DNA of 64,000 nucleotides. It comes from Oscillatoriales cyanobacterium. GTDB taxonomy: Bacteria > Cyanobacteriota > Cyanobacteriia > CACIAM-69d. Positions 1 to 64,000 of this stretch are shown here, piece after piece; position 1 is the stretch's first letter, and each line of letters begins with the position of its first letter. The translations under genes and the position numbers were made by a program. Location: contig RDXB01000035.1 of assembly GCA_004292515.1 (NCBI GenBank), forward strand, positions 1-64,000, in the 5' to 3' direction. The notes beneath the pieces are model-generated. The model was not told the origin of the DNA and searched no databases. It saw nothing but the letters and a program-made list of their open reading frames with translations.

Positions 1-154
1 AGCAGCATCTGTTCAGTGTATGACAGCCCCTAGGATGGATTCGCGTTTTTCAGAGAATGTGAGGAAATGACAGGAAATCAATCACTGTTGATTAACCCCA
101 ACACGGTCACCCGTCGCGACTATGGCGATCGAGGCGTGGTGATGCAGGACGCTC

Positions 155-598
155 CTAACCAGCCCGATCACCCTTGGGTAAAGGGGGCATGGCCCGGAGC
201 TGGAGCGATCGGGGTTGGCGATCGCCCTGATTGGGAGGAACAAAGTCGCTTCTAAAGTTTTTATCAAGCAAGTTGCAAATCAAGTCACCGGGGCCGTGGG
301 CCTCAAAGTTGTGGCGGATGCCATCGAGACCCACCCAAATCTGGCGACGGCAGTTGTAGGCCGCTCGGGGGCGATCGATCCCATTCACCCGAGCCGTGGC
401 CCGAAACTCCCAATGTTTTTTGGCACTGCGCTGCACCCGCTCCAAGCAAATTTGCCGCCCCTGCCAGAGGCGGCAATAGTCGGCGGCCTGGGCTGGGGGC
501 ACGGCTGGGCCTAGCCAAAGGCCCAGCAATAACATCAACAACATCATCCAGCGACTTGAATTCCAGGGCCAGCACTGCAAGCAGCGATTGATATTCAT
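155..598 (-). CDS. Small secreted protein of unknown function
   Basis: The protein has 147 residues. It starts MNINRCLQCW, has a hydrophobic stretch at about residues 18-32 (MMLLMLLLGLWLGP) and a likely signal-peptidase site after AQA. The mature part is basic and holds four cysteines (YCRLW, QICLE, YNCRR, LICNL), which could form two disulfides in the periplasm. A longer reading frame runs up to position 751, but its first 51 codons overlap hisB and look non-coding, so I chose the ATG at 598. That ATG lies 28 bases after the hisB stop on the same strand, so co-transcription is plausible. I do not recognise the family. An alternative start is one of the two Met codons in the hydrophobic segment. 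Confidence 0.6.
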   Translation of the reverse strand: MNINRCLQCWPWNSSRWMMLLMLLLGLWLGPAVPPAQAADYCRLWQGRQICLERVQRSAKKHWEFRATARVNGIDRPRAAYNCRRQIWVGLDGIRHNFEAHGPGDLICNLLDKNFRSDFVPPNQGDRQPRSLQLRAMPPLPKGDRAG

Positions 599-626
599 CA
601 AGATATGACTGATGGGGAGGCGATCG

Positions 627-1256
627 CTACAGCACGCCTTTGGAACTGGGAATGGTACCGGCGCGGCGCGGATCGACCTCGATCGCCATCCGCATAGCCC
701 GGGCAAAGGCCTTGAAGGTGGCCTCAATGATGTGGTGGGAATTAATGCCATCCAACTGGCGGATATGCAGTGTCATTTGCGAATGGTTCACCACCGCCAC
801 AAAAAATTCTCGCACCAGTTGCGTATCGTAAGTGCCCACCCGCTCCGTGGGAATTTGCAGACCATAGCTCAGGTGGGGACGGCCGGAAAAGTCGAGGGCC
901 ACTTGCACGAGGGCCTCATCCAAAGGGGCAACAAAATGGCCAAACCGCACAATCCCCTTGCGATCGCCCAGCGCTTGGTGCAGCGCCTGCCCCAGCGTAA
1001 TCCCCACATCCTCATTGGTGTGGTGATCATCGATGTGCAAATCCCCCGTAGCCTGAATGTCCAAATCAATCAGCCCGTGGGATGAGATTTGGTCAAGCAT
1101 ATGATCTAAAAACGGCACGCCCGTGTTGGCCGAGCAGCGCCCTGCGCCATCAAGGTTAACGCTGACATGCACATCGGTTTCGCCAGTTTTGCGACTGACA
1201 CGGGCCATGCGATCGGAGGAAACGGCGGTGGTGACGGGGCGATCGGTGGTTTGCAT
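627..1256 (-). CDS. hisB: Imidazoleglycerol-phosphate dehydratase
   Basis: The enzyme converts imidazole-glycerol phosphate to imidazole-acetol phosphate, the sixth step of histidine synthesis in the cytoplasm. The 209-residue protein is a single-domain HisB without the phosphatase half found in enterobacteria. Its manganese-ligand histidine motifs are visible: FLDHMLDQ near residue 50, IDDHHTNED near 75-83, and [16 protein letters not shown] near 172-187. An in-frame GTG lies 3 codons upstream at 1265. I chose the ATG giving MQTTDRPV; the conserved domain itself begins at [11 protein letters not shown]. fabI lies upstream on the same strand with a 167-base gap. Confidence 0.95.
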
Positions 1257-1290
1257 AGGGGGCACTCAAACAGTCGTAAGCAATCCTGGA

Positions 1291-1318
1291 TTTTTGGTCG
1301 ATGATTTTTGGTCGATGA
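1291..1318. repeat. 14-bp direct repeat, two perfect copies
   Basis: Two adjacent copies of tttttggtcgatga lie in the hisB-fabI gap, followed by a third degenerate copy (cttttgatcgac). No function is evident. Confidence 0.6.
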
Positions 1319-1423
1319 CTTTTGATCGACGCGGGGAGACAGGCACACAACACAGCCGTTGATGAACCTCAAAACTCCCCACAATTTCAGCAGGGCCAGG
1401 TTGCAAACCTGCCCCAATCACAG

Positions 1424-2203
1424 CTACATCCCAACGATGTTGTAGCCCGCATCGACATAGATCACCTGACCCGTGATGCCGCTCGACAAATCGCTGCACA
1501 GGAACGCCGCCGTGTTGCCCACCTCCACTTGGGTGACGGTGCGGCGCAGGGGGGCCGTTTCTTCCACGTGGTGGATCATATCCAAAATGCCGCCCACCGC
1601 CGACGAGGCCAGGGTGCGAATTGGGCCCGCCGAAATGGCATTTACCCGAATCCCCGTTTGGCCAAACTCCGTTGAAAGATAGCGCACACTGGCTTCAAGG
1701 GCCGCTTTAGCCACGCCCATCACGTTGTAGTTGGGGACGGCGCGGACGCTGCCCAAGTAGCTGAGGGTGATAATGCTGCCATTTTCATTCAGCAGGGGCT
1801 TGGCCGCAGCGCAGAGCTTGGTCAGGGAGTAGGCGCTGATGTCAAGGGCACGCACAAACCCTTCACGGCTGGTGTTGCTGAAGTCGCCGGTTAGTTCTTC
1901 TTTGCCCGCAAAGGCCAGGCAGTGGATCAAGATATCGAAGTTGCTCCACTTGTCCTGAATTACTTGGAAAGTTTCGGCCACCTGCGCATCGTCTTGGACG
2001 TTGCAAGGCACGAGGAAGGTGGGGTTCAAGGGTTCAAGCAGCTCGGCCACTTTCTTTTCGGCCTTGCCTTTGTCGTCGGGCAAATAGGTGGCGGCGATTT
2101 CTGCGCCAGCAGCATGGAGTTGTTGGGCAATGCCCCAGGCGATCGAGCGGTTGTTGGCGATGCCAGTGACGAGTGCCTTTTTGCCAGCGAGATTCAGCAG
2201 CAT
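1424..2203 (-). CDS. fabI: Enoyl-[acyl-carrier-protein] reductase (NADH)
   Basis: The enzyme performs the last reduction of each fatty-acid elongation cycle in the cytoplasm. The 259-residue protein is a short-chain dehydrogenase of FabI type. The nucleotide-binding segment ALVTGIANNRSIAWGIA is at residues 10-26. The FabI catalytic pair, Tyr-x6-Lys, is Tyr159 and Lys166 in NYNVMGVAKA, with the second conserved tyrosine at 149 (LSYLG). The length matches the family (about 258). The frame is open for 46 more codons upstream to 2341, but those residues are low-complexity and non-conserved, so the ATG at 2203 giving MLLNLAGKKALVTG is preferred. hisB follows downstream on the same strand. Confidence 0.96.
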   Translation of the reverse strand: MLLNLAGKKALVTGIANNRSIAWGIAQQLHAAGAEIAATYLPDDKGKAEKKVAELLEPLNPTFLVPCNVQDDAQVAETFQVIQDKWSNFDILIHCLAFAGKEELTGDFSNTSREGFVRALDISAYSLTKLCAAAKPLLNENGSIITLSYLGSVRAVPNYNVMGVAKAALEASVRYLSTEFGQTGIRVNAISAGPIRTLASSAVGGILDMIHHVEETAPLRRTVTQVEVGNTAAFLCSDLSSGITGQVIYVDAGYNIVGM

Positions 2204-2353
2204 AAGCGTTAGATGACAGTGGGGGTTGGGGTGATGTTGGAGGAGTGGTAGGCCCGGGCCGGCGGCGCTGAGGTCGGCGACCGATCGAGACTGGTGTGTG
2301 GGGTAGACGGCTGGCGCGATCTGGCAATTGTTGAGGATCAAGAATCCAGACCC

Positions 2354-2521
2354 TTAACATCCTCCCCAGCCGGTCGGCGTGGGGATTCCGGTTCTGGCCA
2401 AATAACCGAAGCTACTCAACTAAACCACGGGTTGACGCTTCATTGGCAGCCACCAGCGAACTGGATTTGCACTTGCCGCCACGTCCGTTTTGAGTCTGGG
2501 ACTGCCCGCCCACGATCTGGA
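2354..2521 (-). mobile_element. IS200/IS605-like right-end remnant, copy A
   Basis: Read on the minus strand, this 168-base block ends in a GC hairpin followed by ggggaggatgttaag. It shares blocks with the copies at 12231 and 26540: the motif aaaacggacg, then gaagcgtcaaccc followed by a TAG, then a hairpin and ggatgt(t/c)aa. One minus-strand frame ends ...NGRGGKCKSSSLVAANEA..., which resembles a TnpB C-terminal tail. I infer a fossil of a tnpB 3' end plus the element's right end, the part that in intact elements also encodes the guide RNA scaffold. Its right end points toward the fabI start, 150 bases away. Confidence 0.5.
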
Positions 2522-2628
2522 TATTAAGGGCAGCACTAGGGCCGGGCAGCAATTCAGTTCGTCAATTCAAAAGATCAACTCAGATCAACTCAAAAGATCA
2601 GCGGGTCAGGATCATGCATCATCGATTT

Positions 2629-2665
2629 CCCTCACCCCAACCCCTCTCCCAAGTCGGGCGAGGGG
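2629..2665. repeat. CCCTCACCCCAACCCC-type interspersed repeat
   Basis: The sequence ccctcaccccaacccctctc, followed after a short loop by gggcgagggg, forms a hairpin. C-rich blocks of this type are scattered through many cyanobacterial genomes (recalled, not searched). No gene overlaps it. Confidence 0.5.
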
Positions 2666-2698
2666 CTAAGTTGGCCTGGGCATTCGATGACAACCCCT

Positions 2699-2800
2699 AG
2701 GGCCTGTCATCAATTAGCCTGAAACCCTGATTCCACGGTGATCTCTGATTCCACCGGGACGCGATCGCAGGGGGGCAAGATGCTTGAGCATCTCGTTACA
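2699..2800 (+). repeat. Dispersed repeat, degenerate copy (empty-site paralogue)
   Basis: The block starting ctgtcatcaattagcc at 2704 recurs at 13281, where a 91-bp element interrupts it. Further on, a palindrome-like core (gcaagatgcttgagcatctc) followed by gttacaac parallels the caagggg...ccccttg palindrome at 13434. This copy therefore serves as an uninterrupted comparison for that insertion. Confidence 0.5.
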
Positions 2801-2810
2801 ACACTCGTTA

Positions 2811-2852
2811 CGACAACTGGGGCGACAACTGGGGCGACAACTGAGGCGACAA
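2811..2852. repeat. 12-bp tandem repeat
   Basis: The unit cgacaactgggg occurs about 3.5 times, the last copies diverged. It lies just downstream of the stop of the convergent-side acetyltransferase gene. Apart from this and the repeats listed above, I see no gene between 2204 and 2937. Confidence 0.7.
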
Positions 2853-2937
2853 ACGGTGCAAAACAGCGATTCACAGCATCTTTAGGCGATCGTGACCAAT
2901 GATGGCTCCATTGGCTGTTGACGATCGGGTGCGATCG

Positions 2938-4131
2938 CTAGCCCTGGGGTTGGGGCGGTGAGTCGGGCAAGTCTGTCGGCTCGATCGGATCATCGGGCCA
3001 ATCGATCGCCTGGCCATCCCAGGCCTGCGACCAATAGACTCGACCACCGCCGGTCATCGGCTTGGCCGGTTGCCAGCCGTTAAGCATTTCGTGCAGCGCA
3101 TCCAAGGACATCGATCGCGTTTCCCGCAGCTTGTGCCAGACCGATCGCGACAATAGCAGGGAATGCTCAAACCGCTCGGCCTCAATACCTTCGAGGTAGG
3201 CTTCGCGCTCCGGTTGGTAGTCCGCCGAGGCCAAAATCAAGGGCAGCTCAGGATTCACTGATCGGGCAATGCGGGCGATTTGCGCCATCAGTTCTGGGTA
3301 AAGCCAGGTATAGGCAGGATGCACCGTCAGCTCAACGCAGTGGGGCTGGGGATCGCAGCGGTTTGATCGCACCTGAAAATAGCCGATTGCCGCCTTGCGC
3401 TGGGGTTCAAACACATAGCCCATCGTGGTTTCCAGACCGTCCATCCGCTGCCTTGTGCCCGACAGGGCCGACAGCCAATTCACCTTGAAGTCATCCACGC
3501 GGCGATCGAACGCTTGGCGTACATGGGGGGGCATGGCCGCCGTGTCCAGTTGATAGAGCAGGGGCGCATCGGCATTGCCCACGGGCATCAGGTTTGGTAA
3601 ATCTGGCTCCCGTTCCGCCAAGCTGGCCAACACGTTCGGGGCGATCGACCAGTAGGTTAGTTGGGCCAGGGGCTGAAACCCATTGTGGCGATAGAGGGCT
3701 AGGGCATCCTTACCATGGATATTCACCTCCAGCATCCAGGTGCGCGCTTCCCAAATGGTTTCAAAGCAGTAGCGTAGTAACTCCGAGCCAATCCCTTGGC
3801 GGCGACCTTCGGGCATCACGGCCACTTGCTTCACTGACCAAGTGCTGCGCGATTGGTTGACGGGGCCCACGGCGATCGCCCCACAAATCCGGCGATCGCG
3901 CTCGGCCACACTGGCCCGCAACCGTCGGTGGCCAGGCGAGAGACTCCCCAGGATTGTCGATAGTCCATACCAAGTTCGTAGGCGCGACCAATCGACGCCA
4001 CTGGGATCGAGGGGGTTGCCCAGTCCATCGAATCCGGCTGTGTCTGCTGCTAACTGGGCGATCGCGTCTAAATCGCGATATTGCATGGCTCGCAGCACAA
4101 CGTCAGCATTTTGGGGCAAAAAAGCAGGCAT
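2938..4131 (-). CDS. GNAT-family N-acetyltransferase
   Basis: The protein has 397 residues. The N-terminal half is a GNAT domain: an acetyl-CoA pyrophosphate loop of type VAVMPEGRRQGIGSELL lies near residues 105-120, followed by the usual ALALYRHNGFQP strand-helix near 145. The C-terminal half may be a second, degenerate acetyltransferase fold (for example YFQVRSNRCDPQPHCVELTVHP), ending in an acidic, Pro-rich tail (PDDPIEPTDLPDSPPQPQG). The substrate cannot be deduced. A TTG eight codons upstream (4155) is also in frame. I chose the ATG because MPAFLPQNADVVLRAMQYRDLDAI begins directly with the expected first strand. No obvious operon partner. Confidence 0.8.
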   Translation of the reverse strand: MPAFLPQNADVVLRAMQYRDLDAIAQLAADTAGFDGLGNPLDPSGVDWSRLRTWYGLSTILGSLSPGHRRLRASVAERDRRICGAIAVGPVNQSRSTWSVKQVAVMPEGRRQGIGSELLRYCFETIWEARTWMLEVNIHGKDALALYRHNGFQPLAQLTYWSIAPNVLASLAEREPDLPNLMPVGNADAPLLYQLDTAAMPPHVRQAFDRRVDDFKVNWLSALSGTRQRMDGLETTMGYVFEPQRKAAIGYFQVRSNRCDPQPHCVELTVHPAYTWLYPELMAQIARIARSVNPELPLILASADYQPEREAYLEGIEAERFEHSLLLSRSVWHKLRETRSMSLDALHEMLNGWQPAKPMTGGGRVYWSQAWDGQAIDWPDDPIEPTDLPDSPPQPQG

Positions 4132-4298
4132 CGCTCGGCGGCTCCCACTTGGCAAGATGCCTCTACTTTAGCCGGTTTAATGGATTTGTTTGAGCGTTCC
4201 GCTGGCATCCGGCAGGGGATGGCCCGATCGCGATCGCTCCTACTGGGGTGATCGATCAACCGTTCCCCTCGGGGCAATCATCCCAGCGGTCTGGCTCC

Positions 4299-5621
4299 CT
4301 ACAACACGATCGGCGCATTGATCAAAACCGCCGACAGTTTGGCCGCCGCTTCCAGGCTGTCGGCCAAAGAAATCGGTGATTGATCCAAAATGGCTTGGGT
4401 GGCTTCACTGGGCGATCCCAACACCCGCAGCACGATCGCCGGGCCCCGATTGCGCTCATCCGGTCGCAGGGGGGTGGGCACCGGTTGTGCCAAGGGGTCG
4501 ATCGCCTTGTCTTTGCGCCACCAACCACGGCGGCGAGCTTGGCGGTCGATCGCACTCACGGCATCGTCGATCGCAATGGCACTGCCCAACAAATCCAGCA
4601 GCACCACACGCACCCGATCGGTCACAGTCAAGGCTTCTAAAGCCGCTTCCAGGCAATCGGTCAGGCCTTCTGTGCGCCCTCCCCCAGCAGTCCAGCCAAT
4701 ATCCACAAAGCCCAGCACCGTGCCCCCCGCTCGACAGACCAAGTCTAGGGCTGCCAGGGTTAAACCCGTGCCATTGCAGGCGATCGCGATCGCGGGGGGA
4801 GTTGGCTTTTTAGACGGGCCAGAGCTTGATGGGCCAGAGCCTGACGAGCCAGAGCCTGACGGGCCAAGACTGGAGAGGGCAGCATTCGAGACATTGGTGC
4901 CAGACGGCCCGCCCGTCATGGCCGCATCTAGCCACACCAGCTTCAGGCGCGGCGGGGCGATCGCGTCGGCCAACAATTGCTGTAGCTCTGGATGTCGCCC
5001 CAGGGCGCTGTCATTCACCGTCACCTTGCCATCGAGGGCCATCAGTTCCCCAGAGCGATCGACCCCCAAAGGATTGATTTCCACCAAATCCAAATCATTT
5101 TGCACAAATAGCGCATGCATCCGCTGGACAATCTCACTCACCGAGGGCACCAAGTGGCCACGCAGGCCCATTTTCAGCACGAGGCGGCGGGCATAGAACG
5201 GTGAAAACTCACCGTCCACCAGCACTTGATGCACCGTACCCACCGAGAGGTTGCCATCCATCCCCCCTTGGGTTGATCCCAACAACACGGGCCGGCGGGC
5301 ATTGTCGTCTAGGGTGACGGCCAGGTACAGCTCTTGTTCAATGTTGTATTTGGCTTCGGCTAACAACAGCGCAGGACATTCCCCCTGAATCGGCAGGCTA
5401 AAAATTGCCTGGGCTGCTGCCACCGCATCAATCGTGTTGTTGGCAAACCGGATTCCACCCGCTCGCCCGCGCCCACCCGCTCGCACCTGGGACTTGAGGG
5501 CGATCGGGTAAGGCACTTTCAGTTCTCTGAGTTCTTGAAGGCTGGCGATCGGTTGCGAGGGCAGCACCGGAATGCCCATTGCGGCAAACAGCGCCTTAGC
5601 CTGATACTCCAGCAAATCCAT
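4299..5621 (-). CDS. sucC: Succinyl-CoA synthetase beta subunit (ADP-forming type)
   Basis: This is the ATP-grasp subunit of succinate-CoA ligase, which makes ATP from succinyl-CoA in the TCA branch. The 440-residue protein begins MDLLEYQAKALFAAMGIPV, the typical SucC start. It continues with the ATP-grasp region (KSQVRAGGRGRAGGIRFA near 47-64, DLDLVEINPLGV near 180) and a C-terminal ligase lobe (IAIACNGTGLTLAALDLV, GWTAGGGRTEGL). The two lobes are separated by a Ser/Gly/Pro linker at about residues 249-271, encoded by in-frame copies of a 15-bp unit (gggccagagcctgac on the plus strand, 4811-4875). That makes it longer than usual. A 12-codon upstream extension is open but lacks conservation. 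The alpha subunit (sucD) is not adjacent. Confidence 0.88.
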   Translation of the reverse strand: MDLLEYQAKALFAAMGIPVLPSQPIASLQELRELKVPYPIALKSQVRAGGRGRAGGIRFANNTIDAVAAAQAIFSLPIQGECPALLLAEAKYNIEQELYLAVTLDDNARRPVLLGSTQGGMDGNLSVGTVHQVLVDGEFSPFYARRLVLKMGLRGHLVPSVSEIVQRMHALFVQNDLDLVEINPLGVDRSGELMALDGKVTVNDSALGRHPELQQLLADAIAPPRLKLVWLDAAMTGGPSGTNVSNAALSSLGPSGSGSSGSGPSSSGPSKKPTPPAIAIACNGTGLTLAALDLVCRAGGTVLGFVDIGWTAGGGRTEGLTDCLEAALEALTVTDRVRVVLLDLLGSAIAIDDAVSAIDRQARRRGWWRKDKAIDPLAQPVPTPLRPDERNRGPAIVLRVLGSPSEATQAILDQSPISLADSLEAAAKLSAVLINAPIVL

Positions 5622-5755
5622 TGCGTACCTGAAGCGACGGTGAAGAGCACTGTTCACAAACTGATCGCCGCAGGCCGGGCGATCGCGACCATCGCAACCC
5701 GGCGGCAGCCATCACGAAACAGCGGCACAAGCATTATACGGCGCGCGATCAACGG

Positions 5756-6520
5756 CTAAACCCAGAGATCACCCTCTAATTCGGGATCGGGCTGGAGCAC
5801 CGTAGGCTCGACTTCCGGCTTATGCAGCATCTCAGGGTTGTGCAACGTCGATCGGGAAGCCGCCCGATCGATCCCCTGTCTGGTGAGATCAGTAGTTGGT
5901 GGTGGCACGGTCAGGTCAGTAGGGTGATCGTCTGCCTCCACCGGACAAACCACATAGGGCAAGGCAGTTCCCTGAAGACCCCGTTGTAGGCGTGTGGGCG
6001 ATCGCTCCGACAGCAAAAAGAGCGGGAAAATGCGATCAGCCTGATCACCCACCACATGCCGATAGGCCAGGGGCATCACCCATTCATAGTCGCGATCGAG
6101 CAGCAGTTGGGTTTGTCGCCAGCGGCTGATCAGCCCATAAAAATCTTCATTGGGCCGATGGACAAACACAAACACCACCACACCCGTGGTGACTTGCCAT
6201 TCGGGATCGCACATCAGCAAAGCAATTTCGCAAGGGAGCCGCACCGCCTGCCGGCCGGGTTTGGCGCTGGGGCTACTTTCACTGGTTGGTCGCCGCCGCG
6301 ATCGGCTCGATTCGGTCACATCCGCCAAGGTGGTCAGCTCCAGCACCTCCGGATCGATCCGCACCAAAGGCAACGTAATCACCACCGTGCTATCCAGCGG
6401 CCGGCGCATACTCGGCAACAACTCCAGATAGGGGCGATACTGCTTCAACAGCTCGATCGCCGCTTGCCGACCGCTGTAAGTCGCCAGAATTTCCTCATAG
6501 TCCGCAGATCGAACGGCCAT
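5756..6520 (-). CDS. Unknown protein encoded directly after pilC
   Basis: The protein has 254 residues and starts MAVRSADYEEILATYSGRQA. It has no signal peptide and no clear membrane segment. It reads as three parts: a helical N-terminal part (ELLKQYRPYLELLPSMRRP), a Ser/Arg/Pro-rich linker near residues 70-95, and a beta-rich core (VRLPCEIALLMCDPEWQVTTGVVVFVFVHR) ending in an acidic disordered tail. The ATG is 25 bases after the pilC stop on the same strand, so it is probably transcribed with the pilus motor genes. I do not recognise a family. A role in pilus assembly or its control would be inferred from position only. Confidence 0.75.
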   Translation of the reverse strand: MAVRSADYEEILATYSGRQAAIELLKQYRPYLELLPSMRRPLDSTVVITLPLVRIDPEVLELTTLADVTESSRSRRRPTSESSPSAKPGRQAVRLPCEIALLMCDPEWQVTTGVVVFVFVHRPNEDFYGLISRWRQTQLLLDRDYEWVMPLAYRHVVGDQADRIFPLFLLSERSPTRLQRGLQGTALPYVVCPVEADDHPTDLTVPPPTTDLTRQGIDRAASRSTLHNPEMLHKPEVEPTVLQPDPELEGDLWV

Positions 6521-6545
6521 AATCTGCCTCGCTTGGTACTGTTAC

Positions 6546-7805
6546 CTACTTGATCGCATCCATCACCGAGAAGATCGGCAGGTACATTGCCAGCAAAATC
6601 GAACCAACCATCCCCCCAATCACCACAATCATCAGCGGCTCCAACATACTGGTTAAGCCCTTAATCGCCTGCTCCACCTCATCCTCATAAAAGTCCGCCA
6701 CCTTCATCAGCATCTTGTCCAGTTCCCCCGTTTCCTCCCCGATCATCATCATTTGAATCGCCATCGGTGGAAACACGCCATAGCGCTCGATCGCCGCGCT
6801 GATCGTCCCCCCACCTTGGATTTCAATAATTGAGGAATTCACCGCATCCGACACCACCTGGTTATCAGCAGTATCTTTACAAATTTCCAAGGCTTGAATA
6901 ATCGGTACACCCGATCGCGTCAGCGTCCCAAAGGTACGGCAAAAACTGGCCACAGAGCTTTTTTGGATAATGTCCCCAAAAATCGGCAGCTTCAAAAACA
7001 CCGCATCCATTTGGCGCTTGCCCGCCGGGGTTTTATACCACATGTCATAGACAAACTTACCCGCAATCAGAAATGCCACCAAAAACACCACATAGAAATT
7101 CTTGCGATTTTTGGGATCATCATCAGGGAAAGTTGGCCCTCGCAGAAACTCACTGATATTAATCATGGCCTGGGTGAAAGCCGGCAATTGAGCACCCAAC
7201 TTATCAAAAATGCCCGTAAAGGTAGGCAGCAAGAAAATGGTCATGCCCAAGAAAATAATCACAGCCAAGGAACCCACCGTACTCGGGTAGGACATAGCCG
7301 ATTTAATTTGGTTTTGCAGGCGCGCAGCATTTTCTAGCAAGGTCGCCAACCGACTGAGCACTTCATCAAGCACCCCACCGATTTCGCCCGCTTCCACCAT
7401 GGCGCAATAGAGCTTACTAAAAATATCACCGTGGCGCTTTAAAGAAGATGAAAGCGTTTCCCCTTCTTGCACATCGGCATTGATTTTAAATAGGGCTTTT
7501 TTCAGTTTGGGATTATCACATTGATTGCTAAGAATATCCAAGCATTTCACCATCGCAATCCCCGCATTAAACATCGCGGCAAATTGACGGGAAAATACGG
7601 CCAAGTCCTTAACTGAGACGCTAGCCATCAAGCCGGCCAGATCAATATCTAGTCCGCTTTTGTGCTCTTTAAGATCACGAATTTGGGCTTGGCTGAACCC
7701 TGCTGCAATCAGTTTATTGCGAGCACCATTAATACTTTCTGCTTCGATAACTTCCCGCTTGCCTTTGCCATCGGGGCCGGCAATGGTGGCCATGAATTTA
7801 GCCAT
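6546..7805 (-). CDS. pilC: Type IV pilus inner-membrane platform protein PilC
   Basis: PilC is the polytopic inner-membrane platform on which the PilB and PilT motors act. The 419-residue protein has two T2SSF domains (about residues 65-190 and 270-395). The hallmark QFAAMFNAGIAMVKCLDIL lies in the first and FCRTFGTLTRSGVPIIQALEI in the second. Three hydrophobic spans are visible, at about 170-200 (VGSLAVIIFLGMTIFLLP), 235-250 and the C-terminal end (VIGGMVGSILLAMYLPIF). It is the third gene of the pilB-pilT-pilC order, 226 bases after pilT. Length and motifs are normal. Confidence 0.97.
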   Translation of the reverse strand: MAKFMATIAGPDGKGKREVIEAESINGARNKLIAAGFSQAQIRDLKEHKSGLDIDLAGLMASVSVKDLAVFSRQFAAMFNAGIAMVKCLDILSNQCDNPKLKKALFKINADVQEGETLSSSLKRHGDIFSKLYCAMVEAGEIGGVLDEVLSRLATLLENAARLQNQIKSAMSYPSTVGSLAVIIFLGMTIFLLPTFTGIFDKLGAQLPAFTQAMINISEFLRGPTFPDDDPKNRKNFYVVFLVAFLIAGKFVYDMWYKTPAGKRQMDAVFLKLPIFGDIIQKSSVASFCRTFGTLTRSGVPIIQALEICKDTADNQVVSDAVNSSIIEIQGGGTISAAIERYGVFPPMAIQMMMIGEETGELDKMLMKVADFYEDEVEQAIKGLTSMLEPLMIVVIGGMVGSILLAMYLPIFSVMDAIK

Positions 7806-8031
7806 AGGTCAAACTCTCAATCACAATAAAAGACTGCATTCAAATCGGCATAATCGACGAGATAGAAACTGGCGATGCGATCAACATCGGCTGCACTGTT
7901 TAACTATTCCACCGACAAAGCGCAACTGACAGAATTGAGCGGGAAAAGCAGCGTATTAGACCAGGAGATTACTCCCCGTTTTTCAACCAGCATCATTTCC
8001 CAGCCCAATCCTTCTGTCTGATTGCCTCTCG

Positions 8032-9120
8032 CTAGCGAGCTGCACCAACTTTGCCACCGATCAAGCGCTGCAACTCATCGGGCTTGGAACTCTTGCCCAG
8101 GGCATCTTCATAGCTAATCTTGTTGTCTTGGTAGAGTTTCGCCAAGCAAGATTCCATGGTTTGCATCCCCTGTTTGCCGCCCATCTGAATCGTGGAATAG
8201 ATTTGGGAGGTTTTGCCTTCCCGAATCAAGTTAGCCACGGCTGGTGTGTTGATCATGATTTCGTGGGCGGCACAACGACCACCACCCACCTTTTTCACTA
8301 GGTTTTGGGAACAAACCCCCACCAAAGAGTTGGCCATTTGCGCTCGGACTTGGGGTTGCTGAATCGGTGGGAATACATCCAAAATCCGGTCGATCGTGCC
8401 GGCGGCGGAGTTCGTGTGCAGGGTTCCAAAGACCAAGTGACCTGTTTCGGCGGCGGAGATGGCCAGTGAAATGGTTTCTAAGTCTCGCATTTCCCCCACC
8501 AGAATGATGTCGGGATCTTCCCGCAGGGCGGCTTTCAGGGCGTTGGAGAAGCTCTTGGTGTCTTCGCCCTTTTGGCGCTGGTGGAACAGACTCTTCATGT
8601 TGGGGAACACGTATTCGATCGGGTCTTCGACCGTCAGGACGTGCTCGGCGCGGGTGCGGTTGATGTAGTCCAAGCAAGCGGCTAGGGTGGTGGTTTTGCC
8701 CGAGCCGGTCTGACCCGTAATCAACACCATGCCGCGTGGGCGCTCGGCCATCTCCAGCAGCACCTGCGGCAATCCCAGTTTTTCAAAGTTGGGAATTTGG
8801 GAAGCCAAGGCCCGCAAGCAGGCGGCCCAGCAGCCCCGCTCGCGATAGACATTTACCCGAAACCGCGATAGGCCCTTCACACCATAGGCGCAGTCCAGCT
8901 CCCAGTTTTGTTCTAGGTCTTTGCGCTGGTTATTGTTGAGCATACTGAAGATCAACTTTTGGCAGTCCTGGGAATCCAGCACTTCGCCAAATTGCGGTTG
9001 GGGCGCGAGTTTGCCGCTCACCCGAAAGTAGATGGGTGCACCGGCTTGGATATGCATGTCGGAGCCGCCTAGTTCGATCAGCGATTCCATCACGTCTTCG
9101 ATCATGTAATCCAGTGGCAT
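8032..9120 (-). CDS. pilT: Type IV pilus retraction ATPase PilT
   Basis: PilT is the hexameric cytoplasmic ATPase that powers pilus retraction and twitching. The 362-residue protein shows Walker A GQTGSGKTT at about 136-144, the Asp box (VLTVEDPIEYVF) near 161-172, Walker B (DPDIILVGEMRDLETI) near 202-217 and the His box (GHLVFGTLHTNSAAGTIDRI) near 227-246. The C-terminal AIRAGK-type motif is less obvious; LIREGKTSQIYS is the likely equivalent. It lies between pilB and pilC. Confidence 0.97.
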   Translation of the reverse strand: MPLDYMIEDVMESLIELGGSDMHIQAGAPIYFRVSGKLAPQPQFGEVLDSQDCQKLIFSMLNNNQRKDLEQNWELDCAYGVKGLSRFRVNVYRERGCWAACLRALASQIPNFEKLGLPQVLLEMAERPRGMVLITGQTGSGKTTTLAACLDYINRTRAEHVLTVEDPIEYVFPNMKSLFHQRQKGEDTKSFSNALKAALREDPDIILVGEMRDLETISLAISAAETGHLVFGTLHTNSAAGTIDRILDVFPPIQQPQVRAQMANSLVGVCSQNLVKKVGGGRCAAHEIMINTPAVANLIREGKTSQIYSTIQMGGKQGMQTMESCLAKLYQDNKISYEDALGKSSKPDELQRLIGGKVGAAR

Positions 9121-9459
9121 GGTCGCAACTCCTGTTGAGGAAGGTTGAGGTTGAGGGAAGTGAACAAAGCGGGACGTGAACCGAACTGCTTAACCGATGG
9201 GCATTGATTCTGCCAGGACAACGGGTGAACCAGAACAACGGGTGGGAGCCGATCGCCACCCGTTGGCAAGCTGGGGCGATCGCGATCAGAACCGATGCCA
9301 GGTTGACAGACAGAACTCGGATGCTGGGATCAGCTGCCCAGGGTGCAGTTGCTTGTTGATGTTGCTTGTTAATGATGTTGATTGTTACTGATGATGCCCG
9401 ATCGCCCAGGCGATCGCATCAATCCCGAGTAGCTGATGTCACCGAGACCCAATGGGGGC
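9121..9459. other. Intergenic pilB-pilT, no gene seen
   Basis: This is a 339-base gap between two co-directional pilus genes. It contains short direct repeats (acaacgggtg twice near 9218 and 9235; gttgcttgtt twice near 9350) but no convincing reading frame, terminator or promoter. Confidence 0.5.
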
Positions 9460-11490
9460 TTAGTGGGCCTCCAGCAGCGGCTCCTCAAAGCGCGGCGTGA
9501 GGCAATAGGGGCAATCGATCCATTCCGGTTGCAGGTCAGCCGCACAAGTTCGGCAGGTGAGGGCGCTCTTGCGTCTAGCCTTCAGTTCCGCTTCCAGGCC
9601 AGAATCGGTGAATGTGACCCGTTCAACCTCATCAAAGGTAGTCAGACCCTCACGGACTAGATCCAAGCTGTAGGCCAACAGGGTGACCATGCCCTCTTCC
9701 ACAGCAGCTTCCTTGATCCGATCGGTCATGGCCCCTTGGCTAATCAGGTTTTGCAGGTTTTCGGTGACTTGCAAGACCTCATAGACTCCGCAACGGCCCT
9801 TGTAGCCTACGCCGCTGCACTTGGGACAGAGTTTGCCCGCGTCGCCGAGGGTTTTGCGCTCCTCAGGGGGAACCACATTGGCTTTGTAAAAGGTCAGGTG
9901 CGATTCTTGGTTGGCACTCATGCCGTAGCGGGCCAGTTCCTCGGAGGTGGGCTGGTAAGGAATCCGGCATTCCCCACAAACCCGCCGCATCAACCGTTGG
10001 GCCACCACGCCCAGCAGCGCACCGCCCACCATGAAGGGTTCGATGCCCATTTCATCTAATCGGGCGATCGCCCCTGCCGCATCGTTGGTGTGCAGCGTCG
10101 TCAACACCAAGTGACCCGTGAGGGCGGCTTCGATCGCCGTCTTCGCCGTTTCCTTGTCCCGCGTCTCACCCACCAGAATCACATCCGGGTCTTGGCGCAA
10201 GAATGCCCGCAGAATCCGCGAAAAGTCTAGATTCTTTTCGCGCACCACTTGCACCTGGGTAATCCCCGGCAAGGCATATTCGATCGGGTCTTCCGCCGTA
10301 CTGATATTGATCCCCGGATCGTTGCGCTCCGCCAAGATCGAATAGAGCGTGGTCGATTTCCCAGAACCCGTTGGCCCCGTCACCAAAATCAACCCAAAGG
10401 GCCGGCTAGCCATTTCTCGCACGAGTTCCAGCGATTCGGGTCGGCCAATCAGCTTGTCTAGACCCAACTGCGTCGAGGAGTTATCCAAAATCCGCAACAC
10501 GATTTTCTCGCCATAGCGGCTGGGCAGCACATTCACCCGAAAGTCCACTTTCCGCCCTTCAAACACCCGGCGAATCCGCCCGTCTTGGGTGTCGCGGCGC
10601 TCGGCAATATCCAGGTTAGAAATAATCTTGAAGCGGGACGTAACGGCGGGGATCACTTTTTTGGGCAGGCGGAACACCTCTTGCAGCACGCCGTCTTTGC
10701 GGAACCGAATCCGCATATCCTCTTCCTGCGGCTCCACGTGGATGTCGGAAACCCCATCTTGCAGGGCTTTGATCAGCACCTTGTTCACCAAGTTGACGAT
10801 CGGGCCCGATTCAGCATCGTTCATCGAGCTGATCAGGTCGTCGCCTTCCACATCATCGCTCGCCTCGTCCATTTGAATGGCTTCGAGGTTGTGCAAATCT
10901 GCCTCATCAAAGCTGACGGCCGAGGAAGTTTGGCGAGAAGCCTGCTGCGACTTGCGGGCCGCTTCATCGAGATATTGGCTGATGATGAATTGGTAATCTT
11001 CCGGCGCAATCACCCGGCGTACCAGATCCAGGTTTTGGGGCCGCAAAATCCGGTTCAGGTCGTCGAGGGCATCCAGGTTGTCTGGGTCAACCATGGCGAC
11101 CATCAGGGCTGGGTTGTCGCCTGGTTGGGTGCGGCCGAGGGGAATTAAGCGGTAACGCCGACAAACATCAACCTGAATCAGGGTTTCAATGCACTGCTCC
11201 ACTTGAGCTGCGGAGACCTCCTCGATTTCAGGGTCGATCGCCTCCACCCCATGCAGAATTTTTAGCTCAAAGAGCAGTTGCTTTTTGTATTGGCGCACCA
11301 TTTCCGGGGGCACCTCTTTGCCAGCAATTTCGGCCAGCACTTCCATGAGGGGCCGGCCTGACTGGCGATGTTCGGCCAAAGCACGGCTCATTTGGTCGGG
11401 ATCGACATAGCCCGACTGCACGAGTTTGTTACCAAACGGAGAAAACTTGCTTTGGACAACCAGGGCGCGTCGGTTCGCGGAGTTAGTCAT
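9460..11490 (-). CDS. pilB: Type IV pilus assembly ATPase PilB
   Basis: PilB is the extension motor of type IV pili. The 676-residue protein has an N-terminal MshEN/T2SSE-N region (about 20-170), a GspE-type ATPase with Walker A GPTGSGKST near 372-380, an Asp box (STAEDPIEYALP), Walker B (DPDVILVGETRDKETA) near 434-449, and the GspE metal-binding cysteines (C505, C508, C555, C558, with C567 nearby). Beyond the normal end it carries an extra CxxC-x10-CxxC zinc-ribbon-like tail (cysteines near 646, 649, 660, 663). A GTG four codons upstream is in frame; I chose the ATG. It is the first gene of the pilus motor block. Confidence 0.95.
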   Translation of the reverse strand: MTNSANRRALVVQSKFSPFGNKLVQSGYVDPDQMSRALAEHRQSGRPLMEVLAEIAGKEVPPEMVRQYKKQLLFELKILHGVEAIDPEIEEVSAAQVEQCIETLIQVDVCRRYRLIPLGRTQPGDNPALMVAMVDPDNLDALDDLNRILRPQNLDLVRRVIAPEDYQFIISQYLDEAARKSQQASRQTSSAVSFDEADLHNLEAIQMDEASDDVEGDDLISSMNDAESGPIVNLVNKVLIKALQDGVSDIHVEPQEEDMRIRFRKDGVLQEVFRLPKKVIPAVTSRFKIISNLDIAERRDTQDGRIRRVFEGRKVDFRVNVLPSRYGEKIVLRILDNSSTQLGLDKLIGRPESLELVREMASRPFGLILVTGPTGSGKSTTLYSILAERNDPGINISTAEDPIEYALPGITQVQVVREKNLDFSRILRAFLRQDPDVILVGETRDKETAKTAIEAALTGHLVLTTLHTNDAAGAIARLDEMGIEPFMVGGALLGVVAQRLMRRVCGECRIPYQPTSEELARYGMSANQESHLTFYKANVVPPEERKTLGDAGKLCPKCSGVGYKGRCGVYEVLQVTENLQNLISQGAMTDRIKEAAVEEGMVTLLAYSLDLVREGLTTFDEVERVTFTDSGLEAELKARRKSALTCRTCAADLQPEWIDCPYCLTPRFEEPLLEAH

Positions 11491-11830
11491 GGTAGGTGAC
11501 ACCTAGCAACTATCGAGGGTGCAACGATCGCAGGCGATCGCCCACAAAATCCAAAAGCCAAATCCAAAAGCTACACCCACCATTCAAGGCCCGCGCCATT
11601 CAGTGGGTCGAGTCGGTCTTGAGTGAGTTGGGCAGTTCCCCCAGAAATTGAGACTCAGGAGCCGATGGACTGGTCGCATGACAGCCCCAATGGGCAAATG
11701 AGTCCTGACGGCCCAGCATAACGTTTGGGTTGGGACTTTGGCATCCCGATCGCCGCCAGCGCTGTTAATTATTGATGACTCCCGGAGGGAGGACTGGGGC
11801 AGGGCAGACAGCCCATTGACCCAGAAGTCA

Positions 11831-11898
11831 GCCCGGAAGTTAACCCGGAAGTTAACCCGGAAGTTAACCCGGAAGTTAACCCGGAAGTTAACCCGGAA
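11831..11898. repeat. 12-bp tandem repeat, five copies
   Basis: The unit acccggaagtta recurs five times in direct tandem, the first copy with g for a, with degraded copies on both sides (cagaagtcagcc, acccggaaagcc). Each unit junction creates gttaac, a 6-bp palindrome. It lies in the divergent pilB-grpE gap (11491-12409). The reading frames across it (TRKL or TSGL repeats) are products of the repeat, not genes. Confidence 0.9.
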
Positions 11899-12230
11899 AG
11901 CCAGATCGCTACCCCGATCGCCTGGATCTCCAGCTCCGGCAGCAGGGTCTCCCGCCTCGATCGCATGAACCCAATGCTTTCAAGGTGGCTTTTTGCCTTG
12001 GTTTGGTAGAATCAGGACGATTGAAATCCCCACCTCAATCTTGCAGCGATTCAGATCAGTCAGATCAGCGATCACGCTCGGAAGCCGGGTCTGGGACAGG
12101 GGCAACATCTGAAGGTGCGTCTAAAGGTGACAGACAGCCTGACTGCCAGGACATCTGAACCCCAGGACACCCCGCCCCTGGAACAAAAAGCAATCAAGGC
12201 TTCTGATCTAAACCCCAATGATCTAAAGTC

Positions 12231-12391
12231 GCGGGCGGGCAGTCCGAGACTTAAAACGGACGTGGAGGCCAGCGCCAGCCTGGCTCCCCAGCAGCGGCCA
12301 ATGAAGCGTCAACCCACGGTCTAGCCGAGCAACCAATATTGTTCGGCTAGGGCCTGAATCCCCTCGCCTGCGGGCAGGGGAGGATGTCAAC
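12231..12391 (+). mobile_element. IS200/IS605-like right-end remnant, copy B
   Basis: Same family as the blocks at 2354 and 26540. It has aaaacggacgtgg, then ccaatgaagcgtcaaccc followed by gtctag, a hairpin (cccctcgcc / gggcagggg) and the terminal ggggaggatgtcaaca. A plus-strand frame from 12115 ends ...LKTDVEASASLAPQQRPMKRQPTV at this TAG, which resembles a TnpB C-terminus. The right end stops 18 bases before the grpE start codon, so the remnant probably forms part of the grpE leader. Confidence 0.5.
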
Positions 12392-12409
12392 ACTCCCAGC
12401 GAAGAACCC

Positions 12410-13117
12410 ATGACCTACAGTCCCGAGGAAAACACCCCCCCCGTCGAAGCAGCCCCGGAAGCGGTTGCTGTGGATGCTACCGTCGATCCGACACCGGACG
12501 TGGCGATCGATCCCCCAGCCACCCTCGACGAGCTAGACCTGTCGGAAGTTGAGGGAGTGCCCGAAACTGCCAGCGCAGAGGCCACCTATCAGTCTCCATC
12601 CACTGATCTACTTCGGGAAATTGAAGGGATCAAAGGCCAACTCGAAGAGCGCACGGGGCAATACATGCGTCTGACGGCGGACTTTGAAAACTTCCGCAAG
12701 CGGACAGCGAAGGATCGCGAGGAACTGGAACTGCGGATTCGCTGCGATACGATTCGTGAACTCTTGTCGGTCATTGACAACTTTGAGCGGGCGCGATCGT
12801 TCATTAAGCCCCAAACCGATGGTGAACTGAATCTCCACAAGAGCTATCAGGGGATCTATCGCCAATTGGTCGATAGCCTGAAGCGCCTGGGTGTGGTCAA
12901 GATGCGCCCTGAGGGCCAAGAGTTCGATCCAAATCTGCATGAGGCGGTGATGCGCGAGCCGTCCAATGAGCATCCTGAAGGCACGGTGCTGGAGCAGTTA
13001 CAGGATGGCTACTTGCTGGGCGATCGCGTGCTGCGTCACGCCATGGTGAAAGTGGCAGCCCCCGGTGAGCCGGTGACGACGGCCGAGGAAAGCTACCAGT
13101 CAGACACGGAAGCTTAA
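12410..13117 (+). CDS. grpE: Nucleotide exchange factor GrpE
   Basis: GrpE is the cytoplasmic co-chaperone that releases ADP from DnaK. The 235-residue protein has an acidic, low-complexity N-terminus (residues 1-60), a long coiled-coil helix (LLREIEGIKGQLEERTGQYMRLTADFENFRKRTAKD, about 63-100) and the C-terminal beta domain with the signature HEAVMREPSNEHPEGTVLEQLQDGYLLGDRVLRHAMVKV. The start MTYSPEENT is the only ATG near the ORF start; its ribosome site is weak (gaag). It heads the DnaK-system block. I saw no CIRCE element (TTAGCACTC-N9-GAGTGCTAA) upstream. Confidence 0.96.
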   Translation: MTYSPEENTPPVEAAPEAVAVDATVDPTPDVAIDPPATLDELDLSEVEGVPETASAEATYQSPSTDLLREIEGIKGQLEERTGQYMRLTADFENFRKRTAKDREELELRIRCDTIRELLSVIDNFERARSFIKPQTDGELNLHKSYQGIYRQLVDSLKRLGVVKMRPEGQEFDPNLHEAVMREPSNEHPEGTVLEQLQDGYLLGDRVLRHAMVKVAAPGEPVTTAEESYQSDTEA

Positions 13118-13190
13118 GCCAAGACAAACCGGCTCGCGATCGCTCCGTTGGGGTAGGCGTGGCGGGCCGGATTGTGATGGGGTGAGATTT

Positions 13191-13250
13191 TCTGAGCGCC
13201 TGTCTGAAAAGCCAAAACTGAAAAGCCAAAATTGATACTCTACACGCCCC
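13191..13250 (+). repeat. Dispersed repeat family R4, copy 1
   Basis: The block tctgag, then ctgtctgaaaagcc, aaaattgatact and cacgcccc recurs at 20841-20887. Here the segment tgaaaagccaaaa is internally duplicated. Confidence 0.7.
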
Positions 13251-13296
13251 ATTGATCGACAGGGACAATGGTCTTAGGGACTGTCATCAATTAGCC

Positions 13297-13387
13297 GGTA
13301 GTGCCGTAATTCAGTAATGATGAACGGGTGAAAGCCTTGCAGTGTAAGCAGTCTTTCTCCAAAAAACATCACCTCACAGGCACTACC
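13297..13387 (+). mobile_element. 91-bp MITE, copy 1, with 8-bp target duplication
   Basis: The element begins ggtagtgccgtaattcag and ends cacaggcactacc, giving terminal inverted repeats ggtagtgcc/ggcactacc. It is flanked on both sides by aattagcc (13289-13296 and 13388-13395). Other copies, also exactly 91 bp, lie at 52454 and 52786. The uninterrupted target is preserved in the related repeat at 2704. It encodes nothing, so it must have been moved by a transposase supplied elsewhere. An 8-bp duplication fits several IS families, and I do not assign one. Confidence 0.9.
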
Positions 13388-13433
13388 AATTAGCCTAAGA
13401 CTCTGATGCTACCGTGAGTGGATCGCGGGGCGG

Positions 13434-13453
13434 CAAGGGGCTTAAGCCCCTTG
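13434..13453. repeat. 20-bp perfect palindrome of repeat family R3
   Basis: caaggggcttaagccccttg is followed by ttacaacga. The same palindrome is at 27955 and 59603. Another palindrome, aaaatcgacgatttt, follows about 25 bases on. The remaining upstream region of dnaK (to 13818) shows no further gene. Confidence 0.85.
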
Positions 13454-13818
13454 TTACAACGATTGAGGCGCAGAAAATCGACGATTTTAGACTCATTACG
13501 GGAGATGATGACACTCCCTAATTGTCTTGAGTGACTATTTTTTTCAAAATTCTGGCTAGGGATCGAGCGATCTCTGTTATCCCTGGGCATAATTTCGGAA
13601 GACATCACACACCAGGCTGAAACCAAAATGTGGTGGCGATAATGGGTGCTGATGCTGATGGTTTCCGATGGCGCTGGGTGGATATTGCCGGATAGGATGT
13701 GGCCGATCGAGTTGGGCATGCTGCCCGATCGCGTTTAGATTGGCGTTGAGATGAATAGTTTCGGAGAAATCACCGATCGGCTTGGGTCGATCGAGTTGCT
13801 GCCAACGAGTTGTGAATT

Positions 13819-15930
13819 ATGGGAAAAGTCATTGGGATCGATCTTGGCACAACCAATAGCTGCGTCGCCGTGCTTGAAGGCGGTCAAGCGATCGTAATTC
13901 CCAACTCAGAAGGGGCCCGCACCACCCCCAGCATCGTCGGATTTGGCAAGGGGGGCGATCGGCTCGTGGGACAACTGGCCAAGCGCCAAGCCGTCACCAA
14001 TGCTGAAAACACCGTCTTCAGCATCAAGCGCTTCATTGGGCGACGCTGGACTGAAACCGAGTCCGAACGCAAGGTGATGCCCTACTACTGCGTGCCGGGC
14101 CGTGATGAAACCGTAGATGTGCAAATCCGTGACCAGACCTACACGCCCCAGCAAGTGTCGGCCATGGTGTTGCAAAAGCTGAAGCAAGATGCGGAGAACT
14201 ACCTGGGTGAAGCTGTCACCCAAGCCGTAATCACGGTGCCTGCCTACTTCACCGATGCCCAGCGCCAAGCCACCAAGGATGCGGGTCAAATTGCTGGCTT
14301 GGAAGTGCTGCGGATTGTGAATGAGCCGACGGCGGCGGCCCTAGCCTACGGCATCGATAAGCAGGATGTCGATCGCGCGGTGTTGGTCTTTGACTTGGGG
14401 GGTGGCACTTTTGACGTATCGGTGCTGCAACTGGGTGATGGGGTGTTTGAAGTCAAGGCCACGGCAGGCAACAACCACTTGGGTGGCGATGACTTTGATA
14501 ACTGCATTTTGAGCTGGGCGATCGAGGAGTTCAAGGCGATCGAAGGGATCGACCTATTACAAGATCGGATGGCCCTACAACGGCTGCGGGAAGCGGCCGA
14601 GCGCGCCAAAATCGAATTGTCAGGATCTCAAAACGCCTCGCTGAACTTGCCCTTCATCACTGCCGATGAAACGGGGCCAAAAAACCTGGAAATGGAGCTG
14701 ACCCGCAGCAAGTTTGAAGAGATGGTGGCGCACTTGGTACAAGCGACGATCGACCCCGTAGACCAAGCCATTCGCGACTCGGGCCTATCGCCAGACCAGA
14801 TCGATCGAATCATTTTGGTCGGTGGTTCTACCCGCATCCCAGCGGTGCAGCAGGCCGTCAGTGCTCGGTTTGGGGGGCGCGCGCCCGATCGCTCTGTCAA
14901 CCCCGACGAAGCCGTGGCCTTGGGCGCAGCGATCCAGGCTGGCGTACTCGGTGGCGAAGTCCAAAACCTGCTGCTGCTAGACGTTACGCCCCTGTCCCTG
15001 GGCTTGGAAACCCTCGGGGGCGTGTTTACCCGGATTGTCGATCGCAACACCACCATTCCCACCTGTCGATCGCAGGTGTTCTCCACCGCCACCGACGGCC
15101 AAACCTCCGTGGAAATCCACGTAGCCCAAGGGGAACGCGCCATGGTGGCCGACAACAAGAGTCTGGGCCGATTTTTGTTAACCGGCATTCCCCCGGCCCC
15201 GCGAGGCTTGCCCCAAATTGAAGTGTCCTTTGAAATTGATGCAGACGGGATTCTGAAGGTTTCGGCGATCGATAAGGGTACTGGCCAACAACAAAGCATT
15301 CGGATTACAAACACCGGTGGTCTGTCCGCCGACGAGGTGGAGCGGATGCGCCGGGAAGCCGAAAACTTCGCCGATTTTGATCGTCGGCGGCGGGCAACGG
15401 TGGATCTACGCAACGACATCGAAAACCTGCTTTACAACTACGAATCGACTCTGCAAGCCCACACCTACTCGATCGACGAAGGACTCAAGCAAACCCTGGC
15501 CACCCAAGCCGCTGCCCTGCAAAAGGTGGTGCAAAATCCCGATGCCGATCTTGAAAGTCTACAAACAGCCTTCAATACCCTCCAAGAATCGCTGCTGATG
15601 GTGGGCAAGCGGGTCTATCAACCCGATGGAGCCACCACAAATCCGCCCTCCGCCGCCATGGCCGCTGCCCCACCCCACCCCTCGATCGCCGCCGCACCCG
15701 CGCCAGTTCCGGCACCCGCGCCCTCGTCGGCTCCCGTTGCCATTACCGATCCATTCGCCATCAGCAATCCCACGGATACGCGACTGCCAGAACTGAGCAG
15801 CGATCCGCCCTCGCCGATCGCCGCCATTTCCCTCACGGATTTGGGTATTGAACTGCCGGACGATGACGATGATGAGTCAGACTACGATGATTCGACGATC
15901 GCCGCAGACTATGAGGCGATCGAGGACTAG
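13819..15930 (+). CDS. dnaK: Molecular chaperone DnaK (Hsp70)
   Basis: This is the cytoplasmic Hsp70 that binds unfolded segments in an ATP cycle with DnaJ and GrpE. The 703-residue protein has an N-terminal ATPase ([49 protein letters not shown]), a substrate-binding domain ([19 protein letters not shown] onward) and a helical lid. It is longer than E. coli DnaK (638) because of a Pro/Ala-rich linker (about 605-645) and an acidic tail ([23 protein letters not shown]). That style resembles the essential cyanobacterial DnaK2. grpE lies upstream and dnaJ 205 bases downstream. Confidence 0.97.
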
Positions 15931-15990
15931 ATCAAGCACTGGATCGAGCACTAGAACGACTGTTTTTTCCAGCCCTAAGATCTAACTACT

Positions 15991-16026
15991 TGCTCATACC
16001 TACTCATACCTACTCATACCTACTCA
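15991..16026. repeat. 10-bp tandem repeat between dnaK and dnaJ
   Basis: The unit tactcatacc occurs about 3.6 times (first copy tgctcatacc). It lies in the dnaK-dnaJ spacer. Confidence 0.8.
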
Positions 16027-16135
16027 GCCCGCTCCAAGCGATCGGCGCTAGTTGCGACGTTACACCTCGTTTTGTTAAGTTTCGTTTGTTGGAGTTGCCC
16101 CACCCACCCCCTCACGCACCCACTCAGATCGCGCT

Positions 16136-17272
16136 ATGGCTGATTACTACGAGACTCTCGGCGTATCTCGCGACGCAGATAAGGACGAAATTAAGCGGGC
16201 CTACCGTCGGTTAGCTCGGAAGTATCACCCCGATGTCAACAAAGAACCCGGAGCCGAGGAGCGGTTTAAGGAAATCAACCGCGCCTACGAAGTGCTGTCA
16301 GAACCAGAAGTCCGTGCTCGCTACGATCGCTTTGGCGAAGCAGGTGTCTCCGGGGCAGCCGGTGGGCCAGGGTTTAGCGACTTCGGCACAGACATGGGCG
16401 GCTTCGCAGACATCTTTGAAACCTTCTTTGGGGGCTTCTCTGGGGCGACCGCGGGTGGCGGCCCAGCCGGTGGCCGCCGCCGCAGTGGTCCTGTTCGGGG
16501 CGATGACCTCCGCCTTGACTTGCGCCTCGACTTTGCCGAAGCCATTTTTGGTGGCGAAAAAGAAATTCGGATTAGCCACCTCGAAACCTGCACCACCTGT
16601 AATGGCTCCGGTGCAAAACCAGGCACTAGCCCCAAAACCTGCTCCACCTGCGGTGGCTCCGGTCAAGTTCGGCGTGCCACTCGCACTCCCTTTGGCAGTT
16701 TTGCCCAGGTGTCGGTTTGTCCGACCTGTAATGGCTCTGGCCAAGTGATCGAAGACAAGTGCGGCGACTGTGGTGGGCGCGGCACCAAACAGGTGACCAA
16801 GAAGCTGAAAATTTCGATCCCCGCAGGCGTAGACAACGGCACAAGGCTGCGGGTCTCGAACGAGGGCGACGCGGGCAAGGCCGGTGGGCCACCCGGCGAC
16901 CTGTACGTTTACCTGTTTGTTAATGAAGATGAGCGCTTCCAGCGGGATGGCATCAACATTCTTTCGGAACTGTCCGTGAGTTACCTGCAAGCCATTTTGG
17001 GAGCCACGATCGAGGTCGAAACGATCGATGGCACAACTCCCCTCGAAATTCCAGCGGGAACCCAACCCAACACTGTCTTGACCCTAGAGGGCAAGGGCGT
17101 GCCCCGCTTGGGCAACCCCAGCCAGCGCGGCGATCACCTGATCACGGTGCAAATCGAAATCCCCACGCGCGTGGGGGCCGAAGAGCGGGAACTGCTCGAA
17201 AAATTGGCAGCGCTGCGCGGTGATCCTACCCGCAAAGGCGGCCATGGTTTGTTTGGCAACTTATTCCACTAG
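16136..17272 (+). CDS. dnaJ: Chaperone protein DnaJ (Hsp40)
   Basis: DnaJ stimulates DnaK ATP hydrolysis and delivers substrates. The 378-residue protein is a full type I DnaJ. It has a J domain with HPD ([25 protein letters not shown], residues 31-55), a Gly-rich region ([26 protein letters not shown]), four CxxCxGxG zinc motifs ([32 protein letters not shown], about 146-215) and the C-terminal peptide-binding domains. The TusA-like gene starts 11 bases after its stop and rsgA follows, so the three are probably one transcript. Confidence 0.97.
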
Positions 17273-17283
17273 GGGGTGCTGGG

Positions 17284-17550
17284 ATGACCGATGTGACCGC
17301 CGCTACCCCTGACGATCAACTGGACTTGCGGGGCACACCCTGCCCCATTAATTTCATTCGCACCAAACTGAGGCTGCAACAGATGGCGGCCGGAGCGCTG
17401 CTGGAAGTGTGGCTGGATCCAGGTGAGCCGATCGAACAGGTACCCGATAGCCTGACTATGGCGGGCTACCCGATCGAACATTTGGCTGCGGTAGATCAGG
17501 GATATTTCGTGTTGCAAGTGCGCAAACCAGCGGCCAATGCCGATGCCTAG
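17284..17550 (+). CDS. TusA/SirA-family sulfur-carrier-like protein
   Basis: The protein has 88 residues with the TusA fold signature LDLRGTPCPINFIRTKLRL (about 12-30) and the glycine-bearing ALLEVWLDPGEPIEQVPDSL. TusA proteins pass persulfide sulfur, for example toward tRNA thiolation. The canonical CPxP motif reads CPIN here, so the second proline is replaced while the presumed persulfide cysteine (about position 20) is kept. It sits 11 bases after dnaJ and 9 bases before rsgA. From memory this neighbourhood occurs in other cyanobacteria, which suggests a link to translation or protein folding. Exact partner unknown. Confidence 0.88.
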   Translation: MTDVTAATPDDQLDLRGTPCPINFIRTKLRLQQMAAGALLEVWLDPGEPIEQVPDSLTMAGYPIEHLAAVDQGYFVLQVRKPAANADA

Positions 17551-17559
17551 GGGCTGCTT

Positions 17560-18630
17560 ATGACGGCGGAGGGGACGGTCATCGAACCGGACGATCGCCT
17601 AACGGGCACTGTGGTGGCAGTGCAGGCGAACTACTACTGGGTGCAGTTGGATCGATCGCCTCAGATCCCGGCCGATTTTGACGGGAGGCGGTTGCTTTGT
17701 CTGCGGCGGGCCCGCCTCAAAAAAATGGGGCAACAGGTGGCCGTGGGCGATCGGGTTGTGGTGGCCGAGCCTGATTGGCAGGGTCAGCGCGGCGCGATCG
17801 AAGCAGTGCTCCCCCGCCGGAGTTGGCTCGATCGCCCACCCGTTGCCAATGTCGATCGCGTCTTGCTGGTGTTTGCCTTGGCTGAACCAACCCTCGACCC
17901 ACACCAGCTTGGGCGTTTTTTGGCGAAGGCGGAGTCTACTGGTCTAGCCATTACCCTCTGTCTCAACAAGCAAGACCTGCTACCGGAGGCCGATCGCCAA
18001 CATTGGTGCGATCGACTGCAGGCTTGGGGCTACGATCCGTTGCTGCTGAGTGTGCGCGAGGGCCAGGGTTTAGAGGAACTGCGCCAGATTTTGAGCGATC
18101 GAATTGCCGTGGTGGCGGGGCCGTCGGGCGTGGGCAAGTCCAGCGCGATCGGGCTGTTGGTGGGCGAAGATCTGCGCGTGGGAGCCGTGTCGGGCAAACT
18201 GGCGCGGGGTCGCCACACCACCCGCCATGTGGAACTTTTCGAGCTACCCGGTGGTGGCCTGTTGGCCGATACACCAGGATTCAATCAGCCCCTGTTGACC
18301 TGTGGGGCGGCGGCCGTGGCCGAACTGTTTCCCGAAATTCGGCAGCGGTTGGCGATCGACACCTGCCATTACGGTGACTGCTTGCATCGTGAGGAGCCAG
18401 GCTGTGTCGTGCGGGGCGATTGGGAACGCTACGCCCTGTATCTGGAGCTGCTAGAAGAGGTGATCGCCTACGAAGCCACCCGCGAGCATCAACGTCCCAC
18501 CGACGCGGGATTTAAGCGCAAAACCCGCCGTGACGGCCGGGAAGTCTTGGAACCACGCCTCGACAGCAAGCGGTTTCGGCGCACCTCTCGCCGCTTGCAG
18601 CATCAGGCGATCGAAGACCCCGATGAGTAA
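17560..18630 (+). CDS. rsgA: Ribosome small-subunit-dependent GTPase RsgA
   Basis: RsgA (YjeQ) is a late 30S assembly and checkpoint GTPase. The 356-residue protein has an N-terminal OB fold (about 10-85) and a circularly permuted GTPase with motif order G4 (NKQD, 136-139), G1 (GPSGVGKSS, 187-195), G3 (DTPG, 237-240). A C-terminal zinc knuckle follows (TCHYGDCLHREEPGC, ligands near 269, 274, 276, 282). The basic C-terminus (KRKTRRDGREVLEPRLDSKRFRRTSRR) is typical. The start is 9 bases after the TusA-like stop, so it is the last gene of that transcript. Confidence 0.96.
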   Translation: MTAEGTVIEPDDRLTGTVVAVQANYYWVQLDRSPQIPADFDGRRLLCLRRARLKKMGQQVAVGDRVVVAEPDWQGQRGAIEAVLPRRSWLDRPPVANVDRVLLVFALAEPTLDPHQLGRFLAKAESTGLAITLCLNKQDLLPEADRQHWCDRLQAWGYDPLLLSVREGQGLEELRQILSDRIAVVAGPSGVGKSSAIGLLVGEDLRVGAVSGKLARGRHTTRHVELFELPGGGLLADTPGFNQPLLTCGAAAVAELFPEIRQRLAIDTCHYGDCLHREEPGCVVRGDWERYALYLELLEEVIAYEATREHQRPTDAGFKRKTRRDGREVLEPRLDSKRFRRTSRRLQHQAIEDPDE

Positions 18631-18683
18631 TGCCTAGCACTTCGATCCCCGATTCTCGACTCCCGCTCCCTAGTCAAAAACCA

Positions 18684-20732
18684 TCAACCAAACGGACGAG
18701 GCTGATCGCCCGAATTTTCTCGCCCAGCATCGCCTAATAACTGGGAAAAATTCGTGACCACACCGGTAATCGAATAGGTTTCCATCTCGCCTTTGCCCTT
18801 GATCATCATCTTGCCTTGGGACTTGGCAATGTAGCGCTCTTTAATCAATTGATAGGTTGACTCAGTAATCTGAATCGCTCCGGGCTTGCCGTGAGATTCC
18901 ATCCGACTGGCCGTGTTCACCGTGTCGCCCCACAGATCGTAAATAAACTTCTTAATGCCAATCACACCAGCCACCACCGGCCCTGTATTAATGCCGACCC
19001 GAATGTTAAAAGACTCACCCGTTTCGCGGTTGATTTTCAGCAAGGCCCGCTGCATATCGATCGCCATTGCCACAATCGCTGTTGCATGATCGGGGCGAGG
19101 ATCGGGCAACCCCCCAACGACCATATAGGCATCCCCGATCGTCTTAATCTTCTCCAGACCATGTTTTTCGGCTAATTCATCAAAGGCCGAAAAGATCTGA
19201 TTTAGCAGCGCCACCAGCTTTTGGGGCGGCATGGTTGTCGATAGCTTCGTAAAGCCCACAATATCGGCAAATAAAACCGTCACTTCCGCAAAGCCATCAG
19301 CGATCGCCTCCTGCTTTTTTTTCAGGCGATTGGCAACCGGCTTGGGCAAAATATTCAATAGGAGCTTTTCAGATTTTTGCCGTTCTCGCGATAAATGCTT
19401 TGCCGTTTCTTGGGTTTGTTTCAGGGACTTTTCGAGAGCTGTCATCGAATGATTAATATTCTGAACCGCAGGTCGAAACACCAACAATCCCTCCAGCACC
19501 AAAACCACCATGGTTGTCACAAACAATGCCATTTCAGTGGTTCTGAGACCGCGAACCCCGATCGCCACCTGGTCGTTATAGCTCAGTGTAAACTCATCCA
19601 CTTGGCGCATGAAGTTGTTCTGGAGCATGGTCAGCGATTGACTAGCACCCATATTCCCCGGCTCACCACCACCCATTGGATTGCCGATCGCCCCTGGAAA
19701 GCCGGGTGTTGATCCACTGGGGGCAGCTTGACCACCGGTTGGAGGCATCTGGGGCATCTGGGGCATTTGACCTGCTGGTAATCCAGGCTGACCTGGCTGA
19801 CCGATACCTGGCTGACCGATACCTGGCTGGCCCAGCGGGGCTTGGCCTTGGGAGCCTGATCCTGTGGGGACTGGCTGCCCCCCTTGTGGCCCCGACTGTC
19901 CCAAGGGTGGCCGACCCATAGGGCCTGGCTGCCCGAACTGGCCTGAACCCATTTGGCCCGGTTGCCCCGAAGGCGGTTGTTGCTGGAATCCAGGCTGACC
20001 TGGGGGCTGCACACCCGCTCCATTACCCAGACCTCCACCTGCGCCAGGGCCAGTTGGCCGGCCTGCACTGCCATCCTGATCGGGCAGGGAAGGGGGGCCG
20101 CCCTGGCCAGAGGGGCCGCCGGGCCCACTGAGCTGGTTCAGCAGGATCGTATTCGTTGCCCCTTGCGCCCCGGAACCAGCGCTGGGGCGACCCGACACCA
20201 CCGTTTTCGCTGTGGTGGTCAAAACTTGATAGAGCGGATCGAGCACCGTCATCACGTCTTTGATTTGCAGACGGCGCTCTTTCGGTAGGTTGTCGTTCTG
20301 CGAGAGGTTGGCCAGCTCCTTTTGGGCTGCTGCTAGTGATGACAACAGCTCGTTAAGGGTGGAAAGGCGAGACTGTCGATCGCCGGAGCTGTTGCTGGAC
20401 TGCGCCATGATCAGGTTGCGTGACACCTGGGGCACCACGAGCTGGGCTTTTTGGGCCGCTGCGATCGCCCGCACATCGAGTTCTTGTTCAGCTAGCGATC
20501 GCTGAATTAACAGTTGCCCCGCCACCGACAAACTCGCGATCGCTGCCAACGAGGCAATGTAGAACACCGTCAAGCGGCGAGTGACGGCCCGGCGCTGGGC
20601 AACCGGCAGCACTGAAGGCATCTCCGCTTCACCTTCTAGGTCTTGGTCGTCGATGGTGGCTTTTAGAGCAGCTGACCGGCCCATCGCCCCTTTTTGAGAC
20701 CGACTCGTAACGACAGAAACCTTTCGTTGCAT
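18684..20732 (-). CDS. Membrane adenylate cyclase with collagen-like periplasmic insert
   Basis: The protein has 682 residues. Order of parts: cytoplasmic N-terminus; TM1 at about 55-77 (VFYIASLAAIASLSVAGQLLI); a helical PilJ/type IV pilus transducer-like sensor (VRAIAAAQKAQLVVPQVSRN onward, 87-200); a Gly/Pro/Gln-rich stretch at 203-362 made of GQPG-type units; TM2 at about 402-419; a helical linker; and a class III cyclase domain (482-665). Metal Asp residues are in FADIVGF and KTIGDAYM. The base-recognition pair Lys (EKIKTIGD) and Asp (YDLWGDTVN) is adenylate type, not guanylate. The frame is open to 20810; I chose the ATG at 20732, but the ATG at 20684 is equally possible. It probably makes cAMP in response to a surface cue. 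Confidence 0.9.
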   Translation of the reverse strand: MQRKVSVVTSRSQKGAMGRSAALKATIDDQDLEGEAEMPSVLPVAQRRAVTRRLTVFYIASLAAIASLSVAGQLLIQRSLAEQELDVRAIAAAQKAQLVVPQVSRNLIMAQSSNSSGDRQSRLSTLNELLSSLAAAQKELANLSQNDNLPKERRLQIKDVMTVLDPLYQVLTTTAKTVVSGRPSAGSGAQGATNTILLNQLSGPGGPSGQGGPPSLPDQDGSAGRPTGPGAGGGLGNGAGVQPPGQPGFQQQPPSGQPGQMGSGQFGQPGPMGRPPLGQSGPQGGQPVPTGSGSQGQAPLGQPGIGQPGIGQPGQPGLPAGQMPQMPQMPPTGGQAAPSGSTPGFPGAIGNPMGGGEPGNMGASQSLTMLQNNFMRQVDEFTLSYNDQVAIGVRGLRTTEMALFVTTMVVLVLEGLLVFRPAVQNINHSMTALEKSLKQTQETAKHLSRERQKSEKLLLNILPKPVANRLKKKQEAIADGFAEVTVLFADIVGFTKLSTTMPPQKLVALLNQIFSAFDELAEKHGLEKIKTIGDAYMVVGGLPDPRPDHATAIVAMAIDMQRALLKINRETGESFNIRVGINTGPVVAGVIGIKKFIYDLWGDTVNTASRMESHGKPGAIQITESTYQLIKERYIAKSQGKMMIKGKGEMETYSITGVVTNFSQLLGDAGRENSGDQPRPFG

Positions 20733-20840
20733 AAATTTGGGAGGACGATGCGCCCACCGGCAACCTGAAGCGTGCGAGCAGTAGAACGGCTGCCTGACCA
20801 GCTCCTTCATCCTAGCCGATACTTTTTCGCCAGCAAGTAC

Positions 20841-20887
20841 TCTGAGAGGCTGTCTGAAAAGCCAAAATTGATACTTTTCACGCCCCC
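20841..20887 (+). repeat. Dispersed repeat family R4, copy 2
   Basis: It shares tctgag, ctgtctgaaaagcc, aaaattgatact and cacgcccc with 13191-13250. A degenerate acaaggggcttgagc, related to palindrome family R3, follows at about 20899. Confidence 0.7.
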
Positions 20888-20958
20888 ACGATTAACGTAA
20901 ACAAGGGGCTTGAGCATTTTGCCCCCACAACTATTGGTGTTTGGCCCGCGCCAAGAGC

Positions 20959-21067
20959 TGGGAAGCAAAATCACATCAAAGCTTTCAGTCAGGAACCGGG
21001 CGGTTTTGTGGTGCAGTTGTTTCACTTCAAAGCTTTCAGTCAGGGAGTGCTGAACCTGGGCAAACAA
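20959..21067 (-). pseudogene. Fragment of a TnpB-type nuclease gene
   Basis: The minus strand reads LHHKTARFLTESFDVILLP. This matches the conserved mid-section of IS200/IS605 TnpB proteins, where a helix ending in FDxILLP precedes the RuvC segment (recalled family pattern). The frame stays open for only 86 codons and lacks the nuclease and zinc-finger parts. A 17-bp direct repeat (caaagctttcagtcagg, near 20978 and 21025) duplicates the LTESF part. It is a dead remnant. With the right-end remnants elsewhere, it shows that such elements were once active here. Confidence 0.5.
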
Positions 21068-21240
21068 GCGATCGGTAACTTGCTGGTGACTTGCTGGTAA
21101 CTTGCTTTAGGCGGCGCTTATAGCGAAGTACTCCCGCAGGGAGCCATACCAAAACAAAAGGCTAGGGAGCTGTTGAGAACCCATCGCTGAAAATGACGTA
21201 GTTCAAAATCATTAGATAAAACTATTAGATATGGTAGATA

Positions 21241-21353
21241 CAGCCTTTACTTCAAACGGTTGGTACATCAGATCGCAGATGTTAAATCGCAGATATTAAA
21301 TCGCAGATGTTATGAAGCTGTTCGTCGGTGGGCCTTGCCCACCCTACAGGCTG
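21241..21353 (+). repeat. Dispersed repeat family R2, copy 1
   Basis: The block runs from cagcctttac to ccctacaggctg, with short terminal inverted repeats cagcct/aggctg and an internal hairpin ggtgggccttgcccacc. It contains an internal triplication of the form atcgcagatgttaa. Related copies are at 31708 (plus) and 62281 (minus). Apart from this, the fragment above and the R4 copy, no gene is seen between 20733 and 21534. Confidence 0.85.
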
Positions 21354-21534
21354 CTGTACTTATGAAGAGAGGTAAAGACTGTATGGCTCAAATTCACCAA
21401 TGATCAGTAGTTGCGGATCACCAATCATCCGCATCCCGGTTTAGCACCACTCGTCTATTGGCCATGGCCTTCCCGAATCTGGGAGCGCCGGTTGCTATGG
21501 TTGAGATTGTTGATTAGTGCTGAGGTTCAGAAGC

Positions 21535-22116
21535 ATGACGAACCTAGTGTTGGATCTGAGTTCCTTGTTGGTCTTGAATGACGATCGCTTCTGGCAACTT
21601 TGTCAGCAGAACCCGGATGTGCAATTAGAGCGATCGCCCCAAGGAAATTTGATGATTATGGCCCCAACTGGTGGTGAAACCGGATATCGCAATGGCCGCT
21701 TGATCCAACAACTCTGTAACTGGACTGATCGCCAAGGAGCAGGACTGGGCCTGGCTTTTGACTCCTCCACAGGGTTCAAGCTGCCCAATGGGGCGATTCG
21801 ATCGCCCGATGCCTCTTGGGTGCGGCGCGATCGCTGGGAAGCTTTGTCACCGGAAGCGCGATCGCACTTTGTGCCCCTGTGCCCAGATTTTGTGGTGGAG
21901 TTGATGTCGCCCAGCGATGACCTGCGAACCACCCAAGCCAAAATGCAGGAATATTGCGACAACGGGGCGCAATTGAGCTGGCTGATCGATCGGGGCGATC
22001 GCCATATTTACATCTATTGGCTGGGCCATGATCTCGAATGCTTGGCAGCACCGGAGGCGATCGCCGCCGATCCTGTACTGCCCAGTTTTGTCTTAGATCT
22101 CCAGCCGATTTGGTAA
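21535..22116 (+). CDS. Uma2-family protein (PD-(D/E)xK nuclease fold)
   Basis: The 193-residue protein belongs to the Uma2/DUF820 family, which is greatly expanded in cyanobacteria. Its PD-(D/E)xK core is visible: SPDASWVRRDRW, then CPDFVVELMSPSDD, then a Lys in TTQAKMQEYCDNGAQLSWLIDR. The biological role of the family is unsettled; a link to mobile elements or restriction has been proposed. I chose ATG 21535 (MTNLVLDLSSLLVL) over a start 6 codons upstream. It is convergent with the glycosyltransferase gene, 12 bases apart. Confidence 0.9.
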   Translation: MTNLVLDLSSLLVLNDDRFWQLCQQNPDVQLERSPQGNLMIMAPTGGETGYRNGRLIQQLCNWTDRQGAGLGLAFDSSTGFKLPNGAIRSPDASWVRRDRWEALSPEARSHFVPLCPDFVVELMSPSDDLRTTQAKMQEYCDNGAQLSWLIDRGDRHIYIYWLGHDLECLAAPEAIAADPVLPSFVLDLQPIW

Positions 22117-22128
22117 GCCGCAGCCGGG

Positions 22129-23304
22129 CTAACGATTTGCCCCGGCTTGGAATTCCTGCCAACACCAATCAACAAATTGGAAATAGCGATCGTGAAACAC
22201 TTGGGGCGAAAACGATCGCGCGTGCTCATGAATCGCCTCGGCGCCGAAGTGCGATCGCACCTGCTCAAACGCCTGTAACGCCTCAACCAAAGCTGCCACC
22301 GTTTGTTTAGGAAACAAGATCCCGGTGGCCTTGCCTGGATCGCGGCGATAGTCCCGCACCGTTTCGCCCGTGCCACCCTGGGCAAAGGCAATCACGGGCG
22401 TGCCACAGGCCTGAGCTTCCACCGGAGCAATTCCAAAATCCTCAAAGGCCGCATAGACAAAAGCTCGCGCCTCGGCCATCGCCTCAGCTACCACCTTGTC
22501 CGGTTGTTCACCCAGGAGTTGCACGTTGGGCTTGGCCCGATCGCGCAGCATCGCCAACTGGGGACCGCCGCCGATCACCACCAGCGGCCAACCCAACTGG
22601 TTAAAGGCTTCCACAATGAGATCCACGCGCTTGTAGGGAACCAGCCGCGTCACGCAGAGAAAATAGTCTTGTTTGTCAGATCGCAGGGAGAAGCGATCGA
22701 CCTGCACCGACGGGTAAATCACCTCCGCCCGCCGCCGATAGCACCGCCAAATTCGCCGAGCCGTGGTGCGCGAATTAGCCACAAAAAAATCCACTCGATT
22801 AGCGGCCAGCACATCCCACAGCCGCAGCCGATGTAGCAAGTAACGAGTCAGCCACCCAGCCAGACCACGGCCCGATCGACTCCCGGCTAAATACTCTTGG
22901 GTCAAGTCCCAGGCGTAGCGCATCGGCGCATGGCAATAACACACATGCATCTGGTGGGCTGAGGCCAACACACCTTTGGCCACCGCATGGGACGAAGACA
23001 GGATGATGTCGTAGGGTCGTAAATCCAACTGCTCGATCGCCAGGGGCCAGAGGGGCAAGTATTTTTGCACCCCCTGGTGGGCCCCCGGAAACCGTTGCAG
23101 AAAGGTGTGGCCAATCGATCGCCCGTAGAGGTAGCTGTTAGGGTTGCGGGATTCAAAATCGATCAGGGCGTGCAAAACCGGCGGCTCCGGCAACAGGCGA
23201 TCGAGCTGGGTGACAATTTCTTGCGTGACCAGCTCCGATCCCCCCGTAGCCTCGGGAGTCAACCATTCATGCACCACCGCATAGCGTCGATCGAGCGGAA
23301 TCAT
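22129..23304 (-). CDS. Glycosyltransferase family 4 (GT-B fold)
   Basis: The 391-residue protein starts MIPLDRRYAVVHEWLTPEATGGSELVTQEI, a typical GT-B N-terminal glycine loop. A C-terminal GT4 domain follows: VTRLVPYKRVDLIVEAFNQL, VVIGGGPQ, and the retaining-enzyme motif EDFGIAPVEAQACGTPVIAF with the two Glu residues seven apart. It likely adds a sugar to an envelope or exopolysaccharide acceptor; the sugar cannot be told. A TTG four codons upstream is possible. murB lies 19 bases upstream on the same strand, so it may be transcribed with murC and murB. Confidence 0.9.
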   Translation of the reverse strand: MIPLDRRYAVVHEWLTPEATGGSELVTQEIVTQLDRLLPEPPVLHALIDFESRNPNSYLYGRSIGHTFLQRFPGAHQGVQKYLPLWPLAIEQLDLRPYDIILSSSHAVAKGVLASAHQMHVCYCHAPMRYAWDLTQEYLAGSRSGRGLAGWLTRYLLHRLRLWDVLAANRVDFFVANSRTTARRIWRCYRRRAEVIYPSVQVDRFSLRSDKQDYFLCVTRLVPYKRVDLIVEAFNQLGWPLVVIGGGPQLAMLRDRAKPNVQLLGEQPDKVVAEAMAEARAFVYAAFEDFGIAPVEAQACGTPVIAFAQGGTGETVRDYRRDPGKATGILFPKQTVAALVEALQAFEQVRSHFGAEAIHEHARSFSPQVFHDRYFQFVDWCWQEFQAGANR

Positions 23305-23323
23305 CCAGCACCCCAACCGGCCC

Positions 23324-24247
23324 CTAGGCCGCGCAAAACGGCCCCAACATCCGCACTTCCGGCTCTAGCAACACATCCCAGCGGTGGTAAACCTCATTGC
23401 GCACATAATCAATGAGGTTGAAAATATCCGCCGCCGTTGCATTGTCCCGATTCAAGATGAAGTTGGCGTGCATTTGAGCCACTTCCGCACCCCCAATCCG
23501 GCGGCCCTTCAGCCCCGATTGCTCAATCAGCCAAGCGGCCTTTTGGGGTTCCGGGTTGCGAAACACACTGCCACAACTGGGCAAATGATAGGGCTGGGTG
23601 GCATGGCGGCGCTCCAAATGCTCACGGGTTTGGGCTTGAATCACTGCCGAATCGTAGCCCGGTTGTAGTTGGAAGGTGGCTTCCGTGACCAGTTGATGGC
23701 TGCCCTGCAAGTTGGAGGTGCGATAGCTGTAGCCCAAGTCCGGTACGACTCGGCGGCTAATTTCTCCCGTTTGGGGCGACAGCACCGTGGCCTGCACCAA
23801 AATATCTTGGATTTCGCTGCCGTGGGCTCCCGCATTCATGACAACGCTGCCGCCAATGCTGCCGGGAATGCCCACAGACCATTCCAACCCACTCCAACCC
23901 AGGTAGGCTGCTTTCCAGGCAAGGGCCGCCATGGAGACACCTGCCCCAGCAGTGATTTGGGCATTTTCGCGATCGACATGAATCCGTCGTAAATAGCGCG
24001 TCCCAATCGCCAAGCCCGACAGGCCACGATCGCTAATTAGCAAGTTTGATCCCGCCCCCAGCAGCGTCACGGGCACACTGTGGGTGTCGGCCCACTCAAA
24101 GCATTCATGCAAATCATCCAGGGTCTTGGGGGCTGCATACCACTCGGCCGGGCCACCTACCCGAAAGGAGGTCAGACGTGCCAATGACACGTTCGCTTGA
24201 ATCGGACTACCGGGTTTGACGGTAGGGGCGTGGAGTTGAATCACCAT
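23324..24247 (-). CDS. murB: UDP-N-acetylenolpyruvoylglucosamine reductase
   Basis: MurB is the FAD/NADPH reductase that makes UDP-MurNAc for peptidoglycan. The 307-residue protein shows FAD-binding motifs (LARLTSFRVGGPAEWY, VTLLGAGSNLLISDRGLSG, GLEWSVGIPGSIGGSVVMNAGAHG). The catalytic Ser lies in LPSCGSVFRNPE, and a Glu near the C-terminus (LLEPEVRMLG) completes the site. I chose ATG 24247 (MVIQLHAP) over an upstream TTG at 24277. murC lies upstream with a 334-base gap. Confidence 0.96.
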   Translation of the reverse strand: MVIQLHAPTVKPGSPIQANVSLARLTSFRVGGPAEWYAAPKTLDDLHECFEWADTHSVPVTLLGAGSNLLISDRGLSGLAIGTRYLRRIHVDRENAQITAGAGVSMAALAWKAAYLGWSGLEWSVGIPGSIGGSVVMNAGAHGSEIQDILVQATVLSPQTGEISRRVVPDLGYSYRTSNLQGSHQLVTEATFQLQPGYDSAVIQAQTREHLERRHATQPYHLPSCGSVFRNPEPQKAAWLIEQSGLKGRRIGGAEVAQMHANFILNRDNATAADIFNLIDYVRNEVYHRWDVLLEPEVRMLGPFCAA

Positions 24248-24497
24248 AGGTTCAAGGTTGCGACAAAAGTGCGACAAGGATTTCGATCGAAGTCCAGCAA
24301 TTGAGGGGGCGATCGCCCTGATAGCCCAAAATGCGCTATTTCAGCGATGGCACAGCCCGCAGTGCCGAGTCACCAAGCCTTGATTGGAGCCTGGGAGCCT
24401 AATCCCCAGTGCTGGATCGCCGTCAGCAGCAATCCATCGCAAGGCCCATGCAAGTGAGGGGCGAATAATAAATGGAGTTCGCGAGTTGAGTCACCGA

Positions 24498-24541
24498 ATC
24501 GGACAGAAATCGGATAGAGATCGGACAGAAATCGAACAGAG
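24498..24541. repeat. 11-bp tandem repeat in the murC-murB gap
   Basis: Four units of atcggacagaa, with single-base variants such as atcggatagag, are in direct tandem. The murC-murB gap (24248-24581) otherwise holds no recognisable gene. Confidence 0.85.
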
Positions 24542-24581
24542 AACCAAGCCCCCAGCGCCGAAGCCTCTAAGCACTGACAAA

Positions 24582-26072
24582 CTAGTGAGTCGTCAAGCTA
24601 TCAGAGGCTTGATCGTTCCTTGCGGCTAAATCTTTAAGCAGCAATGGCACGATTTGATTAAGGTTACCCGCACCCAAAAAGAGGGCCAGATCGCCTGGCT
24701 GCAGAGCTTCAGACAAAAATTGGTGTGTGTTATCGAGCGAGCCACAGTAGGACACCTCGGGATGGTAGGCAGCCACCCGATCAGCCAAGGTTTGGCCATT
24801 GAGTCCTGGAACTTGTTTCTCACCAGCGGCGTAGATATCCGCAATGGCGACCAAATCAGCATCCTGAAAAGACTGAGCGAAGTCTTCTAGGAATGTTTGT
24901 GTACGACTGTAGCGATGGGGCTGAAAAACGGCCACCACGCGCGACTGACCGACCTGTGCACCCAAACGCTGCCGAGCCGCCGCTAGCGTCACTCGAATTT
25001 CGCTGGGGTGGTGAGCATAGTCGTCATACAGAGCCACGCCCCCTTCTGTACCCCGATGCTCGAAGCGACGTTGGGCTCCGCTAAACCCGGCCAGCCCCGT
25101 TGCAATTTGTTCAAAGGTCAGACCCAGGGCACGACCCACCGCGATCGCTGCCAGAGCATTACTCAAGTTGTGCTGACCCAAGAGCTGAAGTTCAATGCGC
25201 CCCAAAAGCTGACCCCGCTCCAGCACCTCCGCCGCTACACCTTGGGCATGGTAGGTGGGGTTGATGGCCGTGTAGTCAGCACCGCGATCGGGGTCTAGGC
25301 TGTAGGAAATATCAGGCTTGAGGCGATCTCGCAGGGTCGGGCAATCCAGGCAACCAATCCAGCGCTGGCAGTTGTGGGTAAATTTCTGAAAAATTTCGAC
25401 CACCCCATCCAATGATTGGTAGTGGTCGGGGTGGTCGAGTTCTATATTGGTGATAACGCCTAACTCAGCCGATAACTTGACAAGGGAGCCATCGGACTCA
25501 TCTGCCTCCGCCACAAGGCAAGGGCCGCTCCCTAACCTAGCATTGCCGTCCCAAGCCTCCACTTCGCCACCCACAATAATGGTGGGATCAATGCCAGCAC
25601 TAACCAGCATGTAACCGATTAAGCTGCTAGTGGTGGTCTTGCCATGGGTTCCCGCAACAGCAATGCCCCGATAGTTACGCATCAGAGCTGCCAGCACATC
25701 AGACCGATGCAAAATGGGACAGCCTAGGGCCACAGCCGCTTGATATTCAGGGTTTTCCGCTTGGATAGCGGTTGAGCAAACCACTTGCGGTAGGGTTAAG
25801 GGATGAGCTGCCGTACCTGGGCAGCGATCGCCATCTGTGGAATTGGTCGCTACCCCAGGCGATCGGTAGGCATCCAAATTACTCGCGTCTTGCTGCCAGA
25901 AAATGCGAGCGCCAAGCTGCTCAAGTCGCTGGGTAATATGGCTGGCTCGCGCGTCGGACCCGGAAACAGGGATCTGTTGCTTGACCAAAACGTGCGCGAG
26001 AGCCGACATGCCAATGCCACCGATGCCAATGAAGTGGAAGGGACTCCCGCTAAAATCCACAAGATTCGGCAT
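24582..26072 (-). CDS. murC: UDP-N-acetylmuramate--L-alanine ligase
   Basis: MurC adds the first amino acid of the peptidoglycan stem peptide. The 496-residue protein has the N-terminal Rossmann motif FHFIGIGGIGMSALAHVL (12-29), the ATP loop GTHGKTTTSSLIGYML (about 139-154), the central-domain motif NIELDHPDHYQSL, and the C-terminal LYDDYAHHPSEI and VFQPHRYSRTQTF. An insertion of about 25 residues near 68-95 (RSPGVATNSTDGDRCPGTAAHP) separates the first two domains and may be strain-specific. The start MPNLVDFSG is well supported. It is first in a murC-murB order. Confidence 0.97.
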   Translation of the reverse strand: MPNLVDFSGSPFHFIGIGGIGMSALAHVLVKQQIPVSGSDARASHITQRLEQLGARIFWQQDASNLDAYRSPGVATNSTDGDRCPGTAAHPLTLPQVVCSTAIQAENPEYQAAVALGCPILHRSDVLAALMRNYRGIAVAGTHGKTTTSSLIGYMLVSAGIDPTIIVGGEVEAWDGNARLGSGPCLVAEADESDGSLVKLSAELGVITNIELDHPDHYQSLDGVVEIFQKFTHNCQRWIGCLDCPTLRDRLKPDISYSLDPDRGADYTAINPTYHAQGVAAEVLERGQLLGRIELQLLGQHNLSNALAAIAVGRALGLTFEQIATGLAGFSGAQRRFEHRGTEGGVALYDDYAHHPSEIRVTLAAARQRLGAQVGQSRVVAVFQPHRYSRTQTFLEDFAQSFQDADLVAIADIYAAGEKQVPGLNGQTLADRVAAYHPEVSYCGSLDNTHQFLSEALQPGDLALFLGAGNLNQIVPLLLKDLAARNDQASDSLTTH

Positions 26073-26539
26073 TGTCGCTCCTCAAAACACCACACCAACA
26101 ATCACGCCATATCATATCAGCAAGCGTCAAATTGCCGTAGCAAACGACCGATGGCACTGAAATAGGCTCAGACGCTACGTTTTAGCGAATTTTTTTCGCT
26201 CTAAATCGAGCCAAATTACCACGCCCGATCGCGCTGTGATGGACTGAATGTCCTAGTCAGTTGATATGATTTCCTACGATTTCTGATGGTTATTGTCTTA
26301 CGGCAGCCTGCCTGGGAGCTGGGTGGTCAGCAACCAACATCCCCACTCACAGTCAGCTCAGGCTGCAATTGGTGTGGTGCGATCGGCCCCAGTCCCTCAG
26401 CCCCAGCCCCCACCCCAGTCCGTCCCCAGCCCGTCCCCAGCCACCAGGGTCAAACCCCCAGTTGCTCTCAGGGTTTGTTGGTGCAGTTAGCCTGTACCAT
26501 ATGATTCTGGGTACGGTGCAAGGGCAACCTTGCGAGTCG
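26073..26539. other. Intergenic murC-gap2, left part
   Basis: The murC promoter must lie here on the minus strand. A C/A-rich stretch (ccccagcc and cccagtcc units, 26388-26450) resembles a decayed low-complexity repeat. No reading frame is convincing. The right part of the gap is the element remnant at 26540. Confidence 0.4.
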
Positions 26540-26716
26540 TGGCCAAGCAGTCCAAGACTTTAAAACGGACGCAGCAGCCACAAAGTCGATCCAGTTTGCT
26601 GGAATCCAGTTCACTGGTGGCGGCTGGTGAAGCGTCAACCCGTGGTCTAGGTAAGTAGTTTTGTGGTTTGCCTAGGGCCAGCCCCCTCCCGGTTGCATCC
26701 CGGGGCGGATGTCAAC
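26540..26716 (+). mobile_element. IS200/IS605-like right-end remnant, copy C
   Basis: It shares with 2354 and 12231 the blocks aaaacggacg, gtgaagcgtcaacccgtgg followed by tctag, a GC hairpin (ccctcccgg...cccgggg) and the terminal ggatgtcaac. It is the most diverged copy, and its reading frames are broken. The right end stops 42 bases before the gap2 start, so gap2 transcription or its leader must involve this remnant or the short stretch after it. Confidence 0.45.
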
Positions 26717-26758
26717 TATTTCCTTAATACACCCTAAAGCAAGCGAGGGCATAGCATA

Positions 26759-27772
26759 GTGATTAGAGTCGCCATTAACGGTTTTGGCCGAATCGGTCGT
26801 AACTTCTTAAGATGTTGGTTGACCCGCCAAGATAGCCAGCTCGAACTGGTGGGCATTAACGATACATCCGATCCAAAAACGAACGCCCACCTGCTCAAAT
26901 ACGACACGATGCTCGGCAAGCTAAACGCCGACATCCAAGCCGACGAAAATTCGATTACCGTCAACGGCAAAACGATCAAGTGCGTGTCCGATCGCGACCC
27001 ACTCAAGTTGCCCTGGGCCGAGTGGGGTGTTGATCTGATCATCGAATCAACCGGCGTATTCGTTAGTGCAGAAGGTGCTTCTAAGCACATCCAAGCTGGC
27101 GCAAAAAAAGTGCTGATTACCGCGCCCGGTAAAGGCGATGGCGTGGGCACGTTCGTGATGGGCGTGAACGATAGCGACTACGACCACGACAAATTCAACA
27201 TCGTTAGCAATGCGAGCTGCACCACCAACTGCTTGGCTCCGGTGGTGAAGGTGCTGCACGAGAACTTTGGGATCATCAAAGGCACGATGACCACCACCCA
27301 CAGCTACACCGGCGACCAGCGGTTGCTCGATGCAAGCCACCGGGATGTCCGTCGCGCCCGCGCTGCGGCCATGAATATTGTTCCCACTTCGACGGGAGCT
27401 GCCAAGGCCGTGGCCTTGGTGTTGCCGGAAATGAAGGGCAAGCTGAACGGGATCGCGATGCGTGTGCCAACTCCGAACGTTTCGGTGGTGGACTTTGTGG
27501 CTCAAGTCGAAAAGAGCACGATCGCCGAGCAAGTGAACGATGCGCTGAAACATGCCGCAGAAAACCACATGACGGGGATTCTGGAGTACAGCGACTTGCC
27601 GCTGGTGTCTTCGGACTACAAGGGCACTGACGCTTCCTCGATCGTTGACGCTAGCCTAACGCTAGTGATGGGCGGCGACATGGTGAAGGTGATTGCTTGG
27701 TATGACAACGAGTGGGGCTACAGCCAGCGCGTTGTGGACTTGGCGGAACTGGTTGCCCGTAAGTGGAAGTAA
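26759..27772 (+). CDS. gap2: Glyceraldehyde-3-phosphate dehydrogenase, Calvin-cycle type
   Basis: This is the photosynthetic NAD(P)H-using GAPDH (Gap2/GapA type) that reduces 1,3-bisphosphoglycerate. The 337-residue protein has the NAD(P) fold start [18 protein letters not shown], the catalytic Cys154 in [12 protein letters not shown], the catalytic His in [11 protein letters not shown], and the C-terminal [15 protein letters not shown]. The start codon is GTG (26759); no in-frame ATG exists nearby and the frame begins exactly at the conserved N-terminus. A strong terminator follows. The upstream side is occupied by an element remnant. Confidence 0.97.
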
Positions 27773-27831
27773 CTATCACGATTTAGTTGCACTGGGGGGC
27801 GGTTGTGTCCTCCTCCAGTCAACTGTTTTGC

Positions 27832-27871
27832 AAAATCGACAGGGGAAGGTGTTGTTTCCCTTGTCGATTTT
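27832..27871 (+). terminator. Terminator after gap2
   Basis: A 16-bp stem (aaaatcgacaggggaa with ttcccttgtcgatttt, one mismatch) has an 8-base loop and a T-rich 3' arm. It lies 60 bases after the gap2 stop. Confidence 0.8.
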
Positions 27872-27900
27872 CTGTGCGGTTAGGGGTAATAGCGCGGCAA

Positions 27901-28005
27901 GCTTATTTTGACAGGTCACGTCAAAGCTGTTAGTGTTGCCAAATCGTTAGGCAGCAAGGGGCTTAAGCCCCTTGTTACGACGGCTGATTGGCGACTCTAA
28001 CCCCA
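27901..28005 (+). repeat. Dispersed repeat family R3, copy 1
   Basis: The block begins gcttattttgacaggtca, contains aaatcgttaggcag and the 20-bp palindrome at 27955-27974, and ends near ggcgactctaacc. An inverted second copy lies at 59575-59678. It forms the gap2-nadK spacer. Confidence 0.8.
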
Positions 28006-28098
28006 TGAATTAAGGCAGCCGCGCTAATAGGTTGACCCACGATGGCATTAGGGCAGACCCACAAGGAGCAGAACGCTAGATCACTAAGTTCGCGACTC

Positions 28099-29046
28099 CT
28101 AGGGCAGCTCGACGGAGGTGGGCTTGGCGATGTGGGGTAGGCCCCAACCCAGCTTTTCGCGAAGGATGCGGAAAAACTCAGGGGGTTGCAGGCGCACGAA
28201 CTTGGCGGAATAGGGCGATCGCACCACACGCACGCGATCGTCTGGCAACACGTAGCAGCCTGCATTACCATCCACCACCATCACGATCGGGTTTTGGGTG
28301 GCAGAAAAAATCTTGACCGGTTCGGTATCTGAAAAAACCAGGGCCCGAGATGCCAGTGAATGGGGGCAAATGGGGGCTAGTTGTAGCACAGGCACTTCCG
28401 GGGCAATCACGGGTCCACCCGAGGAGAGGGCGTAGGCCGTGGAGCCGGTAGGTGTTGACAAGATGATGCCATCAGCCGCTATGTCCACGGGCGAGTGGTG
28501 GCCGATCGCTACCTCAAAGTGGCACATACTGGTCATCGGTTCCCGATGCAACACCATTTCGTTGAGGCAGAGCACCTCCCAGAGGGGTTCCTCATCGCGG
28601 AAAACGCGCACCTCCAGCATAGAGCGCGCCTCGATCGAGAATTCGCCCGCCAGCATTTGCTCGATCGCCTGGGCTAACTGACCCAGATAAATTTCCGTTA
28701 GAAAGCCCATGTGCCCCGTATTCACCGTCAGCAAAGGCACATTGATAGGTGCCAGTTGCCGAAAGGCTGAGAGGACTGTCCCATCTCCACCCAGAACGAT
28801 CGCAAAATCCATCGAGCTATCAAATCCCTCGGGGGCTAACCCTTCGAGGGGGGAGTAGCAAACCGGATGGTGCAGGCGCGAACAACCTAAAATCCCTCCT
28901 GATCCAGTCGCGGCGATCGCCTGGCAGCCTCCCGATTCCAACTGCTCTACCAAAGCGGCGGCCGTCTTGACGGCAACCGCCTTGGCATCGTTATAGATAA
29001 TCCCGACTTTTTTGGCAGGTAGGCAGGCGCTGTCAGACACGGGCAA
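28099..29046 (-). CDS. nadK: NAD(+) kinase
   Basis: NadK phosphorylates NAD to NADP in the cytoplasm. The 315-residue protein has the GGDGT motif ([19 protein letters not shown], about 82-100), the conserved NTGHMGFL and the substrate segment [22 protein letters not shown]. The start is uncertain: the frame opens with TTG (29046) and a GTG follows two codons later (29040). No in-frame ATG precedes the conserved VGIIYND, so a non-ATG start is required. Cyanobacteria usually have two NadK copies; this one resembles the about 305-residue type. Confidence 0.94.
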
Positions 29047-29164
29047 CGACCGAGAAAATAGGAGGGTAGGAGCAGACCAAGGGAGGAGACTAGAATTCCG
29101 CTGATCGACCGGATTGAGCGAAATTCATCGTATCGCGGCCCAGCACAGGCCCAGCGCGATCGCC

Positions 29165-30148
29165 CTAAAACCGCAAGGTTTTTTTACGCTTACTCTCCTT
29201 GGCCGTAATCGACTGTTCGTAATCGATTTGGCGCAGCTTCTTCAGAATCCGTCCAAAATACTCTTCCAAGTAGGGTTCTAGCTCGGTCGTCTCGGCGGGG
29301 TCAATGTCAAAGGTGCTGTAAGTCTCGTCCATCGCCTCCGTCAAAGATTGCCCCGAGGAAAACACATCTGCAAAGGCTAGGCGATCGGCGATGTTAGCGC
29401 TCCACTTGAACCAGCGCAGGGTGCTGCGAACGAGATTTAGCACCCCCGTGGGAGTACTAGTGATTTTGGCTTGGCGAGCCGAGAGCTTTTCGCACAGAGC
29501 CACAATCTCCGTCGGTGTCCAAACCTTGGGCCCAACCACTGGGAAGGCGCGGCGCTCGGTGGCTGGCACCGACAGCGATCGCACCGCAAACTTCGCAATA
29601 TCCTGGGTGTCCATGTAGGCCACCGGCGAGCTGCTGTCGGGCACCCAAACGGACTGATTTTCCAGAATTGGAATTGCGTACTGTCCGATCAGACCTTGCA
29701 GAAACCCACAGGGCTGCAAAACCGTGTAGTTCATCTCAAGCTGCTGCAAGTAGGCTTCAGTGCAGCGCTTGATCTCCATTAGAGGGACTTTTGGAAAGCG
29801 ATCGGCATGCAAAATCGAGAGAAATACATAGCGATCGACCCCGGCCTCTTTGGCCGCTTGGATCAAATTGACCTTGCCCTGCCAGTCCACATCACGCACA
29901 CCCAGTGAATCAGTCGCTCGGGCCGTAGCCGCGTCGATCACAGCCGTGATCTCACCGCCCGCAAAGGAGGGCGCGATCGTTTCCGCTTCACAGATATCCC
30001 CACCAACCAACTCTGCGCCCCACTCCCGCAAGAAGGAAGCACGACTGTAGCTGCGAACCAGGCATCGCACCGAATGTCCCTCATCTAGGGCGCGACGCAC
30101 GATTTGCCTGCCGAGGGTGCCGGTTCCGCCGACGACAAGAATACTCAT
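29165..30148 (-). CDS. ycf39: Photosystem II assembly factor Ycf39 (atypical SDR)
   Basis: Ycf39 (plant HCF244) is an NmrA-like atypical short-chain dehydrogenase that works with high-light-inducible proteins in early photosystem II reaction-centre assembly. The 327-residue protein starts MSILVVGGTGTLGRQIVRRALDEGH, the NAD(P)-binding motif. It has family features throughout: IDAATARATDSLGVRDVDWQGK, PLMEIKRCTE, GFLQGLIGQYAIPILENQSVW, and the C-terminal TTELEPYLEEYFGRILKKL. The 35 codons upstream (to 30253) are in frame but non-conserved, so I took ATG 30148. It is divergent from the SmtB-like gene. Confidence 0.93.
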   Translation of the reverse strand: MSILVVGGTGTLGRQIVRRALDEGHSVRCLVRSYSRASFLREWGAELVGGDICEAETIAPSFAGGEITAVIDAATARATDSLGVRDVDWQGKVNLIQAAKEAGVDRYVFLSILHADRFPKVPLMEIKRCTEAYLQQLEMNYTVLQPCGFLQGLIGQYAIPILENQSVWVPDSSSPVAYMDTQDIAKFAVRSLSVPATERRAFPVVGPKVWTPTEIVALCEKLSARQAKITSTPTGVLNLVRSTLRWFKWSANIADRLAFADVFSSGQSLTEAMDETYSTFDIDPAETTELEPYLEEYFGRILKKLRQIDYEQSITAKESKRKKTLRF

Positions 30149-30566
30149 GAGGGACTCGTTAATAATCGTTAACTTTTCATAAGATGTTATCAGAAAGCGA
30201 CCGCACCACGACAAGGTGGGATCGCGAGATTCAGCATTCTGATCGACCAACATTCGTTAGGATCGAGAGGATCGAGGGATATCGCTCCCGATCGCCTCCT
30301 CTCATCAGACCCCCGCGTTTACTGAGAAATCGCGGTGGACGGCTGCGCTTGCTTAACCTGTGTTTAACATTTTTGCGACCCCGTTGACGACGAACACTCC
30401 CCGATCGAGTTCTTGAGCACTGAGTTCTTGATCTCCAATCTGCCTGAGGCGATCGTTGATCATCGATCAGCTCAGGTGCATGGCTACTCCCTGGTGCTCT
30501 CCCCCTCGCCATCCCCCCCACCTTGCTCGACTGCTGACCCGCAATCACCGCTATGGATCGTTAGCT
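30149..30566. other. Divergent intergenic region, ycf39 / smtB-like
   Basis: This 418-base region must hold the ycf39 promoter (minus strand) and that of the ArsR-type gene (plus). I looked for the 12-2-12 SmtB/ZiaR operator (TGAACA-type inverted repeat) and found no convincing match. A frame in register with the regulator opens at 30456 but is not conserved. Confidence 0.4.
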
Positions 30567-30980
30567 ATGGATCATTCACTCGTCGATTCTGACCCGCTAG
30601 GCGCAGCCAAATCCGCTGCGGCAGGTTCTATCGATGAATCGGCTGTCTCCCTGTCTGCCACTGCCCCTCCCCTGGGCGGTCGCGTCCTCTCGATCACCAC
30701 AGCTCAACAAATGGCAGAGGTTTTTGCCCTCTTGGGCGATCCCAATCGACTGCGAATTTTGTCTGCTCTGGTTGGCGCGGAGCTATGTGTGTGCGACTTG
30801 GCAGAAGCAGTCGAAATGAGTGAATCGGCAGTCTCCCATCAATTGCGCGCGCTGCGCAGTCAACGCTTGGTGGCCTATCGCAAGCAGGGTCGCCACGTCT
30901 ACTACCGTTTGAAAGATAGCCACATCCTAGTGCTGTATCAGCAGGTGCTAGAACATCTCCAAGAACCCCAGGACGAATAG
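30567..30980 (+). CDS. ArsR/SmtB-family zinc-type metalloregulator
   Basis: The 137-residue protein is a winged-helix repressor. The recognition helix segment [31 protein letters not shown] matches SmtB and ZiaR closely. The alpha-5 zinc site is intact: Asp and His in DSH, then His and Glu in EHLQE, with SmtB spacing. The alpha-3 region has ELCVCDLA, two cysteines, as in ZiaR-like sensors. The first 60 residues are variable and Ala/Ser-rich. It is expected to repress a zinc export or storage gene when zinc is low, but no such gene is in this window. It ends 2 bases from the convergent ABC ATPase gene. Confidence 0.9.
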
Positions 30981-30982
30981 CA

Positions 30983-31621
30983 CTAGGGGCGATCGCCCGT
31001 AAATCGCAAGCTACCCTCCTGCAAGTTGCAGCAATAGTCAGCCACATCCAGCAAATCACTGGGGTCATGGGTCACCACCAATAACGTCCAATGTTGCTTG
31101 AGACGTGCCAGCAACGCCGCCAACTGACGGCGCATCGACCAATCCAGCCCTGCGGTTGGCTCATCTAGCAACAGGATGCTGGGTTGGCGAATTAGTTGTA
31201 CAGCCAAGGCCAGTCGTCGTTGCTGCCCCCCACTCAGTTGGTACGGCGACGCATTGAGCGACAAGTGGCCCAAGCCCACTTCATGGAGGGCACTGTGGAG
31301 TTGCTCAGACTGGATTTCAGGATGACCAAGCCGCAATTCTTCGAGCACAGTTGCACCGCAAAAATGCCGCTCGGGAAACTGAAACACCAGACCCGCCAAT
31401 TGCTGTAAGGATTCGGGAAATAGGGACTGATCACGCCACATCACTTGGCCGCTGGTGGGGCTAGCCAGGCCAGACAAAATTTCGAGCAGGGTGCTTTTGC
31501 CAGAACCGCTGGGGCCGATCGCTAAGGTCAGCTTTTGGGGAGCCAAGTCTAGATCAACGCGATCGAGAATGGCTCGGGCAGCAGCAGCAGGATGATAACT
31601 AACCGATTGCAAGCGGAGCAT
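30983..31621 (-). CDS. ABC transporter ATP-binding protein (ABCI11/CbiO-like)
   Basis: The 212-residue protein is a lone ABC ATPase with Walker A GPSGSGKST (36-44), Q-loop LVFQFPERHFCGATVLEEL, signature LSGGQQRR, Walker B SILLLDEPTAG and a switch His in VVTHD. The Q-loop wording resembles the cobalt/ECF-type ATPases and the plastid ABCI11 (NAP14) group, which has been linked to metal homeostasis in chloroplasts (recalled). No permease gene is adjacent. The neighbouring convergent metalloregulator makes a metal-related role plausible but unproven. Confidence 0.9.
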   Translation of the reverse strand: MLRLQSVSYHPAAAARAILDRVDLDLAPQKLTLAIGPSGSGKSTLLEILSGLASPTSGQVMWRDQSLFPESLQQLAGLVFQFPERHFCGATVLEELRLGHPEIQSEQLHSALHEVGLGHLSLNASPYQLSGGQQRRLALAVQLIRQPSILLLDEPTAGLDWSMRRQLAALLARLKQHWTLLVVTHDPSDLLDVADYCCNLQEGSLRFTGDRP

Positions 31622-31707
31622 GGCATCAGCGAGACAGGGGCTAGATTCATTCTATCGAGCCAGCAATGAGTTTAGCCATTCGAGAATTGGCCTGTAATTT
31701 GAGGATA

Positions 31708-31803
31708 CAGCCTTTACCTCAGAGGGTTGGTACATTAGATCGCAGATGCATCACAGGTGCTATGAAGCTGTTAGGCGGTGGGCATTGCCCACCCTACAGG
31801 CTG
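31708..31803 (+). repeat. Dispersed repeat family R2, copy 2
   Basis: The 96-base block runs from cagcctttacc to caggctg with internal hairpin ggtgggcattgcccacc. It is flanked by a perfect 16-bp direct repeat, ctgtaatttgaggata (31692-31707 and 31804-31819). That repeat could be a long target duplication or part of the element. Confidence 0.85.
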
Positions 31804-31861
31804 CTGTAATTTGAGGATAAGACTGTTCGTTTAAGGAGTGATTACTAAAGGAGTGATTACT

Positions 31862-31993
31862 ATGGGTATTGAATGCGATCGCCTGCCTGGAACTGCAAGC
31901 GGTCATCTAGATCACAGTCCGCATCATTATGCATGTATTGATCAATACAAAAGCCAATGGACTGATGTGTTGATCGATACAGGGATCACTTAA
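31862..31993 (+). CDS. Possible small protein, 43 residues
   Basis: The frame starts MGIECDRLPGTASGHLDH and ends VLIDTGIT. A good ribosome site (aaaggag) lies 9 bases before the ATG, and the segment aaggagtgattacta is duplicated directly upstream. The peptide has several His and two Cys and no membrane segment. I know no homologue. It is preceded by repeat R2. The rest of the 31622-32304 gap shows no other gene. Confidence 0.3.
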   Translation: MGIECDRLPGTASGHLDHSPHHYACIDQYKSQWTDVLIDTGIT

Positions 31994-32304
31994 TTCGGAG
32001 GAGGATATTGCAAAATCTTGCAACATTTTGCCCAATGAGCATAAAGTTTATGCAGCCTCAAATCAGCTTTAGATCAGTTCTCAATCACTTCCGATCAAAA
32101 TTTGGGTAGGAACTGAGTTTGGGAGTTGCGATCAGTGACAGGGGCTACAAACTCCCTGGTTTGGCAACAGCCAGATCCAGATGATCAGCCTCATTTTGAA
32201 CCGATCCTTGTGGCGATTTTGCAGGTGGGCGTGCCCCATTTATTTCCTAGGGCAATTCTGTTTACGATCAAAAGCGATCGCGGCAGCTAGCATGAGGATT
32301 CCCA

Positions 32305-33261
32305 ATGTACCCTTGTTCGCAATCTTGGCATCGATCGACTTGGCTACAATCAGCCTTAATTCGATGGAGCTCGGCGTTGGCTCCTTTGCTGGGGGCCCTG
32401 TTGGTGCTGGGTAGTGCAGGGGCGGCTGGCGCTGATCCATTTCGCAGCCAAAACCCGCGCCCAATTGGCGATCGCGCGGAAGCAGCCTTTGTCAATTTGT
32501 TTCAGGGGGGCAACTACCCGGCGGCCCGTCGCCTAGCTCAAGAGTCGATCGAGCGCGAGCCTCAAGAGCCGCTGGGCCATGCGTTGATGGGAGCGCTTTC
32601 CTACCTCGAAGGGCAATGGGCCCAAGTGCAAACTTCAGCAGCCCAAACCCTCAAGGCGGCTGAAGCCTTGAAGGCCAGCGATCCCCTACGCGGCAATCTA
32701 TACCTGGGTGTAGGACATTTTCTAGAAGGGGCCTTCATCATTTCGGAAGGGGGGCAAGGCACGCTGCAAGGAGCCCCGGAAGCCCTCGGCAAGTTGTCGC
32801 AGGTGAATGCGGCCTTGGATGCGGCCTTGGCGATCGATCCGAATGACCCGGAACTCAACCTGGTGCGCGGCTCGCTGGATGTGTTACTTGCGGATAACTT
32901 GCCCTTTGGCAATATGAATACCGCCATGGCATCGCTCCAAAAAGGTAAGCCCGATTATGTGGTGGCGCGGATGATGGCGGCCGTGTATCGCCGTCAAAAG
33001 CAATTCGATCGCGCCTTAGCCTCGGTCGATCGCGCACTTGTGAGTGGTGCAAACAATCCAGACTTGCTGCATCTCAAGGGACAAATTTTGTACGAGCAGG
33101 GACATCGCAGCCAAAACCTGAGCCTTCTCAAACAATCCGAAGCCTTATTTTTGCAAGTGTTAGCCTTGCGGGATCAACTGCCGCGATCGGTGGTGCGTCA
33201 CCTCGAAAAAAATGAGCTTCGCCGTGTTCAGCGCGATATTCGCAACCTGGCTACCCCTTAG
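32305..33261 (+). CDS. Exported TPR-repeat protein
   Basis: The 318-residue protein has a signal peptide (basic start, hydrophobic ALAPLLGALLVLGSAGAAG near 24-42, likely cut after GAAGA). Helical TPR-type repeats follow: FVNLFQGGNYPAARRLAQESIEREPQEPLGHALMGAL, the unit ending in LDAALAIDPNDPELNLVRG, AVYRRQKQFDRALASVDRALVSG, and a C-terminal basic helix. It is probably periplasmic or lumenal and mediates protein contacts. No specific family name can be given. It stands alone between the ABC ATPase and ssb. Confidence 0.85.
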   Translation: MYPCSQSWHRSTWLQSALIRWSSALAPLLGALLVLGSAGAAGADPFRSQNPRPIGDRAEAAFVNLFQGGNYPAARRLAQESIEREPQEPLGHALMGALSYLEGQWAQVQTSAAQTLKAAEALKASDPLRGNLYLGVGHFLEGAFIISEGGQGTLQGAPEALGKLSQVNAALDAALAIDPNDPELNLVRGSLDVLLADNLPFGNMNTAMASLQKGKPDYVVARMMAAVYRRQKQFDRALASVDRALVSGANNPDLLHLKGQILYEQGHRSQNLSLLKQSEALFLQVLALRDQLPRSVVRHLEKNELRRVQRDIRNLATP

Positions 33262-33643
33262 GGTTGGTCGTCATTCAACCCGATCCAACCATCTTCGCTC
33301 ACAAAAAACATCACGCCTCCGGTTCCCATGCTCACGGCACGTCTTCCGCAGCAGATCAATAGCAGAAGCAGATCGATAGCAGATCGATGCCAGATCAGGC
33401 CTGATTGGGCCTGATGCCGCCAAAATTGGGCGATCGGTCTACAAAATTTGCTTTTCAGCCCAGCGCCCTCGAAACTAGACATTAGATCCTTTGTCAGGCC
33501 TTACAGGCCGTAGCACAAGCTGCTCGCCTGCGAGTCACGATGCTGATCCAGGAAGTCTAGAAGACCGCGCTACCGATGGGCTGGGTTAGCCCGAATTGAC
33601 GTTGGATTAGGTCTATCTTTAGTAAGCGTTGTAGAGGTTGTGC
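33262..33643. other. Intergenic TPR-ssb
   Basis: No gene is seen. There is a 6-bp hairpin right after the TPR stop (gggttg...caaccc, no T-run), a run of diverged agcagatcgat units at 33354-33395, and the ssb leader. Confidence 0.4.
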
Positions 33644-34102
33644 ATGAACAGTTGCATTTTGATGGCGGAGATTGTTAAGGATCCTGAGTTGCGCTACACA
33701 CCCGACCAACTGCCGATCGCCGAGATGTTGGTGCAGTTTCCCGGTCAGCGCCCAGAAGATCCCTCGGCCACAATCAAAGCTGTGGGCTTCGGCAACCTCG
33801 CATCCGAAATTCAACAATCTTGCCGTCAGGGCGATCGCGTGATTCTTGAAGGTCGCCTCACCATGACCACGATCGATCGCCCCGAAGGCTTTAAAGAAAA
33901 GCGCGCCGAACTTCGCGTAAGCAAAGTCCACAGCCTCGGTAGCCTGACCAGTGCCCCCATGACGGCCCCCGTGGCCCCGCCAGCGAACGCCAGTTATCGA
34001 TCGGCTCCCCCGCCAGCGGCCAGCGCCCCACGCCCAGCCCCCGCACCCGTCCCAGCGCCCGCCCCGACAGCAGATATCGACTACGACGACATCCCGTTTT
34101 AG
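33644..34102 (+). CDS. ssb: Single-stranded DNA-binding protein
   Basis: The 152-residue protein has an OB fold (MNSCILMAEIVKDPELRYTPDQLPIAEMLVQF, then VGFGNLASEIQQSCRQGDRVILEGRLTM), a Pro/Ala-rich linker and the acidic tip DYDDIPF, through which SSB recruits repair and replication proteins. The TTG at 33638 is in frame, but the ATG at 33644 with gtagagg upstream is the better start. The short, PAP-rich linker ([15 protein letters not shown]) is typical of cyanobacteria. Confidence 0.94.
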   Translation: MNSCILMAEIVKDPELRYTPDQLPIAEMLVQFPGQRPEDPSATIKAVGFGNLASEIQQSCRQGDRVILEGRLTMTTIDRPEGFKEKRAELRVSKVHSLGSLTSAPMTAPVAPPANASYRSAPPPAASAPRPAPAPVPAPAPTADIDYDDIPF

Positions 34103-34216
34103 GTCTTAGTACCGTTTTTTAGACCCTAGTGCCGTTGTGGTGCGGGGGTTGGGTTTGTCGATCGCCTAAAGCGATTACCATCGAAGGATCGTCACTGAAT
34201 CGATGGTTTCTTTGTC

Positions 34217-35365
34217 ATGACCGCTGATGCCCCATCCCGATCGCCCGCCATGCCGACCCAGCGCTTTCGGTGTTTGGACTTGCTGCGAGGATTGGCGATC
34301 GCGGGCATGATTTTGGTGAACAATCCCGGCAGTTGGTCATCCGTCTATCCGCCCCTGCTCCATGCGGAATGGCACGGCTTCACACCCACGGATTTGGTGT
34401 TTCCGCTGTTTTTGTTTGTGGTGGGCGGGGCGATGGCCTTTTCGCTGGGGCGCTGGGCCGAAACGGGCCAGGCGGGGCGATCAACCTATCTCAAATTGGC
34501 CAAGCGGGTGGCCCTGCTATTGGGGCTGGGGTTGATGCTGAATGTCTCCAGCCTGTTGATGGCGACGGCTTTTGAAGGTGCGCCTCTGGCCTGGGAAAAA
34601 TGGCGATTTTTAGGCGTATTGCAGCGGATTGCCCTGGCTTATGGTCTCTCATCGCTGTTGGTGCTGAACCTGTCGCAACGCTGGCAGGCGATCGCCACGG
34701 CCGCGAGCTGGCTGGGTTATTGGGCATTGCTCACCACAACGCCACTCACCGCCGAAGCATCGATCGTCGGTGCAGTCGATCGCGCCCTGCTCGGCAGCAG
34801 CCATCTGTATTTAGGTGGCCCCTTCGACCCAGAAGGCCTCTTGAGCACCATTCCGGCCGTGGGATCTGTGATGGCGGGCTACTGGGCTTTGCGGTGGCTG
34901 AAAACCCAACCCCAAACGGCCAAAACGGCTTGGCGATTGGTGGCGGCTGGGGGCTGGGCGATTGTGATGGGTCGCCTATGGTCGTTGGCGCTGCCTTTGA
35001 ATAAGCAACTCTGGACTAGTTCCTACGCAGTCTATGCGGCGGGCTGGTCGATTGTTTTGCTAGCGGGCTGCTTTGCCCTAGTCGAACTGAAGCAATGGCG
35101 ATCGGTCAGTCGGCCCTTTGAGATTTTTGGGCTGAATGCGATCGCGGCCTTTGTCGGGTCGGGCTTGGTTGGGCGCTTGCTCAACCGCACCCACATTGGC
35201 AGCGGCCCCGATGCACCCAGCACCTATCAATGGCTGTACCAGACACTGTTTGCCTCCTGGGCCGGGCCGATGAGCGGGTCACTGTTGTTTGCGATCGCCA
35301 CGGTCGCTTTCTGGTGGCTGGTGATGTATGGCTTCTATCGGCGCGGTTGGTTTTTAAAAGTTTGA
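34217..35365 (+). CDS. NagX-like membrane acyltransferase (HGSNAT family)
   Basis: The 382-residue protein is polytopic, with about ten membrane spans. Its N-terminal signature RCLDLLRGLAIAGMILVNNPGSW and the HGFTPTDLVFPLFLFVVGGAMAFSL segment match the family of heparan-alpha-glucosaminide N-acetyltransferase and bacterial NagX. Such proteins move acetyl groups across the membrane onto amino sugars. The His in LLHAEWHGFT is probably the acetyl-carrying residue. The real substrate in cyanobacteria is unknown. An internal ATG at 34250 is an alternative start. Confidence 0.88.
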   Translation: MTADAPSRSPAMPTQRFRCLDLLRGLAIAGMILVNNPGSWSSVYPPLLHAEWHGFTPTDLVFPLFLFVVGGAMAFSLGRWAETGQAGRSTYLKLAKRVALLLGLGLMLNVSSLLMATAFEGAPLAWEKWRFLGVLQRIALAYGLSSLLVLNLSQRWQAIATAASWLGYWALLTTTPLTAEASIVGAVDRALLGSSHLYLGGPFDPEGLLSTIPAVGSVMAGYWALRWLKTQPQTAKTAWRLVAAGGWAIVMGRLWSLALPLNKQLWTSSYAVYAAGWSIVLLAGCFALVELKQWRSVSRPFEIFGLNAIAAFVGSGLVGRLLNRTHIGSGPDAPSTYQWLYQTLFASWAGPMSGSLLFAIATVAFWWLVMYGFYRRGWFLKV

Positions 35366-35394
35366 GCTGAGATTTTGAGCTGAGATGGGGCTGT

Positions 35395-35799
35395 TTAACG
35401 ATCGGGGCGATCGGGCCCGCTGCGCCGACCCAACTCATAGACCCCCGCCGCAAAAACCGCCATCACGGCCCAAGCAATCGTCCAGTTTTTGTCAAAGATT
35501 TGGGCGATCGCTCCATTAGCAATTCCTCCCGCAAGTAAGAAGGGAAGAATGCTCAAAATCGACGCATAGAATGCATTTTGTGATGCGCGGGCCGCACGAG
35601 TTTTTTCAAAGGCTTTTTGGGAAGCTTCTTGGGAAAAGTAGAGCGATCGCTCGGCAAAATCAAACCAGCGAACTAGCCCATCCATCAACCAATCGCCCAC
35701 CGAGGGCAACCCCAAATAAAGCGCTAAAGACCACAGGCCCGACCCCGCCAATAGCGGTGCATCCAGTGTCAAGGAGATCGGTAGTAGGTCGTCAAGCAT
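35395..35799 (-). CDS. Small membrane protein of unknown function
   Basis: The 134-residue protein starts MLDDLLPISLTLDAPLLAG. Hydrophobic segments are near 18-32 and 72-90 (ILSILPFLLAGGIANGAIA) with a third near 100-116 (WTIAWAVMAVFAAGVYEL). Between them is a charged amphipathic helix (FDFAERSLYFSQEASQKAFEKTRAARASQ). The C-terminus is basic (GRRSGPDRPDR). It converges with the NagX-like gene. I do not recognise a family. Confidence 0.7.
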   Translation of the reverse strand: MLDDLLPISLTLDAPLLAGSGLWSLALYLGLPSVGDWLMDGLVRWFDFAERSLYFSQEASQKAFEKTRAARASQNAFYASILSILPFLLAGGIANGAIAQIFDKNWTIAWAVMAVFAAGVYELGRRSGPDRPDR

Positions 35800-35937
35800 G
35801 GTCACTGCAATGGGGATAGCTGCCCATTATACCTGGCTTTTTCTTCCCCACAAAATCCCCGGGATTGTGCTTGGTTGATCGACCTCCCAAAGCCACCATT
35901 GCCCCGTCTCATGCCGCTGAATTTCTGAATGGCCCTG

Positions 35938-36756
35938 CTAATGATCTTGCTGCGATCGCAACCGATCAATTACCCCTAAATAATCGGGCATGGGTTCTTG
36001 GGCCACCTGACAGGCTAATCGATCGACCGCTAGCAAATCCGACCCAAAAAAGACCCGATCGAGCGCGATCGACTGGCCGCGATCAGGTCGATAATCGGCG
36101 CTGAAATATTTGACCGTGCCATCCACCACCCCGCCATCAAACCAATGGCCGATGCAGAAATAGACATCCTGCAAAACGCGCGGCACCGAGGGGCGATGGA
36201 GCTGGCCCCGCGAGTGGGGGCTACGGGCCTTGTAGCGATCGCGCGGAAACAGCCCATATAGGTTCTTGAGCGACGCGGAAATCAACGGCTCATCCTTCAG
36301 GTGGGTGCGCTTCAAAGCCCCGATCGAAATCCGACAATCCACTTCTTGGATCAAAGCTGGGGCCAGCATCGATCGAAACCGCACCGGCTCGGGCGATCGA
36401 TTCTCGTACTCCACCAGGGGCAAGCTGTCGGCATCTACCAGCCGCATTCCTTCGTCAAACAGGCGATGCAGGCCCCGGCGCGCGGCAATTTCCACCAAGG
36501 AAACCGGCGAGCAAACACCTTCAACGATCAGAATCTCCGCCGCCGGAGCCACCGATCGCAAGGCGTGCAACACCTCCCCCAAGACCCGATCGCCCACGGT
36601 CACGGGCGGCCCCACCGGATAGCCCAAGTTGGGTTTCACCAAAATCTGGCGCGCTCCCACCGCTGAGGCCGGGGGTTGATAGACAAAGCGATCGCTCGGC
36701 ACTCCCTGGGCGATCGCGGGGTTCACAGCCGTGGGGGAAGAATCAATTGCAGACAT
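35938..36756 (-). CDS. DUF362 domain protein
   Basis: The 272-residue protein has the DUF362 pattern: [19 protein letters not shown] near 35-53, [50 protein letters not shown], and a late [17 protein letters not shown]. The family is often annotated as iron-sulfur-associated, but no CxxC ferredoxin cluster is present here. The start is ambiguous because a 13-bp tandem repeat carrying an ATG per unit crosses it. ATG 36756 ([11 protein letters not shown]) is the last one in frame and 36795 the next. Confidence 0.85.
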
Positions 36757-36849
36757 TGAGTGCAGACATTGAGTGCAGACATTGAGTGCAGACATTGAGC
36801 GCATATTGGGCGCAGATATTGAGCACAGATATTGAGCACAGATATTGAG
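36749..36849. repeat. 13-bp tandem repeat across a gene start
   Basis: Four near-perfect units of gcagacattgagt (36749-36800) are followed by diverged copies (gcagatattgagc, acagatattgagc) to 36849. On the minus strand each perfect unit contains ATG. Because 13 is not a multiple of three, these ATGs fall in all frames, and only every third one is in register with the DUF362 gene. Confidence 0.9.
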
Positions 36850-36949
36850 AAATCCTAAACAGGCCCCTGCCGGTCAAGGTCAGTTTGTAGATGATTTGTA
36901 GGTGATTTGGGGGCAAGTTGGGCGCAAGTTGGGCGCAACAAATGGGGAC

Positions 36950-36985
36950 TAAAAAGACCCAGGAATTTTCAGTAAAAACCTGGGT
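36950..36985 (-). terminator. Terminator after tRNA-Asp
   Basis: On the minus strand a perfect 7-bp stem acccagg/cctgggt with a 15-base loop is followed by ctttttagtc. It lies about 65 bases past the tRNA 3' end. Confidence 0.7.
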
Positions 36986-37049
36986 AACTCCAAAAGGTCG
37001 ATCGCAACCCGTTGACGGATTCAGATTCCTTTTTCGTTGGGGTTTAGAA

Positions 37050-37123
37050 CGGGTCTGACGGGGCTCGAACCCGCAACTTCCGCCGTGACAGGGCGGTGCT
37101 CTAACCAATTGAACTACAGACCC
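37050..37123 (-). tRNA. trnD-GUC: tRNA-Asp (anticodon GUC)
   Basis: The 74-base tRNA begins GGGTCTGTAGTTCAATTGG. The acceptor stem pairs GGGTCTG with CAGACCC, with G as discriminator. The anticodon loop CTGTCAC reads GUC. The T-loop is GTTCGAGCC. CCA is not encoded. Confidence 0.97.
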
Positions 37124-37370
37124 AGGATGCTTTCCGGCGTTTTTGGTCGCGATTGGCTGTTTGCGCCGCGCCTTGAGCGATTTATATATTTGCGGATAAA
37201 CCTGATTTTGTCAAATGTTTTTTCAAAAATTTCCCCAAATTGCTGAAACCGCCCTGCCAAGGCTGGCAACAAGCCGATCAACCGATCGCCCTTGATGGAT
37301 GATGCGCTCTAAACCCTGCCGCCGGAATTGACCAGCCGATCTACGCCCTCAGAACGGTGCATTCTAAACA

Positions 37371-37398
37371 TTGACGGGACGATCGCACCTCGTACAAT
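37371..37398 (+). promoter_or_regulatory. Sigma-70-type promoter for carB
   Basis: ttgacg (37371-37376) and tacaat (37393-37398) are separated by 16 bases, 67 bases before the carB ATG. This is the best consensus promoter I see in the window. The rest of 37124-37370 shows no gene. Confidence 0.65.
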
Positions 37399-37408
37399 AG
37401 GCAGGATC

Positions 37409-37426
37409 TCGGGCCGGGCGGCCCGA
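37409..37426 (+). other. Hairpin in the carB leader
   Basis: tcgggcc-gggc-ggcccga forms a perfect 7-bp stem with a 4-base loop, starting about 11 bases after the -10 box. It would lie at the very 5' end of the carB mRNA. No T-run follows, so it is not a terminator. It may stabilise the transcript or control it. Confidence 0.5.
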
Positions 37427-37464
37427 CGGTCGATCGAAATCGCTAGTCCCCTGGGATTGCCCTT

Positions 37465-40764
<3,300 letters not shown>

Positions 40765-40789
40765 GTCGCCGGTCGTGACGTGAGTGTGG

Positions 40790-40820
40790 CCCCGCGATCG
40801 GTGCGCGATCGCGGGGTCTT
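40790..40820 (+). terminator. Terminator after carB
   Basis: An 11-bp perfect stem, ccccgcgatcg with cgatcgcgggg, has a gtgcg loop and is followed by tctt. The 3' arm contains a HIP1 octamer. It lies 26 bases after the carB stop. Confidence 0.75.
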
Positions 40821-40892
40821 CCCTGTGGATCGATTTTGTGGGGTTCTGGCATTTGTGGGGTTCTGGCGCAAGTCAGCACCCTAGGGTTGGTT

Positions 40893-42083
40893 CTAGGGCT
40901 GGCTGTCTTCCATCACCCAACCGTTGTGCATCAGTTCCACCTGTAACTGGGCCGTTTGCAGGCGCGATCGCCACTGCTGCGCGGTACTCACATCAGCGAA
41001 GGGGCCAATTTGCAAGCCTCCATTTTCGCTGGGAAACAAACTGGAAGCCGGCAACCCCAAATCACCCAATTGATTGATCAGTTGCGGCAAGGCAGCCCGA
41101 TCGCTCGTGACCACCACAAAATAGCCCTCGGGGTTGGCCGCCGCCGCCGCCGCCGCCGCGATTGGGCTGGGGGCCGTTGGGAGGGGCGATCGCACAGCCA
41201 GGGGCCGGGGTGCTGGCGACTCGATCGCGCTTTCCGGGGGTGGCTCCGGCAGCGATCGACCACGGTTGGTGTTGCCGATCGGGGGCAGTCGCCGGCCCGC
41301 CATCGGCAGCGGTGCATCCCGCCCCGTGGCCCGGGGGCCGGGGGAACCTGCCGCAAAGTCATCAAACAAGGTACTTGGATCGGGCTGGCCGGGGCGCACT
41401 GCGATCGGGGTCATTGATCCCAACATCGATCCCAACATCGGACTGGCCGGGACTGGCGAAGCGGCGGTGCTGCTGTTTTCTCCCACTTCAGCCGGGATGC
41501 CCCGCTGGGCCAGCTCCCGCACCCGAGCTTGGGCATCAATCGCCCGCTCAAACAGGCCCGCCCGCACCGCCGTTTGGCCGCGATAGGTCACGAAGGCCGC
41601 CGAGGGCGACAGTCGCTGCACCTGTTCAAACAGCCCTAGATTATCGCCCAGGGCATAGACCGCATACCGGCCACCCTGGTTGGGCATCACCGGCTCAAAA
41701 AAATTGCCCTCGGCGGCCGGTTGGGCGGCGGCGATCGGGGGTGTCGGGGGTTGGGCGCTGGCCGCTGGGGCCGCCTCGGGCACCACCGTCACCGCCGGGC
41801 CCGCTCCCTCATCCACAATCCAGCCTGCATCACTCTCAGGCACTGAAGGGGGATTGGGCGCAGAGAGCACTTCCACCCCCACGGGCGGCGTGGAGCGATC
41901 GCTTGATGATTCAGCAGCCGGATCGGGTTCCGGCGCGCTCGGTCGCCCCGGCAGCGGTTGCCCAAAAGGAATCGTCTCTTCGGCGCGGGCCATCGGAGCC
42001 GCCAGTGTGGTTGCCAAGGCCAACGCGATCGCCCAGGATCGTTCTGGCCATCCCCTGACCGCCCCAGTTGTTATCCATTGCAT
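40893..42083 (-). CDS. Exported protein with two SPOR-like segments
   Basis: The 396-residue protein has a signal peptide (SWAIALALATTLAAPMARA, cut before EE at about 34), a long Pro/Ala/Ser-rich linker, and two segments with SPOR-like layout. The first is at about 138-200 (GGRYAVYALGDNLGLFEQVQRL to ARVRELAQRGIPAEV), the second at about 316-396 (GYFVVVTSDRAALPQLINQL to AQQWRSRLQTAQLQVELMHN). SPOR domains bind denuded peptidoglycan at division sites. Assignment is by pattern only. The in-frame upstream 29 codons look non-coding, and ATG 42083 directly precedes the signal peptide. A run of Ala codons (41137-41158) gives AAAAAAAA. Confidence 0.75.
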   Translation of the reverse strand: MQWITTGAVRGWPERSWAIALALATTLAAPMARAEETIPFGQPLPGRPSAPEPDPAAESSSDRSTPPVGVEVLSAPNPPSVPESDAGWIVDEGAGPAVTVVPEAAPAASAQPPTPPIAAAQPAAEGNFFEPVMPNQGGRYAVYALGDNLGLFEQVQRLSPSAAFVTYRGQTAVRAGLFERAIDAQARVRELAQRGIPAEVGENSSTAASPVPASPMLGSMLGSMTPIAVRPGQPDPSTLFDDFAAGSPGPRATGRDAPLPMAGRRLPPIGNTNRGRSLPEPPPESAIESPAPRPLAVRSPLPTAPSPIAAAAAAAANPEGYFVVVTSDRAALPQLINQLGDLGLPASSLFPSENGGLQIGPFADVSTAQQWRSRLQTAQLQVELMHNGWVMEDSQP

Positions 42084-42428
42084 TTGCTCGTTCCCTCTGC
42101 CTGCATGGCGAGATGACGTGATGGCGCAAAGACGTGATGGCGCAAATTTGATCGCCCCGATGGATGCCAATCCGCTGCCAAACTGGCCAAAAATTTTCCG
42201 TCACCTGCGATCGGTTTTAGCAGAGCCACCCCAATCCCCACAAGCGATTAATCCAGTTTCTCGATCCAGCCAGCCAGTTTTGGGATCAACCGCTGAGGGC
42301 TAATCAACGGATAGATTCAGCTCAGTTAGATTCAGCTCAGTTAGATTCGGGTCAGACCAGGGCCGCGCGATCGCCACCACCGCGATCGCCCATCGCCCCT
42401 AGACCCATCACCCCTAGGCCCATCGCCC
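42084..42428. other. Intergenic with several short direct repeats
   Basis: I see no gene. Repeats are acgtgatggcgcaaa twice (42115-42145), agattcagctcagtt twice (42311-42340) and a cccatcgcccctaga-type 16-mer three times (42387-42434). The last one runs into the stop codon of the TPR gene. Confidence 0.6.
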
Positions 42429-43952
42429 CTAGATAGATGAGCCGCTTTGGTAAAAGTTCGCCAACTTGGCCGCCAAAGTCACCTTTTGGGTCGTGCAATC
42501 CGTTTCGCGCACCATCCGCCGTAGCAGATCCGTCGCTTGGTGCAATAGGGTTTGGGCGCGATCGGTTTGCCCCAAAGCCCGATAGGTGTCGATCGCCCCT
42601 TGCACCCCTTCTAAGTACCAATTTGCATAGCGGTCAGGCGTTAGAAAGGTCAGGGCTTGCTCAAAACAGAGCCGCGCCTCTTGCAAATAGGGGAACGGGT
42701 CGGTGTGGCGCTGGCCTTCCTCAGCATGGGCCCGCCCCTTGTGGTAGTGCAAAATGCCACAACCCAGGGCATAGTCCGCCGCCGATCGATCCAAACTTTC
42801 TAGGCCTTGGTTCCAGTTTTTCAGGGCCGCTGCATAGCCATGCAACCGCCACAGGGCCCAGCCCCGATTGGCCCAGGCTTTCCAGTAACTATTGCCTGTG
42901 AGGGAAAGGGAGCGATCGAAGGCCGTCACGGCCTCTGCCAACCGATTCAGACTATCAAGGGTCAGGCCGCAGTTGTTCCACACATCCGGGTTGTAGGGAT
43001 CGCAGTCCAGGGATTTACGGAAGGCTTCGAGGGCCTCGTTATAAACCTGTTGATTTTCGAGGGCAATGCCCAAGTTATTCCAGGCTTCGGCATATTGCGG
43101 GTCAAGGTCGATCGCCCGTTGATAGGCCTCGCGCGCTTCGGCCGGCCGGCCCAGGTCTTCCAGCAACGTGCCGCGATAATTCCAAGCCTCTTTGCAGTAG
43201 GGATCGATCGACAGGGCACGTTCAAACGCTTCCAGGGCCAGCGAGCGCTGGCCCAGTTTTTTCTGGAGCAAACCCCGGGCATACCAGGCCGGCGCATGGG
43301 TCGGTTGGAGATTGAGGGCGCGATCGTAAGCCGCCGCCGCATCACTCCAGCGTTCCATCTGTTGCAGCACACGGCCGCAATCAAGCCAAGCCGTGACCAC
43401 ATTGGGGTCGATCGTCAGGATATGTCGATAGGCGGCTAGGGCTTCGTCGTAGCGCCCCATACCGGCCAGAGCATGGCCATAGTTGCCCCACAGATCCACC
43501 TGCTGGGGGAACTGAGCAATCAAGTCTTCTAGGTCGGGCAGGGCTTCGGCATAGGAGCCTAAACCCACCAAGGCGATCGCCCGCCCCTGAAGCGCTACGG
43601 AAGCCGTCGGCTCCAGCTCTAGGCAACGCTCAAAGGCTTCGATCGCCCCGGCATAGTTCCCCGCTTCAAACTGCTGCAATCCCAAATCCAGCCACTGGCT
43701 CAACAACCAATCGGGCGACTGGGCTGGGGGCAATTCCGGCTCCAGCACCTCCAAGGGGGACAACTCGGCACTGACAGTACTGACAGCTAATCGATCATCT
43801 AGCTCTGCTAACGGCAACCCCAGACCTGCCACCCCAAAGGCTGACAAACCAGATAGGGCATCACCTAATCCCGAAGCAGTCGGCAGCCAACCCGACAGGA
43901 TTGGCCCGCCGATTGCTCCATTGAGCGTGTCATCAAAATCCAGGGGTTCCAC
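42429..43952 (-). CDS. TPR-repeat protein
   Basis: The 507-residue protein has no signal peptide and about ten consecutive 34-residue TPR units from about residue 90 to 430, with the typical G-Y-A-P pattern (for example AWYARGLLQKKLGQRSLALEAFERALSIDP and AWNNLGIALENQQVYNEALEAFRKSLDCDP). The N-terminal 75 residues are acidic and variable, and the C-terminal 90 residues are helical. It is probably a cytoplasmic scaffold. The frame begins with GTG at 43952 without a clear ribosome site, so the start is uncertain. Confidence 0.85.
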   Translation of the reverse strand: MEPLDFDDTLNGAIGGPILSGWLPTASGLGDALSGLSAFGVAGLGLPLAELDDRLAVSTVSAELSPLEVLEPELPPAQSPDWLLSQWLDLGLQQFEAGNYAGAIEAFERCLELEPTASVALQGRAIALVGLGSYAEALPDLEDLIAQFPQQVDLWGNYGHALAGMGRYDEALAAYRHILTIDPNVVTAWLDCGRVLQQMERWSDAAAAYDRALNLQPTHAPAWYARGLLQKKLGQRSLALEAFERALSIDPYCKEAWNYRGTLLEDLGRPAEAREAYQRAIDLDPQYAEAWNNLGIALENQQVYNEALEAFRKSLDCDPYNPDVWNNCGLTLDSLNRLAEAVTAFDRSLSLTGNSYWKAWANRGWALWRLHGYAAALKNWNQGLESLDRSAADYALGCGILHYHKGRAHAEEGQRHTDPFPYLQEARLCFEQALTFLTPDRYANWYLEGVQGAIDTYRALGQTDRAQTLLHQATDLLRRMVRETDCTTQKVTLAAKLANFYQSGSSI

Positions 43953-44172
43953 AGGCTGATCAACGAGCTAACGCAAAGGAACAATCACTGATTCGGTTTC
44001 ACCGATTTCCGCCCCAATTTGGGTGGGTTGATCGAGCAAGCACCGAATTGCCGGGCCGTTTTTATGATCTGCTGACATGGATGTGACCCAAGCAGGCTCG
44101 ATCGCCAAAAATCATCGCCGAAAATCTAGGAAAGCCGCATGAACTCGAGAAATTTCACAGGGAGGCAGTTGC

Positions 44173-44259
44173 GTGACACAAACTAGTCAGTGGTCGCGAA
44201 TGAGTCAGACCCGAGCCGCCGTGATCTTATGGGCAAGCGCTTGGGTGGTTGGGCATTGA
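44173..44259 (+). CDS. Possible small hydrophobic peptide, 28 residues
   Basis: The frame starts at GTG with gggagg 7 bases upstream and reads VTQTSQWSRMSQTRAAVILWASAWVVGH. The C-terminal half could span or touch a membrane. It could be a true mini-protein or the broken start of a lost gene. The gap 43953-44482 shows nothing else convincing, apart from ggttggggacgg-type direct repeats near 44369-44404. Confidence 0.3.
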   Translation: MTQTSQWSRMSQTRAAVILWASAWVVGH

Positions 44260-44482
44260 CATGGGAATTGACATTAGAGATATCAAGCCACTCCCATTCC
44301 GTCAATTGCTTTGGCAACAAATTGGCTGCCCTGTCAACAAGTCCTGGGAATTAGGGGCTGCTCCGGGTTGGGGACGGCGGGTTGGGGACGGTGGGTTGGG
44401 GACGGTGGCAACCAACCCTGTGCCACCCGCGATCGCTGTCAGGGCTAGTCCAACGCTGCCCCTCTACTAAAAGCGCAAGCCC

Positions 44483-45367
44483 TTAAAAGCGTAGGTCAGA
44501 ATCGCGGCTTCGTCGATCGCGCCGTCTGGTTGGCTCGGGATCTCGATCGCGCCGGAACGGAGGATCTTCGCCGGGCCGATCACCCATCTCGTAGGGAACC
44601 ATGGCCCGATCGCGCGGATCTGGACGACGGGCCAAGCGGCTTTCGCTGGGCGGGGCGGGCGGCATGGGGCGATCGCGATCGGCATTGCGATCATCCCTGC
44701 GCGATCGGCGCTGGGGCCGGTCTTGATCATCCGTTAACCGTCGGCTCACCTCCTCAAAGGCCTCGCGCTGCAACAGGGGATAGTCACCCACCCAGATTGA
44801 TCGCATGGGCACAAAAAGGTCCGCCACCTGGGCCACCCGGCTCAAGTCTGGGCGATCGGACAAAATCAGCGACTGTACCCGCATCCCCCGTTTCAGGCCC
44901 TTGTGCTCCCGGCGCAAAGGCGCTTGCAGTTGGGTTTCAAAGCCCGTGTCGTCACCCACCTCCAGGTTGATGCAGCGCTCGCGGTTTTCCACAATCACCA
45001 GATCACCCCGCTCGTTGACCGTTTCCTCTTGGCCCACCAGCTCTTCAGTCACGTAGAGATCGAGAATTTCCGCCTCCCAAAATCCACAGTAGCCCAGCTT
45101 GCGGACTTTGCCATTGCGGATACTGGCGAGATAAATTGGAGCCCAAAACCAGTAGAGCGCCCCCGCAAACCCAATCAAAAACCACAGGGGGGCCGTGGCC
45201 TCGCCCGTGGCCAAGCTCAGGAGCCAAGTGACCACCATCGCCACCACCGAAATGGCCAGCCGCCGAATAAAGTCCTGGGGCTTGCCCCAATAGAACTGGT
45301 ATTGCGGGTAGGTGGCGATTTTGGGAATTAGTCGATCGAAGGTTTCACGGGTTAGCGGCACCAGCAT
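44483..45367 (-). CDS. Conserved membrane protein with charged tail
   Basis: The 294-residue protein starts MLVPLTRETFDRLIPKIATYPQYQFYWGKPQDFIRRL. It has two membrane spans (about 37-55 and 60-78), then a soluble beta-rich domain (GYCGFWEAEILDLYVTEELVGQEETVNERGDLVIVENRE). The final 80 residues are dense in Arg, Asp and Pro (DRDRPMPPAPP..., RRRDRRSRDSD). I recall close relatives across cyanobacteria, sometimes labelled phosphate ABC transporter permease, but nothing in the sequence supports a transporter. Function unknown. It lies 122 bases upstream of dapB's stop on the same strand. Confidence 0.8.
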   Translation of the reverse strand: MLVPLTRETFDRLIPKIATYPQYQFYWGKPQDFIRRLAISVVAMVVTWLLSLATGEATAPLWFLIGFAGALYWFWAPIYLASIRNGKVRKLGYCGFWEAEILDLYVTEELVGQEETVNERGDLVIVENRERCINLEVGDDTGFETQLQAPLRREHKGLKRGMRVQSLILSDRPDLSRVAQVADLFVPMRSIWVGDYPLLQREAFEEVSRRLTDDQDRPQRRSRRDDRNADRDRPMPPAPPSESRLARRPDPRDRAMVPYEMGDRPGEDPPFRRDRDPEPTRRRDRRSRDSDLRF

Positions 45368-45489
45368 AGGTCAATTACAGCCAAGGGACAGCTAAGGGAC
45401 AGCCAATGGACGGCTCAGGATTCGGGCGCAATCACGGTTAGGAGGGCAGCGATTGAGGATGCTCGATCGCGCCAACCACCATCAACACC

Positions 45490-46317
45490 CTACAGCAGCT
45501 TTTCGAGACCGTAGACCAAACATTTCAAATCCATCAACTTGCGGATGGTCAGCAGCACACCGGGCATATAGCAGGCGCGATCGCTCGTGTCATGCCGCAG
45601 GGTATAGATTTGCCCCGCCGCCCCAAAGATCACTTCCTGGTGGGCAATCAACCCCGGCAACCGCACGCTGTGCACATTGATATTGTCGCCGGCCACGCTG
45701 CCCCGCGCCCCCGGAATCAGTTCTTTTTCTTCGACCTGGGCCGGGTTGAAGGTCTTGCCCAACCCCGACATCAGTTGCACCGTCTGCAAAGCCGTGCCGC
45801 TGGGCGCATCGGCCTTTTGGTTGTGGTGCAGTTCAATAATCTCGACGTGATCAAAATATTGCGAGGCTTGCACCGCCGCCTGTTGCAGCAACACCATCCC
45901 GATCGAAAAGTTGGGAATAATCGCGCAACCGGTGCTGGCCTTGTCGGCAAATTCCGCCAACTCCCGCACTTGGTGATCGCTCAGACCCGTGGTGCCGATC
46001 GCCGGACGAATGCCATAGGCGATCGCCGATCGCGCATTTTCATAGACCGAACTGGGATGCGTAAAATCCACCATCACGCCCGGTCGGCGCTCCTGGGCCG
46101 CCATGGCCAAAGTCGCTTCTAACTGATCCAAAATTGGCACTTCCAGGGGCCCGCAGCCAACCACCTCGCCCACATCTTGGCCCACCAAACCCGGCGCGCG
46201 ATCGACCGCCCCAATCAGCGTCATGTCGGGAGCTGTCGCCACCGCTTTCACCACTTCGCGGCCCATTTTGCCGGCCGCACCCACCACCACTACCGGAATC
46301 GGAGAAGTCTGACTCAT
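45490..46317 (-). CDS. dapB: 4-hydroxy-tetrahydrodipicolinate reductase
   Basis: DapB makes tetrahydrodipicolinate in lysine and diaminopimelate synthesis. The 275-residue protein has the NAD(P)-binding [18 protein letters not shown] near 9-26, the conserved [22 protein letters not shown], and the catalytic and substrate segment [18 protein letters not shown] with His-His and Lys. An upstream GTG (46323) is two codons away; ATG 46317 is preferred. DapB supplies meso-diaminopimelate for the cell wall. Confidence 0.96.
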
Positions 46318-46769
46318 ACACACCTACTTAACCAACGAATCGCGAGAAGACCACCAACACCTTGCCCACACCTTGCCCACAAACGGCCCACAAGATACTC
46401 GCAAGATGCTTGCAACCATGCACTCTATCAGCGATATCTCTCCCTGGCCAACGATGGCCAAGAACCTGTTTACTGCGTGCTTGTAAGTATTAATCCATAC
46501 CTTTAGGATAGAAGAAAGAAAAACGGCAGCGGCGATCGCTGGATTTTGATCGATGCAGCCAAAAGTCTGCCATTTTTTCAAGCCCAAACCTAATCCAAGT
46601 CCAATCCAAGTCCATCTATCGTCCATCGGTCAATGGTGAAATCGGGACTGGGGCAGTTCCGTAATTATGCGGGTATAGTTCAAGCACTAGCACCGATTCA
46701 ACGTGATCATTAAGATGATGGCAGTTTGCATATTGCTCCCCTTCCGCCTCAATCCTTGAGGAGGGCCTT
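46318..46769. other. Divergent intergenic region dapB / cyclase
   Basis: I see no gene. There are direct repeats caccttgcccaca twice (46359-46382) and aatccaagtcc twice (46592-46612). The right end holds cttgaggagggcctt, whose gaggagg directly precedes the GTG of the cyclase gene. Confidence 0.45.
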
Positions 46770-48854
46770 GTGATTTGTCCGATCGACCCTCCTACCGAAA
46801 CTCCCCCCGGCAGTCATCACCACTCTTCTGTGAGCCACGATTGGTCCGTGGCGTGCTCCTGTGTTTTGGTAATTGATGATGAAGCTGCCATCTGTACCAT
46901 GCTCGATCGCCTACTCACGGCCGAGGGCTACCGGGTCATCACCACTAACAGTGGCCAAGGGGGAATTGCCTGCGCACATGAGCAAAATTTTGATCTGATT
47001 CTTCTGGATATTTATTTACCTGACCTGAATGGTTTTCGGGTTTGCGAAACCTTGCAAGCAGATCCCAAAACCTGCGATATTCCCATTATTTTTACCAGCG
47101 CTTCTAATGGCGACCTTGATAAATTGCAAGCCTTCAAGGTGGGCGGCGTTGACTATTTAATCAAGCCCTTTGCCCTAGAAGAAGTGCTGATGCGGGTCAA
47201 AACTCATCTCAAGATTCGCAAAGCAACCCAGCTATTAGCCGCTCAAAACCAGCGCTTGATGGTCGAAATTGCCGAGCGCGAGCGCACAGAAGTAGTCTTA
47301 CAGGAACAGAAGCAATACCTACGCACCATTTTGGATAATATTCCGCAGCAAATTTTCTGGAAAAATGCGGACTTGGTTTTTCTCGGCTGCAACCGCAGTT
47401 GGGCAGAGGCTTCGGGATTGGGAGATCCAGAAAACGCGATCGGTAAGACTGATTGTGACCTCATTGAAGACCCAATGATTGCCGAGCAATTTCGATCACA
47501 AGATCGGCGTGTAATTGAAACAAACACACCTATTTCCCATCAAGTTTTGCGGAAATATCGACAGGATCGGGATGGCCATCCCATTTGGCTGGATTGCTAT
47601 CGTGTGCCAATTCGAGATGCCCAAGGGGAGGTAATTGGTGTGCTGGGTGTGCTGGATGATATTACCGATCGCAAACTTGCGGCCGACGCTCTGCAAGCTG
47701 CTGAAGAGAAATATCGCAGTATTTTTGAGAACGCCCTCGAAGGCATTTTCCAAGCCACCTGGGATGGACAGTTTATTAGTGTTAATCCAGCCTTGGCTCG
47801 CATTTATGGCTATGGCTCGCCCACCGAAGCGATCGAATCCCTTACGGATATTGGCCGGCAACTTTACGTACGATCGCACCGCCGCGAAGAGTTCTTGGCT
47901 TACATGGCACAATACGGCGAAGTTTCTAACTTTGAATCGGAAGTCTATCGTAAAGACGGCCGACGGATTTGGGTTTCTGAAAGCGTCCGCAGTGTCTACA
48001 ACGGCCATGGCGAATTTCTGTACTTTGAAGGACTTGTTCAAGACATTACTGAACGCCGACAAACGGATTTAGAACTCCGAAAGCAACGACAACAATCGGA
48101 GCAATTATTATTAAATATCCTGCCGCAAAAAATCGCCCAGCGCCTCAAAATGCAGCAAACGGCGATGGCGGATCGGTTTGAATCAGCAACGGTTTTGTTT
48201 GCCGATATTGTGGGGTTTACGGAATGGGTTTCGCAAATTCAAGCAGCGGAATTGGTGTCACGGCTGAATGAGATCTTTTCGGAGTTCGATCGGATTGCCG
48301 AGCGCTATGGCGTGGAAAAAATCAAAACGATCGGGGATGCCTACATGGCTGTGGGCGGTGTGCCGTCAACCACGCCTGATCATGCAATGGCTGTCGCGCG
48401 CATGGCCCTGGAAATGCAACAGGCGATCGAGCAGTTCAAGCGGGATGATGGGCAGTCGTTTCAACTCCGAATTGGCATCAACACCGGCCCCCTCGTGGCT
48501 GGGGTGATCGGTATCCGCAAGTTCATCTACGATTTGTGGGGCGACACGGTGAACATTGCCAGCCGCATGGAATCCCAAGGCCAAGCGGGCAGAATTCAAG
48601 TCACCGAATCGACGGCCGCCTTGCTGGGCGATCGGTTCCAGCTCGAACCCCGTGGCCCTTGGGAAGTGCGCGGCCGGGGTGCTATGACCACCTACTGGCT
48701 GTTGGGGGAAGTGCCCGTTCCGATCGAGCCACCCCCAATGCCGCTGAACCCAAACGGCCAGGGCGGGCCCTCCGCCACTCAACAATCCACCCAACAATCC
48801 GCCCAACCCTACCGACCCACCGTGCCCCACCACGATCGCCCCGCCGAGTCCTAG
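46770..48854 (+). CDS. Response-regulator / PAS adenylate cyclase
   Basis: The 694-residue soluble protein has, in order: a receiver domain (30-150; phosphoacceptor Asp80 in LILLDIYLP, Lys132 in LIKPF), a coiled linker, PAS 1 (about 180-300), PAS 2 (about 305-435, with the PAC motif FEGLVQDITERR), a helical linker (EQLLLNILPQKIAQRL) and a class III cyclase domain (about 470-650). Metal Asp residues lie in FADIVGFTEW and KTIGDAYM. The Lys/Asp recognition pair (EKIKTIGD, YDLWGDTVN) is adenylate type. The GTG start is chosen because gaggagg lies 6 bases upstream. bioF follows after 15 bases. A partner histidine kinase is not nearby. Confidence 0.94.
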   Translation: MICPIDPPTETPPGSHHHSSVSHDWSVACSCVLVIDDEAAICTMLDRLLTAEGYRVITTNSGQGGIACAHEQNFDLILLDIYLPDLNGFRVCETLQADPKTCDIPIIFTSASNGDLDKLQAFKVGGVDYLIKPFALEEVLMRVKTHLKIRKATQLLAAQNQRLMVEIAERERTEVVLQEQKQYLRTILDNIPQQIFWKNADLVFLGCNRSWAEASGLGDPENAIGKTDCDLIEDPMIAEQFRSQDRRVIETNTPISHQVLRKYRQDRDGHPIWLDCYRVPIRDAQGEVIGVLGVLDDITDRKLAADALQAAEEKYRSIFENALEGIFQATWDGQFISVNPALARIYGYGSPTEAIESLTDIGRQLYVRSHRREEFLAYMAQYGEVSNFESEVYRKDGRRIWVSESVRSVYNGHGEFLYFEGLVQDITERRQTDLELRKQRQQSEQLLLNILPQKIAQRLKMQQTAMADRFESATVLFADIVGFTEWVSQIQAAELVSRLNEIFSEFDRIAERYGVEKIKTIGDAYMAVGGVPSTTPDHAMAVARMALEMQQAIEQFKRDDGQSFQLRIGINTGPLVAGVIGIRKFIYDLWGDTVNIASRMESQGQAGRIQVTESTAALLGDRFQLEPRGPWEVRGRGAMTTYWLLGEVPVPIEPPPMPLNPNGQGGPSATQQSTQQSAQPYRPTVPHHDRPAES

Positions 48855-48869
48855 CCTGACCCATTACGA

Positions 48870-50093
48870 ATGCCTTCTGCTGCCTATGACTGGATTGCGG
48901 GCGCGCTCGAAACCATCCACCGCGCCCAATGGTATCGATCGCCCCAAGCCCTCGTTGGCCTCCCGGGGCCGGTGGTCGAGCGCCATGGGCAACGGGTGCT
49001 GAACTTTGCCAGCAACGATTATTTAGGCTTGGCGGGCGACCCGCGCTTGCAAGCAGCCGCGATCGCAGCGGTCAACGATTACGGCACGGGCAGCACCGGC
49101 TCGCGGCTGATTACGGGCGATCGAAACCTGCACCGCCAACTGGAACAGGCGATCGCCCAACTCAAGCAAACCGACGATGCGATCGTCTTCAGTGCGGGCT
49201 ATTTGGCTAACTTGGGCACGATCGCCGCTCTGGTGGGGTCGCGGGATTTGGTTTTGAGCGATCGCTACAACCACTCCAGCTTGATCAATGGGGCCAAACT
49301 CAGCGGCGCAACCTTTTTGGAGTATGGCCACTGTGATCTGACTGACTTACAAACCCTACTGGAGCAGCATCGCCCCCACCATCGCCGCTGCTTAATCCTG
49401 ACCGACACCGTGTTCAGCATGGATGGAGACCTGGCTCCCCTGCCCGAGTTGCTGGACTTGGCCGATCGATTTGCAGCGATGGTGTTGGTGGACGAAGCCC
49501 ACAGTACGGGAGTGTTTGGGGCAACGGGGGCCGGTTGTGTAGAGTCCCTGGGCTGCACGGGCCGGGCGATCGTCCAAATCGGCACTCTCAGCAAGGCCCT
49601 CGGCAGCCTGGGCGGTTATGTGGCCGGGTCGGCAGAGCTAATTGATTTTTTGCGGAACCGGGCCGCCACTTGGATCTACAGCACCGGCCTGTCACCCGCC
49701 GACACGGCCGCCGCCCTCGCAGCCATACAAATTGTCCGTGCGGAACCCGATCGGCGCGATCGGCTGTGGCGAAATGTGGCCAATCTCCAACGGCAATTGC
49801 AGCAATGGCTACAATCGTTACCGAGCACTTTGCAGAATCGCCCCGCCCCTTACCGGCTGTTGCCCAGTGCGTCACCGATCCTCTGTCTACAAGGGCCCGA
49901 CCCGGCTACGATTGTGCGCTTGGGGCGATCGCTCACTGAGCATGGCATCTGGGCCGGGGCCATTCGGCCGCCCACCGTGCCTACCAGCCGCCTGCGGTTT
50001 ACCCTGATGGCATCCCACGAACCAGCACAAATCGATCGCCTAGTGGCCGCCATCGATGCCGTTGTCCGAAACGTAGACCATGCCGCTCCCTAG
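48870..50093 (+). CDS. bioF: 8-amino-7-oxononanoate synthase
   Basis: BioF is the PLP enzyme that condenses pimeloyl-ACP or -CoA with alanine in biotin synthesis. The 407-residue protein shows [41 protein letters not shown] and the PLP lysine in [16 protein letters not shown] (about 236-251). A glycine C-acetyltransferase is a related alternative, but the overall wording fits cyanobacterial BioF. It lies 15 bases behind the cyclase gene, so it may be co-transcribed with it. Confidence 0.9.
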
Positions 50094-50419
50094 CGGGGCA
50101 ATCCGAGAGCAGTTCGAGCCATGCGTTAGGTCAAGCGATGCGTTGGTTATAGATGCCCAAACCGACCCACCGAATCGATCGCTGAAGCACCAATGCTCAA
50201 TCAACGATCGATCTATGCCGATCCATATCGATCCATCAAGCGAATCGATTATGAAACGCGAATTCAAGGCGCGAATTTCAATCGGATTGCACCCAAGCCT
50301 CAAACTCCAGCGGAGAACGCGCTAGCAGCTTCTATAACCCTTTCGTGTTAAGATTGACTGATGTTTTGAAGTTATAGGCAAACTCAACGCCTATACGTCC
50401 GATTTGGAGCGGAGCTAGC
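50094..50419. other. Intergenic bioF-gyrB
   Basis: I see no gene. Many copies of the tetramer-rich pattern gatcgatc occur near 50175-50245. The gyrB leader has ggagcggag before the ATG. A promoter cannot be fixed; ttgact (50353) and ttatag (50373) are the best boxes but are closer than usual. Confidence 0.4.
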
Positions 50420-52357
<1,938 letters not shown>

Positions 52358-52404
52358 CCTGGATCTCTAGGACTCGCGGGGCAGGGGGAGTACCTGTGAC
52401 GTGA

Positions 52405-52425
52405 TCATGTTGACATCCTCCCCTA
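52405..52425 (-). mobile_element. Isolated right-end of the IS200/IS605-like remnant family
   Basis: On the minus strand the sequence ends ggggaggatgtcaac, identical to the right end at 12377-12391. The tnpB-tail blocks are missing, and a 91-bp MITE begins 29 bases further on, so this is a truncated, reworked copy. Confidence 0.45.
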
Positions 52426-52453
52426 TCGCAGTACAGCACACTGTTTAGGAATT

Positions 52454-52544
52454 GGTAGTGCCGTAATTCAGTAACGATGAGCGGGTGAAAGCCTTGCAGT
52501 GTCAGCGATCTTTTTCTAAAAAGCATCACCTCACAGGCACTACC
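52454..52544 (+). mobile_element. 91-bp MITE, copy 2, with 8-bp target duplication
   Basis: Same ends and length as 13297-13387 (ggtagtgccgtaattcag ... cacaggcactacc). It is flanked by taggaatt on both sides (52446-52453, 52545-52552). The internal sequence differs from copy 1 at only a few bases. Confidence 0.9.
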
Positions 52545-52554
52545 TAGGAATTCA

Positions 52555-52659
52555 TTACCTGATCGCCCCTTCTAGTTGCGTTTTGGCAGCGGCGATCGCC
52601 TCATCCAGTTTGCTGGCATCGCGGCCGCCCGCTTGGGCCAGGTTGGGTTTGCCGCCGCC
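52555..52659 (-). pseudogene. Duplicated 3' end of alaS
   Basis: This 105-base block matches alaS positions 54538-54642 at 102 of 105 bases, in the same orientation and including the stop codon. It encodes [20 protein letters not shown]... to ...EGAIR. Two of the three differences are synonymous; one changes the last residue (Gly to Arg). It has no start and cannot work alone. Beyond 52659 the match ends abruptly. Confidence 0.9.
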
Positions 52660-52785
52660 ATCCCCGTTGTCCAACACTTTCTACGCACCGGCTAGCCGCC
52701 TTTTATCTAGGAAGGCAACGGCTGGTCTCAGTTCAAGCATGGTAGCCCTAATTCAAGAACCAAGATATAGTCAACTTTAAAAAAG

Positions 52786-52876
52786 GGTAGTGCCGTAATT
52801 CAGTAATGATGAACGGGTAAAAGTCTTATGGCGTAAGCAATCAGTTGCCGAAAACCATCACCTCACAGGCACTGCC
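52786..52876 (+). mobile_element. 91-bp MITE, copy 3, with 8-bp target duplication
   Basis: It begins ggtagtgccgtaattcag and ends cacaggcactgcc, one terminal base changed. It is flanked by taaaaaag on both sides (52778-52785, 52877-52884). The interior is more diverged than between copies 1 and 2. The stretch from here to the RTX start (53055) is AT-rich and without a gene. Confidence 0.9.
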
Positions 52877-53054
52877 TAAAAAAGTTACCATAAAAGTGAA
52901 GTTTACAAAATTTCACTTTTGTCAGGAATAGAGTAGCTTGACACTTTTTATCTCCGGAATTAGGCTACTATGAAGGTGATTTACCAATACTCGTTCCTTT
53001 GAGCTGTCTTCATATATCTTGAAAAGTTATCTTTGATAAGAGTCATTGCAACTT

Positions 53055-54419
53055 ATGGCCCCTTCTCCTGTTGCTTTAACCGTATTTGGAAAGGATTCAA
53101 TCTTCCTTGCTGGTCTTTCCGAAAGCTCTCTTCGCCCACCATCCTTGGCATCCGCCAGCCTTCCAAAATTCATCTCAGTCAAAGCAAGTGACCGGGTGTC
53201 TGTTTTTCCACCAAATGGGCGCGTTAACAACTCAGGAGGTGAAAGCTTTACTGCTGAAGGGTTTGCAAGTAGTGACCTTTCTCCCATTAATGGGTTGAGC
53301 GGGTATAAAGGGCCAATTGGGTTGACAGGCGTTTTCCTGGGTGATGCTCCCTCTCTTGTGTCTCCTGTTGTCCTGCAAGATTTTAACCAGGGCACTAGTT
53401 TTAGTTCTCTCAGCCCCCAGCTTGGTCAAGTCTTTTTCATTGGAGATGGCTTAACCGGTAATGGGACAGGCTCTCGACAGTCTTTTATCGCACCTCTAGG
53501 TGCGACACGCCTCTACCTAGGTATTCCTGATGGGGAATTTTTTAGAGGACTACCAGGTCAATATCAAGATAATGGAGGCTCTTTTGCTGTTTCTGGTGAG
53601 GTAGTTTCCCCGCAAAATAGCAACGGTGGATCTGGCGCTACGAGTAACTCCAACACTTCAGTCCTAGGCAATGGCTTCATTCCTGAGGTCTACCTCCGTG
53701 TGGTTCAAACTGTAGGAGCAAACATCCGTCAGGCAGAAGCACCTGGCAACCGTTTCTTTGATGTTCCCAACGGTAGTCTGAGCAATCTCTACAACATCCC
53801 CGCAGGAGGTGTCCTCGCAAGTTTCCCTAATGGAACTCGCACCCTTGATGGCAACGATACCGTCATTGGCTCGGTAGCTAACGATGTGATCTACGGTAAC
53901 CAGGGCGATGATTCCCTACGGGGCGAAGCTGGTGATGACAACTTGCTGGGGGGACGTGACAACGACATCCTGGAAGGAGGAATCGGTACTGACTATCTCA
54001 ATGGAAACATCGGTAACGACTTCGTTAACGGTGGAGATGGTAACGACTATGTTCGCGGCGGGCAGGGTAACGACATCCTATTGGGTGGTGAAGGGGCAGA
54101 TGTCCTCATCGGAGATTTTGGCACTGACACTCTGACAGGGGGAATTGGCCCAGATGCCTTCATCATCCGCAGCTCCGTAGAACCCAATCCGACCCGTGAC
54201 CTGGCAGATGTGATTAGTGATTTCTCCTCGTTAGATGACGTAATCCTCATTACTGGCAGTTTCACGATTCGGGATTTGGCAATCGAAGCTTCTGGGTCGG
54301 ATACCACAATTCGCACACTAAGCGGAAACTTCCTCGCGCGAGTATTGAACAATACGCCGGGCCGTGTTCAGGAATCCCTGGTGGTCATCCCTGAAAACAG
54401 TCCCATTTTGACGCTGTAA
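53055..54419 (+). CDS. RTX (hemolysin-type calcium-binding) repeat protein
   Basis: The 454-residue protein starts MAPSPVALTVFGKDSIFLAG. The N-terminal half is beta-rich, with a galactose-binding-like patch (LYLGIPDGEFFRGLPGQYQDNGGSFAVSGEV, about 155-185). From about 270 to 370 it carries RTX nonapeptides (GNQGDDSLRGEAGDDNLLGG, GGDGNDYVRGGQGNDILLGG) that bind calcium and fold outside the cell. A C-terminal DAFIIRSS...ADVISDFSSLDDVILIT block resembles RTX end modules. It has no classical signal peptide, so type I secretion is likely. It lacks HIP1 sites and is AT-richer than its neighbours, which suggests acquisition. An in-frame TTG lies three codons upstream. Confidence 0.88.
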   Translation: MAPSPVALTVFGKDSIFLAGLSESSLRPPSLASASLPKFISVKASDRVSVFPPNGRVNNSGGESFTAEGFASSDLSPINGLSGYKGPIGLTGVFLGDAPSLVSPVVLQDFNQGTSFSSLSPQLGQVFFIGDGLTGNGTGSRQSFIAPLGATRLYLGIPDGEFFRGLPGQYQDNGGSFAVSGEVVSPQNSNGGSGATSNSNTSVLGNGFIPEVYLRVVQTVGANIRQAEAPGNRFFDVPNGSLSNLYNIPAGGVLASFPNGTRTLDGNDTVIGSVANDVIYGNQGDDSLRGEAGDDNLLGGRDNDILEGGIGTDYLNGNIGNDFVNGGDGNDYVRGGQGNDILLGGEGADVLIGDFGTDTLTGGIGPDAFIIRSSVEPNPTRDLADVISDFSSLDDVILITGSFTIRDLAIEASGSDTTIRTLSGNFLARVLNNTPGRVQESLVVIPENSPILTL

Positions 54420-54464
54420 AAAGTCACTCGAAGGATCTCTTCTGGCCTGTGCTTTTCGCAGATA

Positions 54465-54507
54465 AAAAAATAGATGCCGATCACCCTTGGATCGGCATCT
54501 ATTTTTT
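54465..54507. terminator. Bidirectional terminator between RTX gene and alaS
   Basis: An 18-bp perfect stem has arms starting aaaaaatagatgccgatc and ending gatcggcatctatttttt, with a 7-base loop. It has A- and T-runs at its outer ends, so it can act for both convergent genes. Confidence 0.9.
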
Positions 54508-54537
54508 CGTCGAGTTTTAAGACGAGTTGTAGGCGCG

Positions 54538-57174
54538 TTACCCGATCGCCCCTTCTAGTTGCGTTTTAGCAGCGGCGATCGCCTCGTCCAGTTTGCTGGC
54601 ATCGCGGCCGCCCGCTTGGGCCAGGTTGGGTTTGCCGCCGCCGCCACCGCCGCAGAGTTTGGCGATCGCCCCGATGAATTTGCCTGCTTGTAGGCCCTTG
54701 GCGATCGTTGCTTTGCCGAAAGCCGCCACCAGGCTCACTTTGCCGTCATCGGTGGCCGAAGCCAGCACCACCGCCGCGCCATCGCCCAGCTTTTGGGCCA
54801 GCCGATCGCCCGCCGTGGTCAGGGAAGCCGCATCGACCCCATCGATCCGCGCCACCAAAATGTGGAAGTCGCCGATCGCCTCGGCCTGGCTGGCCAAACT
54901 GTCGGACTTGGCGATCGCCAGTTCTGCTTTCAGGGCATCCAGTTGCTTTTGGCTGGTTTTCAGCTCCTCTTGCAGGGTGCTGACCCGATCGAGCACTTCC
55001 TCGGGCTTCACCTTGAACCGATCGCTCAGGTCGCGCACCACCCGATCGCGCAGGTTCAAATAGTCCAAAATTGCCGGGCCCGACACCGCCTCAATCCGTC
55101 GGATGCCGGAAGCCACGCCCGCTTCGGAAATAATCTTGAATGCGCCGATTTCCGCCGTGTTGCTGACGTGAGTGCCGCCGCACAGTTCCATCGACACGCC
55201 GGGGAAATCGACCACCCGCACCATGTCGCCATATTTCTCGCCAAACATGGCCGTTGCACCCTTGGCCTTGGCATCGGCGATCGGCATTTCCGCCACCACT
55301 GCGCCGTGGGCTTCCGCAATCCAGGTGTTCACTTGACTTTCCACCTGGGCCACCTCGTCGGCGGTCAGGGGGCGGGGGCAGTTGAAGTCAAACCGCAGCC
55401 GATCGAAGTCCACCAGCGAACCGGCTTGGGAAATGCTGGGATCGATCAGCGCTTTCAGGGCCGCTTGCAACAGGTGAGTGGCGCTGTGGTTGGCTTGGGC
55501 CCGACGGCGGCAGGCTTGGTCGATCGTGGACGAGAGGGTTTGACCCGCTTTTAGGGTTCCGCGATCGACTCGCCCAAAGTGTACGAAAAAGTCCGATTCT
55601 TTTTTGACATCGGTGATGCGCACCAGCAAATCATCGCCGCTGAAATAACCCCGATCGCCAATTTGTCCGCCCGATTCCGCATAGAAGGGGGTGCGATCGA
55701 GCAGGATTTGTACCTCATCACCAGCGCTAGCGGTTTCTACTACTTTGCCCGCCACCAACAGCGCTTCCACTTGGGCGGTGCTGGCGCTGTTTTGGTAGCC
55801 CAAAAATTCGGTTTTTTGGACTTTTTCGGCGAGGGAATCGATCGAACCTTGAACGGTCAAATCGATCGTTTCGTGGGCGGCGCGGGCCCGTTCCCGCTGC
55901 TTGTCCATTTCCACTTCAAAGCCTGCCGCATCCACAGAAATGCCCTGTTCTTCGGCGATTTCCTGGGTCAATTCCAGCGGAAAACCAAAGGTGTCATAAA
56001 GAACAAAGGCATCGGCTCCCGAAATCTGTTGGGGATTTTTGGCGAGGATTTCTGACAGCAGCTTTTCACCCCGTTCCAAAGTTTTCAGGAATTGGGCTTC
56101 TTCCCGTTGCAATTCTGACTTGATGTAATCAGCCCGATCGCGCACATTCGGATAAATCGCTTCCGACAGGGCGATCGCCGCTTCTGCGACTTGCGTGGTG
56201 AATTCACCGGCAATCCCGATCAAGCGGCCATGGCGCACCACCCGCCGAATCAACCGCCGTAAAATGTAGCCCCGACCCAGGTTAGAAGCGGTCACTCCAT
56301 CGGCAATTAGATGTACGACGGCCCGCACGTGGTCGCCGATGACCTTGAGGGAAACCTGGGCTTTTTCGTCGGCTTTGGCGTAGTCCACCTGGGCAATATC
56401 GGCGGCCGTTTTGATGATCGGGAAAATCAGATCCGTTTCATAGTTATTCGGCACTTTTTGCAGGATTTGGGCCATCCGCTCCAAGCCCATGCCCGTATCG
56501 ATATTTTGGTTTTGCAGGGGCGTGAGGTTGCCGTCTGCATCGCGGTTATATTGCATGAACACCAAGTTATAAAACTCGATGAACCGCTCATCGTCTTCTA
56601 GGTCAACCTCACCGGCTTGATCGGGAAAAAAGTCGTAATACAGCTCCGAGCAAGGGCCGCAAGGGCCAGTGGGGCCAGACACCCAAAAGTTATCGGCCTC
56701 GCCCATCCGTTTAATGCGATGTTCGGGCACACCGATTTGGTCGCGCCAGATCGCAAAGGCTTCGTCGTCGCTTTCAAACACACTCACGGCGATGTTTTTC
56801 GGGTCTAAGCCAAAGCCCACTTCGGGATCGGTGGAGAGTTTCCAAGCCCAGGCGATCGCCTCTTTCTTGAAATAGTCCCCGAAGCTAAAGTTACCCAACA
56901 TTTCAAAGAAGGTGTGGTGGCGCTTGGTGCGGCCCACGTTTTCAATGTCGTTGGTGCGAATGCATTTTTGGGAAGTCGTCGCGCGGGGCGTAGCGGGCGC
57001 TTGCTGGCCCAAAAAGATCGGCTTGAAGGGCAACATCCCGGCGATCGTCAGCAACACCGTCGGATCTTCCGGCACCAGGGAGGCGCTGGGGAGGCGCTTG
57101 TGGGTTTGGGCCTCGAAGAAAGCCAGAAATTTTTCGCGAATTTGGGAACCGCTGAGGGAGGCTGGCGACGGCAT
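54538..57174 (-). CDS. alaS: Alanyl-tRNA synthetase
   Basis: AlaRS charges tRNA-Ala. The 878-residue protein has a class II catalytic domain ([38 protein letters not shown]), a tRNA-recognition domain, an editing domain with the zinc motif HSATH...CGGTH, a coiled coil ([22 protein letters not shown]) and the C-terminal DHHA1-type domain with [18 protein letters not shown]. The frame continues 22 codons upstream, but ATG 57174 ([21 protein letters not shown]) matches the family start. A partial copy of its 3' end lies at 52555. Confidence 0.98.
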
Positions 57175-57326
57175 AGGGTGGCGGGGTGGGCGGGACGATC
57201 GAAGACTAGTTGCTAAAACCAGTTTATGAGTGTAACGCAAGTCGGGTCGCCCCGCGCCCAGCCCTGACGAGTCCCAGCCAAGGCCGGCCGCTCACGGACG
57301 ATCGCCCCCAAAGTTGCCCCTAACCC

Positions 57327-59384
57327 CTACTGGATGCGGAAGTTACTCAACACGCCTTCCAAGACCGCATCCCGGTGCCAAAGGGAGTCGCTGTCGATCG
57401 CCACCACGTAGGTTTTGCCCCGGCGGGTGTGCAGCGCCACAATCGAAGCCAAGGATGGATTATCGATCGTGTAGAGTTGCCAGCGACGGTTGCGGTAGCG
57501 GCGTTCACCGACTGCTTTGGTTGGATAGGGCAGCGATCGCAACACCTCTGACGCCGACTGCTGCGCCACCGACACGGCCAGCACCCGCCCTGTGGCAAAC
57601 CCGCTTTCATCAAACTCACTCCAAACCGGTGCTAGCCCCTGCATACTCAAGCGCCACCCGGCCGGAATCACCGTATTGATCCCCAAGGTGCTGACGGCGG
57701 TGGGGGTGAACCGCAAAGGTTTCGGCACATCAAAGGCCACCCGCATTTGACCCACACAGCTTCCATTGGGCCCTTGCTCAGGGCTTCGCAGAAAGTCGCC
57801 CATGATCCGGCTGACACAATCGGCGCTGCCAAACACCGCATGGCTCAGACCCGGAAAGACTTGGCGATAGTGGCGGCTCAGACCCTGGGCGACCCGTTCC
57901 GCAAACTCCGGCGGCGTAACTTGATCCAGCTCGCCCGACAGCAACAGGGTAGGAACGGCACTTTGGATCGGCTGATTGGCTTTGGGTTCCAGCGGTGGCA
58001 CTTGCCAGGTTTGGCAAGTTCGCAGCAACTCTTCGGGAGCCTGTTGCAGCGCCGGGGCAATTTCGGGATAGACCCCACTGATGTTGACATCAGCCATTGA
58101 AAAACCGCCGTCTTCCGAACACATCACCGAGTTGTAGACCCCATCGGCTTGGCCTTTGGTGAACAACAGCAGGGGCAACACGCGCAAAATACCGGCGTAA
58201 TTATTTTGGCGGGTTTCACGCAGGGCTTGCGGCAGCTTGGGGATGCTGGCGGAAGAATAAAAGGCGGTGCTGACAGCGGAGATAAAGCCGTCGCCATCAA
58301 TCAACACCGGCACGGCCAGCCGATCGGGGTTTAGATTCTCGATCAAAATCCGCCCTTCCAACAAGTCTTGTAGTTCCCCATAGTTGGGCAGCTTCACCAA
58401 CAATGGGCGCGATCGCAACCGCCCGATCGCGTCCAAAAAATCCTGCTCCAGGGTGGTGTAGGTGGCCCCACAGACGCGATCGCGCCGACAAGCTTCAAAA
58501 AATCGTCGCAACGCCCGATTGGTATTGCGCGGCAACTGCACAATAAAGCTCTGATCGAGCGGTGCAACGGAATCCATCACCACCGATCGCAGTCGATCGG
58601 GAAAATCCCGCATCAGGTGTTGGGCCAGCATCGTCCCGTAGGACACACCATAGAAATTGAATTGCCCCTCGTAGCCTGCCGCCCGCACCACCATCGGCAC
58701 ATCGGCCGCACTTTCTAGGCTGTTGTAGGCCGCTAGATCAACGCCGGAATTTTTCAGCCGATCGCGACAGCCCGCCACGGCCGCTTGGTAGCGATCGCGC
58801 AGGGCCGGTGAATCAGGAAACCGAGCATTTTTGACCTTGAAATCATAGATTTCTGGGCAAAACAAAAAGGGTTCTGAATAGCGCGTGCCCCGTTGGTCAA
58901 ACAGGATAATGTCGCGATCGCGCATCCCCGCCAAGGAGGGCAAAAAGGCCGGCAACAATTCCAACATCGAAGCGCCCGGCCCGCCCTGGGCCATCACCAG
59001 CGGATCGGGCTGAGGGGTAGCACTTTTGCTCTTGAGAATCGCCACCCCCAGCCGAATCGTTTTGCCAGTGGGATTGGTGTGGCGCTCGGGAACCGTCACC
59101 ATGCCGCAGCGCACCGTTTCTCGGGCAAACTCCGGCGGCAAGGTAAATGGGCAGTTCTTAGGTTCAAAGGTGGGATTAAAACTCGCGTCCAACGCAGGCG
59201 CAGCGGGAGCCGCCGGTTGAGCACCTGGACCGCTAGTTTGAGCGATCGGGGCTGTCGCGGTTTGGGCAGCAACTCGGGGAGCCGCCTGCAGGGTCGCGAT
59301 CGTAGTCGCCAGGGTTGCCAATAGCGTCCCTAGCCGCCAAGGCCAATGTGGCGATCGTGGCTCACTCACCCCTGAAATAGTCAT
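57327..59384 (-). CDS. Exported alpha/beta-hydrolase, S33 tripeptidyl-aminopeptidase type
   Basis: The 685-residue protein has an N-terminal signal peptide (RLGTLLATLATTIATLQAAPRVAAQ), a Pro/Ala linker and an alpha/beta-hydrolase fold with large cap. The nucleophile elbow is GVSYGT (Ser), preceded by DRDIILFDQRGTRYS. The acid lies in LLLSGELDQVTPPEFA and the His in FPGLSHAVFG; a TAP-like C-terminal domain surrounds them. About 130 extra residues follow the hydrolase core (PKPLRFTPTAVSTLGINTVIPAGW onward). Cysteines in EPFLFCPEIYDF and CVGQM may form disulfides. It probably cleaves peptides in the periplasm. Confidence 0.88.
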   Translation of the reverse strand: MTISGVSEPRSPHWPWRLGTLLATLATTIATLQAAPRVAAQTATAPIAQTSGPGAQPAAPAAPALDASFNPTFEPKNCPFTLPPEFARETVRCGMVTVPERHTNPTGKTIRLGVAILKSKSATPQPDPLVMAQGGPGASMLELLPAFLPSLAGMRDRDIILFDQRGTRYSEPFLFCPEIYDFKVKNARFPDSPALRDRYQAAVAGCRDRLKNSGVDLAAYNSLESAADVPMVVRAAGYEGQFNFYGVSYGTMLAQHLMRDFPDRLRSVVMDSVAPLDQSFIVQLPRNTNRALRRFFEACRRDRVCGATYTTLEQDFLDAIGRLRSRPLLVKLPNYGELQDLLEGRILIENLNPDRLAVPVLIDGDGFISAVSTAFYSSASIPKLPQALRETRQNNYAGILRVLPLLLFTKGQADGVYNSVMCSEDGGFSMADVNISGVYPEIAPALQQAPEELLRTCQTWQVPPLEPKANQPIQSAVPTLLLSGELDQVTPPEFAERVAQGLSRHYRQVFPGLSHAVFGSADCVSRIMGDFLRSPEQGPNGSCVGQMRVAFDVPKPLRFTPTAVSTLGINTVIPAGWRLSMQGLAPVWSEFDESGFATGRVLAVSVAQQSASEVLRSLPYPTKAVGERRYRNRRWQLYTIDNPSLASIVALHTRRGKTYVVAIDSDSLWHRDAVLEGVLSNFRIQ

Positions 59385-59574
59385 CTTTGTGTTTTAGTAA
59401 TTTGTGTTTTAGTAATCAGTCAGAAAATGGATTAAGCAGATATCACAGATATCAAAGCCTGATTTAAAACCTGATCCAAAGAAACTGCTCTAAAAAGTAT
59501 TTTTCATCGGAGTGATTGGAGGGGCAGTTTAGAACCTACCCCTACCTACTAGCGCAACTGCTTGAATTTACTGG
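59385..59574. other. Intergenic left of repeat R3
   Basis: This AT-rich stretch shows no gene. The promoter of the S33 peptidase gene should lie here on the minus strand. Right of the repeat (59679-59823) is an inverted pair atgaacc/ggttcat (59786-59811) just past the aminotransferase stop, without a T-run. Confidence 0.4.
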
Positions 59575-59678
59575 GTCAAAGTCGCAAAGTCAGTCGTGGT
59601 AACAAGGGGCTTAAGCCCCTTGCTGCCTAACGATCTGGGGATGGCAACAGTCATTTGAATTGACCTATCAAAATAAGC
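59575..59678 (-). repeat. Dispersed repeat family R3, copy 2
   Basis: Read on the minus strand it matches 27901-28005: gcttattttgataggtca, then gatcgttaggcag, then the 20-bp palindrome (59603-59622) and gttaccacgactgac. Confidence 0.8.
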
Positions 59679-59823
59679 GTGCCGCGCTACTACAACCTTC
59701 GCCACAAACGGTTAACCCAACGGTTGTAGCGTGACTCGAACAACTGAACGATTAACTCAGGAATGAATTAACCAATCCAACGACCCATGAACCGATCAAT
59801 TAACTGGTTCATGAACTAATCGA

Positions 59824-60969
59824 TTAACCGATCAAGTGCTTGGCCGCTGCGGCAACCCCAGCGCCAGAGGTCACGTCAGCGCCCAGCTCGATCAAGGTGG
59901 CTTCCAAAGCCGCGATCGCCGTCAGCACATCGCGATCACTCACAAAGCCCAAGTGACCGATGCGGAAGATCTTGCCCTTCAGCGCATCTTGACCACCGGC
60001 CAAAGCGATGTCGTATTTCTTACGCATCACCGATCGCACCTGTTCGGCATCCACAGACTGGGGCATCACCGCCGTGATCGCCGGACTAGCACAATCATCA
60101 GGTGCATAGAGCGACAGATTCATAGCCGCAATCGCCGCCCGCGTCGCTGCCCGCAACCGAGCATGGCGCGCAAAGATGTTGTCCAGTCCTTCTTTCTTCA
60201 TCAACCGCAAAGCTTCTTGCAGCGCGTAGAACAGGTTTACCGGCGGTGTAAAAGGCGTACTGTTCTTGGCAGCATCCTTGCGATATTTGCCCAGATCCAA
60301 ATAGTACTTCGGCAAAGTTGCAGTCTTGTAGGCATCCCAAGCCTTGGGGCTAACAGCCACAAAGCCCAGACCGGGCGGAATCATGTAGCCCTTTTGGGAA
60401 CCGGAAGCCACCACATCCAAACCCAACTCATCGATCGGGACACTGGTTGCGCCCAAACTAGTGACGGCATCCACCATCATCAGCGCACCGTGGGCCTTCA
60501 CATGGCTGTTGATGGCTGGTAGGTCATTGATCACCCCAGTAGAGGTTTCGCTGTGGGTGATGATCACCGCCTTGATGCTCTTGTCGGTGTCGGCACTCAG
60601 GCGATCGGCAAAGGCTTGTGGATCGAGGGGTTTGCCCCAATCAGCCGTCAGGGTTTCGACCGTCAGACCATAGGCTTCAGCCACTTCGGCCCACCGTTCG
60701 CCAAATTTACCGTTGGTTCCCACCAACACGCGATCGCCCGCGCTCAGGAAGTTGATGATGCCGGCTTCCATTGCCCCCGTGCCGCTCGAAGCCAAGACCA
60801 GCACATCATTTTGGGTTTGGTGCAGCCACTTCAAGTTTTCGGTAACTTCAGCCATGATCTTGCCGAAATCACCGCTTCGGTGGCCGATCGGGTGCTTGGC
60901 CTGAGCCAACAACACGGGTTCTGGAACCGGGGTGGGCCCCGGAATCATCAGCATCAATTTGTTATCCAT
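59824..60969 (-). CDS. Serine/alanine--glyoxylate aminotransferase
   Basis: The PLP aminotransferase converts photorespiratory glyoxylate to glycine. The 381-residue protein starts MDNKLMLMIPGPTPVPEPVL. It has SSGTGAMEAG (61-70), the PLP-contacting Asp167 (MMVDAVTSLG), the PLP lysine Lys193 (VASGSQKGYMIPPGLGFVAVS) and RIGHLGF near the C-terminus. The same family was once annotated in cyanobacteria as soluble hydrogenase small subunit, a historical misnomer. The amino donor (serine or alanine) cannot be read from the sequence. Confidence 0.94.
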   Translation of the reverse strand: MDNKLMLMIPGPTPVPEPVLLAQAKHPIGHRSGDFGKIMAEVTENLKWLHQTQNDVLVLASSGTGAMEAGIINFLSAGDRVLVGTNGKFGERWAEVAEAYGLTVETLTADWGKPLDPQAFADRLSADTDKSIKAVIITHSETSTGVINDLPAINSHVKAHGALMMVDAVTSLGATSVPIDELGLDVVASGSQKGYMIPPGLGFVAVSPKAWDAYKTATLPKYYLDLGKYRKDAAKNSTPFTPPVNLFYALQEALRLMKKEGLDNIFARHARLRAATRAAIAAMNLSLYAPDDCASPAITAVMPQSVDAEQVRSVMRKKYDIALAGGQDALKGKIFRIGHLGFVSDRDVLTAIAALEATLIELGADVTSGAGVAAAAKHLIG

Positions 60970-61230
60970 CAGCAGATTTTGTTTGCTTCAGAGGAGGGGT
61001 GATCAGGGGGGGCTGCCTTGCAACGCAGCCCACATCCTAGGAGGAGGCGATCGCACAGACCGCCCAGATCGCGGGTCGAACAATGAAGTGAATTGTTGAT
61101 CCACGCGAGAGACCCTTAGTGTAGAGCCGCAGTGGAAGTTTTCGATCGACTCCTGGGGTTCAAGTCAGCTTTCCGTTAGCTTTTGGTGTGGTTGCCCCCC
61201 AACCCAATCCTCAAAACCAAGCCAAGGCAG

Positions 61231-61267
61231 CCCAAAAATAGAGAGGGGTCTGACAACGCCAGACCCC
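61231..61267 (-). terminator. Terminator downstream of psbM
   Basis: On the minus strand a perfect 8-bp stem ggggtctg/cagacccc with a 7-base loop is followed by tctctattttt. It lies about 190 bases after the psbM stop. No gene is visible in those 190 bases. An 82-codon frame there reads straight through the hairpin. Confidence 0.85.
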
Positions 61268-61458
61268 GATCTGAAACAGATTTTAAAAAGTTTTCCGTCA
61301 TAAATTGCTGGGCAGCAATGCGCTCCAACCCCAGCCCTTTACGTCCTGCTGGATCAATCGCGATCGCAACGAGTGCTTTCGAGATTACAGCGATCGGGAC
61401 AAGCCACTCAGTCAACCCACGCAACAGACTAGCAACCCAGCCTTCGCCAGATCCTCGA

Positions 61459-61569
61459 CTAACCGTTGTTTTCGCGGCTAGCGGTTTGGATATAGAGAAT
61501 CAACAAAAATGCAGCCGGAATGGCCACAAACAGAATGCTGGCAATGAAGCCAAGATCATTAACTTGCAT
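61459..61569 (-). CDS. psbM: Photosystem II reaction-centre protein M
   Basis: The 36-residue protein has a single thylakoid membrane span: [18 protein letters not shown], then [18 protein letters not shown]. It matches PsbM, which sits at the monomer-monomer interface of the photosystem II dimer. The N-terminal [14 protein letters not shown] and the LLILYIQT end are diagnostic. A ribosome site agagg lies 11 bases before the ATG. It stands alone with its own terminator, so it is probably monocistronic. Confidence 0.95.
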
Positions 61570-61947
61570 GGAGCTTTGCCTCTAAGTGTCTTTAACAGGT
61601 CTGCCGTTGTTGAACTCACGGGGGAGTGCTTGACCAATGAAACACCCTCAGCATAGCCGGACTCACCCCTAGGGATGTAGCTATGGGCTAGATTGTCGCA
61701 TCTGTCACCGCCAAGGCCTGAGCAACAGACCTCTGGGCAGCGTCGCGACTGGCCAGGGTTCATGGGACGGGCACTGAGATTTTAACAAATCCCTGCGCTT
61801 CTCCACTTGCTGGGAGCCAATCAGCCGCGATCGCAGGCTGTCCTTCAGAATCCCAGCACCCTCACTCTGGCCGCTTATTTCCACAACCCTGAGTTTTGAT
61901 CATCTTCAATTAGGACAATTCCCAAGCTCGACCCATCGGCTATTGGG

Positions 61948-61995
61948 TTGCCACCGTGATTGCCACCGTGATTGCCACCGTGATTGCCACCGTGA
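61948..61995. repeat. 12-bp tandem repeat, four perfect copies
   Basis: The unit ttgccaccgtga is repeated four times without change. Confidence 0.9.
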
Positions 61996-62280
61996 TTGGC
62001 TCTCATCTGATTTTGATTTGATTGGAACCGTGGTTGGCTCTCATCTGATTCTGATTTGAGACTTGACTTGATCGAATGGCGATTTGATCGAATGGCGATC
62101 GCGTGCTAGCACGATCGCGATCTGAATCGATCACAGACACCATCACCTGCGCCGTTGGCCGTCGCTGCTCTACCCAGAGGAGCCAACGTTTGGCGCGTTT
62201 AGCGGTAACATCCTGAGGATTCTCATGAATGACCGGCAATCTCCCGTATTGATCAGCCGGATGCTGATCAATCAGTGCAG

Positions 62281-62365
62281 TAGCCTGTAGGGTAGGCAAT
62301 GCCCACCGACGAACAGTTTCATAGCATCTGCGGTCTGATGTACCAATCGTTTGAGGTAAAGGCTG
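62281..62365 (-). repeat. Dispersed repeat family R2, copy 3
   Basis: On the minus strand it matches 21241 and 31708: cagcctttacctca, ttggtacatcaga, tatgaaactgtt, and the hairpin ggtgggcattgcctacc with one arm changed. Confidence 0.8.
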
Positions 62366-62807
62366 TAAGTCGGATGCCGATCAACCAGCGCGACCAGATC
62401 ACCCAGTCAAACCCGGTGATCAGTCAAACCCGGTGATATCGATCTGCCCAAGTTCGGTCAATCCCGATTAATCCCGATTAATTGAGAGAAATCACCATCC
62501 CTCCAAAATCCATCCAACCTGGATTTGAGCCGATTCCCATCCAGCCTCATCCATTCAGCGGACTAGCCCAATCCCCAGGTGCGATCGCGGCTCTTGAATG
62601 TGGAGTTGGATAACACCTGCGACGCAAAACTTAATTCCGCTGCGCCCTAGCACATTGTCGAATGACAAGCAAATTGCTAGAACTTTGGGGGATTTGTATG
62701 GCTTGTGACCAAACAGCGATGCTGTGGGGCGCGATCGCGGTGCAACTGTGCAGCCCGGATGTCTACATGTCTACTTTTTGACCAACCGCGCTCACTCACG
62801 AGTTTTG

Positions 62808-63221
62808 ATGAACGCTTTCCAGCCCCAACCTCGCCCTACGCCGCCGCCCACCCGCCGGCCCCGGCTGCGGCCCAAACGGATTCCGCAGTCTGCGTCCCAT
62901 CGGGCGATCGTCCTGGAAAGCCTGTTTAAGCTCTCGGTCAACAGCTTGCTGACCCTGGTGGCGATCGCGGCGATCGTCCAGTGGATGCCGTTATATTTCA
63001 CACGCCAGTCGGAATTGCGCCAACTCCAGGCCCAAGTGCGCCTCGTGGAAACCCGCGTGCAGCGATTGAAAGCCGATATGGCTATCCACTTCGATCCGGC
63101 GCGGACTCAGGCCACCGTAGAGTCGGAAACAGGCCGAGTCCCCGTGCGACAACGACCCATCCGCTGGCAAACCGATCGCCCGATCGCCCCCGAAGCGGAT
63201 GAGGATGACGGGTTACCCTAG
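62808..63221 (+). CDS. Small membrane coiled-coil protein (FtsB/FtsL-like layout)
   Basis: The 137-residue protein has a basic, Pro-rich cytoplasmic N-terminus (MNAFQPQPRPTPPPTRRPRLRPKR), one membrane span at about 38-60 (LFKLSVNSLLTLVAIAAIVQWMPLYF), a coiled coil at about 64-88 (RQSELRQLQAQVRLVETRVQRLKAD) and an acidic tail. The layout resembles divisome proteins FtsL and FtsB, but no sequence signature proves it. The reading frame extends 28 codons upstream without conservation. tRNA-Gln follows 116 bases downstream. Confidence 0.75.
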   Translation: MNAFQPQPRPTPPPTRRPRLRPKRIPQSASHRAIVLESLFKLSVNSLLTLVAIAAIVQWMPLYFTRQSELRQLQAQVRLVETRVQRLKADMAIHFDPARTQATVESETGRVPVRQRPIRWQTDRPIAPEADEDDGLP

Positions 63222-63337
63222 CCTCCTGCCGGATCAATACGATCAATACGAACTAGATTTGGGTTGTCCAAAAAATCCTGCAAAATGGCTTGACCCTTTC
63301 GAGAAGTTGTTGTTAATATACTCAAGCCTTCAATCAA

Positions 63338-63409
63338 TGGGGCGTCGCCAAGCGGTAAGGCAGCGGGTTTTGGTCCCGCCATTCCTAGGTTCGAATCCTA
63401 GCGCCCCAG
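63338..63409 (+). tRNA. trnQ-UUG: tRNA-Gln (anticodon UUG)
   Basis: The 72-base tRNA begins TGGGGCGTCGCCAAGCGG. The acceptor stem pairs TGGGGCG with CGCCCCA, with G as discriminator. The anticodon loop TTTTGGT reads UUG. The T-loop is GTTCGAATC. CCA is not encoded. Confidence 0.97.
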
Positions 63410-63790
63410 TTTTTCAGCTTATCCAAGCATCGTTTCCAACCTAAATAACTAGACTCGTTCTTGGGCTAACCTGAGGGCGCGCCCGAGGGGTATTTTTTAG
63501 CACAGGCCAAGTACCAGTCATCATGAGGGTAAGGGGCTGAGATCCCTTATCTACGTCGATCGATAGGGCGTATGAAGCGTCGATTCTGGCTGCTCAGATA
63601 TCCTCTAAATTGGCGAGAGCCACTGCTGAATTACACATTCAAATAGCCCCGGTCTGCTCCCAATGGGGATGGTCTTGGGCTAACCAACGATGCAATTGGG
63701 CCCCTTAGCTATTAACTTGGTACAGCAAGTGGTGAAGCCTAATTGATTTAACCCAACTATCGCGGAGCATCTCTCCGGGAGCATCCTATT
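63410..63790. other. Intergenic after tRNA-Gln
   Basis: I see no gene. A GC palindrome, gggcgcgccc (63475-63484), followed by gaggggtatttttt, could terminate the tRNA transcript. A later hairpin, aagggg...cccctt-like at 63531-63549, contains ctgaga but lacks the rest of a TPP riboswitch. The right end has gggag 8 bases before the next start. Confidence 0.35.
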
Positions 63791-64000
63791 GTGGCCACTT
63801 GGCAATGTATTAAAGGTTGTGGAGCTTGCTGCCACCTTGACCCTACAAAACGTCCCGATCTCGAAGATTATTTAGACCCCGAAGATTTGCTGCTATACCT
63901 GAGTTTGGTTGGCGAAGATGGCTGGTGTCGGCACTACGACCACACCAACCGCGACTGCACAATCTATGACGATCGCCCCTGGTTTTGTCGGGTGCAAGCT
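63791..64000 (+). CDS. YkgJ-family cysteine-cluster protein (5' part)
   Basis: The first 70 codons run off the window edge. The frame starts at GTG and reads MATWQCIKGCGACCHLDPTKRP, then DDRPWFCRVQA. The pattern CxxGCGACC...C...C...FCR fits the YkgJ (UPF0153) family, small cytoplasmic proteins thought to bind zinc or an iron-sulfur cluster. Ribosome site gggag lies upstream. Cyanobacterial members are usually about 110-130 residues, so roughly half is present. Function unknown. Confidence 0.85.
   Translation, partial: MATWQCIKGCGACCHLDPTKRPDLEDYLDPEDLLLYLSLVGEDGWCRHYDHTNRDCTIYDDRPWFCRVQA

Follow-up and report, generated by a model that had tools for sequence, protein, structure and literature searches.

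Probable remnants of tnpB-less IS200/IS605 mini-elements in the 5′ leaders of cyanobacterial genes

Three related blocks in a 64,000-nt stretch of an Oscillatoriales cyanobacterium genome (the window, meaning the whole stretch of DNA analysed; contig RDXB01000035.1) are probably remnants of mini-elements of the IS200/IS605 (IS1341-type) TnpB family that lack tnpB, sit in 5′ leaders and are carried in host mRNAs. Four aspects are directly supported: the family membership of the blocks, their RNA-like covariation, the insertions shared among species at gap2 and cpcBA, and the leader position. Comparison of the genome of the window (G000) with two congeners (G001 and G002) and three further genomes (G003, G004 and G005) reveals that the pattern is more general than the three blocks of the window.

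The blocks and their parent elements

The blocks face fabI, grpE and gap2, and NCBIfam profiles confirm the identities that a preliminary description had given to these housekeeping genes. The relevant features of the window are:

1424–2203, minus strand: fabI (enoyl-ACP reductase; NF005615, 485 bits)
2354–2513, minus strand: block A, tnpB codons ~356–402 and right end (omega-RNA segment) of family I, 150 nt upstream of the fabI ATG; covariance model match of 159.7 bits (E 1.4e-38), 77% to TnpB 356–402 by tblastn
12231–12390, plus strand: block B, tnpB codons ~362–402 and right end (omega-RNA segment), 19 nt upstream of the grpE ATG; covariance model match of 166 bits (E 2.9e-40), 73% to TnpB by tblastn
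12321–12350, plus strand: long stem of block B, CTAGCCGAGCAA..TTGTTCGGCTAG, consensus helix 7 of 12 bp, from the RNAalifold consensus and a single-sequence fold
12360–12380, plus strand: right-end hairpin of block B, CCCCTCGCC..GGGCAGGGGA, then GGATGTCAA; consensus helix 8
12410–13117, plus strand: grpE (NF010741, 290 bits)
26481–26514, plus strand: gap2 promoter-like segment with TATGATTCTGGGTAC, 5′ of block C, with counterparts in G001, G002 and the insert-free G004
26539–26715, plus strand: block C, omega-RNA segment interrupted by a 17-nt insertion, 43 nt upstream of the gap2 GTG; covariance model match of 117.5 bits (E 1.7e-27)
26759–27772, plus strand: gap2 (type I glyceraldehyde-3-phosphate dehydrogenase; NF005641, 708 bits)
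52410–52423, minus strand: isolated right-end terminus GGGGAGGATGTCAA, a very short fourth fragment beside copies of an unrelated repeat, facing no gene start

The distance of 150 nt to fabI stands as first described, while those to grpE and gap2, given as 18 and 42 nt, are corrected to 19 and 43 nt.

Blocks A, B and C can be aligned over their entire length. As a genome query the grpE block matched 21 places at E 1.6e-79 to 0.007, several of them at ~80% identity across all 160 bases; the similarity of the blocks is therefore not due to chance, and the shared segment resembling a tnpB tail that had been noticed in them is real. Intact tnpB copies elsewhere in the genome (402 codons, in elements of ~1.4 kb) run directly into block sequence in the order ...DRDINAAINIQVAGGQSET...RGLVEQLRLFA, stop, right-end hairpin, GGATGTCAA, and the parent TnpBs match guided_TnpB NF040570 at 347 and 377 bits (cut-off 100). 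This continuity with the tnpB 3′ end bears out the earlier assignment of the blocks to IS200/IS605 right ends and to the omega-RNA part of tnpB elements, and the sequence comparison supports well their reading as right ends of one TnpB-carrying IS200/IS605 (IS1341-type) family. The true tnpB frame reads ...DINAAINIQVAGGQSET..RGLVEQLRLFA/V* and is broken in the window copies; its stop is the TAG ~10 nt before the right-end hairpin, and not that of the shared "tctag", the TAG noticed earlier. The hairpin of fixed position and altered sequence was correctly recognized, helix 8 being changed in both arms among the copies, as was the conserved terminus GGATGTCAA that follows it.

The left end of intact family I elements, by reading the sequence, comprises a terminator-like GCCCCGCCCT..AGGGCGGC hairpin and T5, then TATAAT just before tnpB. 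The TnpB of a second family (family II) is 44% identical to that of family I. Intact guided-TnpB genes occur in G000 and G002, and a search of G001 for a TnpB of family I or II found none. A search for Y1 transposases yielded a 68-bit match in G001 and a sole, weak match in G000 (L082 1456–2031), which reads like a REP-associated (RAYT)-like gene rather than an IS200 TnpA; present-day mobility is thus doubtful. An unrelated short repeat with ends GGTAGTGCC...GGCACTACC has two copies in the window (52455–52890, minus strand) and a third inside a tnpB relic, just upstream of the tnpB remnant (L006); it looks like a MITE family.

A genome-wide search with covariance model R1 found 22 places in G000, 27 in the two congeners (10 in G001 and 17 in G002) and one in G004, with no match in G003 or G005. 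About 25 independent copies without tnpB retain the omega-RNA segment, often with a common left edge that recurs at tnpB codon ~354–363 (fabI 356, grpE 362, gap2 of G001 361, C63p 361, peroxiredoxin 363, G004 360). The tnpB-less units of family II consist of a left end, 9–19 nt, the omega block and a right end. Both ends with no gene between them are found in the cpcBA, C63p, YjbQ, C25 and C6_225k copies, where the left end lies 6–19 nt before the block and scores above 200 shuffles. Family II mini-elements share this build with the tnpB-less units of family I. Blocks A, B and C gave no left-end match above shuffles and may therefore be plain truncations.

The consensus of 17 copies contains 48 pairs, 12 of them altered on both sides. 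Its covariation score is 0.225 against 0.156 for shuffled alignments, with 0/500 shuffles as high, a count that is not a probability, the 17 copies being kin. Covariation is lost on shifting the partner by 1–3 columns, and the 3′ terminus GATGTC pairs with GAGACTC close to the 5′ edge. These data indicate a multi-helix RNA fold with covarying pairs, of the kind and at the position expected of a TnpB omega-RNA. An Rfam scan of the window returned only two tRNAs and matched no curated cis-regulatory family, and the single-sequence fold stability of blocks A and C was nothing unusual against shuffles (z −0.8).

Position in leaders and sharing across species

The proximity of the blocks to sense gene starts, first noticed in the window, proved to be a genus-wide pattern. 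The count covered 25 independent loci that lack tnpB and have a callable neighbor. In nine of them the block ends no more than 50 nt from a sense start codon, compared with an expected 6.6% of loci (P about 2e-5); the 50-nt threshold was picked after the data were seen. Gene calls came from a home-made scorer, which missed the psaE and C14p starts, and these were placed by hand. Leaders with blocks this close include those of gap2, grpE, psaE, rpsT and a peroxiredoxin, as well as the cpcB–cpcA gap. The co-orientation that had been emphasized carries little weight by itself: 20/25 blocks are sense to the next gene, close to the 59–69% sense expected of random intergenic insertion (P 0.03–0.16). 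The loci common to at least two species are sense in 11/11 cases (P 0.003–0.017), and seven of these 11 lie within 50 nt (P about 1.4e-6 for seven or more).

The gap2 block is present in G000, G001 and G002 with a right flank that is 98% identical, and its orthology in the three species indicates an insertion older than their split. Upstream of it all three carry the promoter-like sequence TATGATT(C/T)TGGGTAC, and G004 has a counterpart of this sequence at gap2 without a block. The block thus sits between a promoter-like sequence and the start codon. A family II unit lies 34 nt before cpcA in the same three species (L208 2371–2595 in G000, G000:C70; orthologs in L297 and L298), where the cpcB–cpcA gap measures 291–292 nt, compared with 59–73 nt in the insert-free G003–G005. 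The left end of this cpcBA mini-element is a hairpin followed by TTTT.

Blocks found in G001 and G002 only lie before psaE (34 nt), psbV (114 nt), peroxiredoxin (29 nt), rpsT (30 nt) and five other genes. The psaE insert is located between a conserved leader and the ribosome-binding region and is absent in G000 and G004. Inspection of the psaE, psbV, peroxiredoxin, C63p, YjbQ and C14p loci of G000 showed the G001/G002 block to be absent from each. Upstream of psbV, G000 has a weak right-end-like block (E 0.0026; L306 2465–2560, G000:C49 68764–68859) ~18 nt away from the position in the congeners, by independent insertion or drift. The C14p block was considered as an ortholog of the G000:C61 block, with which it shares a neighborhood, but it occupies a different place and was not counted. 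Of the three species, G000 alone carries the fabI and grpE blocks, the same loci being empty in G001 and G002. Orthologous sites free of the insert were found in relatives for psaE, gap2, cpcBA, grpE and fabI. A promoter and terminator pattern scan before grpE found neither.

Sequence evolution and competing explanations

Between G001 and G002 the blocks diverge by 5.3%, their upstream flanks by 4.9%, their downstream flanks by 2.5% and four-fold sites by 7.3%; given the upstream flanks and four-fold sites, the primary sequence of the blocks appears to drift at about the neutral rate. Their structure behaves differently. In the G001–G002 orthologous blocks, paired sites differ at 2.7% (21/776) and unpaired sites at 6.5% (52/802; Fisher 4e-4), a count that is symmetric between the species, since pairs standard in one species only would bias it. 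Rotation of the paired-site mask gave 0/5000 values as low. The contrast holds when the right-end hairpin is excluded (3.0% vs 6.5%, P 0.002), and 13/19 changed pairs still pair, against 0.27–0.44 expected. For the gap2 block, 37% of sites differ between G000 and G001 (four-fold sites 38.6%) and 15/22 changed pairs still pair, the contrast of paired with unpaired sites between these genomes being not significant (P 0.24). At cpcBA, G001 and G002 show no difference across the left end and flanks (0/152), whereas their omega cores diverge by 13%. Wholesale swapping of orthologous blocks by other copies was rejected for this species pair, the orthologs being closest matches, but smaller gene-conversion tracts between copies may have occurred. 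One pair of hairpins (G001:C89, L217, and G002:C6_91k, L236) differs in that one arm and the loop have given way to a reverse-complemented copy of the opposite arm; this change appears to be of the template-switch type, and some structural variation may thus be mutational. Overall, the structural signal may stem from host use, a role of TnpB, gene conversion among copies or palindrome repair.

Under the explanation that we favor, that of tnpB-less mini-elements carried in host leaders, each unit would have kept the TnpB guide-RNA scaffold segment and the right end while tnpB was lost, and units of two TnpB families would have lodged many times in the genus. Insertion would have relied on TnpA supplied in trans. 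A large share of the units lie in sense in a 5′ leader just before the start codon, so a host promoter should transcribe the scaffold within the leader. Survival could then reflect tolerance of sense leader insertions, a supply of omega-RNA from host transcription to TnpB made elsewhere, or both, and such omega-RNA would help the element to reach all chromosome copies. Mostly neutral decay would follow, with the stems decaying more slowly.

A plausible though less likely account holds that the blocks are passive scars, left when full IS copies in promoter-rich intergenic DNA lost their 5′ parts to deletion, the leader being the least harmful site for a leftover. Divergence equal to that of the upstream flanks, and in gap2 similar to that of four-fold sites, is consistent with such scars, as are the restriction of the fabI and grpE blocks to G000 and an orientation that by itself fits the null. 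Scarring would not, however, predict a left edge that in many loci coincides with the start of the omega-RNA, a family II left end joined almost directly to the omega block, the excess of blocks next to sense starts, or paired sites that change at 0.4x the unpaired rate after insertion.

The last of these observations also bears on domestication, in which the host uses the folded block (cpcA, gap2, psaE) for tuning mRNA expression, stability or processing. This possible minority reading, which we hold to be rather unlikely, draws on the uniform orientation and closeness of the shared blocks, the constraint on pairs beyond the right-end hairpin, the changed pairs that still pair, and the retention of the cpcBA insert in three species. 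Moreover, stems on the G001 branch look no less constrained (11/637 vs 22/455, rough polarisation) in a species without a family I or II TnpB, which speaks against current TnpB-dependent upkeep. Set against it are the near-neutral primary sequence, the absence of most blocks from G000, the divergence of the cpcBA omega core between identical flanks, and template-switch palindrome repair, which could preserve pairs without selection and of which the hairpin pair above is one clear case. The suggestion in the preliminary description that the blocks were kept as leaders or small RNAs may accordingly hold, the one sign of upkeep being structural, but conservation as regulators was rejected as grounds for a strong claim of host function, since the grpE and fabI blocks are absent in the congeners and the primary sequence is near neutral. 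It is unlikely that the blocks are instead live selfish sources of omega-RNA, whose host-driven transcripts load TnpB made elsewhere, so that element-free chromosome copies are cut and the insert is fixed in the polyploid cell. The retention of the omega scaffold with loss of tnpB and its promoter, the intact guided-TnpB genes of G000 and G002, and the precedent of TnpB-driven spread between DNA copies, as described for plasmids (PMC11870625), would fit; the lack of a cognate TnpB in G001 and the altered scaffolds of window copies, such as the insertion in block C, do not. Repeated co-option of the guide-RNA scaffold as a folded leader of highly expressed genes (cpcA, gap2, psaE, psbV, rpsT), one that the cell's own TnpB could bind in trans, seems to us quite improbable.

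Relation to known systems

TnpB guide RNAs are usually considered along with their tnpB gene, and standalone guide RNAs have been described for the related nuclease IscB. A literature search, with subscription papers mostly outside its scope, returned no earlier description of mini-elements that carry an omega-RNA segment and sit in 5′ leaders. The omega-RNA (reRNA) of ISDra2 TnpB (PMC8612924, PMC10278001) has the same position, from the tnpB 3′ end through the right end, and the same multi-helix fold as is predicted for the blocks, which differ in having no tnpB in cis. IS1341-type TnpB-only elements (PMC9956272) correspond to the intact copies described here, which span ~1.4 kb and have tnpB as the sole gene between their two ends, whereas the blocks lack tnpB. 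Free-standing IS605 stem-loops (PMC2775950) are likewise ends without an element, linked to genes, and their stems have been maintained through compensatory or G-U changes, but they are single hairpins at gene 3′ ends, whereas here a whole scaffold precedes start codons. Closer to the mini-elements are the palindrome-associated transposable elements (PATEs) of Haloquadratum (PMC3119063), and one ends-only IS605-derived element is reported in Halanaerobium (PMC7290912). PATEs as described are also IS605-derived, have no transposase gene, bear near-terminal palindromes at both ends, arose by deletion of the core and are thought to be mobilized in trans. Unlike PATEs, in whose description omega-RNA is not discussed, family II and several family I mini-elements keep the omega-RNA segment, and many units lie in 5′ leaders; window copies A, B and C, for their part, have no visible left end, where PATEs have both. 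The blocks are relatives of known short transposon leftovers; in this small group of cyanobacteria such blocks have repeatedly settled before heavily used genes, where the cell probably transcribes them. In the leaders of core genes for photosynthesis and housekeeping the scaffold has outlasted tnpB, two cases being common to three species. The blocks provide a natural set for asking whether host promoters yield guide RNAs that act in trans, whether such RNAs aid fixation in polyploid cells, and whether the host has recruited them.
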